This document shows, piece after piece, positions 1 to 64,000 of a DNA stretch of 64,000 nucleotides. Position 1 is the stretch's first letter; each line of letters starts with the position of its first letter. Source of the DNA: Paenibacillus amylolyticus (GTDB lineage Bacteria; Bacillota; Bacilli; Paenibacillales; Paenibacillaceae); NCBI RefSeq assembly GCF_029689945.1, contig NZ_CP121451.1:6076001-6140000 (forward strand), written 5' to 3'. The position numbers and the translations under genes are program-made. The notes beneath the pieces are model-generated. The model saw only the letters and a program-made list of their open reading frames with translations, was not told where the DNA came from and did no database searches.

Positions 1-796
1 GATCTGCCACCAATTGGGCAAAACCCTGTATCGAGGTCAGCGGTGATTGAATCTCATGAGATACGTTGGATACAAACTGCTGCCGCGCCTGATCCACTCT
101 CTCCAATTCACGACTCATGGTCATGAAATGCTGGGCCAATTGTCCAATCTCGTCACGCCTTGAGGTAGGCAATTTCAGATTATACTTTCCTTGTGCAATC
201 CGCTTGGTCGCCTCGGACAGACGTTCAATCGGATTGACCAGATAACGGGTACTGATCAGAAAGATCAGAATACTAATGCCTATGGTAAATGCACCAATCA
301 GTGCAAAAAAGATACGCAGCTCACCGAATTGCAGGATTACGTCCGGACGCATAAAGAGAGCGTAATTCGTATTGCCCAACTGTAAATGAACACCCACGGT
401 GTTGCTTAATTGATTATCGAAGAAACCGGTAATGAACGGTTTACTTGGAAACTGCGCGACACCATGGTACACCTCGCCATTCAGCACCAGATCTACCGCT
501 TGCTTGTCCAGGTCCTTCTCACGGAATTCGCGGCCGTAGAATTGGTCGTTGCCTTTTCCATCCGTCACATAGATTTCGTATCCAAGATCGGCGGCATTGT
601 TCAAATACTGCTCCATGGTCCCGGGTTGCTGCTCCACAAATTGTTTCATCTGCATTGCAATGCCCACCAGCTTCTCATCATTGAAGTCCTTGAGCTTCGC
701 ATGATAATAGATATTCGATAAAAGGAAACCGAGCATGGCGCTGACCACAATTACTGCAACCGTAATAAGGAATACCCGGACATACAAGGTCCTCAC
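1..796 (-). CDS. hssS: Sensor histidine kinase, HssS-like (partial, cut by window edge)
   Basis: Membrane sensor kinase of a two-component system. Reading leftward from a GTG at 796 there is an N-terminal membrane segment, an extracytoplasmic domain of roughly 130 residues, a second membrane helix, a HAMP segment (P-I-E-R-L...) and the start of the HisKA domain with the phospho-acceptor motif SHEIQSPLTSIQGF. The ATPase domain lies off the left edge. The GTG start overlaps the stop of the regulator gene (GTGA), so the pair is translationally coupled. The assignment to heme sensing rests on the regulator's resemblance to Staphylococcus HssR. A generic OmpR-partner kinase is the alternative. Confidence 0.8.
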   Translation of the reverse strand, partial: MRTLYVRVFLITVAVIVVSAMLGFLLSNIYYHAKLKDFNDEKLVGIAMQMKQFVEQQPGTMEQYLNNAADLGYEIYVTDGKGNDQFYGREFREKDLDKQAVDLVLNGEVYHGVAQFPSKPFITGFFDNQLSNTVGVHLQLGNTNYALFMRPDVILQFGELRIFFALIGAFTIGISILIFLISTRYLVNPIERLSEATKRIAQGKYNLKLPTSRRDEIGQLAQHFMTMSRELERVDQARQQFVSNVSHEIQSPLTSIQGFAQLVAD

Positions 797-1468
797 GGTG
801 CTTTCACCTCCATTTTGTAACCAATGCCCCGCACCGTTTGGATCACAAAATCGTCCGTATAATCAGCGAACCGATCACGGAGTCGCTTAATATGTACATC
901 AACAGTACGGTCATCTCCTTCGTAATCCGCTCCCCAGACAAGTCGAATGAGTTCATCCCGAGAGAACAAACGTCCCGGGAACTGGGCAAGCTGTGAAAGT
1001 AATTCAAATTCCTTCATGGGTAAAAAGAGAATGGATTGCCCGTCCGAAACCTCCACATTGTTCCGGTCGATCACGATCCGGTTCATACGGATGATATCAC
1101 TGGACGTGCGATGGTAGCGGCGAAATAATGCCTTTACCCGGTAGACCAGTTCTTCGGGTTCAAACGGCTTGGTCACATATTCATCCGTTCCTTTCAAATA
1201 ACCTTCTCTTGTCAGATAGCTGATCTCGTGCCGTCAGCAACATAATCGGAATGTCATAATGCTGCCGAATGAAATCACATAACTCCAGTCCGTCCATGCT
1301 AGGCATCATGACATCGAGGATCGCCAGATCGATTGGCGTTTCTTGCATCAGTTTCACCGCTTCTACACCATCCTGCGCTTCATGTACCCTATAGCCTTCC
1401 TTGGTCATGACATGCCGCAAGAGTGCTCTAATATTCGCATCATCGTCTGCCAGCAGCAGATGTTTCAT
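793..1468 (-). pseudogene. hssR: Response regulator, OmpR/HssR-like, frameshifted
   Basis: OmpR-family regulator with receiver domain (acidic pocket LLADDD, phospho-Asp in LAILDVMMPSMDG, LLTARDQ) and winged-helix DNA-binding domain (GDDRTVDVHIKRLRDRF, TVRGIGYKME). The start ATG at 1468 has an AGAAGGG ribosome site. The frame breaks near 1200: DQLSDKR is followed in another frame by GYLKGTDEYVTKPFEPEEL. Restoring two bases (GA in an AGAGA run) gives DKREGYLKGTDEYVTKPF, with spacing identical to remembered S. aureus HssR, and a 225-residue protein. HssRS control the HrtAB heme-efflux pump in staphylococci; no hrtAB is in this window. The break may be a sequencing error. Confidence 0.75.
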
Positions 1469-1599
1469 ATCGTTATCCGCCCTTCTATGTAGCGAGAACA
1501 TCTCACTATGATCCTGCACAGATGGTAGCACAAAAGCAATCTCATTCGCCAGCACGTGCACGGAGATACCTTGATATGTTTACATTTCCTTAAATCTGG

Positions 1600-1659
1600 T
1601 TGACACTACTATGAGGCGCAACTATAATGAAACCATAACATATGAACGAACGCTCATAT
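1600..1659 (+). promoter_or_regulatory. Sigma-A promoter plus ArsR/SmtB-type operator for czcD
   Basis: A consensus -35 TTGACA (1600-1605) and -10 TATAAT (1623-1628) are separated by exactly 17 bp. Just downstream an inverted repeat ATATGA-N8-TCATAT (1640-1659) resembles the operators of CzrA/SmtB metal-responsive repressors. Its place over the transcription start suggests repression relieved by zinc or cobalt. No czrA gene is seen nearby, so the repressor would act in trans. Confidence 0.6.
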
Positions 1660-1758
1660 ATTCATTTGTTAGTGGGTAACCTTTGCTACAGATTCATTTA
1701 TAGTCACACTAGAATTCATATTACATAACGGAGCCTCGCTCCAAAGGAGAGGATTCAT

Positions 1759-2730
1759 ATGTCTGGACATCAACACAGTCATAACCATGGGCACGATCAC
1801 GCTCACACCACCAATAACAAAAAAGTATTGTTGTTTTCCTTCATTATTATTACCGTCTATATGATTGTTGAAGCCATTGGCGGATTCATAACCAACAGTC
1901 TCGCACTTATTTCGGATGCAGGCCATATGTTGTCCGATTCCATTGCACTCGGGATCGCTTTGCTGGCGTTCACGTTTGGTGAAAAAGCCGTGAATACGGG
2001 CAAAACGTACGGGTACAGAAGATTTGAAATTTTGGCCGCTACGTTGAACGGAATCACGTTAATCGCCATTGCGCTCTACATTTTCTACGAAGCCATTGGC
2101 CGATTTATTAACCCGCCAGAAGTCGCAACCGTAGGTATGTTAATCATCAGCGTTATTGGTTTGCTCGTTAATATTCTGGTGGCTTGGATTATGATGCGTG
2201 GTAGCGATACGGAAAATAATCTGAATATGCGCGGTGCTTATCTGCATGTCATCAGCGACATGTTGGGATCGGTTGGGGCCATTGCGGCGGCACTGCTCAT
2301 GATGTTCTTTGGCTGGGGTTGGGCCGATCCACTGGCAAGTGTAATTGTCGCGGCACTGGTATTGCGTAGTGGATTCTATGTCACCAAATCATCCCTGCAT
2401 ATCTTGATGGAAGGCACGCCGGCCAATGTGGATGTGAATGACCTGGTGCAGACCATTAAACAAGTCGATGGCGTCAAAGGCGTACACGATGTGCATGTCT
2501 GGTCCATTACCAGTAATCTGAATGCGCTGACCGCTCATATCGTGGTGGATGGAACGATGGATGTCTATGCATCCGAGATCCTGGTTCAGAAGATTGAACA
2601 TATGCTGGAGCATAAAGAAATCAAACATGTGACCCTCCAAGTGGAGTCTGAGAAACATCTGCATGACACCTCGGTATTATGTACTGTCAAAGGCGACGCA
2701 CCAGATGCTCACGCACATCATCACCATTGA
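1759..2730 (+). CDS. czcD: Cation diffusion facilitator (Zn/Co/Cd efflux), CzcD-like
   Basis: Inner-membrane proton antiporter of the CDF family that exports Zn2+ and related ions. The 323-residue product has a His-rich N-terminus (HQHSHNHGHDHAH), about six membrane helices, the paired metal-site motifs SLISDAGHMLSD and HVISDMLGS, a cytoplasmic C-terminal domain with GVHDVHVW, and a His-rich tail. The start has a good ribosome site (AAAGGAGAGG). It is monocistronic, ending at a hairpin terminator, and preceded by a near-consensus promoter with a CzrA-like operator. Confidence 0.93.
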   Translation: MSGHQHSHNHGHDHAHTTNNKKVLLFSFIIITVYMIVEAIGGFITNSLALISDAGHMLSDSIALGIALLAFTFGEKAVNTGKTYGYRRFEILAATLNGITLIAIALYIFYEAIGRFINPPEVATVGMLIISVIGLLVNILVAWIMMRGSDTENNLNMRGAYLHVISDMLGSVGAIAAALLMMFFGWGWADPLASVIVAALVLRSGFYVTKSSLHILMEGTPANVDVNDLVQTIKQVDGVKGVHDVHVWSITSNLNALTAHIVVDGTMDVYASEILVQKIEHMLEHKEIKHVTLQVESEKHLHDTSVLCTVKGDAPDAHAHHHH

Positions 2731-2762
2731 GATGGGTAATAAATATTAGTTGCTTCTAAATG

Positions 2763-2802
2763 AAAACAGGGCAGATTCCCGGCAAGGGAACGCCCTGTTT
2801 TT
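2763..2802 (+). terminator. Rho-independent terminator after czcD
   Basis: Inverted arms AAAACAGGGC and GCCCTGTTTT, with a 19-nt spacer, end in a T run about 30 bp after the czcD stop. Confidence 0.8.
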
Positions 2803-2889
2803 ATTTGCCTAAGTTCAGCTTTTGGGTATGAGTAGATTGGTATGAGTAGAACATGGAATTGCATTTACCTTATCTCAGCAGACTCTGGG

Positions 2890-3186
2890 CTACCTGTATC
2901 TGGAGAGTAACTTCTCTTTCTTTTGATCGAATTCATATTCTGAGATGATATTTTTTTCTTTTAATTCACCCAACTGTAGCAGTTGTTCATGTACATTTAC
3001 AGGGGGCTGTTTTCTCTTGCTTGATATGATTAGAGCTAGGATTGCGAAAAGCAGACCATACAGGACAGCCAAAATCCCCATTTCTGCTGCGGCTTCAGCA
3101 CCATCTTGCGAACCATCTAAAAAAAGACTATTAACAAAAAATTGAGTAAGAACCCAGTAAGGCTGACGATCGATAATGCTTTCAAT
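2890..3186 (-). CDS. Small membrane protein with C-terminal SHOCT domain
   Basis: The C-terminal 30 residues (LLQLGELKEKNIISEYEFDQKKEKLL) match the SHOCT motif, a short oligomerisation module of unknown role. One membrane helix precedes it. The first ATG (3081) has no ribosome site and would give 63 residues. The same frame stays open upstream to an ATT codon at 3186, 7 nt after GGAGG, giving 98 residues with an extra hydrophobic N-terminal stretch (YWVLTQFFVNSLF). An ATT start is rare but known (infC). Function unknown. Confidence 0.6.
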   Translation of the reverse strand: MESIIDRQPYWVLTQFFVNSLFLDGSQDGAEAAAEMGILAVLYGLLFAILALIISSKRKQPPVNVHEQLLQLGELKEKNIISEYEFDQKKEKLLSRYR

Positions 3187-3305
3187 GATTATTCCTCCTA
3201 ATTGTTATGTATGTTTTTATTCAGAATCAGGAAAGGTCGGTCGGAAGACTAAACATTTACCTCGTCCCAGTTTATTATGACGTATCCAACTTAACGTCTC
3301 CTCAC

Positions 3306-3540
3306 CTAAACATCTGCATCAATTAAATTATAATCATGATCAAATTTTGCATGAATCCGATGTCCTCCAAATAAATCTCCATCTGAACATTCACAGTATA
3401 TATGATCCACTCGTTAATTCAATGTCCATCAACCGTATGATTCTTTCAAAGTCTTCTGTGGTTACGTCATATTTTCCAGCATCTACATCCTCCCAGTTTA
3501 AATTCTCATCATCTTTATCGTATTCCGGCCCAAAAATCAT
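3306..3540 (-). pseudogene. Small acidic hypothetical protein, frameshifted
   Basis: Two leftward frames together encode one small acidic protein: the first (from ATG 3540) runs MIFGPEYDKDDENLNWEDVDAG to RLMDIELTSGSYI, and the second continues YCECSDGDLFGGHRIHAKFD to a stop at 3306. They join if two bases (TA) are restored in the TATATA run near 3397. The F-GGH-h-h-A-h-FD pattern resembles small DUF2262/DUF2004-type proteins, but I cannot fix the family. The start overlaps the 3' end of the NUDIX gene by about 26 bp. Confidence 0.45.
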
Positions 3541-4129
3541 TTTTATAATCAATTAAATGCTGTGCGATCTGTGTCTTAGCCCTTTTTTCAAATTCATCAA
3601 ACTGACAGAATAGCTTTTCTGCTCTACTCATTAATTCATCTATATTAGTGCTTTCATTCTCAAGCTTTAAACTGTAATATACTTTCCCTTCCGTATGCTG
3701 ATAAGAGCTACATTCTTCATTGTACATAAAGCTGAGCCTCGGGGAAAACTGTAAATCCTTCATCTCTTCATTATCGGGCGTGAGTTGCCCCGACTTGATC
3801 CTGCATTCAAATACGATAGTTAAATATTCGACCTGATGACCATTAATGTAAGTAAAGCGTTGCTTTTCACCACCATATACCCCGATAATCTTCTCGGGTT
3901 CAACAACTAGCCCCGTCTCTTCCAGTGCCTCTCTCGCCATCGCTTGCGCTGGTGTCACACCAAGCTCAATGGCTCCGGCAATCATTCCCCAGGTTGATTC
4001 GTTATGTTTACGACCGAACAGAATTCCACCTTGTTCATTTCGGATAATTCCAGCGACACCCGGCATAAAATAAGCTCGTTGCTGATCTTGTCCCTCAGAT
4101 TTTTGTAATAGTCTGACATGCCCATACAC
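3515..4129 (-). CDS. NUDIX hydrolase
   Basis: Predicted pyrophosphohydrolase of unknown substrate, 204 residues from a GTG at 4129 preceded by AGGAGGT at ideal spacing. The NUDIX box reads GAIELGVTPAQAMAREALEE-TGL: the REALEE core is intact, but the earlier conserved Glu (usually G-E) is Val. The catalytic Glu residues in REALEE are present, so activity is plausible. It lies 17 bp downstream of the broken HAD gene, suggesting a former two-gene unit. Confidence 0.8.
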   Translation of the reverse strand: MYGHVRLLQKSEGQDQQRAYFMPGVAGIIRNEQGGILFGRKHNESTWGMIAGAIELGVTPAQAMAREALEETGLVVEPEKIIGVYGGEKQRFTYINGHQVEYLTIVFECRIKSGQLTPDNEEMKDLQFSPRLSFMYNEECSSYQHTEGKVYYSLKLENESTNIDELMSRAEKLFCQFDEFEKRAKTQIAQHLIDYKNDFWAGIR

Positions 4130-4145
4130 AGTTACCTCCTGTCTT

Positions 4146-4446
4146 TTATTCTCTGAATTCCTTTCCATGAATGATCCATTGTACGGCATCCCAAATATCT
4201 TCTGCGATATAATCAGGTTTGGTCTCCGCCCATTTATCTCTGAATTTCGTTAGTGAAGACTCTCCCCAGCCTGTTCTCACCATGATCTTAGTCGCTCCTA
4301 CGGCATGGGCAGCAAGCATGTCTGTATCTCCCACATCTCCAGTAACTATGCATTTGGATAAATCCAGACCGAAAATGTCCTGTACCACCGATGGTTCCAT
4401 CTCTGTCCATAAAAACAGCTTGTACATTCCCATTTGGTTTCATCAT
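4146..4446 (-). pseudogene. HAD-IIIA phosphatase with internal deletion
   Basis: From tandem ATGs at 4446/4443 (ribosome site AAGGA) the frame encodes the N-terminus with HAD motif I, VFMDRDGTIGGTGHF. After that the homologous sequence resumes in another frame at DLSKCIVTGDVGDTDMLAAHAVGATKIMVRTGWGE, which is motif IV and the C-terminus. The roughly 80 residues in between (including motifs II and III in an intact heptose-bisphosphatase-like member) are missing. This is a real internal deletion, not a simple indel. The gene is followed by the NUDIX gene. Confidence 0.75.
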
Positions 4447-4506
4447 GGTCTGTTCCTTTCCGAGAACATATTATTGTATCTCTCGCCTCGATCTAAAATT
4501 AGTTCC

Positions 4507-4722
4507 CTATACCTTCTCATCGATAATATGCTTGCTATCATCTTGCTGCTTATGGTGTTGCTGTTTTTTGATTTCAGTTTTAAGATAGCGTACTTCTTTG
4601 ATGAGTAGATTCAGCTTTTGGGATGTTTTGGATGAATCTATGGCATAACGAATGATTGCCGCAGAGATAAGAACTACAATAATACTTATAAGTGGTACGA
4701 TTAAAGCCCAGAATAACTTCAT
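4507..4722 (-). CDS. Small single-pass membrane protein with coiled coil
   Basis: About 71 residues from the ATG at 4722, downstream of an AAGGAG site: one N-terminal membrane helix (LFWALIVPLISIIVVLISAAIIRYAI) followed by a charged coiled-coil-like tail rich in K, E and Q/H. An upstream ATG at 4755 would add 11 residues but lacks a ribosome site. No family recognised. Confidence 0.55.
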   Translation of the reverse strand: MKLFWALIVPLISIIVVLISAAIIRYAIDSSKTSQKLNLLIKEVRYLKTEIKKQQHHKQQDDSKHIIDEKV

Positions 4723-5196
4723 ATTGTTGTTCAACTCCTTGCTGTCAAAAAACATCCTTTGGTTAATGGTACCATTTCATTGAAACTAAAATAAAAGAGA
4801 TATCCCTTTTCTCATCAAAAATTTCATCCACCATATATCAGAGAATTGACCAAATAGTATATTCTATTTTCCAATGCACAATCAAGTATTTAATAAGCCA
4901 TTACAATAACGTAGAATCTGCTCTAAATGGTGCATTTGTCAAATTCCATATCCATCGGGAACACTAATAGAAGAATATTGTAATTTATTGAACCCAGTAC
5001 TATGTTTCTATCCCTCCAATTTTATATTGGAGATGAATCCTCTTTTTCGCTATTTTATACAGATTAATTAAAATAAATCCATTATTTAGGTTTAATTACA
5101 CAATCACACAATGTATAATATGGGTAATTTTCCCTATTAAGGAGAGGGGAAGGATAAAAAATAAATAGACTATTATTCTGAGGAGGATTTACACGT
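4723..5196. other. AT-rich intergenic region between divergent genes
   Basis: No coding potential was recognised on either strand. The right part (5090-5190) probably carries the promoter and leader of the secreted-protein gene at 5197. No other repeat or binding site was identified. Confidence 0.4.
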
Positions 5197-6576
5197 ATGA
5201 AGAAAGTCACAAGTATGATTTTGTCTTTTGCATTGATTCTAATGTTAAATATTCCTGTTTATGCTGATAGCGGTTCTAGCGATGCCCCCACGAAGTACTT
5301 AGGAACCTCAATGCCAATAAAAGAGTTCGATAAAGTATACGGTAGTAAAAATAGTGAGTCTCATGTAAACAAATTACAAAGTTCAGATGCGTTACTATTT
5401 CTTGATGAGATAACAATTGATCAAGAGAACGTTAGCTTTAATGCTGAAATTGAGTATAACAACTCTAAAAAAACATTAAACGCTAATGGTAGTTTGCGTA
5501 GTAGTTACAAAAATGAAGATGGTATTAACAGTACCGTTGGAGAAATGATTGATCAAGGTAATGAATTTAATGTTCTTCTTTTTGAAATCTATAATGATGT
5601 TCAACCCACTAAAAATTTAATAAATAAGGAACTTGAAACTCAACCACATGTAAAATTATATCTAACTGATAGAGAATCAAACATTTTGCTTTTTGAATTA
5701 GAAATTCCTGAATCACTAAATAGTATCGAGACAAGTAACTTAACTCCATCTGATCCAAAACACGATTTGTTTTGGTTTATCAATGTTGTGAGTCCATCTG
5801 AACAAAAGGAAATTCCAGTAGATGATACTATGCTTAGAATTATAGCTGAAAATGAAAATGATCTCTTTACTCCAGCAGCAGTAGGTAGTTTTACAGATTG
5901 GGTACATCCCACAACCTACAGTAACACTTATTATGTAGCAGGCGATGAAATCAAAAATTTCTCACTTCCTTATGGCTCTTGGAAATCATTAAACGTTACA
6001 CCGTCCTCAACTTGGGTAAATAGTTTTAAAATAGCCGAGCACGTTACGGTTAATGGAAAAAAAACAAATGCTGAAAACCTGTTCACATACAAAAATGTTA
6101 AACTTACAACTGGGGTAGGTGCATATTCTTCTATTGATAGATCATTTATTGATGGAAGTATGGTCGGAAAGGGGTCCGGATCAGCTTTAGCAATGAAAAT
6201 CGCTGAAACTGTTTGGTCAAAAATAAATGTTGTTGGTCTCCCTACATTAACTAACATAAAAAGCTGGATAAATGCTTCAAACCAAGCCCTTACAAGTAAA
6301 AACGTAACTTTAGGTAGCTCAAATGTCAGATTAAGTACTAATCCTGCTGCGGTATCTGGGATTTCTTCAGACAATTATACGCTCCATAAAAATACTGGTA
6401 GCAATACCGGGCACTACTTGACACTTCAGAGTGATGTACAGTTTAATGGGAATCCGGGACAATCTGCTTCTGCTGCCAATGGTGTGATGTTCGTTAGCTG
6501 GGATACCTATTTTAATGGTTCAAAATATAATTCAGGCCAAAAAACACTTGAGTTTCAGTATAAAGTAAATAATTAA
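5197..6576 (+). CDS. Secreted protein of unknown function
   Basis: 459 residues. An N-terminal Sec signal peptide (MKKVTSMILSFALIL...YADS) is preceded by GAGGAGG. The mature protein is Ser/Asn/Thr-rich with no cysteine cluster, no recognisable catalytic motif and no cell-wall anchor, so it is probably released. The AT-rich composition contrasts with housekeeping genes nearby. It is followed by a perfect inverted repeat and then a membrane protein gene, an arrangement resembling an effector with a membrane partner. No family recognised. Confidence 0.7.
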   Translation: MKKVTSMILSFALILMLNIPVYADSGSSDAPTKYLGTSMPIKEFDKVYGSKNSESHVNKLQSSDALLFLDEITIDQENVSFNAEIEYNNSKKTLNANGSLRSSYKNEDGINSTVGEMIDQGNEFNVLLFEIYNDVQPTKNLINKELETQPHVKLYLTDRESNILLFELEIPESLNSIETSNLTPSDPKHDLFWFINVVSPSEQKEIPVDDTMLRIIAENENDLFTPAAVGSFTDWVHPTTYSNTYYVAGDEIKNFSLPYGSWKSLNVTPSSTWVNSFKIAEHVTVNGKKTNAENLFTYKNVKLTTGVGAYSSIDRSFIDGSMVGKGSGSALAMKIAETVWSKINVVGLPTLTNIKSWINASNQALTSKNVTLGSSNVRLSTNPAAVSGISSDNYTLHKNTGSNTGHYLTLQSDVQFNGNPGQSASAANGVMFVSWDTYFNGSKYNSGQKTLEFQYKVNN

Positions 6577-6603
6577 GCATATAAGTTTAAGATAGCATAG
6601 ACT

Positions 6604-6669
6604 TTGCAAGGAGAAGTGGACATACCCTTTATATTTTGTAAATCTTTAATGTTCTACTTCTCCTTGCAA
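6604..6669. repeat. Perfect 14-bp inverted repeat between two accessory genes
   Basis: Arms TTGCAAGGAGAAGT (6604-6617) and ACTTCTCCTTGCAA (6656-6669) flank a 38-nt loop. There is no clear T run, so it may be an attenuator, an mRNA-stability element or a binding site rather than a simple terminator. Confidence 0.6.
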
Positions 6670-6730
6670 TTCACTTATCATAAGTATTATGTTTATAATT
6701 AACAAATTACTTAAGTGAGAGGAGCCTAAG

Positions 6731-7342
6731 ATGAGACTAAAAATAAATATATCTATTATTTTGAATGTGTTACTAACATTGTGTCTTATTGCATTAACAG
6801 TGTTCTCTATTCACCAATACAAGCTTCAAACCTCGTATAAAGATTATTTATCGCAAAATTTATCCTATGATATCATAACATTGGCACAAGCTATTGAATC
6901 CAATAGTAAGTTATATGAACAACTATTACAGACAGACACATCAACAAGTGATATTCGTATTGGGCTTAATGTCCTCTATAATAATTACAGATCAATAGCA
7001 TCCATAGCTGGCACTTATTCTTCGATGTATAATCAATTCCAAGATTTTAATGAATCTGCCTCATTGGATATTGAAAATTTATCAAGTTCTACTATTAAAA
7101 TGAGGGATTTTTTACAAGATGTTATGGAAAAAAACAGCCTAATCGACTCCAAAATTAAGACGGTTTTGGAAAAAGAGTACGCTTCTAATTCTAAATGGCT
7201 ACAAGTTATTGAACAAAGTGAGCTATTTTCAGTTAAAGAAAATGGGGCAATTAGTTTTAATAAAGATGAAAACTTATCTATTAATGATTTAACTTGGGTT
7301 AACTTCTTCAAAGAATTGGAGGCTAATACTAGCAATAGTTAA
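6731..7342 (+). CDS. Membrane-anchored coiled-coil protein, unknown function
   Basis: 203 residues: a single N-terminal membrane helix (ISIILNVLLTLCLIALTVFSI), then an all-helical, Ser/Leu/Asn-rich extracellular region with coiled-coil character and no cysteines. GAGAGGAG precedes the ATG. It follows the secreted 459-residue protein by about 150 bp and could be its partner or immunity factor; that is inference from order alone. Confidence 0.65.
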   Translation: MRLKINISIILNVLLTLCLIALTVFSIHQYKLQTSYKDYLSQNLSYDIITLAQAIESNSKLYEQLLQTDTSTSDIRIGLNVLYNNYRSIASIAGTYSSMYNQFQDFNESASLDIENLSSSTIKMRDFLQDVMEKNSLIDSKIKTVLEKEYASNSKWLQVIEQSELFSVKENGAISFNKDENLSINDLTWVNFFKELEANTSNS

Positions 7343-7554
7343 AGAAATTATAAATCACTCGTCCCCTTCACTATACCCTGTAGACTCCATTTCCGCATAA
7401 GTGAATGTACATCTTGCAGAAGTGGAGCCTAAAGCAAGTTACTACCAGAGAAATACTTTTCATGAATCTCGGGATGACTAATATTTTGAACTGCCCGATA
7501 CAAAAACATTATTTTCAACTATAGCTATTACACCTTTTTGGAATAACCTTTATT

Positions 7555-8424
7555 TCAGCCGTACTCTTCCTCCACAAGAATGTCAGCACAACGAACAATT
7601 AGCTCAGGCATATTCTCTCCATCCAATAGAACATGAAGCTCATATCCGTTATCGATCCGGTACAACTCTTGATACAGCCAGTAAGTGCCGACAATCCCAC
7701 CGTCTTGCTTAAGGATTTCGGGTGCAACGAGCGTAAGTTTGTTTATATTGGTGAAGCCCCCACGAGTGTCAAAACGAATGACCACTTCCTCTCCACTCAG
7801 TAATTCTGTTACCGTACAATCATGGAATTGAACCCGGCTATGTATTTCATCGGGGATATCCTGCGCTAGAATGGCTTCCCTGTATTCATTCGATACGCGT
7901 TCCATCTCTCTCCTATTTTCTGCACTCTGTTTCTTCAACTGAAGCATAACTTCTCTCGTGCAATAACCCAACGTAAATACACGGATATCCGCAATTTGCT
8001 CAACGATTTCCTGTGGCAAATTCTCTGCCTTATATCGAAAACTCCACTCCATTGATTCTTTGTACGCTTCCTTACACTTCTTCTCATCAAAAGGAGAGCG
8101 TACATCATATTCTGCAATGAGTTTCTCGATATGCGCTCTTTGTTCCTGCGGCATGCGAAATACCATCTGATCCTCTTCCGTTATCTCTTCCCCGCTAAAA
8201 GCTTTCTCTATACGAGTCATGACCTGACCATCATGCTCCAGCATGAAACGCGGGTCCAAGTTATATAGCTCTCGCTCCTGTTCCACATGCGCTTTTTCCT
8301 TTCGTTTATATAACCTTAAAAATAGATTTTCATCGAACTCATACGCTCCGCTATGTACCCTCATCCCAAAATGAAGTCCTGTCCGCTGACACAGCTCATA
8401 CCATTCTTTCGTTCGATATTTCAT
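7555..8424 (-). CDS. DUF4085-like protein
   Basis: 289 residues from the ATG at 8424, the second of two close ATGs, which has AGGAGA at good spacing. The N-terminus (KYRTKEWYELCQRTGLHFG) matches what I recall of DUF4085 proteins of Bacillus and Paenibacillus; the function of that family is not known. The middle is highly charged and helical, the C-terminal third beta-rich. No signal peptide or membrane segment. It is in tandem with the 8453-8968 gene (28 bp apart). Confidence 0.65.
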   Translation of the reverse strand: MKYRTKEWYELCQRTGLHFGMRVHSGAYEFDENLFLRLYKRKEKAHVEQERELYNLDPRFMLEHDGQVMTRIEKAFSGEEITEEDQMVFRMPQEQRAHIEKLIAEYDVRSPFDEKKCKEAYKESMEWSFRYKAENLPQEIVEQIADIRVFTLGYCTREVMLQLKKQSAENRREMERVSNEYREAILAQDIPDEIHSRVQFHDCTVTELLSGEEVVIRFDTRGGFTNINKLTLVAPEILKQDGGIVGTYWLYQELYRIDNGYELHVLLDGENMPELIVRCADILVEEEYG

Positions 8425-8452
8425 GAGCATCTCTCCTGCTGATTTTTAGAAT

Positions 8453-8968
8453 CTACTTTGCGATTGAAGCGTAAAGCTTTTTAATTTGTGACGAGAATTG
8501 AGCTGCACCTGGAATATGTGTGCGTTTAAAAAATGCTGTTAATTGTTTAGGATGGTTTTTGACCATATCATATTCAATGATGGTGTTAGCGATAACAGAT
8601 CTCGTAAAACCTAATACCTCGACCACTTCAGATCGATCTCCTGCCTCAAGCTCCTCGCCTTCCGGAAATTCCCCATCTGGATCATCTTCCAATTGTTCAC
8701 TGAATGTTAAGCGCGCCAGAACGTAGGACATCATGTCGTCCTTCTCTCTATCCATCTGCTGCATAATCCACTGTATACACTCTTCTTCGGTTGGAGCAGA
8801 GACGCCAAAGCCCTCCAGCACATATTTCCGTTCTTTAAATGAATCCATCAGCAACGATGCTTCGAAACTGGCATGCTCGACAAATTGGACCTGAGGTTTA
8901 AGCTGAATGATTTCAGCTGTTACCTGTTTATACCAATCACTCGTTAGAAATTGCTCTATGGTTTGCAT
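8453..8968 (-). CDS. Hypothetical cytoplasmic protein
   Basis: 171 residues from the ATG at 8968 (site GGGGAGG). Mostly helical and acidic in the middle (EDDPDGEFPEGEELEAGD). No recognised domain. It is immediately upstream of the DUF4085-like gene on the same strand and probably co-transcribed with it. Confidence 0.6.
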   Translation of the reverse strand: MQTIEQFLTSDWYKQVTAEIIQLKPQVQFVEHASFEASLLMDSFKERKYVLEGFGVSAPTEEECIQWIMQQMDREKDDMMSYVLARLTFSEQLEDDPDGEFPEGEELEAGDRSEVVEVLGFTRSVIANTIIEYDMVKNHPKQLTAFFKRTHIPGAAQFSSQIKKLYASIAK

Positions 8969-9027
8969 CGCTACGCCTCCCCTATCTTCAGCCTTAACCA
9001 TACCTTATACTCAACAGACGCACGGGT

Positions 9028-9474
9028 CTACGCCAAGGTTTGAAAAAATCTGTGTTTTATTTCTTTGTCGTTTCGCGCTGCCCATTCATGCACAGCTTCT
9101 ACGCCTGTAGTCTCCTGACCTCGTTGAAAATAAAAACATAGATCCATCGGCACCAACCGTTTACCATAGAGTTTGATGCCAATCCGTCTGTAATTCATAT
9201 AAATACACTCAACCTGAGATGCATCATATCTCTGATGTTTCGTAGAAATCACATGATCGCTTGCCAGCGTAATACTGGGTTTAGTGAAAAATAACCGCCA
9301 GATCAGGAAGACGATATAAACCAGAATATAGGTCAATAGAGCGATCAGGGAGTACTTCCAAATCCCATTTTTATCGTACATACCATCCCTGAGGAGTATT
9401 GCTTCAATGACCAACATACATAGTAGGCTCAACCATGCTCTTGGATAAATCGTCTTGTATGTGATGAGTTCCAC
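9028..9474 (-). CDS. Small membrane protein, unknown
   Basis: About 148 residues with two hydrophobic helices in the first 60 residues and a cytoplasmic C-terminal domain of PH-like alternating pattern (ITLASDHVISTKHQRYDASQVECIYM). It begins just after the stop of the NUDIX gene (TAG GAG GTG). The GTG at 9474 sits inside its own AGGAGG, so the true start may be a codon slightly downstream or initiation may depend on coupling. It belongs to the HxlR-NUDIX operon. Confidence 0.6.
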   Translation of the reverse strand: MELITYKTIYPRAWLSLLCMLVIEAILLRDGMYDKNGIWKYSLIALLTYILVYIVFLIWRLFFTKPSITLASDHVISTKHQRYDASQVECIYMNYRRIGIKLYGKRLVPMDLCFYFQRGQETTGVEAVHEWAARNDKEIKHRFFQTLA

Positions 9475-9477
9475 CTC

Positions 9478-9972
9478 CTAATCATTCTCTCCATGAATTC
9501 GAAGCCACTTGGAAGGGGCTTTCTTGGCAAAATGCTTTTCAACAAAATGCAAAATGTCATCAATTCCGGGCAATGCCGCATTGTCTTTGGCTTCGTCAAA
9601 CGTCATCCATTGGTACTCGGTATGTTCATGATTTAACCGGACAGGCTGGCTTTCATCCACGTATCCTACAAAAACGGGCGCGGTATAGATATACTCCTCC
9701 TTGGGTGAATAATATTGTTCAAATTGATTGGCAGAATACAACCGGACTTTCGTAATGCCTGTTTCCTCGTGAACTTCTCTCAGTGCAGCTTCCCATGCCT
9801 TCTCGCCCTTCTCTATCCCGCCGCCAACATAACACCATTCATTATGCAACATCCGACCCGCCCGCTTTAACATCAGTACACGGTATTGATCGTGGCTCTT
9901 CTTCAACAGAACTACAGCCACGCCTTCACAACGAAAGGGCACTGCCTGTTTCGCGTGCTCCGCACCATTCAT
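9478..9972 (-). CDS. NUDIX hydrolase
   Basis: 164 residues with a complete NUDIX box (GGGIEKGEKAWEAALREVHEE-TGI). It hydrolyses a nucleoside diphosphate linked to another moiety; the substrate cannot be told, though the overall layout resembles NudB/dihydroneopterin-triphosphatase-type members. The start ATG overlaps the stop of the HxlR gene (ATGA), so translation is coupled. Confidence 0.85.
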   Translation of the reverse strand: MNGAEHAKQAVPFRCEGVAVVLLKKSHDQYRVLMLKRAGRMLHNEWCYVGGGIEKGEKAWEAALREVHEETGITKVRLYSANQFEQYYSPKEEYIYTAPVFVGYVDESQPVRLNHEHTEYQWMTFDEAKDNAALPGIDDILHFVEKHFAKKAPSKWLRIHGEND

Positions 9973-10367
9973 CTTCCCGCCCCCTTCTCTTCGGAATCAA
10001 AGTCTTCCAGAACCTTAAATTTATCCCCGTGGATTTTGTCCAGATGATCTTCTCCCCAATAACACAAATGGTCCAAGGCAGGCTTAAGTCCCCAGCCGTA
10101 ATCCGTTAACTCATACTCCACTTTGGGAGGAACCTCCGAATATACCTTGCGCTGCACAATCTCGTCCTTTTCGAGACCTCTGAGCTGTGTTGTCAGCATC
10201 TTCTGCGTAATGTCCGGTATCAATCGTCGAAGCTCTGACGTGCGTTTCCGTCCAGTCATCAAGTGATAGATAATCAATGGCTTCCACTTCCCACCCATCA
10301 CTTCCAAAGCCGCTTCCACGCCTACTTTATATTTCTTTGGAGCACTTGTTTCTCTATGTTCCGTCAT
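9969..10367 (-). CDS. HxlR-family transcriptional regulator
   Basis: 132 residues from the ATG at 10367 (site GGAGGGG). The winged helix shows the HxlR signature: ALEVMGGKWKPLIIYHLM, RTSELRRLIPDITQKMLTTQLRGLEKDEIV, VPPKVEYELTDYG. There is no conserved Cys near the N-terminus, so redox sensing of the HypR kind is not indicated. It diverges from an NAD(P)H oxidoreductase gene (10613) and probably controls it. Confidence 0.88.
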   Translation of the reverse strand: MTEHRETSAPKKYKVGVEAALEVMGGKWKPLIIYHLMTGRKRTSELRRLIPDITQKMLTTQLRGLEKDEIVQRKVYSEVPPKVEYELTDYGWGLKPALDHLCYWGEDHLDKIHGDKFKVLEDFDSEEKGAGR

Positions 10368-10464
10368 TTTTGAACCCCTCCATATCCAGTTGTATCCCAG
10401 ATGAAAATATAATCTTTTTGCTGTTCTTTTTTCTATTATTAAGCTCATTTCGAGGCATGCATTT

Positions 10465-10552
10465 AGGGTACTTCAATGTTCCTATGGCACTTTATTCTTC
10501 TTATAGAACATCAAAGTGCGTACTTCCAGATGTTCTCATACCTGTTTATAAT
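10465..10552. promoter_or_regulatory. Divergent control region with direct repeats (HxlR target candidate)
   Basis: Two related sequences, GTACTTCAATGTTC near 10469 and GTACTTCCAGATGTTC near 10520, lie about 50 bp apart in the same orientation. The second runs into a TATAAT box (10547-10552) that serves the rightward oxidoreductase gene and lacks a good -35. Repeated half-sites beside a poor -35 fit control by the adjacent HxlR protein. Confidence 0.4.
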
Positions 10553-10612
10553 AGCATCAGCCATTGATTTATGGCTACAAGACCGCAATCCAGAAAGGTA
10601 GTGAAAGATAAG

Positions 10613-11200
10613 ATGAACGTACTCGTTGTAGTATCCCACCCGCGTAAAGATTCGTTGACCTTCCAGGTAGCTGAACGTTTTGCAAAAGGGCTTTCCGAGG
10701 CTGGTCACGGTTATGAAATATTGGATTTGCATGGAATTGGATTCGACCCGATTCTTCGTGAGATGGATGAACCAGACTATACCCAAGAGAATCAAGTGTT
10801 CTCACCTGAGGTTGTCAACGAGATGGAGCGTTTGAAGAAGCACGATGCTGTGGCTTTTGTGTTTCCCCTCTGGTGGTGGCATCTGCCAGCCATGTTGAAA
10901 GGTTATGTGGATCGTGTCATGAACAACGGGTTTGCATATGGAAAGAACAAACTTCCTCATCAGCAAATATTGTGGATCTCTCTTTCGGGTGTGACGGAAG
11001 AACAGATGCATAAGCGCAACTATGGTGAATCAATTGCCAATCTGCTCAATGTGGGTATTGCCGATTACTGCGGCGTGTCCCGATCTAGGGTTGAGTTTTT
11101 ATATGAAACGTTGGAATCCAAGCCTGATCATTATGAGGCATTACTGAACCATGCACATAACCTGGGACTGAATTATGCCAACGATCCTTCGACGCTTTAA
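10613..11200 (+). CDS. NAD(P)H-dependent flavin oxidoreductase, flavodoxin-2 fold
   Basis: 195 residues, quinone-reductase/KefF-like. It has the FMN-binding N-terminal motif VVVSHPRKDSLTFQVAERF, the substrate-region motif FPLWWWHLPAMLKGYVDRV, and the GGFAYG-like element NNGFAYG. The ATG at 10613 is chosen because the protein proper begins MNVLVV. It likely reduces quinones or other electrophiles in the cytoplasm. Divergent from hxlR, a common pairing for electrophile-induced reductases. Confidence 0.85.
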   Translation: MNVLVVVSHPRKDSLTFQVAERFAKGLSEAGHGYEILDLHGIGFDPILREMDEPDYTQENQVFSPEVVNEMERLKKHDAVAFVFPLWWWHLPAMLKGYVDRVMNNGFAYGKNKLPHQQILWISLSGVTEEQMHKRNYGESIANLLNVGIADYCGVSRSRVEFLYETLESKPDHYEALLNHAHNLGLNYANDPSTL

Positions 11201-11350
11201 AGGGCATTACAACCCCGATATGAAGTCTGAAGATCTGTTTTAATTTCTGTGGCCTGAAGCCTTCTTTGTGAACATAAAAATCACGTTAACCATCACGATG
11301 ACCTCTTGCGTTTACGGTAAGAGAACAACTACGCTTGAACACGGCAAACA

Positions 11351-11370
11351 GGTCGCTCCGAAGAGCGACC
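11351..11370 (-). terminator. Hairpin with UUCG loop between convergent genes
   Basis: On the minus strand the stem GGTCGCTC-TTCG-GAGCGACC carries the extra-stable C(UUCG)G tetraloop, with a weak T stretch after it. It follows the fusB-like stop by about 20 bp and may serve both convergent genes. Confidence 0.65.
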
Positions 11371-11388
11371 CTGTCTGTGTGTCTTGCA

Positions 11389-12030
11389 TTATTTTACGGT
11401 CGAGAGAAGAAACTTCTCCAACATACTAGTATCGGTTATGCTATGGTTGCAAGCTGTGTTATCCCTGCATACATACTGGGCAACAGAAGATATGTTATCC
11501 GGCGTATAGCTCTTGGTCTTCACGTTAAAGAATCCGAGCTCCTGATGACGATGACAGAACATGCAGTACCCTTTCTTGTTCGTGGCTGTAAGCCGTCCCT
11601 CAATACCGAGGAATTTGCCCTCATGCGGGTACACGATGAACAAGCGATCGGTAGCAATGTCGTTCCATCTCAGATAAGTTGTACGTGCGTAATCGATGGA
11701 TTCCAGATCCGGTACTTTGAGCTTCTTTACCTTGGGAAACAGCTTCTGAATCTGCTTCGCGGATACTTGCGGAAATGGAATCAGATATGCTTCCAGCTGG
11801 TTCAGATAGGTCTGCAACTCATGTGTCTTCTCATACGTGGATAACTGCTCTAGCAGTTGCTTTTGTTCTGGGGTCAGATCATTGAAGATGCCAACGGCAT
11901 TCGTGCTGACCGTATAACGGACCGTATCCAATACCTTGGGGTCCACGACCGAGCGCAGCGTTTTCAGCAGGAAATCAGCTTGTTTATGAATATAATTGAA
12001 TTGATGATTGTGAATAAATGGTGCTTGCAT
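11389..12030 (-). CDS. EF-G-binding protein, FusB/FusC family
   Basis: 213 residues from the ATG at 12030 (site AAGGGG). Members bind elongation factor G and help release it from the ribosome; S. aureus FusB/FusC give fusidic acid resistance this way. The four-cysteine zinc site is seen as CMFCHRH and CRDNTACNHSI in the C-terminal half, after an N-terminal helical bundle. A short upstream ORF and inverted repeats in the leader suggest attenuation control. Chromosomal homologs may not confer resistance. Confidence 0.85.
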   Translation of the reverse strand: MQAPFIHNHQFNYIHKQADFLLKTLRSVVDPKVLDTVRYTVSTNAVGIFNDLTPEQKQLLEQLSTYEKTHELQTYLNQLEAYLIPFPQVSAKQIQKLFPKVKKLKVPDLESIDYARTTYLRWNDIATDRLFIVYPHEGKFLGIEGRLTATNKKGYCMFCHRHQELGFFNVKTKSYTPDNISSVAQYVCRDNTACNHSITDTSMLEKFLLSTVK

Positions 12031-12035
12031 GGCTT

Positions 12036-12170
12036 TCAGCCCCTTATATTTATTATGAAAATAAAGTAAGGTGCAAAGCCTGCGGGTTGAACCATGTTGA
12101 TGTTGATTCCAGGGCAAACGATCTCATCTGGTCGCGCCCTACACAAAGTCCGCCCCTATTCAGGCTTTGC
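12036..12170 (-). promoter_or_regulatory. Structured leader with short ORF ahead of the fusB-like gene
   Basis: An ATG at 12095 opens a 19-codon reading frame (MVQPAGFAPYFIFIINIRG) whose TGA ends 5 nt before the FusB-like ATG and overlaps its ribosome site. A perfect 10-bp inverted repeat, GCAAAGCCTG at 12170-12161 and CAGGCTTTGC at 12082-12073 (minus-strand sense), places one arm inside this short ORF. This layout is like translational attenuators reported for fusB and erm genes. The ribosome site of the short ORF is weak. Confidence 0.4.
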
Positions 12171-12325
12171 GTAAGGCTTTCTAGCGAACGAGCAATCCGG
12201 CATCATCCATATTGCCACGTCATAACCCCCAATACGATAGATATATCGAAATTATAACAGGGTAGCATAGCGTAGGCAACGGGCTTCGTTTCAGTTTTCA
12301 ATTCAAAAATAGCTTTGTTCTACAT

Positions 12326-12545
12326 TTATAAATGATAAAGTCTAAAGTTCTCTAGATCTATATTGAATTTACCTTCTTTAAGTATATCTAGTCCTAATAA
12401 ACCGTTAATATTATGATTTCATTCTCTTTGTCAACTTGAATGCCAATATCATCTACTTCACCCTGTGAAATTAAGGTATGACTTTCTGCCGTATCAATAA
12501 CTATGTTATTGATGCTTTTTCTCTTTCCGTTAATATAAAATTGTT
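12326..12545 (-). pseudogene. Retropepsin-like aspartyl protease remnant
   Basis: Two leftward frames carry pieces of a small retropepsin-like protein: NNIVIDTAESHTLISQGEVDDIGI with the D-T-A/G active-site type motif, then NINGLLGLDILKEGKFNID with the family's second motif (hydrophobic-G-x-D). The middle segment and the N-terminus are missing and there is no start codon, so this is decayed. The motif reads DTAE where active members have DTGA. Confidence 0.6.
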
Positions 12546-12830
12546 AGTTCAGTGAAAAATAAATAGTATAAACTTCGAAAATCTCACAAAAACATCATTG
12601 ACAATTTAGAGTTTAATAGGTAAAAATAGTTATTGTATCAATATTCAATATAAGGAAAATAGTAGAAATTTATTCAATGATACTTCCGCTAATTACATCC
12701 TTTGAAGAGCTGAGGTTTATAGAGATTCATATTCGGGAGTAGCTTGAATACATAGGTGGTGATTAATGAAAGTTCCTTCAACGCTGTATCATAGTTTATC
12801 CATTCTGAAAAACTAGGAGGAATAACATTC

Positions 12831-14168
12831 ATGTTAAAAATGTTCAAATCCGTATTTGTCTCATGTTGCATGGTATCGATTCTAACAATTCCACTAGCAA
12901 GTAACGCCTTTGCAACTGACTCGGTTAAGACCATAAGCGCATCTGACAGTATATTGCCTACCGTTGTTTCTGATTATGTCGACGCAATCAATAACAAAGA
13001 CTGGGATACGTTTGTTCATTCTTATTCGCCTGATCGACAACAATTTTATCAAGGATTTCCAAGTAAAGAACAAGAAAAAAATAAAACAGGTATTTTATCT
13101 GTAGAATCTATCAATGTATTCGAGGCAAAAAAACTCCCTTCCAGTAATATACTAGAAGTAGAGCCCTATTTTGCTGACATCAGCTCAGCATACACGGATA
13201 TCGGTTATTACTATGTAGGATTTAATTATACAGTTAATAAAGAAAGCGAATTCTTCTACAATGGTGTTAAATATGAGTTAATTGCAACAGGGAATCTAAA
13301 CGGACAAGAATATATTATTGGTCATGAAAATGTTTATAATATTGACGAACTTGTAGCTCTTGGTTATGCCTTTAATTCAGCAGCTGAGCAACAAGCCAAT
13401 AACGTAGTTAAAGAACGAGAACAGGGGCATATTGTAAACTTTGAGAATAAATCTATCGAGCAAACTACTATTAAAGAAGATGCGCAACATGCAGATTTAA
13501 ACCAAACAGTAGAAGAAAATACTATAGATCTTAATCAGGATTTCCCTGAAACAACTACAATTAAGAAACCACGAGAACAATTGAATTTGGAAAAAGCTAA
13601 GAACGGAGGTAACGCTCAAAGTAATTCAGGTGATATCCAACCTTTAAGTGCTACGAGTACGCCATCATCATTTAAATTGTATATAACTGGTTCCGGAACA
13701 ATCACTAATATAGGATTTGACACTTACGCAAAGAATGTATTGCCAAACGAGTGGTACGGATCATGGAAATCAGAGTCATTGAAAGCTGGAGCAGTAACAA
13801 TTAAGACATATGCCTGGTATAACGCCACTTATCCAAGAAAACCTGCAACAGATTATGGGGCACACTTGACAGACCGCTGGCAAAATTACCAACACTACGT
13901 TCCAAATTCTGGTCAAACAACTACAAACAATGCCGTTAATGCTGTATCAGGAATCTTCATGGTCAATTCTGATGGCAAAGTTTTTGACGCTCAGTATAGA
14001 GCAGGATCAGAAGGGGATATTGGTACAGCTTGGGGTGGAGTGTTAAGTCAATGGGGTACACAATATATTGCACAAAATTACCCAGAGTATAACTACTACA
14101 CTATATTAAGCTATTATTACAGTTTTTCTGATAAAAGTAGTGGATACATTCAAACTGGGAACTATTAA
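12831..14168 (+). CDS. Secreted protein with SpoIID/LytB-type domain
   Basis: 445 residues, AGGAGGA before the ATG. A signal peptide (MLKMFKSVF...SNAFA) is followed by a roughly 250-residue region of unknown type (residues 40-110 may be NTF2-like, VSDYVDAINNKDWDTFVHSY) and a C-terminal SpoIID-like domain: YAKNVLPNEWYGSW, ESLKAGAVTIKTYAWY, GVLSQWGTQYIAQ. SpoIID family proteins cleave glycan strands of peptidoglycan. Outside a sporulation cluster and in an AT-rich patch, this copy may be a wall-modifying enzyme or effector. Confidence 0.75.
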   Translation: MLKMFKSVFVSCCMVSILTIPLASNAFATDSVKTISASDSILPTVVSDYVDAINNKDWDTFVHSYSPDRQQFYQGFPSKEQEKNKTGILSVESINVFEAKKLPSSNILEVEPYFADISSAYTDIGYYYVGFNYTVNKESEFFYNGVKYELIATGNLNGQEYIIGHENVYNIDELVALGYAFNSAAEQQANNVVKEREQGHIVNFENKSIEQTTIKEDAQHADLNQTVEENTIDLNQDFPETTTIKKPREQLNLEKAKNGGNAQSNSGDIQPLSATSTPSSFKLYITGSGTITNIGFDTYAKNVLPNEWYGSWKSESLKAGAVTIKTYAWYNATYPRKPATDYGAHLTDRWQNYQHYVPNSGQTTTNNAVNAVSGIFMVNSDGKVFDAQYRAGSEGDIGTAWGGVLSQWGTQYIAQNYPEYNYYTILSYYYSFSDKSSGYIQTGNY

Positions 14169-14186
14169 TCTTATCCTTCAGATTAG

Positions 14187-14216
14187 ACGTCAAACGTAAA
14201 GTTTGGCGTTTTTTTG
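14187..14216 (+). terminator. Rho-independent terminator
   Basis: ACGTCAAAC-GTAAA-GTTTGGCGT followed by seven T, about 20 bp after the SpoIID-domain gene. Confidence 0.8.
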
Positions 14217-14283
14217 GAATTTTAATTCATTTTTTTCTATAATATAGTTTATTCGTAGAAAATTATAGAAGGAGGTGATGATA

Positions 14284-14711
14284 ATGACAAAAAAAGCATT
14301 CTACCTGCTTCTTTTTTCCTTCTTCTTCTCACTGCATGTACTTCAGAAGACTCTGGGAAAAATCATGAGACTGAAAATGTTCAAAGAAAAGAGTCTGCAC
14401 CTATGATCGCGAGTATTAAGACTAACTTTCCTGAAAAAGAAGGTTGGGTCGTAGTCCCTGCAAGCAGTTCTGAAATAACAGTCACTGTAGAGACGACAAA
14501 CACGGAAACACTTCTTTTCTGGTCCGTTCCAACTGGGACAGAGACTTGGGGAGAAAGAGAACTAATTGGGTACGATACCAGTGGGAGCGATGGTTGGAAT
14601 ATAACGTGGAATATTGCGGGTAAGTCATTACACAATCGTTTAGTAGTTCAAGCATTGGGGAGTGATGGAAAAACGATCACTGATGAAACGATAAATATTA
14701 CGAATGAATAA
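14284..14711 (+). pseudogene. Small lipoprotein, frameshifted in the signal peptide
   Basis: The ATG at 14284 follows GGAGG and starts MTKKAFYLLLF. In the next frame comes the rest of a lipoprotein signal, FLLLLTAC, then TSEDSGKNHETENVQRKES and a beta-rich domain ending at 14711. Restoring one T in the T6 run near 14313 joins them into a 142-residue lipoprotein with lipobox L-T-A-C. The mature part (VTVETTNTETLLFWSVPTGT) looks like an Ig-like fold. It may be phase-variable or simply a homopolymer miscall. Confidence 0.6.
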
Positions 14712-14741
14712 GTCTGATCTAGATCATTAGTTAACGAAGAT

Positions 14742-14790
14742 ATAATTAACAATGGATGCCCACTTTAGGTGTTCGTCCATTGTTAATTAT
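14742..14790. terminator. Perfect 15-bp AT-rich inverted repeat between convergent genes
   Basis: ATAATTAACAATGGA (14742-14756) and TCCATTGTTAATTAT (14776-14790), loop 19 nt. It sits between the lipoprotein gene and the convergent 14883-16028 gene, so a bidirectional terminator is likely. Confidence 0.5.
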
Positions 14791-14882
14791 TCAGTTGTCT
14801 CTTAACGATTTAATCTTGTTAAGCAGCTTCTCTTTTTTTGCTCAGATTCATATTTAGTAATCATATTCTTTCTCTCAACTTT

Positions 14883-16028
14883 CTACTTGTGAATTGGATG
14901 GAGTTTAATAATTGGCGCTAAGCCTTCAGATTGTAAAACTTCTAACTTAGCTGGAGGGATGCTTTCTTGCAAATCTCCATTCATAACATCCATCGCTTCC
15001 CATTCGACGAACACAACAAAGTTTTCTGTCAGTATGGAGTAATCGGACCAATTCGTCTTTTCATTAAGGGTATACGCGACTTCTTTCCACAAGTTCTTGC
15101 CTTCCTCCCACCAATCTCCGTTGCTACGCCAATACATAATAAGAGTTCGAAGTTTCTGAATTAAATATTGATCCGTAAGTTCCTGTTGATCGTTCATCGG
15201 ATGATCTCCTGAATTCCAGATCGTGTAATAATATTCTTCCTCATCATTATCTTTTACTTCTATTTGCTCCTCTCTTACTTCTTGCAAGCCAGGATGGAAA
15301 ATAGGTGAGTATACCGTATGCACTTCATCATGCAAGTAGATCGACATAAAACAATACTCTTTGTCTGATTGATTCTCATAAAGATCGCTAATAATTTCTT
15401 TTAAGGCTAGAATGAGTTCCTCTTTTACCGTTTCTCTGAGTATTAAGACTTCCTCATATGGCATCCTTACATAGATAACACCTTTGGTCCCATCTAACAC
15501 TCGCAGTAGATTGCCTTGCTCATCATATTCGAAATAGGTTCGAAGAAGATGATTAAAATAAGCATTATTTTCATATTGAGGTTGATATATTTGAACCAAA
15601 ATGGTCCCCTCATAGATATAGTCTTCAACCACTAATTTATCGAATCGAGGGAAATATTCCACAGACCGATCGATCAATCCATCTTGCAACAAGTACTCTT
15701 TGATGGAATCCAAAATTCCATTGACATACGTTCTGGTAGTTTTTCTATTTTCTTCATATGTAGTATAAGCATACCCTTCAATTAAATCATCACAAGCCGA
15801 GATCCTAATGTTGTCATGCTTATCAAACCCATAATATGTATCCGTCTCTTTATCTGAAATATCTCCAGAAATTTCACCTTGGCGTTCAAACCAATATGGA
15901 GAAATGTCATAACGCTTGCTGGTGGTATATTCTCTTCTATGTATTGATGCTTCAGCCTCTTCCTTGTAAAATGTATAATTCTCTTGGGCATTTTGACTAA
16001 GCTTTGCATAATATTCTTTGTCTATCAT
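14883..16028 (-). CDS. Hypothetical cytoplasmic protein
   Basis: 381 residues, CGGAGGAG before the ATG. Acidic, Tyr-rich, no signal peptide or membrane helix. One stretch (TYFEYDEQGNLLRVLDG) resembles an isolated YD/Rhs-type repeat; another is a run of Glu before YYYTIW. The size, composition and AT-rich setting resemble immunity or polymorphic-toxin-associated proteins, but I recognise no family. Confidence 0.6.
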   Translation of the reverse strand: MIDKEYYAKLSQNAQENYTFYKEEAEASIHRREYTTSKRYDISPYWFERQGEISGDISDKETDTYYGFDKHDNIRISACDDLIEGYAYTTYEENRKTTRTYVNGILDSIKEYLLQDGLIDRSVEYFPRFDKLVVEDYIYEGTILVQIYQPQYENNAYFNHLLRTYFEYDEQGNLLRVLDGTKGVIYVRMPYEEVLILRETVKEELILALKEIISDLYENQSDKEYCFMSIYLHDEVHTVYSPIFHPGLQEVREEQIEVKDNDEEEYYYTIWNSGDHPMNDQQELTDQYLIQKLRTLIMYWRSNGDWWEEGKNLWKEVAYTLNEKTNWSDYSILTENFVVFVEWEAMDVMNGDLQESIPPAKLEVLQSEGLAPIIKLHPIHK

Positions 16029-16161
16029 AATTTTTTACTCCTCCGTGTCAACCGTCTATGTCTTTCTAAATCGCCTGTAATTGCCTGTGCTCGTCTCTTA
16101 TCAAGTCTCATTCAAAAGAAAAGAGAGAATTTCTTCTCTCTTTTCACTTAAGTAAGACAAC

Positions 16162-16461
16162 TTAGTAAGACAACCACCCATACGTACGATAATCATGAGG
16201 TACTGGACGATAAAATTCTTCATGAACCATGTTCTTTTTAAATTGTTTTCGAAAACTTCTTTGAGTGAGTCTTCGAATATACTTAACCTCGTTATGATAA
16301 TAATACTTGGTTTTTCTGTGATTTCGATACTCATTTAATTTCTTGATTCTGGGGTCGAAATCTCTTTTTATTCTCTTCCATGGATCCAGGTCCTTGTTTA
16401 GCTGTTGCATTTCCCATACTTGCATTTCGTCGTTATCGTTGAACAATAAGATCCCCGGCAC
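16162..16461 (-). CDS. Small basic hypothetical protein
   Basis: About 87-99 residues, strongly basic (RNHRKTKYYYHNEVKYIRRLTQRSFRKQF), ending YRPVPHDYRTYGWLSY. The start is uncertain: a GTG at 16461 or a downstream ATG, neither with a clear ribosome site. I believe related short proteins occur in Bacillus and Paenibacillus, but no function is known. Confidence 0.45.
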   Translation of the reverse strand: MPGILLFNDNDEMQVWEMQQLNKDLDPWKRIKRDFDPRIKKLNEYRNHRKTKYYYHNEVKYIRRLTQRSFRKQFKKNMVHEEFYRPVPHDYRTYGWLSY

Positions 16462-16608
16462 GTACTTTAGATTTACCTAAAATAAGGTATGAGTAGTAAC
16501 GTACCTAGAGGTCTATAACATATGGAGGTAGCAACACGATTAACCTCACTTCCATCATAGATTGGTACTATCTTACAACAAATTAATAGGATTGAAAATA
16601 TTTACACC

Positions 16609-16634
16609 AAAAAGAAGCCACCTCCCTGGCCTTC
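16609..16634 (-). terminator. Terminator of the sugar permease operon
   Basis: On the minus strand GAAGGCCA-GGGAGG-TGGCTTC is followed by TTTTTGG, about 50 bp past the stop of the second permease gene. Confidence 0.7.
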
Positions 16635-16683
16635 CCCAGTTCAGTGACTCCTTTTCGAAACCCAATTCTAACCCTACATTCAA

Positions 16684-17556
16684 CTACTCCTTAACAGCAC
16701 CAACCACGATCCCCGTTACAAAATAACGTTGCAGGAACGGATACACTAACAAGATCGGCAGTGCGCTGATAAAGATCTGCGAAGCCCGAATGGTCCGTTG
16801 GGACAGGTTCTTCACCGCTTCTGGATCAAGCTTCGACATATCGGCCTGCACGATGATCGTCTGCATGAATGTCGCGAGTGGCAGCTTTTCCGCATCACGG
16901 ATGTAGATGATTCCGTCGAAATATGCGTTCCAATGCCCGACCATCATGAAGAGCGAAACCGTTGCAATAACAGGTACGGAGACCGGCAGATAGATTTTGA
17001 TAAACGTCTGCAAGTGACCTGCGCCATCGATAAATGCAGCTTCCTCCAGATCCTTCGGAACGGTACGGAAGAAATTCAGCAACAGAATGATGTTGAACAC
17101 CGCAACCAATCCCGGCAAGATCAAAGCCAGCAATGTGTTCATCAGTCCCAGCTTCAGAATCAGGATATACCCCGGAATGAGGCCACCGCTGAACAGCATC
17201 GTGATGACAAAATACCACAGATAGATGTTACGTGCGCGGAACACCCGCGTCTCCTTGGAAAGTGCGTAGGCTGCAAGCGTATTAACGATTAACGCAAGCC
17301 CTGTACCGAGTACCGTCCGCTCCACGGATACCCACAAGGAGGAAAGGAAGTTGGTATTGGCAAATGTTTTTGCATACGCCTCCAATGTAAATCCAATCGG
17401 CCAGAACGTGACGAGACCAGCATTCGCAGGTGCAGATGCGCTAAGAGATACCATGAGCAAGTGATACAAAGGCAGCAAGCAGAGCAGTGAAAGCAGGGTC
17501 AGTAACACATTGTTGAATATGCTGAATATGCGGTAAGGCATCGTTTTATGATACAT
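16684..17556 (-). CDS. Sugar ABC transporter permease, LplC/YtcP family (CUT1)
   Basis: 290 residues, about six membrane helices, AAAGGAGG before the ATG. The ATPase-docking EAA loop reads EEAAFIDGAGHLQTFIKIYLPVSVPVI. With the neighbouring permease it forms the membrane channel of a carbohydrate importer of the type used for oligosaccharides such as rhamnogalacturonan fragments. No ATPase gene is adjacent, as usual for this family, which shares MsmX-like ATPases. Confidence 0.92.
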   Translation of the reverse strand: MYHKTMPYRIFSIFNNVLLTLLSLLCLLPLYHLLMVSLSASAPANAGLVTFWPIGFTLEAYAKTFANTNFLSSLWVSVERTVLGTGLALIVNTLAAYALSKETRVFRARNIYLWYFVITMLFSGGLIPGYILILKLGLMNTLLALILPGLVAVFNIILLLNFFRTVPKDLEEAAFIDGAGHLQTFIKIYLPVSVPVIATVSLFMMVGHWNAYFDGIIYIRDAEKLPLATFMQTIIVQADMSKLDPEAVKNLSQRTIRASQIFISALPILLVYPFLQRYFVTGIVVGAVKE

Positions 17557-17572
17557 TCGTTCGTCCTCCTTT

Positions 17573-18535
17573 CTAGAAAATTCGGTATCCGGCGAATCGG
17601 TAAGCCAGTCGGTACGAGATCACAATCAGGATCAGGCTGATGACCGATTTGAACAGATTCACAGCGGTAGCGAAACTGAACTGCCCACTAAGCAGACCTT
17701 CTCTATACACAAACGTATCGATAATATCACCTTGTTGGTAAATCAACGGACTATATAAGTTAAAGATCTGGTCAAAGTTGGCGTTAAGCACATTCCCCAG
17801 TGCCAGGGTGGCGATGACGATCCCGATCGGAATGAGTGCCGGGATGGTAATATACATCGTCTGCTTCCAGCGTCCCGCCCCATCCACTTCAGCCGCTTCA
17901 TACAGTGCAGGGTTAATGCCGGACAGTGCCGCAAGGAAGATGATCGTGTTGAATCCAAACTCTTTCCAGACATCACTCGCAATAATCGTGAATCGGAACC
18001 AGCTGCCATCCCCCAGGAAGAAGATCGGCTTGATGCCGAATACCGAGACCAGGAACTGATTGACAATCCCCGTCTGGGCCAGAATGTCGATCAGGATACC
18101 GGATAACGTCACCCAAGACAGAAAGTGTGGAAGATACACGAGCGTTTGGATCGTTCTTTTCAGCGCCATCTTCCGTACCTCGTTGAGCAATAAGGCGAAG
18201 ACAAACGGAATGATCAGATTCATGACAATCTTTGTACAGGCAAAAAATAGCGTGTTCCACGTAATTTGCAGGAAGTAATCATTTTCCCACATGTATCTGA
18301 AGTGCTTCAGTCCTACCCATTCGGAATTAAAAAATCCCAGGGCAGGTTTATAATCCTGAAATGCCATCAAAATCCCGGACATCGGAATGTATGAAAATAT
18401 AAAGACCATAATGGCCGCCGGCAACACCATGAAGTGCAGAATCCATGGCTGTTTATAGCGTTTTTTTCTCTTTTGTTCCAGCTTGTTCCCAACGTTTGCC
18501 TGCGGGACCCGCTTACCCTCCAATTTAGCCTCCAT
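17573..18535 (-). CDS. Sugar ABC transporter permease, LplB/YteP family (CUT1)
   Basis: 320 residues with a basic cytoplasmic N-terminus (KRKKRYKQPW), about six membrane helices and the EAA loop YEAAEVDGAGRWKQTMYITIPALIP. The start has AGGAG. It lies 17 bp upstream of the second permease gene in a two-gene leftward operon, divergent from the YesM-like kinase. The substrate cannot be read from sequence. Confidence 0.92.
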   Translation of the reverse strand: MEAKLEGKRVPQANVGNKLEQKRKKRYKQPWILHFMVLPAAIMVFIFSYIPMSGILMAFQDYKPALGFFNSEWVGLKHFRYMWENDYFLQITWNTLFFACTKIVMNLIIPFVFALLLNEVRKMALKRTIQTLVYLPHFLSWVTLSGILIDILAQTGIVNQFLVSVFGIKPIFFLGDGSWFRFTIIASDVWKEFGFNTIIFLAALSGINPALYEAAEVDGAGRWKQTMYITIPALIPIGIVIATLALGNVLNANFDQIFNLYSPLIYQQGDIIDTFVYREGLLSGQFSFATAVNLFKSVISLILIVISYRLAYRFAGYRIF

Positions 18536-18628
18536 AGCACTGCTCCTGTTCCCAAAAAAAGTTTTTGTGTGTGATGGGGTTCTCTGATATAAATAGTATC
18601 AAGCCATTCTGAGGTCTGCTATATAACA

Positions 18629-18656
18629 TTGTTAGGCTTGATAGTGTTTTGTTAGG
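18629..18656. promoter_or_regulatory. Direct repeat, candidate AraC-type regulator site
   Basis: TTGTTAGG occurs at 18629-18636 and 18649-18656, exactly 20 bp apart, between the divergent permease and kinase genes. Two-turn direct repeats suit AraC-type dimers such as the YesN-like regulator at 20730. A palindromic cre-like sequence TGGAAGCGCTTCA also lies at 18715-18727, inside the first codons of the kinase gene. Confidence 0.35.
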
Positions 18657-18705
18657 GCCATCCTAGGAAGAAGTGGTTTACACACGAATTAGAAGGAGAC
18701 TTTTT

Positions 18706-20520
18706 ATGCATATATGGAAGCGCTTCATGCCTTTTCAAGGTAAAGCCCGGTCCCGATTCAGTCTGTTCGCCAAAATAAATCTGTTAATTGTGGTCTTGTT
18801 CATCCCCATTCTGATCATGTACACCTACTCGAACAACGTCACCTATGATGTCGTCAGCAAAGAATTGCAGATCTCCAACACGAAACAGCTCACGTTCTTG
18901 TCCAGTCAGATCGACTCCCGTATCAATCAGATGATGGATTTCAGCCTGATTCTCTCCCGTGATCCGAATGTCAGAGCCTTCAACGGACTGAACATGTGGG
19001 ATGATCGATATGACCGGATGCAGACCCGTTATGTAATTCAGGAGAAGATGACGCTTCAGACGAGCGTTACCGATATATGGCCTACCCGATATGCGGTGTA
19101 TTCACAGCAGAATGAGGATGTCATCGCCAACTACAACCGAACTACAGGATATGACGAGGCGTATTTGAAAAAAAATATGAGCGGACAATGGACCTATGGG
19201 GACCAGAGTGCCGAATCACAGGATGAGATGAAATCCTTCTATTGGTTCTATACGGACTCCCTTGCCCAACCAGGAATGCTCACTGGAAGCAATCTGGTGA
19301 TTGAAGCCAGCTTCAGCTATGAGAACATTCAGAATATGCTGGATACGTATAAAGCAGGTGGACAAGGTGATCCTTTCTTATATCACAAAGGAAATTCACC
19401 CATTCTGAATCGCAGCGCGGACAAGCAGTTATCCGCAGAACTTATTCAGTACTTGGATACGCATTCTCCCGAAGATACCACACAGGACGTGGTCGAACTG
19501 AACGGCAAGAACTATCTGGTCAGCTCCGTGAAGTCCACCTATCTGGATTGGCATCTGGTTGATGTGATTCCGCTGTATCAGATTTTGAAACCCATCTCGC
19601 TCAGTCAGAATCTGTTCTACACCAGTATGATTTTGCTACTCGTTGTGGGCATCTCGGCTTCCATCCTGCTGTACCGGAATGTCCAGTATCCCATCAAACA
19701 ACTCATCAAAGGCTTACGCCGCGTTGAGCAGGGCGATTATTCCGTTCGACTGCATAGCAAAAACCAGAATGAATTCTCATTCCTGTTCCGAAGATTCAAC
19801 GATATGTCCCATCAGATTCAGGATCTGATCGAGAATGTGTTCCATGAGAAGATTAGAGCCAGGGAAGCTACACTGAAGCAATTACAGGCGCAGATCAATC
19901 CGCATTTCCTATATAATTGTCTTGGCTATATCATCAACATGGCCCAGATGAAGGACGAGCAAGCCGTGGTCTCCATGGCGCATAACCTTAGTGCGTATTA
20001 TCGCTATACCACCCGTATGGAAAAGGAGACATCGTCGCTTCAGGAAGAGATCAAGCTGCTGATCAACTATCTGGATATCCAGAAGCTGCGCAATGGCCGA
20101 ATTGAATATCACATTGATATTCCTGAGGACATGCTTGCCCAATCGGTGCCGCGATTAATGCTTCAACCGATGGTTGAGAATTCCGTCATACACGGTGTGG
20201 CGAAGTCCTATTCATCCGGGGAAATCCGAATTACCGGGGAGCACTTGAACGGTTTTGCCCGAATCTACATCGACGACGATGGCCCCGGCCTAAGCCCGGA
20301 ACAGTACGAAGCGCTGAACTTGAAGATGCAGGAACCACTACAAGAAGAAATGGGCTGCGGCCTTTGGAATACGAATCAACGAATCATGCACACATTCGGA
20401 AGTCATTCCTACCTCCTATTCGGCCCAGCCCCACTTGGCGGATTCCGAACCGAAATTATCTGGGAGATATCAAAAGAGGACACCGATTCCGATAAAGGAA
20501 ATACCGATAATATACGTTGA
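18706..20520 (+). CDS. Sensor histidine kinase, YesM family
   Basis: 604 residues from the ATG at 18706 (GAAGGAG). An N-terminal membrane helix, a roughly 250-residue extracytoplasmic sensing domain (dCACHE-like), a second helix, HAMP (YPIKQLIKGLRRVEQGDYSVRL), the His_kinase domain (QAQINPHFLYNCLGYIINMA) and an ATPase domain (MVENSVIHG, IDDDGPGL). It pairs with the AraC-type regulator 210 bp downstream and probably senses the sugar, or sugar-loaded binding protein, handled by the adjacent transporter. Confidence 0.92.
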   Translation: MHIWKRFMPFQGKARSRFSLFAKINLLIVVLFIPILIMYTYSNNVTYDVVSKELQISNTKQLTFLSSQIDSRINQMMDFSLILSRDPNVRAFNGLNMWDDRYDRMQTRYVIQEKMTLQTSVTDIWPTRYAVYSQQNEDVIANYNRTTGYDEAYLKKNMSGQWTYGDQSAESQDEMKSFYWFYTDSLAQPGMLTGSNLVIEASFSYENIQNMLDTYKAGGQGDPFLYHKGNSPILNRSADKQLSAELIQYLDTHSPEDTTQDVVELNGKNYLVSSVKSTYLDWHLVDVIPLYQILKPISLSQNLFYTSMILLLVVGISASILLYRNVQYPIKQLIKGLRRVEQGDYSVRLHSKNQNEFSFLFRRFNDMSHQIQDLIENVFHEKIRAREATLKQLQAQINPHFLYNCLGYIINMAQMKDEQAVVSMAHNLSAYYRYTTRMEKETSSLQEEIKLLINYLDIQKLRNGRIEYHIDIPEDMLAQSVPRLMLQPMVENSVIHGVAKSYSSGEIRITGEHLNGFARIYIDDDGPGLSPEQYEALNLKMQEPLQEEMGCGLWNTNQRIMHTFGSHSYLLFGPAPLGGFRTEIIWEISKEDTDSDKGNTDNIR

Positions 20521-20729
20521 CTATTTGATTTTGAACGAACCATTTACACGTGAACGCAGAGGACAGAAAAAACCTGAAGAAGCAAAGCGTTCGCCTTTCA
20601 AGCACCATTTTAACCTTATAATCATTTAATTCAGAAAATGGGGCTTGAACAGCGATCGGAAGGTTGTTCTGTCATCGGAGTGGCAAGTGTAAATATACCT
20701 TTAGTTCAACCACCAAGGGAGACATTATA

Positions 20730-22337
20730 ATGCACATGATGATCGTAGACGATGAAGCACACTGGGTCGATAACCTGTCCATGACCAAGCCCTGGCATAC
20801 GCTGGGGATTGAGCATGTGCACAAAGCCTACTCGGCACACGAAGCACTACAAATGATTGACACCCACCCCATCGATATCGTGATCTCGGACATTCAGATG
20901 CCCGAAATGACAGGCATTGAACTAATCGAACGCATCCGCATCCGGGACAAAAAAATAAAATGTATTCTGTTATCCGGGTATTCCGAATTTGATTACGCCA
21001 AAAAAGCCATTCAGTTCGAAGCTGTGGACTATCTGCTGAAGCCGCCCACTGACGATGAATTAATGGGTGCCGTGCAGAAGGCCATCGATCAATTGAACAA
21101 TGAATGGGAGCTGGTCAGTTCACTAACACGAACGCAGTTTACGTTGCGAGAATCTCCCCATTTGCGAGGACGACTGCTCCTTGGGGCTTTGCAGGGACAA
21201 CGAATCGCCGCTGCCGAATGGGAGCGGAAGCTTGCCAATTACGACCTGCCCTTTCACACCGGGGATGCCGCGTTAATGTTGGTACGGTTGGAAGAAGAAT
21301 TCGGACACTATGACAGCAATGATCAGACCCTGATCGAATATGCGATCATCAACATGGCGGAAGAGATTATGGGTGAGTTTATGGAAGTGTGGGGCGTGAA
21401 GGAGGAGCACGGATATCTGGTGTTTTTGCTTCAGTTGAAAGAACGGAAAGACGATATTGGCAAAGAAACCATGCTGGAGAAGCTGTCCATTCAGCTTCAA
21501 TCCAAAGTAAAACAATTTCTGAAAGGCTCCCTCTCCATCGTTATCACCGAGTGGTTCACCTTTCCGGAACAGATTTACGATCGCTTCCGTCAGGCTTCCG
21601 CCTATTTCCGGCAGATCGTTGGCGACGAACGCGAATTTGTTATGCGCGTGAGCGATGTCGAAACACCTGCGGCGCAAGGTCCACTCGACGTGCTGTATAC
21701 CCCACCCACCTTCATTAGTCTGTTGGAAAGCGGACAGTGGGATGCCGCCGAAGAGAAAATCCTCGCGGTCTGCGCGGAGTTGGATGAAAAATGGTCGGAA
21801 TCATGGGAGCATTGCATGGAGGCAGGTTTCCTCATTACAGCATCGTTCACCAACATCGCCCACCGGAACAAGCTGACTCTGACCACTTTAATGGGAAATG
21901 ATGTCGAGGATTTGCAAAGTGGGGAAGTTTTCGCTACCATCAGCAAACTGCGGAAATGGTCGCTCAGCGTGCTCGGCAAACTCAAGGAAGGCACATCCAA
22001 CGAGATCAAGGACATTCGTTCCGATTATGTGAAGAAGATTCAGGATTTTACAGATAAGAACCTGCATCTGGATGTATCTTTGCGTGTGCTTGCAGATCAT
22101 GTGAACCTGCACCCCACCCATCTGTCCAAGATCTATAAGATCGAAACGGGCGAAGGCATCAGTGATTATATCTCGCGCCTGCGTATGGATCGGGCCTGTC
22201 ACAAGCTGGTGACGACCACCAAAAAAGTATATGAAATCAGCATGGAGATTGGTTATATGGACCCGGCTTATTTTATCAAAGTGTTCAAGCGTCAATTCGG
22301 CGTTACGCCGCAGGAATACAGAGACCAGCATAAATAA
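20730..22337 (+). CDS. Response regulator with AraC domain, YesN family
   Basis: 535 residues. The start ATG at 20730 (site AAGGGAG) begins the receiver domain: MIVDDEAHWVDNL, phospho-Asp in IVISDIQMPEMTG, LLSGYSEF, LLKPP. A variable helical linker is followed by a C-terminal AraC DNA-binding domain (LADHVNLHPTHLSKIYKIETGEGISDYI, IGYMDPAYFIKVFKRQFGVTPQEYR). It is expected to activate the permease and binding-protein genes on either side. Confidence 0.92.
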   Translation: MHMMIVDDEAHWVDNLSMTKPWHTLGIEHVHKAYSAHEALQMIDTHPIDIVISDIQMPEMTGIELIERIRIRDKKIKCILLSGYSEFDYAKKAIQFEAVDYLLKPPTDDELMGAVQKAIDQLNNEWELVSSLTRTQFTLRESPHLRGRLLLGALQGQRIAAAEWERKLANYDLPFHTGDAALMLVRLEEEFGHYDSNDQTLIEYAIINMAEEIMGEFMEVWGVKEEHGYLVFLLQLKERKDDIGKETMLEKLSIQLQSKVKQFLKGSLSIVITEWFTFPEQIYDRFRQASAYFRQIVGDEREFVMRVSDVETPAAQGPLDVLYTPPTFISLLESGQWDAAEEKILAVCAELDEKWSESWEHCMEAGFLITASFTNIAHRNKLTLTTLMGNDVEDLQSGEVFATISKLRKWSLSVLGKLKEGTSNEIKDIRSDYVKKIQDFTDKNLHLDVSLRVLADHVNLHPTHLSKIYKIETGEGISDYISRLRMDRACHKLVTTTKKVYEISMEIGYMDPAYFIKVFKRQFGVTPQEYRDQHK

Positions 22338-22453
22338 CATGACTGAAAACCGAATTTTTTGAACTTCATTTGCACATTCACTAATAGAGTCCTATGGAAA
22401 CTAACAAACTCATATAGATGCCCTCCCGCCCAAATTGGTACAGTTACATTGTA

Positions 22454-22670
22454 GAGGTTGTTCAAAAAAGTCCGCTTTTGATTACGAAGGATGCCTAGCG
22501 GCATCATCAGCATCGAATATGGAATTCAGCCGAAATAAGCGGGTGGCTTACGAAGTATGTTTCCTTTGGAAACATTGTAGTTGCTCACGTAGCTCTATCT
22601 ACGCTCCGCTACTCCATTTCTAGCTTCATCCCATCTTCTCGGTACTGAAAACCGGCCTTTTTGAACACGC
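22454..22670. repeat. Intergenic repeat with imperfect terminal inverted repeats
   Basis: About 217 bp bounded by GAGGTTGTTCAAAAAAGTCC and the near-inverse GGCCTTTTTGAACACGC, containing internal palindromic pieces (GTTTCCTTTGGAAAC; TAGCTCTATCTACGCTCCGCTAC). It has no coding potential. I recognise very similar sequences as a dispersed intergenic repeat in Paenibacillus genomes. It separates the yesN-like gene from the binding-protein gene, so it could affect read-through. Confidence 0.6.
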
Positions 22671-22705
22671 ATTTGTAAAGATCATACACCGTAGGGGATT
22701 GAACA

Positions 22706-24385
22706 ATGATCAAATTCAAAACATGGTGGTCACTGCTCATGGTTATCGCGCTCATCACGATCACTGCGTGCGGCAGTGGCGAGACAGCCAGTGACAATGG
22801 TACCGATAATACGCCGGGAACTGTCGGCTCAGCGGAAGCAGAAGCTGCTTTTGCCAAAGGAAAATATGACCCACCCATCGAGTTCAGTTCGGTATTGATG
22901 CCGAAGAAATACGTGCAAGGAGATACCAAAGAAAATAACGTGCACGATCGCTGGATGCTCGAAACGCTGGGTATGAAACATAAAGATACCTGGTATCCAG
23001 CCAATGACGACCAATACAGACAAAAGCTTCAACTGGCTATCGCTTCTGGCGAGAAGCTGCCTGATTTCGTCACCGTACCCACCAATGCGGTACTGACCAA
23101 TCAACTGATCGACTCAGGTCAATTCATCGCCATCGATGAGTTGTTCGACGAATACGCGAGTCAGACCCTGAAAGATCACGCAGCAGCACATCCTGAACTG
23201 TGGTATCCGTTCACCAAGGACGGCAAGAAATACAACATGCCGATCATGGAGTACACCGATAACGACGATACTCTGCTCTGGCTCCGCGAGGACTGGATGG
23301 AGAAGCTGAACTTGGAAGCTCCAAAAACCATCGCAGACCTTGAGAACATCATGGACAAATTCAAAAACGAGAACCCGGACGGTCTGTCTCCAGACAAAGT
23401 ATTCCCGCTGGCAATCTCGCTGAAAAATAACACCAACACCTGGATGGGTCAGCTCGACTGGTTGTTCGGTGCATACGGTACAATCGAGGAGCAATGGAAC
23501 AAAGACGCAAACGGCAATCTCGAGTACGGCTCCGTTAACCCGGGTGCCAAACAAGCTCTTGCCAAACTAGCTGAATGGATGGATAAAGGTTATATCCACG
23601 CTGACTCCGCTCTGTGGGACGAAGGCAAATCCGCTGAGAGCTGGACAGCTGGCAAAGCGGGCATTCTGCCTGGCGCCAACTGGGTACCGGACTGGCCTGC
23701 ACCTGACCTGCTGAAGAACGTACCTGGCTCAAAGTATAAAGCTTACCCTGTTCCAGCTGGCCCAGACGGCAAGATCGGTACGAAGTGGCAGAACTCTGGT
23801 GTCAACGCAAGTATCATGATCAACAAAGATGCGAAGCATCCAGAAGCCATCTTCCTGTACTACAACTACTTGCTCGATAACCTGGCTAACCCGGCTGAGG
23901 GCAGTGAGTATGAATACGGCTTCGCCAAAGGTTACGACTGGGATATCATTGACGGACAACCGACCAGTGACAAAGAGAAGATCAAAGACTTCTCCAACGA
24001 ATTCCCGTTCCTGACCGGCCCAGCACGTATCCCGGATCTGTACATGAAAACACTCGTGAAGCTGGCCAACGGCGAGAAGCCTGAAACACCGTACGAGAAA
24101 CAAATGGCCGAATTCCGTAAACCGGAAAACTGGTATGCTGGTAAAGTCGTTATGTCCCAGATCGACATCCGTAAACAAAACTACTTTACTGGCGCAGCAA
24201 CACCAACCATGGTGTCCAAATGGAACCTGCTCCGTCAGTCCGAGATGGAAACCTTCAACAAAATCATCTACGGCAACCTGCCAATTGATGCCTTTGACCA
24301 ATTCGTAGCCAACTGGAAATCCAATGGCGGAGATCAGATCACGCAAGAAGTGAATGATTGGTTTAAGTCGGTGAGTGCGAAGTAA
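22706..24385 (+). CDS. Sugar ABC transporter substrate-binding lipoprotein, LplA family
   Basis: 559 residues with a lipoprotein signal (WSLLMVIALITITAC, cleavage before Cys). Family 1 extracellular binding protein of the large LplA type used with YtcP/YteP permeases; many Trp and Asp residues suit an oligosaccharide cleft. A modest ribosome site (TAGGGG) precedes the ATG. It completes the transporter encoded by the two leftward permeases. Confidence 0.92.
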   Translation: MIKFKTWWSLLMVIALITITACGSGETASDNGTDNTPGTVGSAEAEAAFAKGKYDPPIEFSSVLMPKKYVQGDTKENNVHDRWMLETLGMKHKDTWYPANDDQYRQKLQLAIASGEKLPDFVTVPTNAVLTNQLIDSGQFIAIDELFDEYASQTLKDHAAAHPELWYPFTKDGKKYNMPIMEYTDNDDTLLWLREDWMEKLNLEAPKTIADLENIMDKFKNENPDGLSPDKVFPLAISLKNNTNTWMGQLDWLFGAYGTIEEQWNKDANGNLEYGSVNPGAKQALAKLAEWMDKGYIHADSALWDEGKSAESWTAGKAGILPGANWVPDWPAPDLLKNVPGSKYKAYPVPAGPDGKIGTKWQNSGVNASIMINKDAKHPEAIFLYYNYLLDNLANPAEGSEYEYGFAKGYDWDIIDGQPTSDKEKIKDFSNEFPFLTGPARIPDLYMKTLVKLANGEKPETPYEKQMAEFRKPENWYAGKVVMSQIDIRKQNYFTGAATPTMVSKWNLLRQSEMETFNKIIYGNLPIDAFDQFVANWKSNGGDQITQEVNDWFKSVSAK

Positions 24386-24417
24386 GAATAGGATTTTGAA
24401 AAAGTAGATCGTTAAAA

Positions 24418-24458
24418 AAACAGCCGAGGCGTGTAACTTACCGCTTCGGCTGTTTTTT
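24418..24458 (+). terminator. Rho-independent terminator after the binding-protein gene
   Basis: AACAGCCGAGGCG and CGCTTCGGCTGTT enclose a 10-nt loop and end in TTTTTT. Confidence 0.85.
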
Positions 24459-24487
24459 AAGTTAAGATCTGGGCCGCTTCCCCTGAC

Positions 24488-24814
24488 TTATGGATTCGCG
24501 TTAGTGAATTGATTAGCCTTCGTATTGGTCTCCTCAGGCATTGACTGGCCCAGTATGGATACTGTGAGCTGAATCCCATCTCTTAGCCCTTGCATGTATA
24601 ACCGCTCATTCTCTATTCCTTTGGTGACAATGTATCGGCTCTCCCACTCAGCATATTCAGGTGTCTGCTCCATATCCTTGCCAGCAAACAATCCTTCAAA
24701 CGCTTCCTCCTTTTCCTCATGTACACGACTCAATTCAGGGTCATGCTCGATTTGGGCAGATACTTCATCAAGCCTTGCCTGAATCGCTTGTTTCAACCAC
24801 GGTGGAAAGTCCAT
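24488..24814 (-). CDS. Hypothetical acidic helical protein
   Basis: 108 residues from the ATG at 24814 (GGGGAGGAG). All-helical, Glu-rich, no cysteine or membrane segment; begins MDFPPWLKQAIQARLDEVSAQ. No family recognised. It follows a Spo0E-like remnant on the same strand. Confidence 0.55.
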   Translation of the reverse strand: MDFPPWLKQAIQARLDEVSAQIEHDPELSRVHEEKEEAFEGLFAGKDMEQTPEYAEWESRYIVTKGIENERLYMQGLRDGIQLTVSILGQSMPEETNTKANQFTNANP

Positions 24815-24850
24815 TTCTTCTCCTCCCCTACGCATTATGTACCTCGCTCA

Positions 24851-25003
24851 TCATCGTACAACTCGGCTATGTCTCGCCTTAGTTTCGCTGACTCGTGCCA
24901 CCAGTTCATCCACCCTCCGGCTCTGTTCCTGAACCTCGGGATTGTCCCACAACGGAATCGCTTGCTTCAAGGATGCCTCACCAAGCTGATTAAGCTTGCG
25001 CCT
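24851..25003 (-). pseudogene. Spo0E-like aspartyl-phosphatase fragment
   Basis: Open frame of 50 codons without a start, reading NQLGEASLKQAIPLWDNPEVQEQSRRVDELVARV. The S-x-x-h-D-E-L-h core in its second half is the Spo0E signature; intact members dephosphorylate Spo0A. A stop (25004-25006) lies just upstream in frame; a plausible start lies in another frame (GGAATAACATAGAGGCGCAAG), so a small indel may have broken it. Confidence 0.45.
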
Positions 25004-25214
25004 CTATGTTATTCCTTTTCTCTTTGTCTCATCTAAATTGTACGAAAAATTATGAACTTTTTAATGTAATTATCGAATTATAATAAAAGAATACGATTAA
25101 TTTGCATGGTGGTAATAAACTGTTACCTCTAAGGAAAATAAATTTTCATATTTATAACATTGCCTAACTGACTCATATCAGCAATTATTCTCTCCATATA
25201 TTTGCTTCCTTTAA

Positions 25215-25247
25215 ACAAAAACGGCTGCACTGAAGTTCATGCAACCG
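25215..25247 (-). terminator. Terminator beyond the ATPase-nuclease gene
   Basis: Minus-strand CGGTTGCA-N10-TGCAGCCG followed by TTTTTG. A second inverted repeat (AGAAGTTCT and AGAACTTCT, about 25320-25360) lies between it and the gene. Confidence 0.6.
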
Positions 25248-25361
25248 ATGTTCTCAATTTTTTGTACACTCTTGCATTCTCAATTTTAGTGGCGTGGATT
25301 CCTTCGCCCATACTCAAAGCAGAAGTTCTTATTATGAGCAAAGTGGTAATGAGAACTTCTA

Positions 25362-26756
25362 TTATTGTCTTTGAAGAAAACCTGCTAATTGTGCGTGTCT
25401 TCTTAAAGTGACTTTAATTGCATCTTTAATTGACGAAGGTTTTGTGTTTTCCGAAGAAAACACCTTCATTTCGATAATAAGCTTATTTTTTTGTGCTCCT
25501 TCTTTTTTAACATATACATCTGCTCGAACTGAACTATATTCTGTATTGATATTTTTTTCATATGATGCTTCAAGGTCACACAATCTTAGTATCTCAGAAA
25601 TTCTTTTCCCCAGTGCGACAGATTTTTCTGGTATATCTTGATACCACTCACGTGCAGCAATAGAACGTTGAGACTCTCTATCCCTAACAGGATTAAAATT
25701 ATAATTAGTCCAATTATCAGAAAGTATTAAGTAAAAATGAGTAGCCTTAAATCTATTTAATGGTGAAACAGGTACTCGGTAATTTTCATCTTCTAATGAG
25801 AGACAAAGCTTGTGTAAATCAGCAACTTTTACAGGAACAATACGAAGATCAAAGTACAATCGCGTTTTATTAAATTCTCTTAAAGGTAGACTCGCTCTAT
25901 CTTCGTCATTGAGTTCTCTATACCAAGCATCCCAATTAAGTTTATAACCTTCACGAGGCTTACTAAATTGCAGTACACGTTGAATTCTTACACTGTCTGC
26001 GACAGGCCACATTAGGATTACTTGGTAATCTGACAGATTATCAACATCATCAATGTTGCTCGCCAACAAGCTACCAACTTTTTCAATCGCGGCACCTATT
26101 GTACTACATCGAAGGCCAATATCCACCAGATCTGGTTCCAAAATACCGTAGTCCGCTAATGAATTCTCTGAGTTATGGAAGGAAAAAGTTTCTTCAATGA
26201 TTGAAGGCCATTCTTCTTTAACGGGTCCTGAAATTATAAAATCATCACTTAAAAGAATCCTCTTATTTCTACTTGTAGCATCTACTAATAACCTCTGAAA
26301 CTCCCTATTTGTCGTCAACCAAATAAAAACAATTGGTATATTACGAAACTCTCCCCGGTCTAATAAACTTAAATACTCTACAAATTGTGTTGGAATAGTC
26401 TCTCTGCCTACTACTCCTTCTTCATATTGATCAATAATCGCAATCAATAATTTGTCAATATTATATATTTTCTCGATTTGTACTCTTTCAAAGAGTTTCT
26501 CTTTACTTTCAATCTCTTCACGATTAAGTTGAAATGTATATGTACTAGGGATATGTGTACTTATCTCGCGAACAGCGGAAGTCTTTCCAGCGCCACTTTC
26601 ACCGTACATAGGCAGAAAGCGAATCCCTCCACTAATTTGTATTGATTTATTTGCAGTGTTTATTATAGATAACAAGTTTGAATTAGGTACCAATCTTCCC
26701 CTATATGCCGTATCAAGATCTTCATATCTCGAAGGTAAACTGATTGTAATGGACAT
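25362..26756 (-). CDS. AAA-type ATPase fused to a PD-(D/E)XK-like nuclease domain
   Basis: 464 residues, GAGGAG ahead of the ATG. Residues 45-160 form a P-loop NTPase core: Walker A GESGAGKTS (52-60), Walker B-like LLIAIIDQYEE (103-113), sensor-like IVFIWLTTN (142-150). The middle is a helical lid or linker. The last 60 residues contain RADVYVKKEGAQKNKLIIEMKVF, a D-(n)-E-x-K pattern of PD-(D/E)XK nucleases. It lies 220 bp downstream of the Shedu gene on the same strand. I infer an ATP-gated nuclease acting with or beside Shedu in defence; the fold calls rest on motifs seen by eye. Confidence 0.65.
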   Translation of the reverse strand: MSITISLPSRYEDLDTAYRGRLVPNSNLLSIINTANKSIQISGGIRFLPMYGESGAGKTSAVREISTHIPSTYTFQLNREEIESKEKLFERVQIEKIYNIDKLLIAIIDQYEEGVVGRETIPTQFVEYLSLLDRGEFRNIPIVFIWLTTNREFQRLLVDATSRNKRILLSDDFIISGPVKEEWPSIIEETFSFHNSENSLADYGILEPDLVDIGLRCSTIGAAIEKVGSLLASNIDDVDNLSDYQVILMWPVADSVRIQRVLQFSKPREGYKLNWDAWYRELNDEDRASLPLREFNKTRLYFDLRIVPVKVADLHKLCLSLEDENYRVPVSPLNRFKATHFYLILSDNWTNYNFNPVRDRESQRSIAAREWYQDIPEKSVALGKRISEILRLCDLEASYEKNINTEYSSVRADVYVKKEGAQKNKLIIEMKVFSSENTKPSSIKDAIKVTLRRHAQLAGFLQRQ

Positions 26757-26976
26757 AGTAATAAATCTCCTCTCTTTCTAATTTCCCTGTGTTCTATCAT
26801 TGAAATTCCCTAAACAACTTTCATTACTACATCTAAAAATACGTAGTTAATAAAATACATACAGAACTCCTTATTACTATTGTTTTGTTTCTTTATGAAT
26901 AGATTTTTTTGTATTCACGGCCTTTAAAGAAGTGTTTGTACTTATTTTCCCCACAAATTCTTACTACACATAGTAA

Positions 26977-27975
26977 TTAATCTTCGTATTGCTTTAATAA
27001 CAACTCACCATAAGAAACTAGATCATCATAAGTAATTATTTGAATTGAATTAAGTTTAGAATTCAAAACTCTTAAACAATTCTTCTGATCATTATTAAAG
27101 TTCTTATTGAAACCCACGATTATTCTAATTCGAGGCATTATAACTTTAATGGAATACTCTCTTTCTAAGTTCAACTTATATTCTTCTAACTTTTGCAAAT
27201 AGAAAAGGCTTTGACCAATGACTAATGACAAATCTGGATGAGGATAATAACATTTATGGCTCATATCATACTTTAGTAAATCATGTGATGGCCGCTTTAA
27301 TTCAATTAAATCAAGATATCCATCAACTGATTCCATGAGCAAATCTCCTTCACTAAATAAACCAATCTTTCTTGCATCATGCTTTTTTATATAATCCACA
27401 CCGAAAATCCATAAATTTTGTTCAATCCAATTTTGAAAAACCTTTTCTGGTTGTTTAGCTCGATATTTGATTAAGCTATCTTCAGAATTCACTCCATCAA
27501 CTATTTTTCCACTCTCTTCGTAAAGTAATAGTTTCCTTAGATTTGAAATCTCACTTATCATTAGTTTATGATGGTAGGCACCATGTAAATTTTCTATTTC
27601 CAGATCACTTAATGACTCTAGTAGACCAATAATTTTATTTTCTGATTTGAATTTGTTTAATAAGGTTAGTATTACTTCTAAGTCTCTCTCCTTTAAACTT
27701 TCTAGTAATACGTTGATTTCATCTGAGGTTTCAACAAACTTAGAAGATATAGGAGCTCCTTCTCTAATAATCGAAATAGAATTCAAATGTGTAAAAATTT
27801 TTCTAATATGGTCTACATAGAGTCGTTCTGTAAAAATAGGCATACCTTGAGCATCTATTGCAAAGATGTTTAAGCAAAGGTCTTCACTAGCAGTATCATT
27901 CACTATACCAGAATAATTTAGCATTAATTTAAACCGATCAGTTGAATAAATTTCCAGGTGGTAAGCAACACTCAT
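26977..27975 (-). CDS. sduA: Shedu-type nuclease, DUF4263 (SduA-like)
   Basis: 332 residues from the ATG at 27975 (GAAGGTG). The C-terminal half matches the Shedu domain: EKVFQNWIEQNLWIFG, GDLLMESVDGYLDLIELKRPSHDLL (the D-x(n)-E-L-K nuclease core), YYPHPDLSLVIGQSLFYL, MPRIRIIVGF, and ITYDDL near the end. Shedu is a known single-gene anti-phage nuclease. The N-terminal 150 residues are the variable sensor region. It starts 5 bp after the stop of the WYL-like gene, so they form one operon. Confidence 0.85.
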   Translation of the reverse strand: MSVAYHLEIYSTDRFKLMLNYSGIVNDTASEDLCLNIFAIDAQGMPIFTERLYVDHIRKIFTHLNSISIIREGAPISSKFVETSDEINVLLESLKERDLEVILTLLNKFKSENKIIGLLESLSDLEIENLHGAYHHKLMISEISNLRKLLLYEESGKIVDGVNSEDSLIKYRAKQPEKVFQNWIEQNLWIFGVDYIKKHDARKIGLFSEGDLLMESVDGYLDLIELKRPSHDLLKYDMSHKCYYPHPDLSLVIGQSLFYLQKLEEYKLNLEREYSIKVIMPRIRIIVGFNKNFNNDQKNCLRVLNSKLNSIQIITYDDLVSYGELLLKQYED

Positions 27976-27980
27976 TAATC

Positions 27981-28322
27981 TCACACCTTCGCAATGGTAT
28001 TTGAATAACCTGTCCATTCAGGATTATACTTATCAGTTAATATTTCGAATTTTGGTTCACTTTCAATAATCTCGATGTTTCCAACATCTTTTATATCAAA
28101 CATTCTAAAATCAGGAAAAGGGTTTTCCCAAGCAGAATCTGAAACTCCTCCTGTTTGTACAATATGTATTTTTGTACTTTTCAATCCACTTTTAGCTACA
28201 AAAATAAAAATTGCATGTACATTGCCTACTCTTATACCTTGAATTTTTCCAGGCTTGTTGTAGGTAAACATAATTGGTTTTCTATTCTCTACTGCTTGAA
28301 TTAACTTGTTGAGAGTTTCCAT
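27981..28322 (-). CDS. WYL-like domain protein
   Basis: 113 residues, AAAGGAG before the ATG. The N-terminal part (LNKLIQAVENRKPIMFTYNKPGKIQGIRVGNV) resembles the ligand-binding WYL fold that often controls defence and CRISPR loci, but here it has no DNA-binding domain. It is the first gene of the leftward operon with Shedu, 5 bp apart, and may sense a ligand that licenses the nuclease. The WYL call is by pattern only. Confidence 0.5.
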   Translation of the reverse strand: METLNKLIQAVENRKPIMFTYNKPGKIQGIRVGNVHAIFIFVAKSGLKSTKIHIVQTGGVSDSAWENPFPDFRMFDIKDVGNIEIIESEPKFEILTDKYNPEWTGYSNTIAKV

Positions 28323-28445
28323 TAAGATTGCTCCTTTGTTAACGTATCAGAATATTCTTCTAAAATCTAAACTACGTATATCATAACCCATCTTGCGACA
28401 TTTTCAGAGAAAAATTTGGTGAAGAAGGAAGATTCAGCAGAAAAA

Positions 28446-28637
28446 TTATTCATCAATTCTTTTTCCAAGGAAGTTTATGGACTTTTTTAGATAATTTTTG
28501 TCAATATATGCTACTCTTGCATTCATATGACTAAGTAGTTCCTGAATGTAGCGTAGGTCTGTCCCATTTTTCAGCAGATGAAAGCCTCGGCGCATGATGT
28601 ACATAGCTGAATATAGCAAATCATTAGATGTTATCAG
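28446..28637 (-). pseudogene. Tyrosine recombinase (integrase) C-terminal remnant
   Basis: An open frame without a start encodes FHLLKNGTDLRYIQELLSHMNARVAYIDKNYLKKSI. This is the C-terminal catalytic region of XerC/phage-type integrases (H-x-L-L-x-N-G-x-D-h-R-x-I-Q-x-L-L-x-H); the nucleophile Tyr would fall in AYID. It lies just upstream of the Shedu operon and suggests that the cassette arrived on a mobile element. Confidence 0.7.
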
Positions 28638-28658
28638 TTAATTCTTCTAATCTACATC

Positions 28659-28904
28659 CTACCTAACAGACGTCCAGATGTTGTTTGAGAACGCTAGGCA
28701 ACCACAGTAATTTTGAAAAGGTTTGTTATTCATTCGTCGCCAAACCCCTCCGATCTTGTTGAAAACTCCTCTCTCACAATATAATTTTTTGCCTTTCAAT
28801 ATTACAGATTGTTGCAACTCTGACGGTTCATCCAACTCTTCATTAGCCCCAAATCCCGGTATATTGAAGACTGACCCTACGCTAAACAGCATTTTAATTT
28901 CCAT
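28659..28904 (-). CDS. Small hypothetical protein
   Basis: 81 residues with a strong site (AAGGAGG, 6 nt before the ATG). Begins MEIKMLFSVGSVFNIPGFG; contains three Cys in the second half. It starts 11 bp after the stop of an upstream fragment. No family recognised; it lies between the integrase remnant and the fragment and may be part of the same mobile remnant. Confidence 0.45.
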   Translation of the reverse strand: MEIKMLFSVGSVFNIPGFGANEELDEPSELQQSVILKGKKLYCERGVFNKIGGVWRRMNNKPFQNYCGCLAFSNNIWTSVR

Positions 28905-28915
28905 TCTGTGCCTCC

Positions 28916-29155
28916 TTATCTCTGATCTATGTACAGCTTGCTTTTGACATCTCGCACTCTGAGATCGGCATTACGAAGTCTAACCATCGCGTCTCTTAAT
29001 AAAGCATACCTTTCAGTAGAATTGAGTTCAGTAGCAAACCTTGCTGCTCGGATACTTGACCAAGCATCTGTAGGCAAAACTGCTTCTCTAATCGCTCCAT
29101 TGACGCCAAATGTCCAGTAATTCAGAAATCCATCTACACAATCATATTTTTTCTG
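28916..29155 (-). pseudogene. C-terminal fragment of an unrecognised protein
   Basis: A start-less frame of about 79 codons, reading GFLNYWTFGVNGAIREAV then AARFATELNSTERYALLRDAMVRLRNADLRVRDVKSKLYID. The codon-like, helical content and the ribosome site of the next gene right behind its stop suggest a real but truncated gene. I cannot name it. Confidence 0.4.
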
Positions 29156-29533
29156 TTATCGGTCATATGCGAATAGTATAAATGCTTGTCTCAGCTCTTT
29201 TACTTTGACGATGATTTACTACGAAATATTGATTCAGGATACATACACCACTTGTTTTTATTCCATTTAATAATATTTTTTTGAATTTTTTTCTAAAAAA
29301 ATGTAACTTCTATTGAACTTTCGTTGTTAATAGATTCGAGAGGAAAAATAATCACATCAAGTATTACATAACACTCTAAATCAACTAAAGAAAGAGGTGA
29401 TTTTCGAAGATATTGTTAGATAATGAGTCGTTACAATGTCTATCTCATTTCGATCTTCTTTGGATGCTGAACAGAAATTTACTACTAGAAAGATAATACA
29501 AAATCCTGAAAGTATGGAGGAATCAAATTTAAA
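29156..29533. other. AT-rich region upstream of the papain-like gene
   Basis: No ORF or repeat was recognised. It presumably holds divergent promoters. Sequence around 29280-29330 contains long A and T runs. Confidence 0.35.
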
Positions 29534-30282
29534 ATGAAGAATTTATTTAGAGTTCCGTTTCTTTTGTTGGCTATCTTCACTCTAGCGTTCAGTACTATAT
29601 TTCCGACCTATGCTTCTGCAAATAGCAACAATACTGTACCGACAGAGGCTCAACCGTCTAAAGCGACTGTATCTAGTGAACAGCCTAGTCCCGTAGTAAA
29701 GAACAAAAATGGTACTATTATTCCTATGGCAAGCTCTGATGTTGCCGTATTGACTCTTTTTCGGTCCCTAATGGCAGTACAAATAGTTCAGGGGGTTCGA
29801 CAGGATCGAATTGGGGCACCCATTCTTTTATAACAGTTAAAAACGTGAGTACATCCAATATTTCTGTTGGCGGACTTAGCGGAATTGCCTCTAATAAAAC
29901 TATTTCTGTGGGTACATGGGGCAATAAAAGCGAAAATGAAGGCATATTTTATAACTTAGAAGCTAAATTTATCTCTGAGAATAGCTACAATAATAGAGTT
30001 TCCCGTTCTATGTATTTAACCCAGAGCCAACTTAACAGTGTCAATTCATATATTCGAAGCCATGACTCTTGGAGCTCGTTAAATAATTGCTCTTCTTTTG
30101 CGGTAGGATTGTGGAATTCTGTATCAACAGATACGTATACTGCTGGTTTTCCAAATACGCCACAAAATCTGTATAATTCACTCAGAGACGGTGCTTACAC
30201 TACGAATGCTGCTGTGCCATATGATTATTTGGTATATTATTCAGATGAACCTAATGCTCCTAAACGTAGCAATCAGTTTTAA
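29534..30282 (+). pseudogene. Secreted permuted NlpC/P60 or papain-like protein, frameshifted
   Basis: The ATG at 29534 (GGAGG) starts a signal peptide (MKNLFRVPFLLLAIFTLAF...YASA). The frame breaks near 29762 in a T5 run; restoring one T gives FSVPNGSTNSSGGSTGSNWGTHSFITVKN, followed by the downstream frame to 30282, a 249-residue protein. The H-S-F-I-T-V-K-N histidine motif precedes the LNNCSSFAVGLWN cysteine motif, the circularly permuted order of secreted papain-like amidases. Likely a wall hydrolase or effector. Confidence 0.6.
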
Positions 30283-30292
30283 ACAAATACAA

Positions 30293-30332
30293 TTAATCGA
30301 TGTACCCAAGTATCATCGGGTGCATCGATTAA
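30293..30332. repeat. Inverted repeat between papain-like gene and membrane protein gene
   Basis: TTAATCGATGTACCC and GGGTGCATCGATTAA, 10 nt apart with one mismatch. Attenuator or terminator, without a T run. Confidence 0.5.
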
Positions 30333-30356
30333 TATCAATGAGGTGATTTATCAACT

Positions 30357-30722
30357 ATGAGACCAAGAACAAAGTATGGCATTATCGTTAGTGCCGTTAT
30401 AATCGTTGTGGTTCCTGTTATCATTGGAATTTATATGTTTAACAAGGTTGTGAACCCTGAGGAAATCATGGTTACGAAATCCGAAGTTTCTTCTGAACTT
30501 ATCACTTTAAAAGGTGGATTCGCAGATAGTATCAGTAGGTATCACGGCTATAACGTTTCGCATAATAACAATTCATTATTCATTCAGATTAAAGGTAGTA
30601 AACTCCCCATAGGAGGTAGTAAGGATTTCAATATATCGTTTTCCAATGCCTACGGAAAGGTCGAAGAAATCTATTTACTAGGTCCAGATGACTCAAAGAA
30701 AAAGATTTGGCCAAATCCCTAA
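30357..30722 (+). CDS. Small membrane-anchored protein, unknown
   Basis: 121 residues, GAGGTG before the ATG. One N-terminal membrane helix (IIVSAVIIVVVPVIIGIYMF), then an extracytoplasmic beta-rich domain of about 90 residues. It follows the secreted papain-like gene by 75 bp, separated by an inverted repeat, and may be the cognate immunity or partner protein. Confidence 0.55.
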   Translation: MRPRTKYGIIVSAVIIVVVPVIIGIYMFNKVVNPEEIMVTKSEVSSELITLKGGFADSISRYHGYNVSHNNNSLFIQIKGSKLPIGGSKDFNISFSNAYGKVEEIYLLGPDDSKKKIWPNP

Positions 30723-30816
30723 TTACCTTTTTATTAAAAGTAACATCTCTAGATCGTTCGAATCATTCCTGATCTATGTAATGAACATTTCTATAATTGG
30801 AACTTTACTGCTTAAA

Positions 30817-30853
30817 GAAGGTGATCCTGTAATCTAGCTAGATCATCTTTTTT
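30817..30853 (+). terminator. Terminator
   Basis: AAGGTGATC and GATCATCTT enclose a 15-nt loop and run into TTTTTT. Confidence 0.65.
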
Positions 30854-30990
30854 AAGTTTTTTGGTATTTATAATCGTTGAATTAGGTTTTGTTTGACTAC
30901 TTATCTCATGACTTTTTCCAATGCTACCTTACATATCGTTAAATGTCTTATGGAACGTAATATACTCACAAACATAAGGATGGGGTTTAT

Positions 30991-31373
30991 TTGAATAACA
31001 AGAAGTTAATAATTAGCATGATCACACTTTGTATTCTAGTCATATTGGGTTTTCTTAGATGGGACACCCTTGATTCCAGCGGAGACATTAGTTATAAGTA
31101 TGATCGATGGGCAGGTCAAAAATGGGTAGATTTCTATCCGCCGCTAGCTGCTTCATCCAACAGCATGGAGTTTCCACTTATATATATATAGATGAAATAG
31201 ATCAGAATGATATAAATAAATATTTAGAAAAACAAGCTCTCACAGGAGAGTTAGTCAACAAGTGGATTGAACGAACAAAGTTAACGGATGGATATATAGG
31301 ACTATTATTATTGAATATTCTAGTGGTCATTTACAGTTTCTTTAAAATATTTATTTTGAGAGTTAAAAAATAG
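30991..31373 (+). pseudogene. Two-helix membrane protein, frameshifted at a TA repeat
   Basis: A TTG start at 30991 (site AAGGA) opens a frame with an N-terminal membrane helix (LIISMITLCILVILGFL) that ends in a TA dinucleotide run at 31180-31190. The continuation (DEIDQNDINKYLEKQALTGELV...GLLLLNILVVIYSFFKIFI) is in another frame. Removing one TA, or adding one base, joins them into about 126 residues with a second helix at the C-terminus. Function unknown. Confidence 0.5.
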
Positions 31374-31483
31374 GAGGATCTGATAACTCTTCAATATGTT
31401 AATTACATCTCTTGTTTTCGAGTATGCGTTTTCAAAAGAGTCCACATGAATCTAAATTATTTTCAAATGCAAATACACTCCAT

Positions 31484-31858
31484 TCAGGAGAGAGGTCGGA
31501 GAATTTCACCTTTCCAATTAACGATGTTTATCTCTTTGTCTTTCAAGAGGCACCAATCAATGATTTCACCTATCAATTTTGGCGTTATGATCTCATCGCT
31601 CCATTTCGGTGTTAATACTCTTCTGTATCCTATATATTCTAACGTCCAGCCTTCGAATTCTTCTCCGATGATGACTATAAATGGTGGCTTGTCCTTAATA
31701 CTGTGTTGTCCCACTTCATAAGTGACGATTAACTTCTTATCCTCAGAAACGATATGTAATTTGATTATCCCTTCGTCGTCAATATCCGGATCAACATACC
31801 AATAAAACAATCGATTGGAGCGAACGATTTTACGTTTATATTTTTTTCTTACGCCCAT
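31484..31858 (-). CDS. Small hypothetical, immunity-like protein
   Basis: 124 residues, GAGGTGAG before the ATG. Basic N-terminus (MGVRKKYKRKIVRSNRLFYWYV), then a beta-rich domain with GQHSIKDKPPFIVIIGEEFEG. No signal peptide. It is one of four tandem small leftward genes typical of immunity islands; family not recognised. Confidence 0.55.
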   Translation of the reverse strand: MGVRKKYKRKIVRSNRLFYWYVDPDIDDEGIIKLHIVSEDKKLIVTYEVGQHSIKDKPPFIVIIGEEFEGWTLEYIGYRRVLTPKWSDEIITPKLIGEIIDWCLLKDKEINIVNWKGEILRPLS

Positions 31859-31966
31859 GTCTCACCTCACATATTCCTTTTTCTCTGTAAGAAGTACTTC
31901 AACAGTTTGCCCATCCACATGAACACTTTGTTATCCGATGTTGATGGGCCTTATGATTCATTCATT

Positions 31967-32394
31967 TTATTGCTTTGTTATTCTTTCTTTATTGCCTAAT
32001 ATGACTTCATGAATTTCATCATATAATTGTAAATCCATAAATTCTTCATGAATCCATAGTCCTTCCTCAACATCTCCTCCCCCATACCTCCACCAATTCC
32101 ATCACCAGGAAAGTGCTTTTCGAAATATAATCCTTGGCCTTCTCCCTCATTACAGTCCCATGCAATGGTATCTAAATCTTTTAATAGAGTATGTAATGTT
32201 TCCTCACTGCAATTGACTAGTTTCATAGGGCAAGACAAGTAGATTTGTCCTCCATCATCACCTTCCATAATTACATATGCATCTGGAGTATCCAGAGCTT
32301 TCTTAAAACTATCTATAAATTGATTGTTCGGTAGTCCGTTTGCTTCATTAAGGATATGTCGTACAGGGCTATGGTGCTCTGGAATTACATTCAT
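31967..32394 (-). pseudogene. Small hypothetical, immunity-like protein, frameshifted
   Basis: From the ATG at 32394 the frame runs to GDGIGGGMG, then the homologous C-terminus continues in another frame as GDVEEGLWIHEEFMDLQLYDEIHEVILGNKERI, ending at 31967. Restoring one base in the C5 run (32079-32083) gives 142 residues. The gene product is acidic and cytoplasmic. Confidence 0.5.
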
Positions 32395-32491
32395 CTCTTT
32401 TTTTCATCTTTTTCTCTTTCCAAAAACATACACCTCTTTGTTAGATATGTTTATTTGGACTTTTTTCATATTAGTTATTTACATCATTCAA

Positions 32492-32926
32492 TCATATGAC
32501 TTGTTCCATTGCTATATTAAATTCTTTAACATTGATGTTTAAATTGATTATTCCTTCTTTATCCAGCCCTTTAGTATCTAATTTAAAAGTACCTGTCAGT
32601 TCTTCCGAGCTATTACCATCAATTTTCATATTTATGTCCAATTTAATATACCTATCAATTAATCGCTCCTGAATATCCTTACTTAAGATCGGTTCAACTG
32701 TTTTTAACATGATTGATTTATTGGTTCTATTCCGAAGATTGAAATTGTATGTCACGACTGTAATACCTGCATCTTCTTCGCTCTCTCGCAGTCCAAATGA
32801 AATTGAGTTTATGATGAACCCGTCCTCAACAATTTTATCCGTCTTCACACTGTATGAAATACAACCACTTAGGGCGAGTATTGTTAAAAGAAATATTAAA
32901 ATTATTGAACGCTTTTGATTCTTCAA
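32492..32926 (-). CDS. Small lipoprotein, unknown
   Basis: 144 residues from a TTG start at 32926 (GAGGTG). A lipobox (LLTILALSGC) is followed by an Ig-like beta domain rich in Asn/Ile (TVVTYNFNLRNRTNKSIMLKTVEP). It is attached outside the membrane, among putative immunity genes. Confidence 0.65.
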   Translation of the reverse strand: MKNQKRSIILIFLLTILALSGCISYSVKTDKIVEDGFIINSISFGLRESEEDAGITVVTYNFNLRNRTNKSIMLKTVEPILSKDIQERLIDRYIKLDINMKIDGNSSEELTGTFKLDTKGLDKEGIINLNINVKEFNIAMEQVI

Positions 32927-33068
32927 TTCGGGGACACCTCTATTTTATTTTTCTTCAATCCTGTATGTCTCTTGATTTATCTATTTCAGTTCTTTCCTAT
33001 CATGTTCCTGTATTCACAAGACAATAGATTCGAAAATCCCCATCATTGGTAGAAGGAGTTGGGGTTCA

Positions 33069-33383
33069 TCACACGTATCCATCCTCAGGTTCACCAACAT
33101 CAAAGCCCAATACTTTTGAAGCTTCCAACTTGAATGTTTCAATCCAAGAAGTCCAATCCTCGCTATTCATCTGCGCATAAAAGGATAAACCACTAGACTC
33201 AACGGATGCTTCAATGAAGACATCATCCACTTCAGTACCAAACCAATATGGAATTCCACTTCTATAACCCATCCACCCTGGCATACACTCGTATACTTTA
33301 GCAACTTTAGCCCATACCTCATCAGGCAGGTCATACCTTATATTCAGGTTGCAATGATGAGAGTTTATGTTGTTCATATTCAT
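33069..33383 (-). CDS. Small hypothetical, immunity-like protein
   Basis: 104 residues, AAAGGAGAG before the ATG. Pattern NLNIRYDLPDEVWAKVAKVYECMPGWMGYRSGIPYWFG then SVESSGLSFYAQM and GFDVGEPEDGY is one I associate with small orphan immunity-type proteins of Bacillus and Paenibacillus, without a defined function. Confidence 0.6.
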   Translation of the reverse strand: MNMNNINSHHCNLNIRYDLPDEVWAKVAKVYECMPGWMGYRSGIPYWFGTEVDDVFIEASVESSGLSFYAQMNSEDWTSWIETFKLEASKVLGFDVGEPEDGYV

Positions 33384-33599
33384 TCTCTCCTTTTAAATTG
33401 AATGTATATTAAGATATATCTTCTATTTCTATGTAAAGTATCACACTTCTTTAATTAATAATTCAAGGATACATTTCTTAGTCTTTATATACTATTTTCG
33501 TTATCATTTTTGAATATTTTAATCTCGTTATTTCAATTAGGTCATTTGGCTGCCTTAAATTTTAACTTCATAGTCCTTTTGAGAATCGGTACACATAAA

Positions 33600-33652
33600 A
33601 ATGCCCCCTCACTATAGCAGGTTATAGCTATACACCTGTTACAATGAGGGGA
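33600..33652 (-). terminator. Terminator of the SLH protein gene
   Basis: Minus-strand CCCCTCA ... TGAGGGG with a nested CAGGT/ACCTG stem, followed by GCATTTTTA; about 50 bp after the SLH stop. The remaining bases between 33384 and 33600 show nothing beyond AT-rich sequence. Confidence 0.75.
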
Positions 33653-33702
33653 AATCTTCGTCTTACGTTCACTCAGCTTAGAAGTTATGAGTTATTTCAC
33701 AG

Positions 33703-36475
33703 TTAACCCAGCAATTGATCTATCGTTGGATTCTCTCTCAGCATGCGCATGATCACCGTTAAGGCTTCTGCCCTCGTGAGATTAGCGTCCGGTTCAAACC
33801 GATTCGGGCTCTTGCCCTCGAGTAATCCCGCCGTTGCAGCCGCTTCAATGATTTCCTTCGCCCAATGCTTGGGTGCTACATCAACGAATGTAGTGGCATC
33901 TCCAGAAGCACTATTCTGGACAATCAGGATTTTCGAGATCATTGCAACCATCTCGGCTCGTGTAATCCTGTAATCAGCGTGGAACGTCCCATCAGAGTAA
34001 CCGTTGATAACTCCATTGGAAGCAAGAATTTCTATAGAGTCTCGCGCCCAGGAGTTTTGAATATCCCGTAACTCAGACGTTCCGCTTCCTGAACGCAGGG
34101 CAAATGCTTTAACAAGAAGTGTGCTGAACTCTGCCCTCGTAATAGAACCATCCGGTTTGAATCTGCCATCAGGATACCCATTGATTATACCTATCTTGGC
34201 AGCGGACGAAATATCTTTGGAAGCCCAGTGGGACGCTGCATCCTGGAAGGTTACTGCGACTGCGTTACCAGCCAATGCTCCTTTTATAAAAGCTACGAGC
34301 CGATCGGTTTCAACAAGAGCTTGAAAATGCTTGTTCTCCTTAGCAGGAGGTATTGAAGGTTCCGTTTTAGCCGGAGTACTACTATCGATTGAAGTGCTTG
34401 TATTGGTTGAACTGCTTGGAGAGGATTCTGACCCCGAAACTGGCGTACCAGTTACTGTTACGTTTATATCTACCGATTGGGTTCCATAGACAGCACTGAC
34501 GACAGTACTGCCCGCTGTCTTACCTGTAACCCTTCCATTGTTAACCTCGGCTATTGACGGATTGCGAACAATCCAGGTTACCAATGAGGTCACATCTTTT
34601 GCGACTGATCTGAGAAAACAGCTGTAATCGCTACAGAAACCGTTTGTCCGGTCGATACGCTCAACGTATTCGTAGCGGTCTTTAAATTGCTTAATCCCTG
34701 CAAGGTAACGCTCTTTGTTGCGATGCTGCTCATTTTGTTGCCATCGCTTACGGTGAAGCTGATCGTGCGCGTTGTCATATTTGCAGAGACTTGTGTGTTA
34801 TTGTAAGTAACTGCTTGCAATGCGTTTTGCCACTGCGTCAACGTTGCGGTTCCACCTGCAGATGTCAGCGTCAGCACACCCATGAGAGCATTATAAGTTG
34901 CCGTAATATTGCCCATGCTCTCTCCATCATTGGTGTAAGCCAATACGTCTTTTCCCGCGTCGAAGTTGCTCGTGATGCTAACCGTTGCGCTACTCAAGGT
35001 TGCATTGTCCAGGTCGGATACGGTTAGACCGCTGTCGATAGACACCGGAGTCGAAGCTCCAGAGATGTAACTAGTCGAGCCACCACTCGTTTTCACAATT
35101 GGTGACTGGTCCGTAGCTGCAACCGTTACAATTCGTGTTGCCGTATTACTTGCATCCACACCATCCGTCACCGTGAAGCTAACCGTACGTGTCGCTGTAT
35201 TTGGCGTAATCGCTGTATTAGTATAAGTTATTGACCTCAAAGCGGCTTGCCACTGCACCAGCGTTGCCGTTCTGCCCGATGATGTCAGCGTCAGCACACC
35301 CGTAGCTGCATTATAACTGGCTGTAATATTTCCCTTGTTCAACCCGTCATTAAAGAACATCAGCACATCTTCTCCAACATGAAGATTGCCTGTAATCGCC
35401 ACTGTTGCGCTTGCAAGCGTAGTGTTGCTATCTGCGATTACCGTTATGCCAGAGTCGATCGCAACCGGAGTTGAGGACGCATTATCTCCAGCAACGAATG
35501 AAGTCGAACCGCTGTTTGTAGTCAGCATCGGAGGCGCGATCACCGTCACTTCTACAGGACGTGTAGCAGCAACGCTTGTCTTTGTTCCGTCGCTTACGAT
35601 ATAGCTAATATTGCGTTGCCCTGGTGTGGCGCTCGTGCTTGAAAACGAAATTCCTCTCAACGCTCTCTGCCACTGCGCCAACGTTGCGGTCCCCCTGATG
35701 ATATCAGCGTCAGTACGCCAGTAGATGCATTATAACTCCCCGTAATATTTCCCATGCTTGCCCCATCATTGGTGTAAGCCAATACGTCTTTTCCCGCGTC
35801 GAAATTCATCATGATGCTAACCGTTGCGCTTGCCAAGGTGGTATTGTCCAGGTCGGATACGGTTAGACCGCTGTCGATAGACACCGGAGTCGAAGCTCCG
35901 GAGATGTAATTAGTCGAACCACCACTCGTACTTACGAGTGGTGTCTGGTCCGTAGCTGCAACCGTTACAATTCGTGTCGCCGTATTACTTGCATCCACAC
36001 CATCCGTCACCGTGAAGCTAACCGTACGTGTCGCTGTATTTGGCGTAATCGCTGTATTAGTATAAGTTATTGATCTCAAAGCGGCTTGCCACTGCACCAG
36101 CGTTGCCGTTCTGCCCCACGATGTCAGCGTCAGCACACCCGTAGCTGCATTATAACTGGCTGTAATATTTCCCTTGTTCAACCCGTCATTAAAGAACATC
36201 AGCATATCTTCTCCAGCATGAAAATTACCTGTAATCGCTACTGTTGCGCTTTCAAGGGTTGTGGTGCTATCCGCGGTTACCGTTATGCCAGAGTCGATCA
36301 CAACCGGAGTTGAGGACGTATTATCTCCAGCAACGAATGAAGCAGAACCTCCAGTTAAAGTTAACACAGGCCCCGTTGCTGCAAAGGTTGTCGGCGTAAT
36401 GTAATTACCGAATCCTGCCTGAAAGGTTAATGCAATGGTGACCAGGACCAACATTTTTCGCAATAAGCTCTTCAT
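33703..36475 (-). pseudogene. SLH-domain surface protein with four tandem modules, two frameshifts
   Basis: One gene read in three frames. Signal peptide (MKSLLRKMLVLVTIAL), four modules of about 140 residues (each with GG-x-x-SFVAGD or SYISGAS, IDSGhTV, NDG-x-x-GNITASYNA, GVLTLTS, TRTVSFTVTDG), a Big-2-like domain, a Ser/Thr linker and three SLH domains that bind pyruvylated wall polymer. Breaks: near 35693 (C5 where C6 is needed) and near 34604 (one G lost in AAAGATGTG). Repaired length 924 residues. Modules 1 and 3 start about 840 bp apart and are nearly identical in DNA. Confidence 0.8.
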
Positions 36476-36680
36476 CGACTGTTCTCCCCATCATTTAGAT
36501 TTAATCCTGAGAATCTCACTATTGCTGAAACATAAGCATTAATTAATACTGGAATTAGTTGAAACCCTTATAAAACCTTTGCTACATAGACAAAATCCAT
36601 TTTGCAACATTATTGAAAATAATTCCTGTGCTTTAAGAACTATCTTTAGAACTTTCGTCCTATTCCAACTCGTTAAAACT

Positions 36681-36727
36681 AAAAACAGGTCACTTATCCT
36701 CTTTACGGAGAGAATAGATGACCTGTC
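36681..36727 (-). terminator. Terminator of the Btr-like gene
   Basis: Minus-strand ACAGGTCA ... TGACCTGT followed by TTTTTAGTTTT, about 50 bp past the corrected stop. Confidence 0.75.
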
Positions 36728-36773
36728 TATAGTCTTTAGAATAGTTATTAGAACCCCGATTAGGGTAAATGCT

Positions 36774-38500
36774 CTATGTAAATCCCATCAATGCCTTCTC
36801 CACCTGATCCACAATCCCATTGATCCCTGTCGGCCCATAACAACCAATCCAGGTTGCCGCATCCACCGAATGCACTCGCTGCTCTCTCCCCCACCGAGCA
36901 TCCCCCACACACGCCGTTCTGTCGCGGATATCCCATCCTGCATAAGCTCATTACTGAGCAAAAAGTAATGACTGGCTTGTACAGCCGGTAGTCTATCAAC
37001 CGAGATATGATAGGCCGTGTCGGCAGTATCGGATACAAATAACGGGGCAGGCAGACCCAGATCACGGTACAACACAGCGCCTGTACGATGTGCTGCAGAG
37101 TGAACCCGAACGAGAGAGTCCAGCGGACGGATCAGTGCTACACTTTTACCCGCCAGTACCGGAGCCAGTTCTTCGGACAGCAAAGCAGTACGTCGATGAT
37201 AATCGGCAAGTATACGCTTGGCCTCTGCTCGCTTGCCTGTCAGTTCACCGAAAAGGCCCAGTATGGTCTGCCAGCTCTCATTGCGCTTGAACATAATTAC
37301 TGGGGCAATCCGGCTTAACCGTTCATGATGCTGATCATGCACCTCGGTGCAGATAATCAGATCCGGTGACAATCGCTCTACCGCAAGCAGATCAGGATAC
37401 TCATACGTTCCGAGTAATTCGGTACCCTGAAGTCCTGCTCGGATATATTGAGGGAAATTGACCACGGCACTTCCCGATCCTACACTTCCTACTGGAGACA
37501 AACCAAGAGCGAGCAAATGATCGGCATATTGAACATCCAGTACGGCAATACGCTGTGGTGATTCAGTAACTTGATATTCACCTCGCATATGGCAGATCAC
37601 CGGACCTTGGGCCGACTCGTACGAAGAAGCTGTGCGATTCCGCAGTAAGGCTTGAGCATACCTTTCATCTAATTCTGAAGCGGCAGCAAGTCGATAATGA
37701 AGCGGAGGAACGCCATAATATTTCTTAAACGCCCTGCTGAAATAATACATGTCGCGGTAGCCCATTTTGTCAGCAATTTCCCCAATGGAAGCATCCGTAT
37801 GGAGCAACATCCTAGAGGCGTTTTCCATCCGCAACTGGATGACGTACTCCATCGGCCCGAGCTGCTTCTCTTGTTTGAATCGTCGCTGCAACTGCCTTAC
37901 ACTGCATCCAGCAGAGGCTGCCAGCTCTTTCAGCTCCAGATTCTGGCGATAATGCGATGATATATAGGACACGACAACATCCACCATGTCGGACTCTGCT
38001 CCGCCTTGACCACGTTCATACTCCATGATCAGTTCGTAGATCATCCCCTGGAGCAACGCATTGGCATGAAAACGTTCCAGCCCTTCGCCGCGGCGCCATT
38101 TGGCAACGATTTTTTCCGCATGCTGAATCCATTCCGCTTGCGTTACAGGGTTCTGAATAAACGAAGTTTGCAGCGGGTGTTTGCGATACGAGGGCAATGC
38201 ATGGGAGGCTCCTTCCAGGGAAGAAGCCTTATACCTAATCACGATATAATAAAGTTCGTCTGATCTGGCCGTCAGCGTAAAGGATGTTCCCTTCGCCACA
38301 TGACAAGCAAAAGAAGCTCCAATGTGGCAAACTTCACCATTCATTGCAAGCTCCCCTTCCCCGCCTACTGCCAGCAGCAACACATTCGAGGTTAATTCGG
38401 TTTCGCTAAGAACACTGCTTGTCTGCAAAGTACCGCTATACCCATCAAGCATCTTGATCGTCGTATCACTCCATAGACTTGTCTGTTCTTGCAGCGGCAT
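36774..38500 (-). pseudogene. btr: AraC regulator fused to siderophore-binding domain, Btr-like, frameshifted near the end
   Basis: From the ATG at 38500 (AGGAG): cupin-like N-terminus, AraC DNA-binding domain (LKELAASAGCSVRQLQRRFKQEKQLG, IADKMGYRDMYYFSRAFKKYYGVPP), then a periplasmic-binding-protein domain (RIAVLDVQYADHLLALGLSPVG, PDLIICTEVHDQ). This is the Btr architecture, in which a siderophore bound inside the cell activates uptake genes. The frame breaks in a C5 run (36889-36893); adding one base yields VHSVDAATWIGCYGPTGING, the expected family C-terminus, ending at 36774. Confidence 0.8.
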
Positions 38501-38514
38501 TTCTCTCATCTCCT

Positions 38515-38547
38515 GACAATAGCAATCGTAAAATTGTTGCTGTTGTC
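38515..38547. repeat. Inverted repeat between fhuF-like and btr-like genes
   Basis: GACAATAGCAA (38515-38525) and TTGCTGTTGTC (38537-38547), one mismatch. Possible attenuator or regulator site at the btr-like start. Confidence 0.4.
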
Positions 38548-39321
38548 ATTTTAATTGAGATTCTTTCTCATTGTCAATTTTCGGACATTTGAGACAATAT
38601 TCACCTGACATCTGGTAATAGAAACAGCAGGTGATGCGCTCACTTTTGGCAACATGCACGTTGTCCTTACAATCGGTGAAGCGAGTTAATGGATTCTTCC
38701 TTTCACCAAATACCTGCCCGGATGCCACCTGCGTCAGATAGGAGAAGTCCTCTCGAATGATCTTACGTTCCTGCTCCGTCTCGCCTTCGTCAGGAGCGAA
38801 TAATCGGCCAATCCGTACCATGATATTCTCCCAGAGAATGCTCATCGAAAGAGGTGCAATCGCAGCAAGAGCCTTTAACAGCGGTGTCAGCTGTACCGCA
38901 AACATCTCCTGGACCGCTTTTCCCGCCATACGTTCCTGTCTCCAGTCCATTCTTCAGCCTGAAGCCCGTTCACCGCTAGAAAAGGAAAACGAGTACCGCC
39001 CTCATGGTCTTCGAGCTTCGGATGATAGAGAAAGCTGTTCTCCAGCTGAAAGGTTACATGCTGATGATGATACGTCATCGCGGTCACGAGCGGAGTTGTC
39101 CATAGATAGCCAAGCCGCTTGGCTAACATGGAGGCTGCGACTTTCATGTCAGGCGCATCGATATAGTTCTGAAACCAGTGGATATACTCTCGACACACCT
39201 CTTTGTCATGCAGCTCACTCAGAGCAATGGTACGGACACTATGTTCAGGCGGCTCACCAAGCAAAATCGAATGATCCTCTACGGTCTCTTTCCATACGTC
39301 TGTCGAGAGATATCGGTTCAT
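38546..39321 (-). pseudogene. FhuF-like ferric siderophore reductase, frameshifted
   Basis: The C-terminal part carries the FhuF-type iron-sulfur motif CC-x10-C-x2-C (CCFYYQMSGEYCLKC); such proteins reduce ferric siderophores to release iron in the cytoplasm. The N-terminal part (MNRYLSTDVWKETV...GLQAEE) is in another frame; adding one A near 38941 (GAAGAATGG to GAAGAAATGG) joins them into 258 residues. The ATG overlaps the stop of the binding-protein gene (TAATATG), so it is coupled. Confidence 0.75.
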
Positions 39322-39322
39322 A

Positions 39323-40363
39323 TTAGTTCGATCCGAGCAGAGCTTCCGAAGCCTGATCTACAATCAGATTAATCGCAAGCGGTCCGTAGTATGCAATCCA
39401 CAGTGTGGAGTTTACGTCATACGTGCGGTTATTTTTCACAGCATCAAGAGACTGCCATACCGGATTGTTCGCCATCGCCTCAGCTTCTGCCGCAAACAGT
39501 TCATCCGACAGGACAAAATAACGATCTGCCCCGATCTCAGGCACTTTTTCCATTGAGATTTCTACAGAACCATCTTCATTAATCTCCTGTACCAGAGCAG
39601 GCATTTTCAGCCCCAAGTCATTGTACATAATACCGCCAATGCGATGCTCAATACCGTGAACACGAATTCCTTCTTTTCGTGGACGAATGATGGCCACCGT
39701 TTCATCACCCAGCTTCTCTGACAATTGTGCTTTCAGCCCGGCAATTTTGTCTTCATACGCTGTGCGCACTTTCTCTGCCTCGTCCTGCTTGTCTGTAATT
39801 TGGGCAACCGTAGCTAACGTATCACGCCAGTCTTCGTAGAAATCGAGTACGAGGGTAGGTGCAATTTTGCTTACACCCTCATACTGTTTCTCCTGGAAGT
39901 CCGTCATGATGATCAGATCCGGGTCAAGTGCAACAATCGCTTCCAGGTTAGGCTCGTCCCGTGTACCCAGAACTTCGACTCCATTCGGCTGGTCACCCAG
40001 GTATTCTGGAAAATCGGTATTCCCTCCTGCGATAACACTTCCTGCTGGCTTCTCGCCAATCGCTAACATCTGATCCAAAAACTTAACATCGAGAATTGCA
40101 ATTCTCTGTGGTTTTTCGTTTAGCGTGATGTCACCCTTCATACCCTTGATCGTTACGGGAAAAGCTCCATCCGTCTGTGTTTCCGCATTCGCAGGTGTCT
40201 CCGCCGGTGTTGCCGCAGATTGCTTACCGCTATCTGTACCTGTTGCGGCACCGCAAGCCGTCAGGACTAGAATAAGAGCCATCATCAAGCCCAAGAGTAA
40301 TCGTGATTTGTGAGCAGTATAGGCTTTGTTACCAGCCGCTTGCCCCTTTGTTCCTTGTTTCAT
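39323..40363 (-). CDS. Iron-siderophore ABC transporter binding lipoprotein
   Basis: 346 residues from the ATG at 40363 (GGGGGAT). Lipobox LALILVLTAC; family of FecB/FepB-like periplasmic-binding proteins (RIAILDVKFLDQMLAIGEKPAG, PDLIIMTDFQEKQYEGVSKIAPTL, STLWIAYYGPLAINLIVDQASEALL). It captures a ferric siderophore at the cell surface. The permeases and ATPase are not in this window. A Fur box lies just upstream. Confidence 0.9.
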   Translation of the reverse strand: MKQGTKGQAAGNKAYTAHKSRLLLGLMMALILVLTACGAATGTDSGKQSAATPAETPANAETQTDGAFPVTIKGMKGDITLNEKPQRIAILDVKFLDQMLAIGEKPAGSVIAGGNTDFPEYLGDQPNGVEVLGTRDEPNLEAIVALDPDLIIMTDFQEKQYEGVSKIAPTLVLDFYEDWRDTLATVAQITDKQDEAEKVRTAYEDKIAGLKAQLSEKLGDETVAIIRPRKEGIRVHGIEHRIGGIMYNDLGLKMPALVQEINEDGSVEISMEKVPEIGADRYFVLSDELFAAEAEAMANNPVWQSLDAVKNNRTYDVNSTLWIAYYGPLAINLIVDQASEALLGSN

Positions 40364-40390
40364 TTGTAAATCCCCCTTATGTATAATACT

Positions 40391-40409
40391 GATAATGATT
40401 TTCATTATC
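40391..40409. promoter_or_regulatory. Fur box
   Basis: GATAATGATTTTCATTATC is a 19-bp inverted repeat with one mismatch to the Fur consensus, 28 bp upstream of the siderophore-binding lipoprotein start. It indicates iron repression of the lipoprotein-fhuF (and probably btr) operon. Confidence 0.85.
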
Positions 40410-40500
40410 GAAACATAAAGAGAGTATATACGATCTCCGTATCGTGTTACCATGTACTTTTGCGACATTTCAGTCGGACTAATGCGACATCGCGAGCCAC

Positions 40501-40778
40501 TTATCCGCCCTTTAACTTTTCTGTAATGTACGCTTGCAATCGGTAGATATCTGAAAGAAGCTCTTCTTCCTCTGGTGTATTGCCATACTCCCCAGCCATC
40601 GTGGTGTGCGGATATGCCACTCCTTAGACATGTATTGCTGTTCATCCCGATACTCCAAAATATGTCCCAGGAAATATTCAAGTGAGCCAAAGGATTGCTT
40701 ACGACTATCGCCGATGATGGATTGTGTTTGTTCAATGATTGACTGTAACATGTGTTGGATATGATCTTCTGGATTCAT
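40501..40778 (-). pseudogene. Small hypothetical protein, frameshifted
   Basis: From the ATG at 40778 (GAAGGA) the frame encodes MNPEDHIQHMLQSIIEQTQ to SKEWHIRTP; the continuation TMAGEYGNTPEEEELLSDIYRLQAYITEKLKGG is in another frame and ends at 40501. One missing C (ACACCACG to ACACCCACG) repairs it to 92 residues. It overlaps or abuts the phosphotransferase gene upstream and is probably co-transcribed. Confidence 0.5.
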
Positions 40779-40789
40779 AGCGTTATCCT

Positions 40790-41374
40790 TCACTCTCTTC
40801 TGTTTAATTTCTTAAATGCCGATTGGTCTGGATCAGACTTTATATAGTCTAGTATCTTTTCCGCACATGCAGCTGAACTTAGCTCTTCCGTATTCACTTC
40901 CAGATCATATTCATCATAGGCGTAGACGTAGTCGAACTGGGAATGGGCCAGTCCAATTGCGCGATCTCCCCTGGTCTGCTCTCTTCTGGTGAGTTCTTCA
41001 ATCGAGCAATTCACGCCTACAAACAATATTGGATAATCCGATAATAAATCATAAAACTCGTTAAACCACTTGTCATTGCTGATGACTGTATCCACGATGA
41101 CATTCAGACCCATCTCCGAAAACAGCTTAATCATTGCACAGTACAACGAGTTGATGGGCTCAAACAGGATATCTGTCATCACATGGTGTTCCACTTCTCT
41201 TATTGGTTTCAGATCTGGATATGTAGTATCGATGAACTGATCATAATTATGTAGAAATTGATCCACAGATAGATGATGAAATGGAATATCTCCCTGTTTT
41301 TTCATTTCCATCGCGATACTGGTCTTCCCCGAACTTGAGGTTCCGTTTAGATATATAATGAGTCCTTTATCCAC
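40790..41374 (-). CDS. Chloramphenicol phosphotransferase-like kinase
   Basis: 194 residues from a GTG at 41374 (AAGGGTGAT at correct spacing). P-loop GTSSSGKTS at the N-terminus, then VDQFLHNYDQF, VIVDTVISNDKWF and REQTRGDRAIGLAHSQF typical of CPT-family small-molecule kinases. Streptomyces CPT phosphorylates chloramphenicol; most homologs have unknown substrates, so resistance should not be assumed. In-frame sequence upstream to 41512 looks non-coding. Confidence 0.8.
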   Translation of the reverse strand: MDKGLIIYLNGTSSSGKTSIAMEMKKQGDIPFHHLSVDQFLHNYDQFIDTTYPDLKPIREVEHHVMTDILFEPINSLYCAMIKLFSEMGLNVIVDTVISNDKWFNEFYDLLSDYPILFVGVNCSIEELTRREQTRGDRAIGLAHSQFDYVYAYDEYDLEVNTEELSSAACAEKILDYIKSDPDQSAFKKLNRRE

Positions 41375-41541
41375 AAGAATCACCCTTATCTTTAAAATTG
41401 AACGAATGAATGAAGAACCGATAGCCATATTCATTTCATTAAACCAGGTATGTATAATTAATTTACAATAATTTTCAGATATGTGTATAGTAGAAATAAA
41501 ACGAAATACCAATATACCAATCTAACCGAGAGGATGAGATC

Positions 41542-42147
41542 ATGTCTTTTTTCAAAAAGAAGATGGTACTAGTCTCTTTATTCGTAATATCGGCTATCTC
41601 TGTCAGTGCAATCGCTTACGTCAATGGTCAATCGAAACTGAGCGTGCCCATTCATAACGTCGTCAACCTTTCTGCCAATTCCTTAACTTTTCATGAAATA
41701 GATAAGCTGGACGCGTTTGCTGAACTGATCGTCATTGGTCAGGCAACAGAAGATTTCAGAGATCGAGAGCATGTTATTACTTCATTTGATGATGGGACTA
41801 TGCAGTCTTTTCACACCAACACGAACATCAGGATTGATGAGATATTGAAGAAACCCGACGATTTCCCTTCGGATCAGAATGAATTGACGATCATTGAACC
41901 TGCCAGCCTGGAAGAAGACGTCAAGTACACAGTTAATGACTATGTAGAACTTCAGAAGGGTGATAGAAGTGTACTTTTCTTAATGAAAAATACTTTTGGT
42001 GATTATGGATTGATCAATGATAATCTCGGAAAATTCAGCTTGAAAGGGATAACTCAATATAGTGTGCCTCAGTCCTCTACTGCTCAAGTGTTATCAGAAT
42101 ACGAAAATTTCTGGGACTCTGTTATGGAGAAGTATGATCTGAATTGA
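41542..42147 (+). CDS. Membrane-anchored or secreted protein, unknown
   Basis: 201 residues, GAGAGGATGAG before the ATG. An N-terminal signal or anchor helix (KMVLVSLFVISAISVSAIAYV) is followed by a soluble domain beginning at a low-complexity linker (SLSANS...) with AFAELIVIGQATEDFRDREH and RIDEILKKPDDFPSDQNELTI. The GQ-x(n)-I-D-x-h-h-K pattern resembles small beta-barrel-like extracytoplasmic proteins, but no family is certain. Confidence 0.6.
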   Translation: MSFFKKKMVLVSLFVISAISVSAIAYVNGQSKLSVPIHNVVNLSANSLTFHEIDKLDAFAELIVIGQATEDFRDREHVITSFDDGTMQSFHTNTNIRIDEILKKPDDFPSDQNELTIIEPASLEEDVKYTVNDYVELQKGDRSVLFLMKNTFGDYGLINDNLGKFSLKGITQYSVPQSSTAQVLSEYENFWDSVMEKYDLN

Positions 42148-42368
42148 GATTTCATAAGGCAAATCATCACTTTGGGGACATAGCTTCCCCTTCAATCTAT
42201 TTAATTTCTTTATCCAAACTTACACCAAATGATGAAGTTATCGAATTCATTCTTGCGCTGTCATATTTATAAATCACATTGAAGTCACACATATAACTAG
42301 TAACCTTCCGACAGACCCCGACGGCTACCTTGAGATGCCCAATCGTTCACGCAGTTTCTTTCAACGAT

Positions 42369-42928
42369 CTAATCAAGATTCTTTTCAAGCAATGCACCTA
42401 TACGCTCGGCCATCACGTATCGAGGAAGTGGCTTTTCATTTTTAAACCACCATTCTACTACGCCAACAATTGCCGCCCCCAGAAACTGAACCTCCACATT
42501 TATCCCTTCCGTTATTGCTGCAATGGTTTCCTCTTCGGACATCCTGTTCCCTTTCTCCAGTTCTTCAATGAAAAAGGTCAGAAACTGATTACGAAAAAAG
42601 AACTTCCCTTACTCGCCAGCAGTGCGGAGAAAAACAAAGAGTGCTTTTCGAAATACTCGAGCCAAATTTCCACCATATCTCGATAACCGGCATCATCTTC
42701 TGTAGCTTCACAGATCTCCCGCAGGTTCGTAATATGTTCTTCGATGAGCTTATCGAGAAGATCGAATTTGTCCGTGTAATGAAGATAGATCGTTCTGCGG
42801 CTAACGTCCGCTCTGTCAGAGATATCTTGTATTGTGATTTGATCAAAATCCTTTGCAATCATCAGTTCAATAACTGCCATTTTGATGGCTTCCTGGGATT
42901 TGCGTACCCTGCGATCCACCTTTAACAC
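42369..42928 (-). pseudogene. TetR-family regulator, frameshifted
   Basis: The GTG at 42928 follows GGGAGGGG; an ATG lies 24 nt upstream without a site. The DNA-binding domain (VIELMIAKDFDQITIQDISDRADVSRRTIYLHYTDKFDLL) is intact. The frame breaks in a T6 run near 42598; one more T continues FFRNQFLTFFIEELEKGNRMSEEE...VEWWFKNEKPLPRYVMAERIGALLE to 42369. Divergent from the SDR-like gene at 43107, its likely target. Confidence 0.75.
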
Positions 42929-43106
42929 TTGACCCCTCCCCGTTATCTTCATCGTTCATGCACACTTTCATTGAACCTGTGAACTAATGCACGAAATGCG
43001 ACTTTTTAAGAATGGTAATGTTTTAATTTCTGTATACCATTATACATAGATGATAAATAATACACTACTGTGCATTTATGTAGGAATGGGAACGGAGTTA
43101 TTAAAC

Positions 43107-43808
43107 ATGAAAATTGCAATTGTTGGGGCTACAGGAGGAACTGGAAGGAACGTCATGGAGCGTGCACTTGTCTTAGGACACGAGGTCATTGCGGTTGCTC
43201 GTCGACCAGAAGCCGTATCGCCTGCCGAGGGACTCACCATAAGAAAAGGAGATGTACTTGACGAATATAGCATGGTCAACGCCATTGCGGGGGCAGACGT
43301 TGTGATCAGCTGCATAGGTCCTCCCAGTAATTTGTCGCCAGAGTCTGCCGCGAAGAGCTTGGGAAATATCAGAGCCGGAATACTTACAATCGCGGCTAAT
43401 TTCTCACCCGGTAGGGTCATGTCCGAAGGAATCCCGAATATCATATCCGCATGTCAGCGTACAGGTGTGAAGCGCATTGTTATGCAAAGCGGTATTAATT
43501 TGAGCGATGGGAAAGAGCTTTCTCTTATCAACGCGTTGGCAGTTCGTTTGATGCGCAGCATCTTTTGGAAGGCAATTCAGGATAAAAGTATGGCAGAGCA
43601 AGCACTCATCCAGAGTGGACTGGATTGGGTCATTGTACGTGCATCCGTGCTTCAATATGCGGAGGGTACGTTGAATTATACGGCAGGGCCACTTGCTCGC
43701 ATCCAACCGCTAGGGGCATTGCCCTTTGCAGACTGTGCCGACTGCCTGGTGCGGGCGGCGACCAGTGAGCCCAAGTGGAAAAATAAGATTGTTAATGTAG
43801 GAAGGTAA
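43107..43808 (+). CDS. NAD(P)-binding epimerase-like oxidoreductase
   Basis: 233 residues from the ATG at 43107. Rossmann motif MKIAIVGATGGTGRNVMERAL at the N-terminus, VISCIGPPSN, and KAIQDKSMAEQALIQSGLDWVIVRAS typical of atypical SDRs (NmrA/YwnB-like). The true substrate is unknown. Divergent from the TetR-family gene, which probably regulates it. Confidence 0.85.
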   Translation: MKIAIVGATGGTGRNVMERALVLGHEVIAVARRPEAVSPAEGLTIRKGDVLDEYSMVNAIAGADVVISCIGPPSNLSPESAAKSLGNIRAGILTIAANFSPGRVMSEGIPNIISACQRTGVKRIVMQSGINLSDGKELSLINALAVRLMRSIFWKAIQDKSMAEQALIQSGLDWVIVRASVLQYAEGTLNYTAGPLARIQPLGALPFADCADCLVRAATSEPKWKNKIVNVGR

Positions 43809-43928
43809 CATGGATAGCGATGACATGGTAATTTCATTTTCCGTTTTCCCTCAGTCTCCTGAAGCACATAACTGGATATTATTATTTATTTCAAGAATCT
43901 CGTCTAATGTTCCGTATTCACGACGCGA

Positions 43929-43961
43929 CTCAGCCTTAGATAGCTCCTATCTAAGGCTGAG
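43929..43961. terminator. Strong hairpin between convergent units
   Basis: CTCAGCCTTAGATAG and CTATCTAAGGCTGAG pair almost perfectly with a loop of 3 nt. No T run, but its position between the SDR-like gene and the leftward DHFR unit suits bidirectional termination. Confidence 0.55.
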
Positions 43962-43989
43962 TAGTATGTTGTCTGAGCTTCTTCATTGA

Positions 43990-44130
43990 TTACTCATCTG
44001 ACAACCGAGGGGTATAGCCCTGATGTGTGAGCATATCGTTTATAGATGTCAGCTTTCTTTGAGATAACAGCATCAGTTTGCTTGAATTATCTTGAACCGT
44101 TAGTGCTGTTCTTCTAGGTGACAAGATCAT
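43990..44130 (-). CDS. 46-residue ORF coupled to the DHFR-like gene
   Basis: The ATG at 44130 overlaps the stop of the DHFR-like gene (ATGA). The product MILSPRRTALTVQDNSSKLMLLSQ...SINDMLTHQGYTPRLSDE is helical and basic. It is too short for certainty, but the coupling and even codon use suggest it may be translated. No family recognised. Confidence 0.35.
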   Translation of the reverse strand: MILSPRRTALTVQDNSSKLMLLSQRKLTSINDMLTHQGYTPRLSDE

Positions 44131-44701
44131 TTTATCGTCTGGTATACGAGGCCTATGGCTCCAGAATCAAAGGTCTTGTTCTCGATGAGTTTAAGATTAA
44201 TCTTCTCCTTAATATCTTGGAATAACGGCAATCCCTTACCGATCAGAACGGGAGAGACCGTAATTTTATATTCATCAATTAAACCAAGCTGCATAAGCTG
44301 GTGTGCGAACCGAGGACTGCCGAGGATGACCATATCCTTGCCTGGCTTCTGTTTGAGGCTCTTGATTTCTTCCTCGACATCTTTTTCACCAGTCTGGAAT
44401 TATTCCATTCCACTTTTTCCAGCGTCGTGGAAAAAACGATTTTGGCTGTCTTTTCGATCCACTCAGCATGATTCCGTTCATGTTGCGAAGCTGATGGATC
44501 CGAAGGCACAGATGGCCAGTAACTGTACATCATCTGATAAGTCCCACGCCCCCAAATGACAGTGTCTGCAGTACTCAGAATTTCTTGCGCGTGTTTCTCC
44601 AAATCAGCATCGTAGGAAACCCAGCCAATGTCCATTTCACCATTCGGCCCTTCTACAAAACCGTCAAGTGATGCGTGCAGAAATAAAACGAGTTTTCTCA
44701 T
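44127..44701 (-). pseudogene. Dihydrofolate reductase-like protein (RibD C-terminal type), frameshifted
   Basis: From the ATG at 44701 (AAAGGAG): LVLFLHASLDGFVEGPNGEMDIGWV, TVIWGRGTYQMMYSYWP, KIVFSTTLEKVEWNNSRLV. The frame breaks in an A5 run near 44376; restoring A6 continues KDVEEEIKSLKQKPGKDMVILGSPRFAHQLMQLGLIDEYKITVSPVLIGKGLPLF to 44127, a 191-residue YwjB/YyaP-type protein. The family's physiological substrate is unknown. Confidence 0.75.
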
Positions 44702-45076
44702 TTTCAATTCTCCTTTGTTCATGAGGATTTCTAGAATATACATTAACTACATATCAGTACAATTGAACTCGGGGGTGTTTCTTCCTTATGGATTGCTAGT
44801 GAGTGCTAAATGAAATATTCTACTAATCCACCAAAAGCACCTCCATTATATTCTGCAAAATTGCCCTTGAGTTAAGTATCTACAAGAACAGAACTTACTA
44901 TAATTATTAAAATTTTCTGTGATTGGACCCTGTACATACGGTACTCTCTTTTACTGAAATTGAATATGCGATGACATGAATTGTGAAAAGAAAAAGGAAG
45001 ACCATGCTCATCCCATAGGGGAATCCAATGATCTTCCGATGCTTTGTGAATTATGCTGTTGTAAAAGGTTGAGTTT
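44702..45076. other. Intergenic region, no gene recognised
   Basis: Contains only a weak hairpin GGAAGA ... TCTTCC (about 44996-45047) and AT-rich sequence. No ORF with a ribosome site was seen. Confidence 0.35.
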
Positions 45077-45159
45077 GGCGCGGCTTGTGCAATCGCAAGC
45101 CGTGTAAGGGTGAGGTGCTGCGAGCATGGATGCAGCACCTCTTGTGGATGCACCGCGCC
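45077..45159. ncRNA. Predicted three-way-junction RNA downstream of the B12 radical-SAM gene
   Basis: Outer arms GGCGCGG (45077-45083) and CCGCGCC (45153-45159) enclose two hairpins: GGCTTG/CAAGCC (45082-45101) and the perfect 10-bp GAGGTGCTGC/GCAGCACCTC (45112-45141). A further GCCGCTGC/GCAGCGGC stem (45184-45208) holds the stop codon of the 45194 gene in its loop. It may be an elaborate terminator or a small structured RNA; no known family matched by eye. Confidence 0.35.
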
Positions 45160-45193
45160 AATGATCGCGGTGCTGTTTCAAAGGCCGCTGCAC

Positions 45194-47236
45194 CTACATG
45201 GCAGCGGCTTCTTCTCCCAGCGGCAGCGTGTAGTACTGCGCCTGCTGCCCTTCATGCTGCTGGTACACAACGACCAGCAGCGTCCGGCCTTTCGCGGCAA
45301 GCGGGCTGGCGCCAGCTAGCACACGCTCAAGCCGGAACGGAAGCACATCGAGTACGGTGTGCTTCTGCAGTTCCTTTTCGCCGAGACCCAGGTCGGCGAA
45401 AGCACGGGCACCCATGACCGTCTGTGCGGTCATGGCCGAGGTCATCGGCAACGCACGCGAAGCGTTGCCGTCTTCCCCGTCCGCCGCTCCATCCGCGGCG
45501 GACTCTGTTGCGTCGCCCGCAGGGAGCGACGCGGCAACCCCGGCTTCGCTGCCGATCACACCCGCCGCATCTGCGGCAGAGTTCTCCCCGGCAGCAGCCG
45601 AATTTCCCACAGCGGCACTCGCACCCGTGCCGCTGCTTTCCAACATTGCCGTGCCAGCGGCACCGGCAACACGTGGCAGACGAACGTCTTCCGGACGTTC
45701 AGCCAACGTTTTCATATAACCCGCCCACTGGTCTTTCTGGAGCGGTTCTTCCCACCAGATTTTGCGTGGTTTGTACTTGTGACCGAGGAAATAGTCCAGC
45801 TTCATCAGACCAAGCACGACATCCATATGCGGCGTGTTCCGCGACTCCAGGAAGCTGTGCAGACGCGTGAACAGATCCTCCAGCTGGTGCCCGATCTTCT
45901 GCCACCCCTGACCTTCCCAGTAATCCCCGAACGCCTGTAAGAAATCAAACGGCGAGTTGAACTCCTGCTCCATTAGATACTTCAGCGTGTGGTCCATCCG
46001 GTGTGCGTTCCAGTATTTCTCCAGCACATCTTCCAGCCGCTTCAAGCGCACAATGTCACTGAATGGCAGCACATCACTGCCCAAAATCTCATACGGCGCG
46101 TGATCCATATACGTATAGTTATACTTCTCCGCATCCAGACGCAGCCCCGTACCACGCAGCATTTTGAGGAATCCGAGTTGCAGCTCTTCCGGCCCCAGGG
46201 CAAATACATCGTTAAACGTTTTGCGGAACGTATTGTAATCTTCCTCCGGCAGTCCGGCGATGAGATCCAGATGCTGATCGATTTTGCCGCTGGCTTTCAC
46301 CTTGTTTACGGTACGGCTCAGCTTCGTAAAGTTCTGGCGACGTTTCACCAGTTCATTCGTTGGATCATTCGTGGACTGAACCCCGATCTCGAAGCGGAAT
46401 GTACCCGGCGGCGCGTTCTCTGCCAAGTAGTCCAGTACTTCAGGACGCATAATGTCTGCCGTAATTTCAAACTGGAACACCGTTCCCTGATGATTCTCAA
46501 TCAGGAATTTGAACATCTCCATCGCATAATCCCGCTTGATATTAAACGTGCGATCCACAAACTTGATCAGCTTCGCACCCTTCTCAATCAGGTACAGAAT
46601 GTCCGACTTTGTCCGCTCAATATCGTAATACCGCACGCCGACCTCAATACTGGACAGACAGAACTGACAACTGAACGGACAACCGCGACTGGTCTCAAAA
46701 TAAACAACCCGTTTCCCAAGCTCCGGAATATCCTCTTCAAATCGGTGCGGTGACGGCAGATCGTTCAGGTCCGCCTTCGGCCGTCCTGGCATGAGAATGA
46801 CTTCTTCCCCTTTGCGATACGCCAGTCCATAGACAAAGTGGAACTTCTTGCTTCCTTCCAGCTCCGTCAAAAGCTGATGCAACGTCTCTTCTCCTTCACC
46901 CATCACAATGAAATCGACATTCGGAATCCGGTTCATCCAATATTCAGTGTCGTAAGACACTTCCGGCCCGCCCAGCAAAATTTTCACGTCAGGCATAACC
47001 TTTTTCAGATTATCAATGACCTTGATCGTCTCTTCAATGTTCCAGATGTAACACGAGAAACCAATCACGTCCGCCCCGCGCTGGTACAGATCAGACACAA
47101 TGTTCATGACTGGGTCCTTAATCGTATACTCCGCCAAGTCAATATCAAAATCCTTCTCACTGTACGCCTTCAGACACCGCAAGGCCAAGGAGGTATGGAT
47201 GTACTTTGCATTTAAAGTAGAAAGAATAACCTTCAT
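45194..47236 (-). CDS. B12-binding radical SAM protein with DUF4080 region
   Basis: 680 residues, AAAGGTTG ahead of the ATG. N-terminal cobalamin-binding-like domain (LSTLNAKYIHTSLALRCLKAY, VIGFSCYIWN, LLGGPEVSYD), then the radical-SAM cluster motif SRGCPFSCQFCLSS (C-x3-C-x2-C) and TIM-barrel, then a C-terminal DUF4080 region. Residues about 535-615 are an Ala/Gly/Ser-rich, very GC-rich linker (AGAAGTAMLESSGTGASAAV) not expected in the family core. Reaction unknown; possibly a methyltransferase or RNA/cofactor modification. Confidence 0.85.
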   Translation of the reverse strand: MKVILSTLNAKYIHTSLALRCLKAYSEKDFDIDLAEYTIKDPVMNIVSDLYQRGADVIGFSCYIWNIEETIKVIDNLKKVMPDVKILLGGPEVSYDTEYWMNRIPNVDFIVMGEGEETLHQLLTELEGSKKFHFVYGLAYRKGEEVILMPGRPKADLNDLPSPHRFEEDIPELGKRVVYFETSRGCPFSCQFCLSSIEVGVRYYDIERTKSDILYLIEKGAKLIKFVDRTFNIKRDYAMEMFKFLIENHQGTVFQFEITADIMRPEVLDYLAENAPPGTFRFEIGVQSTNDPTNELVKRRQNFTKLSRTVNKVKASGKIDQHLDLIAGLPEEDYNTFRKTFNDVFALGPEELQLGFLKMLRGTGLRLDAEKYNYTYMDHAPYEILGSDVLPFSDIVRLKRLEDVLEKYWNAHRMDHTLKYLMEQEFNSPFDFLQAFGDYWEGQGWQKIGHQLEDLFTRLHSFLESRNTPHMDVVLGLMKLDYFLGHKYKPRKIWWEEPLQKDQWAGYMKTLAERPEDVRLPRVAGAAGTAMLESSGTGASAAVGNSAAAGENSAADAAGVIGSEAGVAASLPAGDATESAADGAADGEDGNASRALPMTSAMTAQTVMGARAFADLGLGEKELQKHTVLDVLPFRLERVLAGASPLAAKGRTLLVVVYQQHEGQQAQYYTLPLGEEAAAM

Positions 47237-47374
47237 GGTTCACAACCTTTGCCTGGACACCAGACCATATATTTTTTGGGAAAAGTAAAGCTCCACAGCC
47301 ATCCTGCCCCGGATGCTGTTCATGCAAACCTCTCTAATCATAGCCATTCCATGTCTCATGGACATATACAACTT

Positions 47375-47531
47375 TTGTCTTTCAAAGAGTGGACACGCTT
47401 TTCAAAAAGACATATACAACTCACCTACACTAAAACACAACATACAGTGTACAATCGACTAAATGAAACTACATATTGTATACACTACTGTCAGCCAATC
47501 CTAACGCCAGTGTCCACCCTTTGAAAGACAA
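47375..47531. mobile_element. MITE-like element, 157 bp with 22-bp terminal inverted repeats
   Basis: The left end TTGTCTTTCAAAGAGTGGAC... (47375-47396) and the right end (47510-47531) are inverse copies with 21 of 22 matches. The interior is AT-rich and non-coding. No clear target duplication was seen. The size and perfect ends fit a non-autonomous miniature element; no transposase is present. Confidence 0.55.
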
Positions 47532-48035
47532 TTTACCTTCTTTTGTCCATAGTACAGAGACATACCCTAGTCCAAGTCCATTTCAAACTCAACTTTAACT
47601 TGTAAAGACTTCATTCGCATTCGATCCACGACTCGTTATTCGCCTCTTACTATCTTGAACCTTTGGGCTTCATGCATAAGGCTTGAGCCTCGTGACTCGA
47701 ACCTCTGCCAATCGCTTCCCCGTATCATGGATAAACCATCGAACTCTTACTAGAGCGTGTCTTCAAACTCAGACAAGTGATACGTTGAAGGATGTCAGGT
47801 CCAAAAGCTCTTGAGGTCCAGATTGGCCGATTCTGGCGTGTGGTCCCGACGATGTTCTAAGGAACCGAGGACAAGTTATTTGGCCGTCGGGTCCTCCTTT
47901 TAATTTGTAAGGAACATCAGACACGCTTCAAAGACCTGAAAGCGCGAATGTAACAACAACTTACACTCCATCCCAACCAGCCACACTCACTCATAATGGA
48001 TCATACTCATTCATACCTGCTTATACCTTCTCGTA
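47532..48035. other. Intergenic region with a long inverted repeat
   Basis: GGTCCCGACG near 47843 and CGTCGGGTCC near 47895 are inverse partners, the second running into TCCTCCTTTT, so a terminator or leader-like fold is possible. No ORF with a ribosome site was recognised. Confidence 0.35.
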
Positions 48036-49917
48036 CTATTCAAACTCGTAGAACGGATCGTCATCCGTATCGACTTCTTCGCCCGATTGCTTCTGGAAAA
48101 ATTCCAGGAACGGCAGTCCGTACTTGCGGTACTTGACCTCACCGACCCCTTTGATATCCAGCATGTCACGTTCTGTCTGTGGACATACCACACTCATCTC
48201 GCGCAGGGTCGCGTCATTGAAAATAATGTACGATGGCACATGCTCTTTCGCCGCCAGATCTCTACGGATCAGACGCAACTGCTCAAATACCGTCTCATTG
48301 ACCGCAGATGGCATCGCATCGCGACCACGACGTCCGCCGTAGTTCGTACCGGAAGCCGTTGCCGCTGTCTTGCGGACCACACGCTGCATCACTTCGCGCT
48401 GGCCTTTAAGTACTTCCACCGCCAGTGGCTGCGAAACGAACGACCGGATACTGTCCCTCGGACAGCATCAGATATCCTTCCGATACCATCACGTTGATAA
48501 TCTCCGATATTTCGCGCTCTGTCCGATTGCCCATCACACCGTAGGTTGGCAGAGAGTTGAAGCCGTAATCAAGCACTTTTTTGGCACGTGAACCTTTGAG
48601 CACCGAAGCGACCAGCGATACACCATAACGTTCACGCATGCGGTGGATGCAGCTGAATATTTTCTGCGCATCAATCGTCATATCAACCAGCTCACGGTCG
48701 TCCGTACAGGAACTGCAAATACCGCAAGGCGTATCGTCATGCACCTCACCGAAATAGTCCAGCTGCGCACTGCGCAGACAGCGAGTCGTGTAACAGTAAT
48801 CCACCATCTGTTGCAGCTTCCGGTAATCATTCTGTTTGCGGTCGCCCTCCATCGGATTCTGCTCAATCAGGAACTTCTGGGTGATAATGTCCTGAGCCCC
48901 GAAGAGTAAAATGCACTGACTTGGCTCTCCGTCCCGTCCCGCACGCCCCGCTTCCTGCACGTATGCTTCCATGTTCTTCGGCATGCTGTTATGAATCACG
49001 TAACGCACGTTCGACTTATCAATTCCCATCCCGAACGCATTCGTCGCCACCATCACCCGAATATCGTCGTACAAAAAAGCTTCCTGGCTCTGGGCCCGCT
49101 CATCGTCCGTCATTCCGGCATGATAGCGTCCTGCGGGCAATCCCGCCTGCAACAAACGCTGATGCAGATCGTCCACGTCCTTACGGGTCGCGGCGTATAC
49201 GATCCCAGGCTCGCTGGCATGCTCGCGCGCATAATTCAGGACAAAGTCCTTCTTGCTCTCGCCGCGCAGCACGCTAAACGCCAGATTATCCCGCCCAAGT
49301 CCGGTCACGTAGGTCTGCGGATCCTGCAAACGCAGCAGCCGCAGAATATCGCCCATGACCTCGGGCGTCGCTGTTGCCGTGAAGGCCGCAACCACCGGCC
49401 GCTCCGGCAAACTGTCCACAAACGGCGCTACCGCCAGGTAGCTTGTCCGAAAATCATGCCCCCACTGTGATACACAGTGGGCCTCATCCACAGCCACGCA
49501 CGAGATCGGCAAATAGCCCATCTCCTCGCGGAACCAATCCAGCTCCAGTCGCTCAGGCGCGACATCGAGCAACTTCAGCTCACCGCGCTGCGCCGCGCGG
49601 ATGCGATCATTCACTTCTTTGCCGCTTAACGTACTATTAATATACGCGGCAGCAATTCCGGCGGTCGTCAACGCATCGACCTGGTCCTTCATTAATGAAA
49701 TCAATGGAGAAACAACTAGTGTAAGACCTGAATATAACAGAGCGGGGATCTGATAACAGATCGACTTACCGCCCCCGGTTGGCATAATGCCGAGCGTATC
49801 TTCACGTTCGAGCAGGCTGGCTACAATCTTTTTCTGTCCCTCACGGAAGTCGGGGTAGCCATAATATTTTTGCAGGAGACCCTGCGCTTCTTCAATAGTA
49901 GGTGTTTGCACACTCAT
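48036..49917 (-). pseudogene. recQ: ATP-dependent DNA helicase RecQ, frameshifted before the HRDC domain
   Basis: AAGGAG precedes the ATG. Helicase motifs: [13 protein letters not shown] (I), [14 protein letters not shown] (II), FTATAT (III), GRAGRDG (VI); zinc site CGICSSC. The winged-helix ends at YPVVRF; the HRDC-bearing C-terminus ([11 protein letters not shown]...PSYIIFNDATLREMSVVCPQTERDMLDIKGVGEVKYRKYG) is in another frame. Removing one G or adding two bases near 48430 repairs it to about 626 residues. RecQ acts in recombination repair. Confidence 0.85.
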
Positions 49918-50263
49918 GTAAAGACTCCTTACTTATCACCGGTGTTCTTCCACCAGCTTGGTCCGATCCGATTCTGACATCCGAAAGCGGCTCATATGCC
50001 GCATCCTTGACAACAAAATGGCGTTCTCATGACTTGTCCGTCAAGCAAACGCCGCTCCCTTTAGTTTAACGGCCCAGCCCCGAATGAGCAACCGCGTTTT
50101 ACTGTAAAACGTTCGAATCGGCTTCATTAAAATAAAAACAACCGTCCTGCCCCAGTCGGACAAAACGATTGCTTTAAACTTTGATTCACGAACCACACTC
50201 ATATCCCGCTAGTATACCCGTGCCAATTCATCTGGTGAACCTAATACACTTTATAACTTCCCT
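49918..50263. other. Intergenic region upstream of recQ
   Basis: Probably holds the recQ promoter. Minus-strand GTCC ... GGAC with TTGTTTTTATTTT near 50130-50180 looks like the terminator of the Rpn-like gene. No ORF recognised. Confidence 0.4.
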
Positions 50264-50988
50264 TTAATCTTTTAACGACTCTACCTCAGACTCCGGCAAG
50301 CCACTAGCCTTGGCAATAAATGAAACTTTAATACCTAGTGAGAGCATGTTTCTTGCTATTTCAAGAGCTTTTTTACGTTCTCCCTTTTCCGTAGCCCACT
50401 CAATCATGGAAGCTTCATCATGCAAATACTTCTGCCGCTCTTCATACAAACGACGTGCTTCCCGATCCTGACTCAAAACTCCAGCGTATCCATCGCCTTC
50501 TTCAAAGTAGATTCATTCATTTGCAACACCTCCCAATTGGATTTGTCAGCACCTTTCAGGAACAAGAGCCAGTTAATCAGTCCACCTGCCATCGGAACGG
50601 ATCGATCATCCAGTTTCGACAGTTCCATGAAATGCACTTCAAGATCATCACTAAGTTCAAGTCCGGTGTGGTCTTCCCTCAGATGAAACACATTATGATA
50701 ACGCTCATTTGTGATAAACGAGTAATTCAAAATATTAATGGTCACACACTTTTTCAGTTCCTTATACGTTTGGCCTTCCTGCAACTGACTGGAATAACGC
50801 TTGCTCCAATAGTATAGGGTCCGCTTTTCAATATCGTATTTATTAAATAACTGCATCTCAATGTTAATTAATTTACCTTCAGCTGTTTTCGCCCAAATAT
50901 CAAATATGGACTGTTTATCGAGTGTCTGACCATCAACTCCGTTTCTTTCTATATATACCACGCTTATTGTGACTAATTGCAGCATCAA
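50264..50988 (-). pseudogene. Rpn/PD-(D/E)XK transposase-like nuclease, truncated and frameshifted
   Basis: The product matches the Rpn family (PDDEXK_2): KQSIFDIWAKTAEGKLINIEMQLFNKYDIEKRTLYYWSKRYSSQLQEG, containing the D and E-x-Q catalytic elements. The N-terminal 40-50 residues of normal members are absent. A break at 50474 (GAGTTTTGA, one T short) separates the C-terminal tail LSQDREARRLYEERQKYLHDEASMIEWATEKGERKKALEIARNML. Intact Rpn proteins promote recombination. A 23-codon start-less remnant (51027-51098, ending YIQDLKKLGK) lies upstream. Confidence 0.75.
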
Positions 50989-51259
50989 CTTCCTTTGTTT
51001 AGGTTAAACATTCCCCAACAATCTATTTATTTCCCCAGCTTCTTCAAGTCCTGAATGTACAAACCATACCCTCTCCATCCATCATATTTAGCTCCGCTTT
51101 AATTGTGGTTTATTTTAACTTATTTGTTATTAATCAATAAACATAGTGTGTTACCATCAATTAACGAATAGCTTAAAGAGAAAACCTTGGCATATCTACA
51201 TCTACATATCGATTTCCTTAGTGTTCCTAACCAACACCTTCAAAGGAGCGTAATTTATT

Positions 51260-51784
51260 ATGAAACAACAACATCCTCATGGGATTAATCCTTCAAACAA
51301 ATCAACATCTAAGTCATGGATTACCCGACACCCGATTCTCACTACATTTACATTATTGATCCTTGTGCTGTTTACTTCCGTATTCCTCTATTTCTGGTTC
51401 CGTCCATACTTCTCCACATTTGACCGTTCCGAGCTGGGAGATCTGAATTATTCCATGCCTTCGCGTAACGGTGAATATACTGCAGAGATGTACGGTGTAC
51501 CTTACGGTGGTGCGGCAGGTGGCGTTACGATCTGGGTCGATGTGAAAAAGACGAATGCCCCTGAGGACTCCACGGTAAAAACGATCTATCGCGCCGAGCA
51601 CCACGGGAATAACCATCTCGAATGGGAAAGTGAAAATACACTCCGAATTGAAAACTGGAATGAATATACGGATGAGAGCATTACGCTTAACCTTGATGAG
51701 GAAATATATGATGGATGGGGCTGGGCGTGTAAGAGCTTACGGATGAAGAACCAGTATGTGCGCTGCCTGGCACCCGAAAAGTAA
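51260..51784 (+). CDS. Membrane-anchored DUF5412-like protein
   Basis: 174 residues, AAAGGAG at 51242. A cytoplasmic N-terminus is followed by one membrane helix (ILTTFTLLILVLFTSVFLYFWF) and an extracytoplasmic domain with YSMPSRNGEYTAEMYGVPYGGAAGGVTIWVDV and LEWESENTLRIENW. The pattern (S-x-N-G-x-Y-x-A, G-G-x-x-h-x-V-x-V, h-x-W-x-x-x-x-T-h-x-I) fits my memory of DUF5412. Function unknown. Confidence 0.65.
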   Translation: MKQQHPHGINPSNKSTSKSWITRHPILTTFTLLILVLFTSVFLYFWFRPYFSTFDRSELGDLNYSMPSRNGEYTAEMYGVPYGGAAGGVTIWVDVKKTNAPEDSTVKTIYRAEHHGNNHLEWESENTLRIENWNEYTDESITLNLDEEIYDGWGWACKSLRMKNQYVRCLAPEK

Positions 51785-51961
51785 AAGTAGCTTAACAGCT
51801 AAATGACGGCCCTGATGCTCGGCTCTCACCTTGAAGCGGCATTTTCACTGCAACGCACACCAGAAGTTCTACGCTGTATATCCTTGTGAAATTTTCACCA
51901 ATATTTATTTTCATTTCCAGTACACCATGACAGGAGATACTCTCGCGGTACGAGAAGCGTA

Positions 51962-51996
51962 AAAAGCCCCACTCACCGGCTCTTTCGGTCAGTGGG
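51962..51996 (-). terminator. Terminator
   Basis: Minus-strand GCCCCACTGACCG and CGGTGAGTGGGGC followed by TTTTTA. It faces the leftward glycosylation genes, beyond the repeat tract. The DNA between 51785 and 51960 shows nothing else. Confidence 0.65.
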
Positions 51997-52089
51997 GCTG
52001 CTCTTGTTCTTTAACAACTTCGTATCTATCAGACTTAAAACGTATGGCAGTATTATCATTTATCTATCATATCTATGATACCTCATAAT

Positions 52090-52220
52090 CTGCTTCTGCT
52101 TCTGCTTCTGCTTCTGCTTCTGCTTCTGCTTCTGCTTCTGCTTCTGCTTCTGCTTCTGCTTCTGCTTCTGCTTCTGCTTCTGCTTCTGCTTCTGCTTCTG
52201 CTTCTGCTTCTGCTTCTGCT
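52090..52220. repeat. Hexanucleotide microsatellite (CTGCTT)n
   Basis: About 22 uninterrupted copies of CTGCTT in 131 bp. It is bounded by stops or unrelated sequence on both strands, so coding (poly-Leu, or Ala-Glu on the other strand) is unlikely. It lies 210 bp downstream of the TPR-glycosyltransferase gene; 52221-52429 holds no gene. Confidence 0.9.
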
Positions 52221-52429
52221 CGCAATTGTGAATTACACTTTATTTCCACTCAACACTTATTTACAGCACTGATCCGTACTATCGTATCCTACAGCAACGA
52301 TTTGCTTTTGTTATCCTTTTGTTGTCCTTTCACTTCTCCTTTTATCTATTTTCTGTATCTCTACTTCTGGTTCAAGTTCCGCTGTACTCATCTGTCCTGA
52401 TTCGTCCTTGCGCGAGCCTATCCCTCTTC

Positions 52430-53561
52430 CTACTTACGAGGTGACACCTCACCACGGTCTTCCCGCTCCTTCATCTCTTTACGCACTACAACTTCGAGCT
52501 TCTGCCGATTGGCAAGCAATCCGGGATCATTGGGCAAATACTCACGAGCTTTGGTGTTATACTTCAATGCCTGTTCCCAGTTACCCAGATGGGCATAACA
52601 AAGGGAAAGCCGGGCATGTGGCAACCAAGTGCGGCAAGCCACAGGCACCGGGCGCAGACCCGGATCGCGGCTGCTCACGTCCACCGCCTGCATATACCAA
52701 TAGATCGCCGAAACGGGTTCCTGCCGTTCATGGAAACAGGCCGCAATGGCGCAACAGAAATCGGCATGTGGCAGGTCATATTGGAACGACCGCAACAATG
52801 CGCCGAGCTTACGGCCCGGCTCGCCAAGCCGCTCATGACATTCCGCCAAACGCGCACAGGCAATGAGACAATCCTCGCGGTAACCGCTTGGCTGCTCCAG
52901 CAGCTTCGCATAACCACGTGCCGCCGCTGCATACTGCTTGCGGTCATAACATTCGCCTGCATAATAGAACAGCAGGCGACCTTGGGCTACGCCCTCTTCG
53001 GCGATCCATTTGCGCAGAATGCGCACATTTCGCGCCGAATGATGTCCCGCTTCGCGGCGATGCGTGACGGCAATATCTGCCGTGATGACCTCGCCCCGCG
53101 GGAAGCTAAGCTGCTCATGCGAGCCGGCCATGCCAGCGGCACCCGGCGTCCCGCTTGACGAGGCGGAGCCGTCGGTCGGTCACAAGCGGACTTCCCTCGG
53201 GCCCCTCGGCCAGCGTATAGTTCAAGATCACAGCCGCCGTCTCCCCCTCAGACGGCAACTGCTGCTTCAGCACTGCAAGTTTCGCCCGTTCCGCGGGCAG
53301 CAGCACATCATCCGCATCCAGCCACAGGATATATTCCTGCGTGGCCTTGACGAATGACTCATTCCGCGCTGCGGCAAAGTCATCCTTCCATTCATACGTG
53401 TAGACCTGGTTGGTATACTCCGCAGCAATGTCCATCGTACGATCCGATGAACCGGTATCCACAATGACAATCTCGTCCGCGATGCCAGCAACCGAGTCGA
53501 GACAGCGCGCCAGCGTGCGTTCTTCGTTCTTCACAATCATGCACAGACTGATGGTGATCAC
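52430..53561 (-). pseudogene. Family 2 glycosyltransferase with TPR repeats, frameshifted
   Basis: Starts with a GTG at 53561 (site AAGGGG). GT2 domain: TISLCMIVKNEERTLARCLDSVAGIADEIVIVDTGSSDRT, KDDFAAARNESF, LWLDADDVL (the DxD motif). After CRWHGR the sequence continues in another frame as HEQLSFPRG and a TPR-type helical region (AAARGYAKLLEQPSGYREDCLIACARLAECHERLG). Removing one base, or adding two, near 53116 repairs it. Such SunS-like enzymes glycosylate peptides or flagellin. It sits in a glycosylation cluster. Confidence 0.75.
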
Positions 53562-53810
53562 GTTTTGAGCCCCTTCCTGTCGTACGCGTATTGCGAAATG
53601 TCATAACGGCTTTGTCGCTTCATTGACCAGGTACTTCAAACAATGTACTAACTTTTGGTATCTGGAACTTAGTACCGGTACATTTGGCTGCCTCAAACAC
53701 ACGATTAATTTGTATCCCAGGATCATCAGCTATATCGCTACAAGCAACTGCCTTCATACGCTCACTCCCACAAATCTCAAAGTTCGATAAAGAATACATA
53801 TCATTCTCAC
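53562..53810. other. Intergenic region upstream of the TPR-glycosyltransferase
   Basis: No gene with a ribosome site seen; an overlapping leftward open frame (53620-53856) lacks support. Probably promoter plus the left part of the repeat described next. Confidence 0.35.
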
Positions 53811-54010
53811 TGTGGCTAACGAACCGTGGTAACGCTATTCGGTGTATTTCAGCCACTTGGAAAATCTAACGAATCTGAGGCGCGCTATTTATGCTTTTCA
53901 GGCATCTTTTCCCCGTTTATCGCAGCTTTTGGGTGAAATAGCGTCGCTGAGATTCGTTACATTTTTCCCCTCTCGAAAATCACCAATATAAGGCGTGTGA
54001 GATTCGTTAG
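53811..54010. repeat. Nested palindromic repeat (REP-like)
   Basis: Sequences related to TAACGAATCTGAGGCGCGCT occur as direct copies at about 53812 and 53867 and inverted at about 53936-53959 and 53995-54009. The inner pair forms a 93-bp element with imperfect 24-bp ends. I recognise this TAACGAATCT-type unit as common between genes in Paenibacillus. Confidence 0.6.
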
Positions 54011-54217
54011 AACATAGGGTAGCTTTGTTGTCACACAAAAACATCAGTGGAATAGCCCGATCTCCTTCACAAGGAGAAGCTAATGTTGCTCCAGAGCGCC
54101 CACGCCTTCTCATTTACTCTGGCAGGCTACTTTCCCTAGTCCTACAATTTGGCGTTTTCGTCTACCTGTGCTTGTGCCTGTACCTTCGCAGTTTCTTACA
54201 ACACAGTTGCAGTGTTC

Positions 54218-54520
54218 TTGGGTTTGGGTTTGGGTTTGGGTTTGGGTTTGGCTTTGGCTTTGACTTTGGCTTTGGCTTTGGCTTTGGCTTTGGCTTTGGC
54301 TTTGGCTTTGGCTTTAGCTTTAGCTTTAGCTTTAGCTTTAGCTTTGGCTTTGGCTTTGGCTTTGGCTTTGGCTTTGGCTTTGGCTTTGGCTTTGGCTTTG
54401 GCTTTGGCTTTGGCTTTGACTTTGGCTTTGACTTTGGCTTTGGCTTTGACTTTGGCTTTGGCTTTGACTTTGGCTTTGGCTTTGGCTTTGGCTTTAGCTT
54501 TGGCTTTAGCTTTGCTTTAG
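54218..54520. repeat. Imperfect hexanucleotide tract (TTTGGC)n
   Basis: About 50 copies of TTTGGC over 300 bp with blocks of variants TTTGGG, TTTGAC and TTTAGC. The TTT is invariant while the other triplet changes, mostly as G to A or C to G. On the minus strand it would read Ala-Lys repeats, but no supported ORF surrounds it. Confidence 0.85.
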
Positions 54521-54532
54521 GTTTTGGATCTT

Positions 54533-54573
54533 TAGCTCTTTGGCTCTTTGGCTCTTTGGCTCTTTGGCTCTTT
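54533..54573. repeat. Octanucleotide tract (TGGCTCTT)n
   Basis: Five near-perfect copies of an 8-bp unit directly follow the hexanucleotide tract. A period of 8 rules out coding selection. Confidence 0.8.
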
Positions 54574-54739
54574 GCTTTTTGCTCTTTGGCTATTTGCTCT
54601 TGGCTCTTTGCTTCTGGGTCTAGCCTTTCTCCTTAACTTCGACTCCAGCCGTGCTCCACCCTAGCCTCTGTGTCCCCTGCCTTGCCACCGGCCCTATTCC
54701 TTTTCCTTTTCCTTCCCCAACTCCCCTCTACCTTCACCT

Positions 54740-55486
54740 CTACCCTTCCCCACTCTCCTGGCGGCGAAGTCGTTTCACCTGTTCCACCGCACTGTCCAGT
54801 GCCTTCTTGCGCTGCTTCATTACGCGGAGGTGATTCTGCTCCACCTCGGTAAAATGCATATGATCCAGCTTCATCCACGCCAGCAGTTGATCCAAAGTCG
54901 GTGACATATGCAGTTGTGTTGTCCGCCGTTTACGGGCCACGCAACATAGATATTTATGATGAACTTCGAGTTTCAAGACTTCAAAATATGGCATCAGGGT
55001 CATCGCCAGGCTTCCTGCATAGAAGGTCTGCTTGTGGTCATAGAACGGATGATACCCATACGGCACGGTTATAACCAGCGTCCCATCTTCTTGCAGCAGC
55101 CGATGAATCTGGACCAACAACGTCTCTGGATGGGCAAAATGCTCCAACACTTCTCCAAGCAGCACCGTATCAAAGGTCGTTCTTGCTTTCCATTGCGTAA
55201 TATCCAGCATTCGAAAATCCACATTCTTCTGGACTGGCCGGGATTCTTTGGCAAGCTCTCCTTGGGCATACCGGATACTATCTTCCTCCAGATCGATACC
55301 AGTGACACGAAATCCTTCCCGTGCTAGCAAAATAGAGGTAATTCCCTGACTGCATCCGACATCCAGAATACGATGGCCTGTTGCCTCACGGCACATCCAG
55401 TGGACACGCGTCCTCGTTGCTTCATGAGAATCTTCCGAATTAATCTCGCCATAGTAACGTTCACTTACACGGTCATGATTTGCCAT
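54740..55486 (-). CDS. Class I SAM-dependent methyltransferase
   Basis: 248 residues from the ATG at 55486 (GGGAG at ideal spacing; an ATG 6 nt earlier is worse). Motif I ILDVGCSQGITSILLA, motif II region VTGIDLEED, VLLGEVLEHFAHPETLL, LVITVPYG. Likely modifies a sugar or glycan in the surface-glycosylation cluster. It overlaps the end of the dehydrogenase gene by about 14 bp, so it is in the same operon. Confidence 0.85.
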   Translation of the reverse strand: MANHDRVSERYYGEINSEDSHEATRTRVHWMCREATGHRILDVGCSQGITSILLAREGFRVTGIDLEEDSIRYAQGELAKESRPVQKNVDFRMLDITQWKARTTFDTVLLGEVLEHFAHPETLLVQIHRLLQEDGTLVITVPYGYHPFYDHKQTFYAGSLAMTLMPYFEVLKLEVHHKYLCCVARKRRTTQLHMSPTLDQLLAWMKLDHMHFTEVEQNHLRVMKQRKKALDSAVEQVKRLRRQESGEG

Positions 55487-56992
55487 GGGCATCTCCCTGA
55501 TCCACGTTGGGATCGCTCACAGCTTCATGGCCAGTTGAGTCGCCCTCGACTGCCACCTTCACTTCTTCTTTTTGCCCTGACCCTTCTACTCGTTCTTGTT
55601 GCTCGTAAACGATCTTCGCCTCATGCCGGACTGGCTGACCCAGCACCACAATATTTCCCCCGTGGCATCCGGCCGTTGCATTGCGTGTATCGAAGATCAG
55701 CTTGGCGTGATCTGCCATCTCCTGATAATTGAATCCGGAATGATCCGTGGTGATGATCACCAGATCAGCTCCTGTCCACAATTCGGGCCCCGCCGGACTG
55801 GCATGCAACATCGTACCGTCATCCTTGCGGAAGACAGGCACCATGGGATCGGTGAATACCACATCTGCCCCCGCTTCACTCAGCAGGCGGAAGATATCCA
55901 GCGCTGGTGATTCACGCAGGTCGTCAATGTCTTTTTATAGGCCATACCTGCCACTACAACGCGCGCTCCCCGCATAGATACACCTTTTTGCTCCAGCAGT
56001 TCCGCTGCACGCTTCACCACTCTCTCCGGCATCTGCCGATTGGTTGCATCCGCCAGCTGGATGAATTGCAGCTCCGATCCCTGACGGTTGGCAGCCCAGG
56101 ACAGATATATCGGATCGATTGGAATACAATGTCCGCCGATGCCGGGACCAGGATAGAAAGGCATATAACCAAACGGCTTGGTTGCCGCCGCATTCAGTAC
56201 TTCCCAGATGTTTACCCCCATCTGTTCACAGGCCGGGGTCAGCTCATTCACGAGTGCAATGTTGACACTGCGAAATGTATTTTCGAACAGCTTTGCCGTC
56301 TCCGCTATCGTCGTTGAACTGACCGGAACCACTTCGTTGAGGAACGAGCCATAGAACTGTTTACCATAATTCAGACAGGCAGGTGTGGAGCCGCCAATAA
56401 TCTTCGGGGTATTTTTCACGCCATAATGCACACTGCCCGGATCTACCCGCTCTGGGGAATAACAGACGTAGAACTGTTCTCCAGCTTGCCAGCCATTTAC
56501 TGCTTCAATCGGTTGCTTCACACGCTCTTCCGTTGTGCCTGGATAAGTTGTGCTTTCCAGAATCACCAGGCTGCCTTCCTGCAAATATGGAGTCATGCCA
56601 TCCACCGCCGCCGAGATATGCGAGATATCCGGTTGATGCTCAGCGGTCAGTGGGGTGGGCACACAGATCACAATGACATTGGCTTTCGCCACTGCTGCGT
56701 AATCGTCACTTGCCGAGAACAGACCTGCCCGCATCAGCGACTGCACAACATCATCCTCAATGCCAATGACATACGAATGCCCGGAACGCAGCTTGGCTAC
56801 CTTGGAAGTATCGATATCGATTCCGTGGACCTGATAACCTGCCTGTGCCATCTCCACGGCCATGGGTAAACCCACATAGCCGAGACCGATGACGACAGCT
56901 TTCAGGGAGCGATCATGAATATGTTGTGTTAAGGTGCGCTGCTGCAACTCTTCATTTCCTTCATGCTGCTCGTGCTGAACATTCTCTTTCAT
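55473..56992 (-). pseudogene. Nucleotide-sugar dehydrogenase (UDP-glucose/ManNAc type), frameshifted
   Basis: From the ATG at 56992 (GGAGGTGGAAGG): NAD motif AVVIGLGYVGLPMAVEMAQAG, VPTPLT, NTPKIIGG, catalytic region PGPGIGGHCIPIDPIYL. The frame breaks at a run of five A (55932-55936); restoring A6 gives AYKKDIDDLRESPALDIFRLLSEAGADVVFTDP, the family's C-terminal domain, and 506 residues. It oxidises a UDP-sugar to its uronate. The tail after the domain (VYEQQERVEGSGQKEE) is unusually long and charged. Confidence 0.85.
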
Positions 56993-57067
56993 GCCTTCCA
57001 CCTCCAAACGCTCCGTCTCCCTTCGGTGGACGTGTCTGCATACTCCGAACGAGTTCTGAGACACACC

Positions 57068-58057
57068 CTAATCGATATAGCCACCTGCACGCAAAAACCG
57101 GGCAATCGCTGGTTTGTTCATCATGGCACTGTCCGAGCGATACTCGGAGAAGTTCACACGAGGCAGACTGCTGTACTGATCGGTCAGGCTTTTGTCCTTG
57201 TGCTCCGGCAGAATCACATAATACTGCGCATCGTATTGGTACGTACGCGGCGCTTCAAAGGGCGAGATCAGCACTTCATGCAATTTCTCGCCTGGGCGAA
57301 TTCCCGTCACCTTATAATCGAAGGATGGACGTCCTGCCTGTTCCAACATGACGGATGCAAGTTCCGTCATCTTGCAAGCTTTCATTTTCATCACAAACGT
57401 CTCTCCGCCCACGGCCGCCTCAGCCGCCTTAAGCAGCAGATGTATGGCTTCGGTACGGGTCAGGAAAAAACGGGTCATGCCTTTATCCGTAATGGTCAGG
57501 CTTTTGCCTTCATCAATCTGACGACGGAACAAGGGCACGACACTGCCGCTGGTTCCAAGCACATTGCCCCCGCGAATACAGACAAACCGGGTATCTTCAC
57601 TGAGCCAGTTGGCACGGATCATCATCTTCTCACCCAAGGCCTTCGTCATGCCATATACGTTAATCGGATCTACCGCCTTATCGGTGGACACATCGATGAC
57701 TTTGGGAATCTGCATACGTATTGCAGCCCGAATAATATTCTGCGTTCCGATCACATTGGTCTTGAACGCTTCATCCGGCTGGTCCTCGCAGACCGGAACA
57801 TGCTTCAGCGCAGCCAGATGGAAGAGCACATCCACGCCTTTGCAGGCATCTTCCACTGCCCGATAATCCCGGATATCCCCAATGATGAATCGCAGACGCG
57901 GATCATGGTTGAACGCTCGCTGCATCGCAATCTGGGCGTATTCATTACGTGACAGGAGGCGAATCTCAGCCGGGTTCTGCTCCAGCAGCACCTCGGTCAG
58001 CTTTTGACCCCAGGAGCCTGTTCCTCCGGTAATCAGAATCGTTTGTCCTTGAATCAT
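57068..58057 (-). CDS. NAD-dependent sugar dehydratase/epimerase, PseB/CapD-like
   Basis: 329 residues, GGGAGGGA before the ATG. SDR motif ILITGGTGSWGQKLTEVLL, DIRDYRAVEDAC, HLAALKHVPVCED, VSTDKAVDPINVYGMTKALGEKMM (Y-x3-K), RGGNVLGTSGSV, FFLTRTEA. The family converts UDP-GlcNAc to a 4-keto-6-deoxy sugar, the first step to pseudaminic-type or related surface sugars. It lies between the glycosyltransferase and the dehydrogenase genes. Confidence 0.88.
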   Translation of the reverse strand: MIQGQTILITGGTGSWGQKLTEVLLEQNPAEIRLLSRNEYAQIAMQRAFNHDPRLRFIIGDIRDYRAVEDACKGVDVLFHLAALKHVPVCEDQPDEAFKTNVIGTQNIIRAAIRMQIPKVIDVSTDKAVDPINVYGMTKALGEKMMIRANWLSEDTRFVCIRGGNVLGTSGSVVPLFRRQIDEGKSLTITDKGMTRFFLTRTEAIHLLLKAAEAAVGGETFVMKMKACKMTELASVMLEQAGRPSFDYKVTGIRPGEKLHEVLISPFEAPRTYQYDAQYYVILPEHKDKSLTDQYSSLPRVNFSEYRSDSAMMNKPAIARFLRAGGYID

Positions 58058-58075
58058 GGATGAATCCCTCCCTGA

Positions 58076-58763
58076 TCAGATCATGAAATCGCGTAATACC
58101 TGTGCCATCTCTTCCGGGCTTAAGCGGTCTTTGGCTGGTACCTTTTTAATTGAAGTATTATTCGAGTGCACGATGTTGACATAATTGCGCGGAGCAAGAA
58201 GCTCATGCGGCAGATCGATGACATTGCCATGTGTGCCTCTGCCCGGAAGCTTGACCCGGTATCCTGTTGCGTATTCAGCAGTCTTATACAAATAAACATA
58301 GAATTGTGGAGAACGGTGAAACGCTGGAGCCATCTCGTTATTCACACTGTCCCACAGGTATCCGTTCTGGTTGATCAGTGCGATCGTCTGCGGCTGTGGC
58401 TGAATATCGTAGAGTTGCTGAACAAAGGTTTTATGATACAGGTCATCCGAATCCAGACGGGCAATATAGAGTTGCTCCGCACCTTCAGCAAACGCCAAGA
58501 TGGCACGCACACTTTCGATATGGGTTCCAAAACGAATATTGGAAGGAAGCGGCTCCTGCTCTGCAAGAATTTCACGCATCAAGTCCCCGATTCCTTGGAC
58601 AGCTTCACCACTGTAAGGAAATCCTGATTCGTCTGTGCCTTCAGGCAATGTAATGTGAACGTACGGAAGATGCTCATCCGACGCTCCAGCCACTCCCGCG
58701 TCAATCGCTGCGGTCCAACCCGTAGTTATTAAAGTTAATCTCAATCACAACTTTCCTGGACAT
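58076..58763 (-). pseudogene. Glycosyltransferase, two frameshifts
   Basis: The ATG at 58763 (GAGGAGG) starts MSRKVVIEINFNNYGLDRSD; then LTREWLERRMSIFRTFTLHCLKAQTNQDFLTVVKLSKES in a second frame; then DLMREILAEQEPLPSNIRFGTHIESV in a third, running to 58076 and containing the ARLDSDDLYHKTF D-x-D-D motif. Single-base losses at about 58702 (TTT to TT) and about 58592 (G5 to G4) repair it to 229 residues, like putative rhamnosyltransferases of PF11316 type. It is first in the leftward operon. Confidence 0.7.
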
Positions 58764-59070
58764 AACATTCCTCCTCATCATACGCTGGATGTTTCGCTTG
58801 GCGGATACAGACTGTTTTCATAGTTTGTTGCTGTCTTCCTATGAGACATTTCTATTACATTCTGATGATTTCCAAGCAACATCTCCTTTTGAATCCAGCA
58901 CTCTATAACGTATGAAACGTTGCTAGAAGCGGTACCGACAGATGTACTAACTTTCATATAAATAGATTCATATACATCAAAGAGGCTGCTTGCGGGTCGA
59001 ACGTACATATCAATATCGCAATGGCTACATAGAATAGAGCAGTTCAATTTTCAAAGGGGGTTCCACTGGA
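58764..59070. other. Divergent intergenic region of the glycosylation cluster
   Basis: Lies between the leftward operon and the rightward GT-D gene. A leftward open frame (58778-59047) has no ribosome site and no recognisable content. No repeats seen. Confidence 0.4.
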
Positions 59071-59781
59071 ATGAATTCGATCTACCTTGAATTACAGGAT
59101 GTACTTGATCAACTTGAAGCAGCCATTACGGAACAACGACCGCTGTCTCTTGTACGCGTCGGCGATGGCGAGAATATTGTCATGTCTCAAGAAACCGTGT
59201 GGACCACGGAACAGGTCCTTCAGGAGCGTTGGGCCAAGAAAGCCAATTTAGGACAAAAGGGGCTTCATCTCCCCAACATGAAACTCCGGGATGAGGTTGC
59301 CTCTTCCTTGCAACGTGCCGATATCGTGGGTATTCTGCCTCGCGGTGACAGTACCATTAATGCTCCGGACTATCTCAAAAGACCCCTGACCGACATGGTA
59401 TTTGCACACTATGGCATCGCTCCTCCAATGACTTGTCACGCCTGTGTCAATCGGGAATTGGCGCAAAACCCGCGTTTCTGGCAGATGCTCGCAGACAAGC
59501 GGGTGTTACTCGTTACTCGTGAGACTGAGGCACTTCGTGTCATGCTCGAACATGAGCCGTACAATCTGAGCATTGTGCATTCCCTGTCCTTCGACAGCTA
59601 TGATCAAATGCATGAAACGCTGCACTGGATTGAGAATAATCAACATACCTTCGATGTTGCTCTCTTCTCCTGCGGTGTCAATGCGGTTGTCCTTGCTGAG
59701 CGAACAGCTGCACTCGCAGGCAAAGTTGCCATCGACTTTGGCAAAGCCAACAACATCATTCTGAAAGGCCGAGCCAACTGA
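59071..59781 (+). CDS. GT-D fold glycosyltransferase
   Basis: 236 residues, AAAGGGGG before the ATG. The N-terminal motif LSLVRVGDGENIVMSQ carries the D-G-E signature of GT-D enzymes that add the next sugar on bacterial glycans; SFDSYDQMHETLHWI and DVALFSCGVNAVVLAERTAALAGKVAIDFGKA follow. It is divergent from the leftward glycosylation operon and likely acts on the same glycan. Confidence 0.75.
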   Translation: MNSIYLELQDVLDQLEAAITEQRPLSLVRVGDGENIVMSQETVWTTEQVLQERWAKKANLGQKGLHLPNMKLRDEVASSLQRADIVGILPRGDSTINAPDYLKRPLTDMVFAHYGIAPPMTCHACVNRELAQNPRFWQMLADKRVLLVTRETEALRVMLEHEPYNLSIVHSLSFDSYDQMHETLHWIENNQHTFDVALFSCGVNAVVLAERTAALAGKVAIDFGKANNIILKGRAN

Positions 59782-59841
59782 TCCCTTTACAGCTCCGAAC
59801 TTCAGGGTTAAGGAGTTGTATCAAATCCCAATAAGCTTGTA

Positions 59842-59882
59842 CGGCAAAAACCCCGACTTCTTGAGCCGGGGGTTTCTTGCCG
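59842..59882 (+). terminator. Terminator after the GT-D gene
   Basis: CGGCAAAAACCCC and GGGGGTTTCTTGCCG form a long stem 60 bp after the stop; it may serve convergent genes. 59883-60000 holds nothing else. Confidence 0.7.
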
Positions 59883-60000
59883 AGCGCTAGTGGAAACCTA
59901 TCGCTGCATTGTCTTGCATTTCTGGGGTATGAAGCGAACTCTGCCGTCAACTAAAGCGATGTTGAAGCACTCTGCCTATTCACATTTACGTCGTTCATAA

Positions 60001-60408
60001 CTAATTGGTAGCTGCAATACCGTAAAACATCTCCGGCCCGGTTCTTACTGCTGTGGACACGCCCGAGATGAACGAAGTATACACACTCTCCAATGCCGGG
60101 GGTGCAGACAGATCCTGAGCAGTGAACGAATGAAACTCGGCACCTCCATTCTGTCCAATCGTACCTTCAGCACGGTAGATCACATAGAAGGGGTCATATA
60201 GGAATCCGCGTACCAGCTCTACAACAAAGGTATCTCCCAGTTCTCCCGTAACGCCTACTGTCCCGTTCAATGTAATAATGGGATTCACCACACCTTGGGT
60301 CTGAAGACCAATAGCGCCAAATGCTTCGGGGGATGGACCTAGAGGTAAATTGGGCTGTCCTACTGTTCCCGAGTTCTCTGAAGTTCTCATATCGAGAAAC
60401 ACGCCCAT
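60001..60408 (-). CDS. Exosporium protein C (ExsC)-like surface protein
   Basis: 135 residues from the ATG at 60408 (AGGAGGTG). No signal peptide; beta-rich and low in charge, with NPIITLNGTVGVTGELGDTFVVELVRG, FHSFTAQDLSAPPALESVY and RTGPEMFYGIA. The pattern h-x-G-T-x-G-V-x-G...h-h-R-G...F-x-A-x-D...h-x-G-P-x-x-F-x-G-h-A resembles Bacillus ExsC-like exosporium proteins. The assignment is by pattern only. Confidence 0.5.
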   Translation of the reverse strand: MGVFLDMRTSENSGTVGQPNLPLGPSPEAFGAIGLQTQGVVNPIITLNGTVGVTGELGDTFVVELVRGFLYDPFYVIYRAEGTIGQNGGAEFHSFTAQDLSAPPALESVYTSFISGVSTAVRTGPEMFYGIAATN

Positions 60409-60597
60409 GAGTAACACCTCCTATGCTATGAGATACCATATCCTATGAATCTCACAACTCTTTGGATTGGATGTATAGCAGATTCCATGAACCTATTTTT
60501 ATTTGGCGACTGTTAATGGTATATTGAACTGCATAACGAAATGAACGGATCGTATGCACACAAGCGGTACAGGCTGTTCAGAAGGAGATTACTATTC

Positions 60598-61747
60598 ATG
60601 AATAAACGCAAACGTCCAACAGGGAAAACATCATCGGCATCGGCCAAAGGGAAAACCTACTCTGGTTCATCTACAGCACGTTCCGGCAAGTCTAACTTCT
60701 CATCTGCCAAATCATCCGGAGCTTCCGCATCACGCAACACAGAGGATAATAAAAAACCATTAGCCGCCAAATCATCAGCCGCACCGAAGAAAGGCGGAAG
60801 TAACAAAGCCAAAAACGCCAGTGCTTCCAAGCGCCCGGGCAATTCCTATTACCGCAAGCAGGAACCGCCACGCCAGTACAAAGTAACCGAACCGGATGAA
60901 CTGCTGAACTTCCTGCTGAAACATCTGAAGTCGGGACGGAATGCCGTGAAGTCCATTCTGGGTCGCGGACAGGTATCCGTGGATCAGAAAGTCGTAACCA
61001 AGTTTAATGAAGCGCTGACGCCAGGTCAGATTGTCTACATCCGCAAAGAAGGTGCAGTCGCTGCCCATCCTTGACGGGTATTAACATTTTGCATGAAGAC
61101 GATGATATCATTGTGATCCGCAAGGAAGCCGGACTGTTATCCATTGCCGCTGATAAGACGGATGACCTGACGGCTTATCGCCAACTGACAGAGCATGTAC
61201 GCCGCACCAATCCGCTCAACCGGATCTTTGTTGTACATCGTCTGGATCGGGATACATCGGGTGTGATGATGTTTGCCAAAAGTGAAGAGGTACAGCAGAA
61301 GCTGCAAAACAACTGGAAAGAAAATGTGCAGGACCGTGTCTACGTTGCCCTTGTTGAAGGTGCAGTAGCCAAAGAGGAAGGCACGATCTCTTCCTGGTTG
61401 AAGGAAACCAAAACACTGAAAATGTACTCCAGCTCGCGTCCGAATGATGGACAACATGCCATTACCCATTACAAACGTCTGAAGTCGAACCGTGATTTCT
61501 CCCTGCTGGAAGTGCGTCTGGAGACAGGTCGTAAAAATCAGATTCGTGTGCATATGGAAGATCTCGGACATCCGATTGCCGGGACCGGAAATATGGTGCA
61601 CGTACGAGAGATCTTGGCCGTCTCGGACTTCATGCTCGTATACTCTCGTTTATTCATCCCACAACGGATGAGCTGATGTCATTCGAGACAGATATTCCGA
61701 AGCCATTCCTGTATCCGTTCCGTGCAGATGCTCCACCTGCCAAATAA
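60598..61747 (+). pseudogene. RluA-family pseudouridine synthase with S4 domain, two frameshifts
   Basis: The ATG at 60598 (GAAGGAG) starts a Ser/Lys-rich N-terminus, then an S4 RNA-binding domain (LLKHLKSGRNAVKSILGRGQVSVDQKVV). A break at 61069 (CATCC-TTG) leads into INILHEDDDIIVIRKEAGLLS and the catalytic motif VHRLDRDTSGVMMFAKS. A second break at about 61580 (G3 for G4) leads into GDRKYGARTRDLGRLGLHARILSFIHPTTDELMSFET, ending at 61747. Repaired length 383. The first break could instead be a natural TTGA overlap of two genes. Confidence 0.75.
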
Positions 61748-61806
61748 CTGCTTGTTTACAGAGAATCCGCTGATCCAATGATCACGCCTGAAAGGAGGAA
61801 CGGACA

Positions 61807-62385
61807 CTGAAAAACCTGTTAATTACCGGTTACCGGGCACATGAATTGCAGATTTTTGGACAGAAGCATGAAGGGATTCCTTATATCAAAAAGGCCATCT
61901 CTTCCCGGCTCACGCCTCTTGTCGAGGATGGTCTGGAATGGGTGCTGACGCCGGGACAATATGGTGTGGATCTGTGGGCCTGCGAAGTGGTGATTGAGCT
62001 GAAGAAGATGCATCCGCATCTGAAGCTGTCGATCATTACTGCCTTCCAGAACCCCGAAGAGCAATGGAAAGAAGACAAACAGGAGTATTACCGTTCCATC
62101 CTCTCGGGTGTGGACTACTACGGTGCGATTAGCAATCAACCTTATATCGGGCCGTGGCAGTTCACTGCACGGGATGACCTGTTGCTGCGCAAAAGCGACG
62201 GTCTTCTGCTCGTCTATGACGAAGATGCCGGGGAAGGCAGTCCCCGTTTTGTGAAGGAAAAAGCCGTAAAGAAACAACAGAACGAAGACTATACAATCAT
62301 CAGTGTCACTTCGGAAGATATCCAATCCGTAGCTGAGGATGAGCGCATGAACGATGTTATAGACTTCGACGATTCTTCATTCTGA
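61807..62385 (+). CDS. DUF1273/SLOG family protein, YpsA-like
   Basis: 192 residues. The family start [16 protein letters not shown] (compare YpsA ...AVTGYKPFELGIF) begins at a CTG codon (61807), 8 nt after AGGAGG. A CTG start is rare; a lost T could have turned TTG into CTG. Other motifs: [41 protein letters not shown]. YpsA affects cell division in Bacillus and Staphylococcus and belongs to the nucleotide-sensing SLOG fold. The acidic tail is longer than in YpsA. Confidence 0.85.
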
Positions 62386-62551
62386 TTCATTGTGTATCCG
62401 TATAGTTTGTCAGAGGTCATCGCTACAGAGCAATGATCAGAGGTGCATAACATTTCGGCTGACGTACATATGTTTTTTTCGGGGCAGGTTGGGTATAAGT
62501 AGTATTATAACTGCGATGATCATGTCGTATGGGATAAGGGGAACTGCTACC

Positions 62552-63367
62552 ATGACATTAACGCCAGAGCAGCGCATTCAACTGCATGGATTCAACAACC
62601 TGACCAAGTCGCTGAGCTTCAATATGTACGATATCTGTTATACGAAAACCAAAGACGAACGCGAAGCTTACATTGAATATATTGATGAACAATATAACGC
62701 CGACCGGTTGAGCAAAATTCTGAACAACGTCTCCGACATTATCGGAGCCCACGTTCTTAACGTTGCCCAGCAGGATTATGTGCCTCAAGGTGCGAGTGTT
62801 ACGATGCTCGTCTCTGAAGGTCCCATCGTGGAGATCCCCGAGGAATCTCTTGATGAATCTCCTGGTCCATTGCCCGATAACGTTGTCATGCAACTGGACA
62901 AAAGCCATATCACGGTGCATACCTATCCGGAGTTCCATCCGAGTGAAGGCATCAGTACCTTCCGGGCGGACATCGATGTCTCCACCTGCGGTGAGATTTC
63001 ACCGCTCAAGGCGTTGAATTATCTGATTCATTCCTTTGATACGGACATCATGATCATGGATTATCGTGTACGTGGATTCACGAGGGATACGAGCGGACGC
63101 AAGTTGTTCATTGACCACGAGATCGGTTCCATTCAGAACTACATTCCGGATGAGATCAAGAGCAGCTTTGACATGATTGACGTGAACGTCTATCAGGAGA
63201 ATATTTTTCACACCAAATGTAAACTGAGGGAATTCGATCTCGACAATTATCTGTTTGGATACACCAAGGATAAGCTGAGCAAGAAGGAACAACAGGAGAT
63301 TACCGAGTGGCTGAAGCTGGAGATGGATGAGATCTATTACGGCAAAAACATCAATCGGCCCTCTTAA
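62552..63367 (+). CDS. speD: S-adenosylmethionine decarboxylase proenzyme
   Basis: 271 residues from the ATG at 62552 (AAGGGGA). Makes decarboxylated SAM for spermidine synthesis. The autocleavage site is in [13 protein letters not shown] (the Ser becomes the pyruvoyl group), and STCGEISPL carries the Cys of the active site. Length matches the long (E. coli-type, class 1A) enzyme. speE is not in the window. Confidence 0.93.
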
Positions 63368-63406
63368 GAAGGCGTTCCAAGGCTGACCGCTGGAGGACAA
63401 GATGTA

Positions 63407-63471
63407 AGACAAGCGATCATGAAGGCAGGGTTTCTCCTTATAGGAGACCTCCATCATGTGCTTGTCTTTTT
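63407..63471 (+). terminator. Terminator after speD
   Basis: GACAAGC-N-ATCATG and CATGATG-type arms (AAGACAAGCGATCATGA against CCATCATGTGCTTGTC), inner GTTTCTCC/GGAGAC stem, then TTTTTCTTT. Confidence 0.75.
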
Positions 63472-63481
63472 CTTTGATGTG

Positions 63482-63511
63482 TTGACAGTGTGCAACAATG
63501 TTTTCTATTAT
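63482..63511 (+). promoter_or_regulatory. Sigma-A promoter of the flgB-like gene
   Basis: TTGACA (63482-63487), 18-bp spacer, TATTAT (63506-63511). Confidence 0.6.
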
Positions 63512-63553
63512 AAAGAGTAACTGTATTACTCTGCAGTGAAGGAGACTGAGCCC

Positions 63554-63964
63554 GTGATCGAAAGCAATACGACCCGACGTAACGAATCATTGTTACAAGC
63601 GCTTACTGCACAGCACAATGCCATCACCAATAACATTGCCAATGCAGACACGCCCAACTACAAAAAGAAAACGGTAGAGTTTCAGGAAGAACTGAGACGG
63701 ATTGTCGAGAATGGCAAAACCGATCAGCTCGCCATGAAGCGGACTCATGAAAAACACTTCCCTGTCAGTGATCCCAACTCTTCGATCGTACAGTACCGCA
63801 TTGTCGAGAACAACGAAACAGCCATGAACAATAACAACAATAACGTGGATATTGACATTGAAATGGCGAACCTTTCGGAGAATCAGCTCATGTATAACTA
63901 CATGGTTGATCGGGTCAGCGGACACTACAGAAAAATGAAAAATTTATTGAATGATCTGAAATAA
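63554..63964 (+). CDS. flgB: Flagellar basal-body rod protein FlgB
   Basis: 136 residues from a GTG at 63554 (AAGGAG). Carries the rod-protein signature NNIANADTPNYKKKTVEFQEEL and the FlgB C-terminal pattern NNNVDIDIEMANLSENQLMYNYMVDRVSGHYRKMKNLL. It forms the proximal rod. Unusually it has its own sigma-A promoter and is followed at once by a terminator, so flgC/fliE are not co-transcribed; it may be an orphan paralog. Confidence 0.85.
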   Translation: MIESNTTRRNESLLQALTAQHNAITNNIANADTPNYKKKTVEFQEELRRIVENGKTDQLAMKRTHEKHFPVSDPNSSIVQYRIVENNETAMNNNNNNVDIDIEMANLSENQLMYNYMVDRVSGHYRKMKNLLNDLK

Positions 63965-63973
63965 TGAATGTAC

Positions 63974-64000
63974 AAGCAGCCCGAAATGGCTGCTTTTTTT
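63974..64000 (+). terminator. Terminator after flgB
   Basis: AGCAGCC-CGAAAT-GGCTGCT followed by at least seven T, 10 bp past the stop. Confidence 0.9.

Follow-up and report, generated by a model that had tools for sequence, protein, structure and literature searches.

A gene for a small stand-alone WYL-domain protein and a gene for a Shedu (SduA) nuclease of one particular type form a conserved pair in distantly related bacteria. One such pair was found in the window, the 64 000-nucleotide stretch of the Paenibacillus amylolyticus genome that was analysed here, with a third gene next to it (Table 1). We hold it to be rather probable that the pair is a two-gene Shedu variant in which the WYL protein, as a subunit, senses a ligand and gates SduA by way of the N-terminal domain of the nuclease.

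Table 1. Features of the locus (positions are those of the window)
Feature	Position	Strand	Remark
Gene 1, stand-alone WYL-domain protein, 113 aa	27981..28322	-	Putative sensing/regulatory subunit, paired with SduA
Gene 2, SduA (Shedu) nuclease, 332 aa	26977..27975	-	Distinct N-terminal domain, ∼residues 1-125; DUF4263/SduA_C nuclease, residues 175-320
Gene 3, AAA+/nSTAND-type ATPase with probable PD-(D/E)XK C-terminus, 464 aa	25362..26756	-	Likely a separate defence gene that shares the hotspot
Terminator-like hairpin and T-run, downstream of gene 3	25222..25247	-	2 found vs 1.4 expected by chance
Variable stretch of the defence hotspot	25003..28365		Only three genes here
Remnant resembling a tyrosine recombinase C-terminus, right edge of the hotspot	28455..28610	-	Phage_integrase E = 0.0071 (weak)

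The coordinates and gaps agree with the three leftward genes described in an earlier note on this DNA: genes 1 and 2 are separated by 5 nt and genes 2 and 3 by 220 nt. An alternative start of gene 2 at 28017 would give a protein of 346 aa; the ATG that leaves the 5 nt gap and gives 332 aa was preferred because a purine-rich Shine–Dalgarno-like stretch, located by eye, lies at this start, as at each of the other preferred starts, and is absent at 28017. An M-S start was available at the 332 aa position in all 16 aligned SduAs (the longer frames of loci L007, L011 and L019 were trimmed to this common start before alignment). Nothing could be learned from the promoter scan (19 sites against 17.7 expected), and the terminator-like hairpin is weak evidence because of the number expected by chance (Table 1).

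Gene 1 scored E = 0.03 (14.8 bits) against the Pfam WYL family (PF13280) in the Pfam search, below the gathering cut-off of 21.8, and E ≤ 0.01 was reached by 12 of its 29 relatives (best 1.3e-4), which were collected by single-sequence searches of limited reach. The WYL (Sm/SH3-like barrel) fold is present in the predicted structure, and the top structural matches of the model were WYL proteins, among them DriD and CapW entries whose titles name bound ssDNA; with Foldseek alone the model had no match at E ≤ 1e-3. The earlier description of the product as a small WYL-like protein is upheld by the predicted fold and its structural matches, with the Pfam score below its cut-off. Each of 14 WYL structural matches spans the model from residue 1 to residues 104–113, and no HTH was found in gene 1 by Pfam at E ≤ 10. 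Since the WYL fold occupies the whole 113 aa protein, no room is left for a DNA-binding HTH, and on the predicted model gene 1 encodes a stand-alone WYL domain without one. Residues Y21, R73 and F75 are invariant in all 29 gene 1-type WYL proteins and align, at a low alignment score, with Y, R and F of BrxR; we take them to be the positions of the ligand site proposed for CapW in the relevant passages of PMC9122588.

The absence of an HTH bears on whether the WYL protein might be an autoregulatory transcription factor of its operon. The well studied defence-associated WYL proteins CapW and BrxR are such regulators, of HTH–WYL architecture (as described in the relevant passages of PMC9122588 and PMC9122601), which favours this role; a WYL fold that fills gene 1, reaching from residue 1 to at least residue 104 in 14 of 14 matches, and the lack of a Pfam HTH match make it very improbable. 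CapW, BrxR and DriD bear an HTH and act on promoters, whereas gene 1 lacks this domain and is coupled with an effector gene.

Gene 2 matched the Pfam family SduA_C at E = 1.2e-20 (74.7 bits, passing the cut-off of 27) and the PADLOC SduA profile at E = 5.8e-38, which confirms the DUF4263 nuclease of the earlier note. When the SduA family profile was compared with solved Shedus, the match started at profile position 75 for 8ti8 (SduA from B. cereus, positions 75–321), 120 for 8ti9 and 133 for 8ps4; because these matches start only at 75 or later, the N-terminal part of gene 2 appears to be absent from the solved Shedus, and its first ∼75 residues matched none of them. Residues E209, E225, K227 and Q255 are invariant in 16 of 16 aligned SduAs (the broken genes of L002 and L012 were excluded). 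D211, in the motif GDLLM 14 residues before E225, is presumed from the sequence to be the catalytic Asp, with the limitation that it is out of register between the two SduA clades in the alignment. By its sequence, gene 2 is assigned to the SduA (Shedu) family of nucleases with conserved PD-(D/E)XK residues.

The evidence for the pair comes from scans with the WYL family alone, which found 19 loci in the GTDB genome collection and one locus on a viral contig; distant WYL relatives were missed because the scans depend on two short peptide patterns each. In 17 of these 20 loci the next gene encodes an SduA with the same N-terminal domain, and this order, WYL then SduA, is beyond chance. The gap from the WYL stop to the SduA start was between −1 and 7 nt in every one of the 15 loci measured; it is 5 nt in the window. 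Two of the 17 pairs have an interrupted SduA frame (L002 after 220 aa and L012 after 93 aa) and were excluded from the statistics, and ∼16 of the 17 count as independent because the L021 pair is nearly identical to that of L002. The hosts, with phyla assigned from their names, include Pseudomonadota, Bacteroidota, Cloacimonadota, Margulisbacteria, Acidobacteriota and a Deltaproteobacterium, to which the window adds Bacillota (Paenibacillus). In loci L013 and L020 the WYL-like gene is more distant (46 and 39% identical, respectively) and lies divergently to a DUF2130 gene; in L015 the WYL-like gene is 52% identical and is followed 53 nt on by a gene of 1006 aa that matches PADLOC Ppl (E = 6e-32). 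The profile of the SduA N-terminal domain matched the downstream gene of neither L015 (no hit) nor L020 (E = 0.95).

The SduAs fall into two clades, between which the whole SduAs are 26% and the WYL proteins 53% identical. An N-terminal domain profile built from either clade found the other in a set of 20 proteins (E = 1e-14 to 2e-23, 45–73 bits). Pairwise distances of WYL proteins and SduAs are correlated (r = 0.68, 16 pairs), a value reached in none of 5000 permutations; within the clades the corresponding values were reached in 69 and 4 of 5000.

The sample of pairs was drawn by the WYL protein, and the pairing rate in the reverse direction, starting from SduA, comes from E. coli only. The pair is present in three of 5426 E. 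coli genomes; an SduA-only query returned the same three, each with a small WYL gene upstream. In the two of these loci whose annotation was read, the genes are labelled 'hypothetical protein' and 'Shedu immune nuclease family protein'. The pair of strain BR1220 lies beside tRNA-Thr with an integrase present, and we read this as a satellite-like element. A search of Enterobacterales with SduA gave two of 394 genomes, namely the Serratia genome on which the sample was centred and a weak match in a frame of 1050 aa, and a search of viral contigs gave two loci, one of them the known pair and the other matching the nuclease part only. Against plasmids, the L003 SduA matched 124 records, with none of the 40 matches listed starting before residue 60, and the L011 SduA of the other clade matched four records, none starting before residue 122. 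No WYL relative was found in plasmids or phages at E ≤ 1e-5, and phages gave no SduA match.

In the gated two-gene Shedu proposed here, the WYL protein would bind the N-terminal domain of SduA, and the bound WYL protein would keep the PD-(D/E)XK nuclease in check. A nucleic-acid ligand arising from phage infection, for example single-stranded DNA, may then bind the WYL protein, after which SduA would cut DNA. We prefer restraint to stimulation for two reasons: translation of the WYL gene comes first, and Shedu expressed in a heterologous host is reported to be toxic in the relevant passage of a review (PMC12904381). By analogy the ligand is probably a nucleic acid. As precedents for such gating we propose the ssDNA-bound DriD and CapW structures, going by their titles, and RspWYL1, which is described in part of PMC6547453 as a WYL accessory protein that binds ssRNA and boosts the nuclease Cas13d.

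The WYL protein could instead be a simple inhibitor of SduA that is lost or degraded on infection and senses no ligand, as in a toxin–antitoxin-like pair. Its gene ends −1 to 7 nt before SduA, and a small gene placed first in the operon is a common order for antitoxins; the toxicity of heterologous Shedu expression noted in the same review (PMC12904381) would also suit this arrangement. The invariance of the residues aligned to the proposed WYL ligand site and the match of the gene 1 fold to nucleic-acid-binding WYL proteins argue against it, and we consider it unlikely.

The pair differs from the Shedu systems described so far in the sources consulted. In the relevant part of a 2025 review (PMC12409362) Shedu Types I and II are single-protein systems with diverse N-terminal domains that regulate the nuclease, and a passage of the PADLOC paper (PMC8565338) refers to 'the single-gene Shedu system'. 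Gene 2 resembles Types I and II in carrying the SduA_C nuclease domain after a variable N-terminal domain; as single-protein systems these types would lack a dedicated partner gene, whereas the SduA of the window is coupled to a separate WYL gene. VcSduA (GHKL-Shedu), according to part of PMC12137116, is likewise a Shedu nuclease under a regulatory module; in VcSduA the module is an ATPase domain fused in cis, and in the window pair it is a separate gene. RspWYL1–Cas13d of Type VI-D CRISPR is similar in that a separate WYL protein acts on an anti-phage nuclease (PMC6547453); RspWYL1 consists of an RHH, a WYL and a dimerization domain and boosts an RNA-guided RNase, whereas gene 1 is a bare WYL domain with a DNA nuclease. 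No WYL-paired Shedu was described in the literature searched, the main Shedu papers (Gu 2025; Loeff 2025) lying outside this search and possibly listing it; the relevant passages of papers that mention both Shedu and WYL contained no pairing of the two. With a conserved sensor encoded on its own, trigger and nuclease would reside in two proteins, each of which could be expressed, removed and swapped without the other, and what activates Shedu and why the host is spared would therefore become directly testable.

A sister family of single-domain WYL proteins of ∼97 aa is related to the gene 1 family by profile comparison (96%, E = 4e-9). A member adjoins a PIN_8 gene in L012 and an AAA_13 gene in L054; beside an OLD-TOPRIM nuclease gene, its frame overlaps by 4 nt in L053 (a Deinococcus plasmid) and is 5 nt distant in L061 (a Bacillota genome). 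No clear effector lies beside the sister WYL gene in L052 (where a weak match to DUF4411 lies two genes further on), L055 (from annotation only), L056 (unannotated) or L060. These contexts are a small hand-picked set, covering five of 12 plasmid records and two of three genome matches. The single-domain WYL protein might tentatively be seen as a general, exchangeable sensor of anti-phage nucleases, with one subfamily dedicated to SduA by docking to its N-terminal domain, sisters serving OLD-type, Ppl-like, AAA_13 and PIN partners, and a nucleic-acid trigger in common; we regard this generalization as possible, if doubtful. Should OLD-type and Ppl-like nucleases be controlled by small WYL proteins of this kind as well, a single infection signal shared by several defence systems would be indicated.

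Gene 3 matched PDDEXK_9 (E = 3.6e-4) and AAA_16 (E = 0.012) in Pfam, both below the cut-off; among 35 relatives nSTAND1 was found in 23, AAA_16 in 22 and PDDEXK_9 in three. In the fold search with the predicted structure, residues 1–238 form an AAA+ fold, and a P-loop and an acidic Walker B-like motif are present, so that gene 3 is assigned, with the model as its basis, to the AAA+/nSTAND-type ATPases. The tail is modelled as a helix (375–392), three strands (396–404, 409–417 and 425–430) and a helix (440–458), the order of the α-β-β-β-α core of PD-(D/E)XK nucleases, and E400, D413, E429 and K431 are invariant in 35 of 35 relatives. A profile comparison of the tail with the SduA nuclease was not significant (probability 2%), and the match list of the fold search on the whole protein was filled by the AAA+ domain. 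Of the P-loop protein with a D..ExK C-terminus in the earlier note, the P-loop, the AAA+ fold and the invariant D413, E429 and K431 stand, and a PD-(D/E)XK nuclease fold of the tail is probable from the model.

By sequence similarity gene 3 is a member of a large family that is well conserved, with 443 relatives at E ≤ 1e-3, of which the 120 listed were 54–100% identical. Phages and viral contigs gave no record and plasmids one, a Pseudarthrobacter plasmid on which the relative lies among TIR, caspase-like and other genes, and neither SduA nor WYL is annotated within 8 kb. Matches were found in two of 398 genomes of the phylum sample, three of 295 of the family, two of 75 of the genus and none of 369 of Gammaproteobacteria; full-length relatives were confined to the genome of the window and G440, and G124 and G566 gave weak partial matches.

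The earlier note had joined all three genes in an expanded Shedu in which a WYL sensor, SduA and an ATPase-nuclease act together. The genes share a strand, the terminator scan reported no terminator-like site in the 220 nt gap, the variable stretch of the hotspot contains just these three genes, and the only other WYL-bearing member of the genus among 75 carries the ATPase too, in the same site. Against a joint system, the insertion in these two members of the genus is one and the same (96% identity over 10.6 kb), and the ATPase was found in none of the 20 WYL loci (L006 stops 210 nt and L012 395 nt past SduA, too soon to show it) and in none of the 19 genomes behind them, which include MAGs of 0.7–0.8 Mb. 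An empty search is not conclusive by itself; the same query matched the genome of the window and G440 in the genus sample. The numbers are also unequal, with 443 ATPase relatives to 29 WYL proteins, and the plasmid relative stands apart from annotated SduA or WYL genes. The three-gene system is thus unsupported by co-occurrence and was rejected on this ground, though the shared hotspot stretch speaks for it; we give it very little credence. The neighbourhood survey proposed for all three families brought WYL and SduA together and left the ATPase out, and of the multi-gene Shedu variant the conserved pair remains. Gene 3 probably acts in defence independently of the pair with which it shares the hotspot, with the reservation that both WYL-bearing genus members carry it.

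The borders of the hotspot were defined with seven genomes of the same genus that lack the cassette. Homology stops exactly at 25002 in all seven, and short matches (47–70 nt) resume at 28365–28370 in six (L047 out of order) and at 28826 in the seventh; from these borders the variable stretch was delimited to the three genes. The cargo of this site elsewhere comprises a DRT reverse transcriptase together with a PD-T7-3-like gene, a kinase, DitAB, and an HNH effector-like gene accompanied by a restriction-like nuclease, and seven of ten picked proteins matched PADLOC defence families, in all four genomes tested of the seven fetched. The site is therefore a hotspot of defence genes, and its nature supports a role in defence for the Shedu pair as well as for the ATPase; the location does not join them functionally. 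At the right edge, the remnant listed in Table 1 matched Chordopox_A30L (E = 0.0013, taken as chance) ahead of Phage_integrase, and by sequence it is a probable recombinase remnant. In L044 an integrase ORF (E = 1.3e-15) adjoins a stretch that matches this right edge.

The arrangement found on a Deinococcus plasmid (L053) and in a Bacillota genome (L061) is a further WYL–nuclease pair besides WYL–SduA; its coordinates are listed below together with those of the defence hotspot.

Coordinates of the defence hotspot and of the WYL–nuclease pairs
Feature	Location	Remark
Defence hotspot	window 25003–28365; same site in L041–L047 (same-genus genomes without the cassette)	adjoins probable recombinase remnant
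Small WYL gene then OLD-TOPRIM AAA_15 nuclease gene	L053:956–3030	genes overlap by 4 nt
Small WYL gene then OLD-TOPRIM AAA_15 nuclease gene	L061:4306–6512	gap of 5 nt

WYL genes were also observed beside other kinds of gene. At L015:9995–13395 a relative of the Shedu-type WYL gene is followed by a gene matching PADLOC Ppl in place of SduA. At L012:6399–8010 a gene for a PIN_8 protein, the C-terminus of which has a weak WYL match of its own (PADLOC E = 0.006), lies directly after a second small WYL gene, and both sit just upstream of the Shedu pair of that locus. On an Aliarcobacter plasmid (L054:3501–5881) a small WYL gene has an AAA_13 gene on one side and a gene annotated as an AAA ATPase on the other. 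DUF2130 genes are divergent from distant WYL-like genes in two MAGs (L013:4373–5985 and L020:8544–10312).

The hotspot cargo in the four same-genus genomes tested included DRT RT_UG30, DitAB, kinase and HNH/restriction-like genes. A relative of the ATPase (window gene 3) was located on a Pseudarthrobacter plasmid (L028:8001–9395) among TIR, caspase-like and other defence-type genes in series.

The SduA gene of the Klebsiella michiganensis locus (L002:10324–10986) is cut short by an in-frame stop after 220 amino acids, whereas the frame is intact in the otherwise near-identical viral contig L021. Within the window, two neighbouring open frames at 29534–30282 are apparently one secreted-protein gene split between frames.
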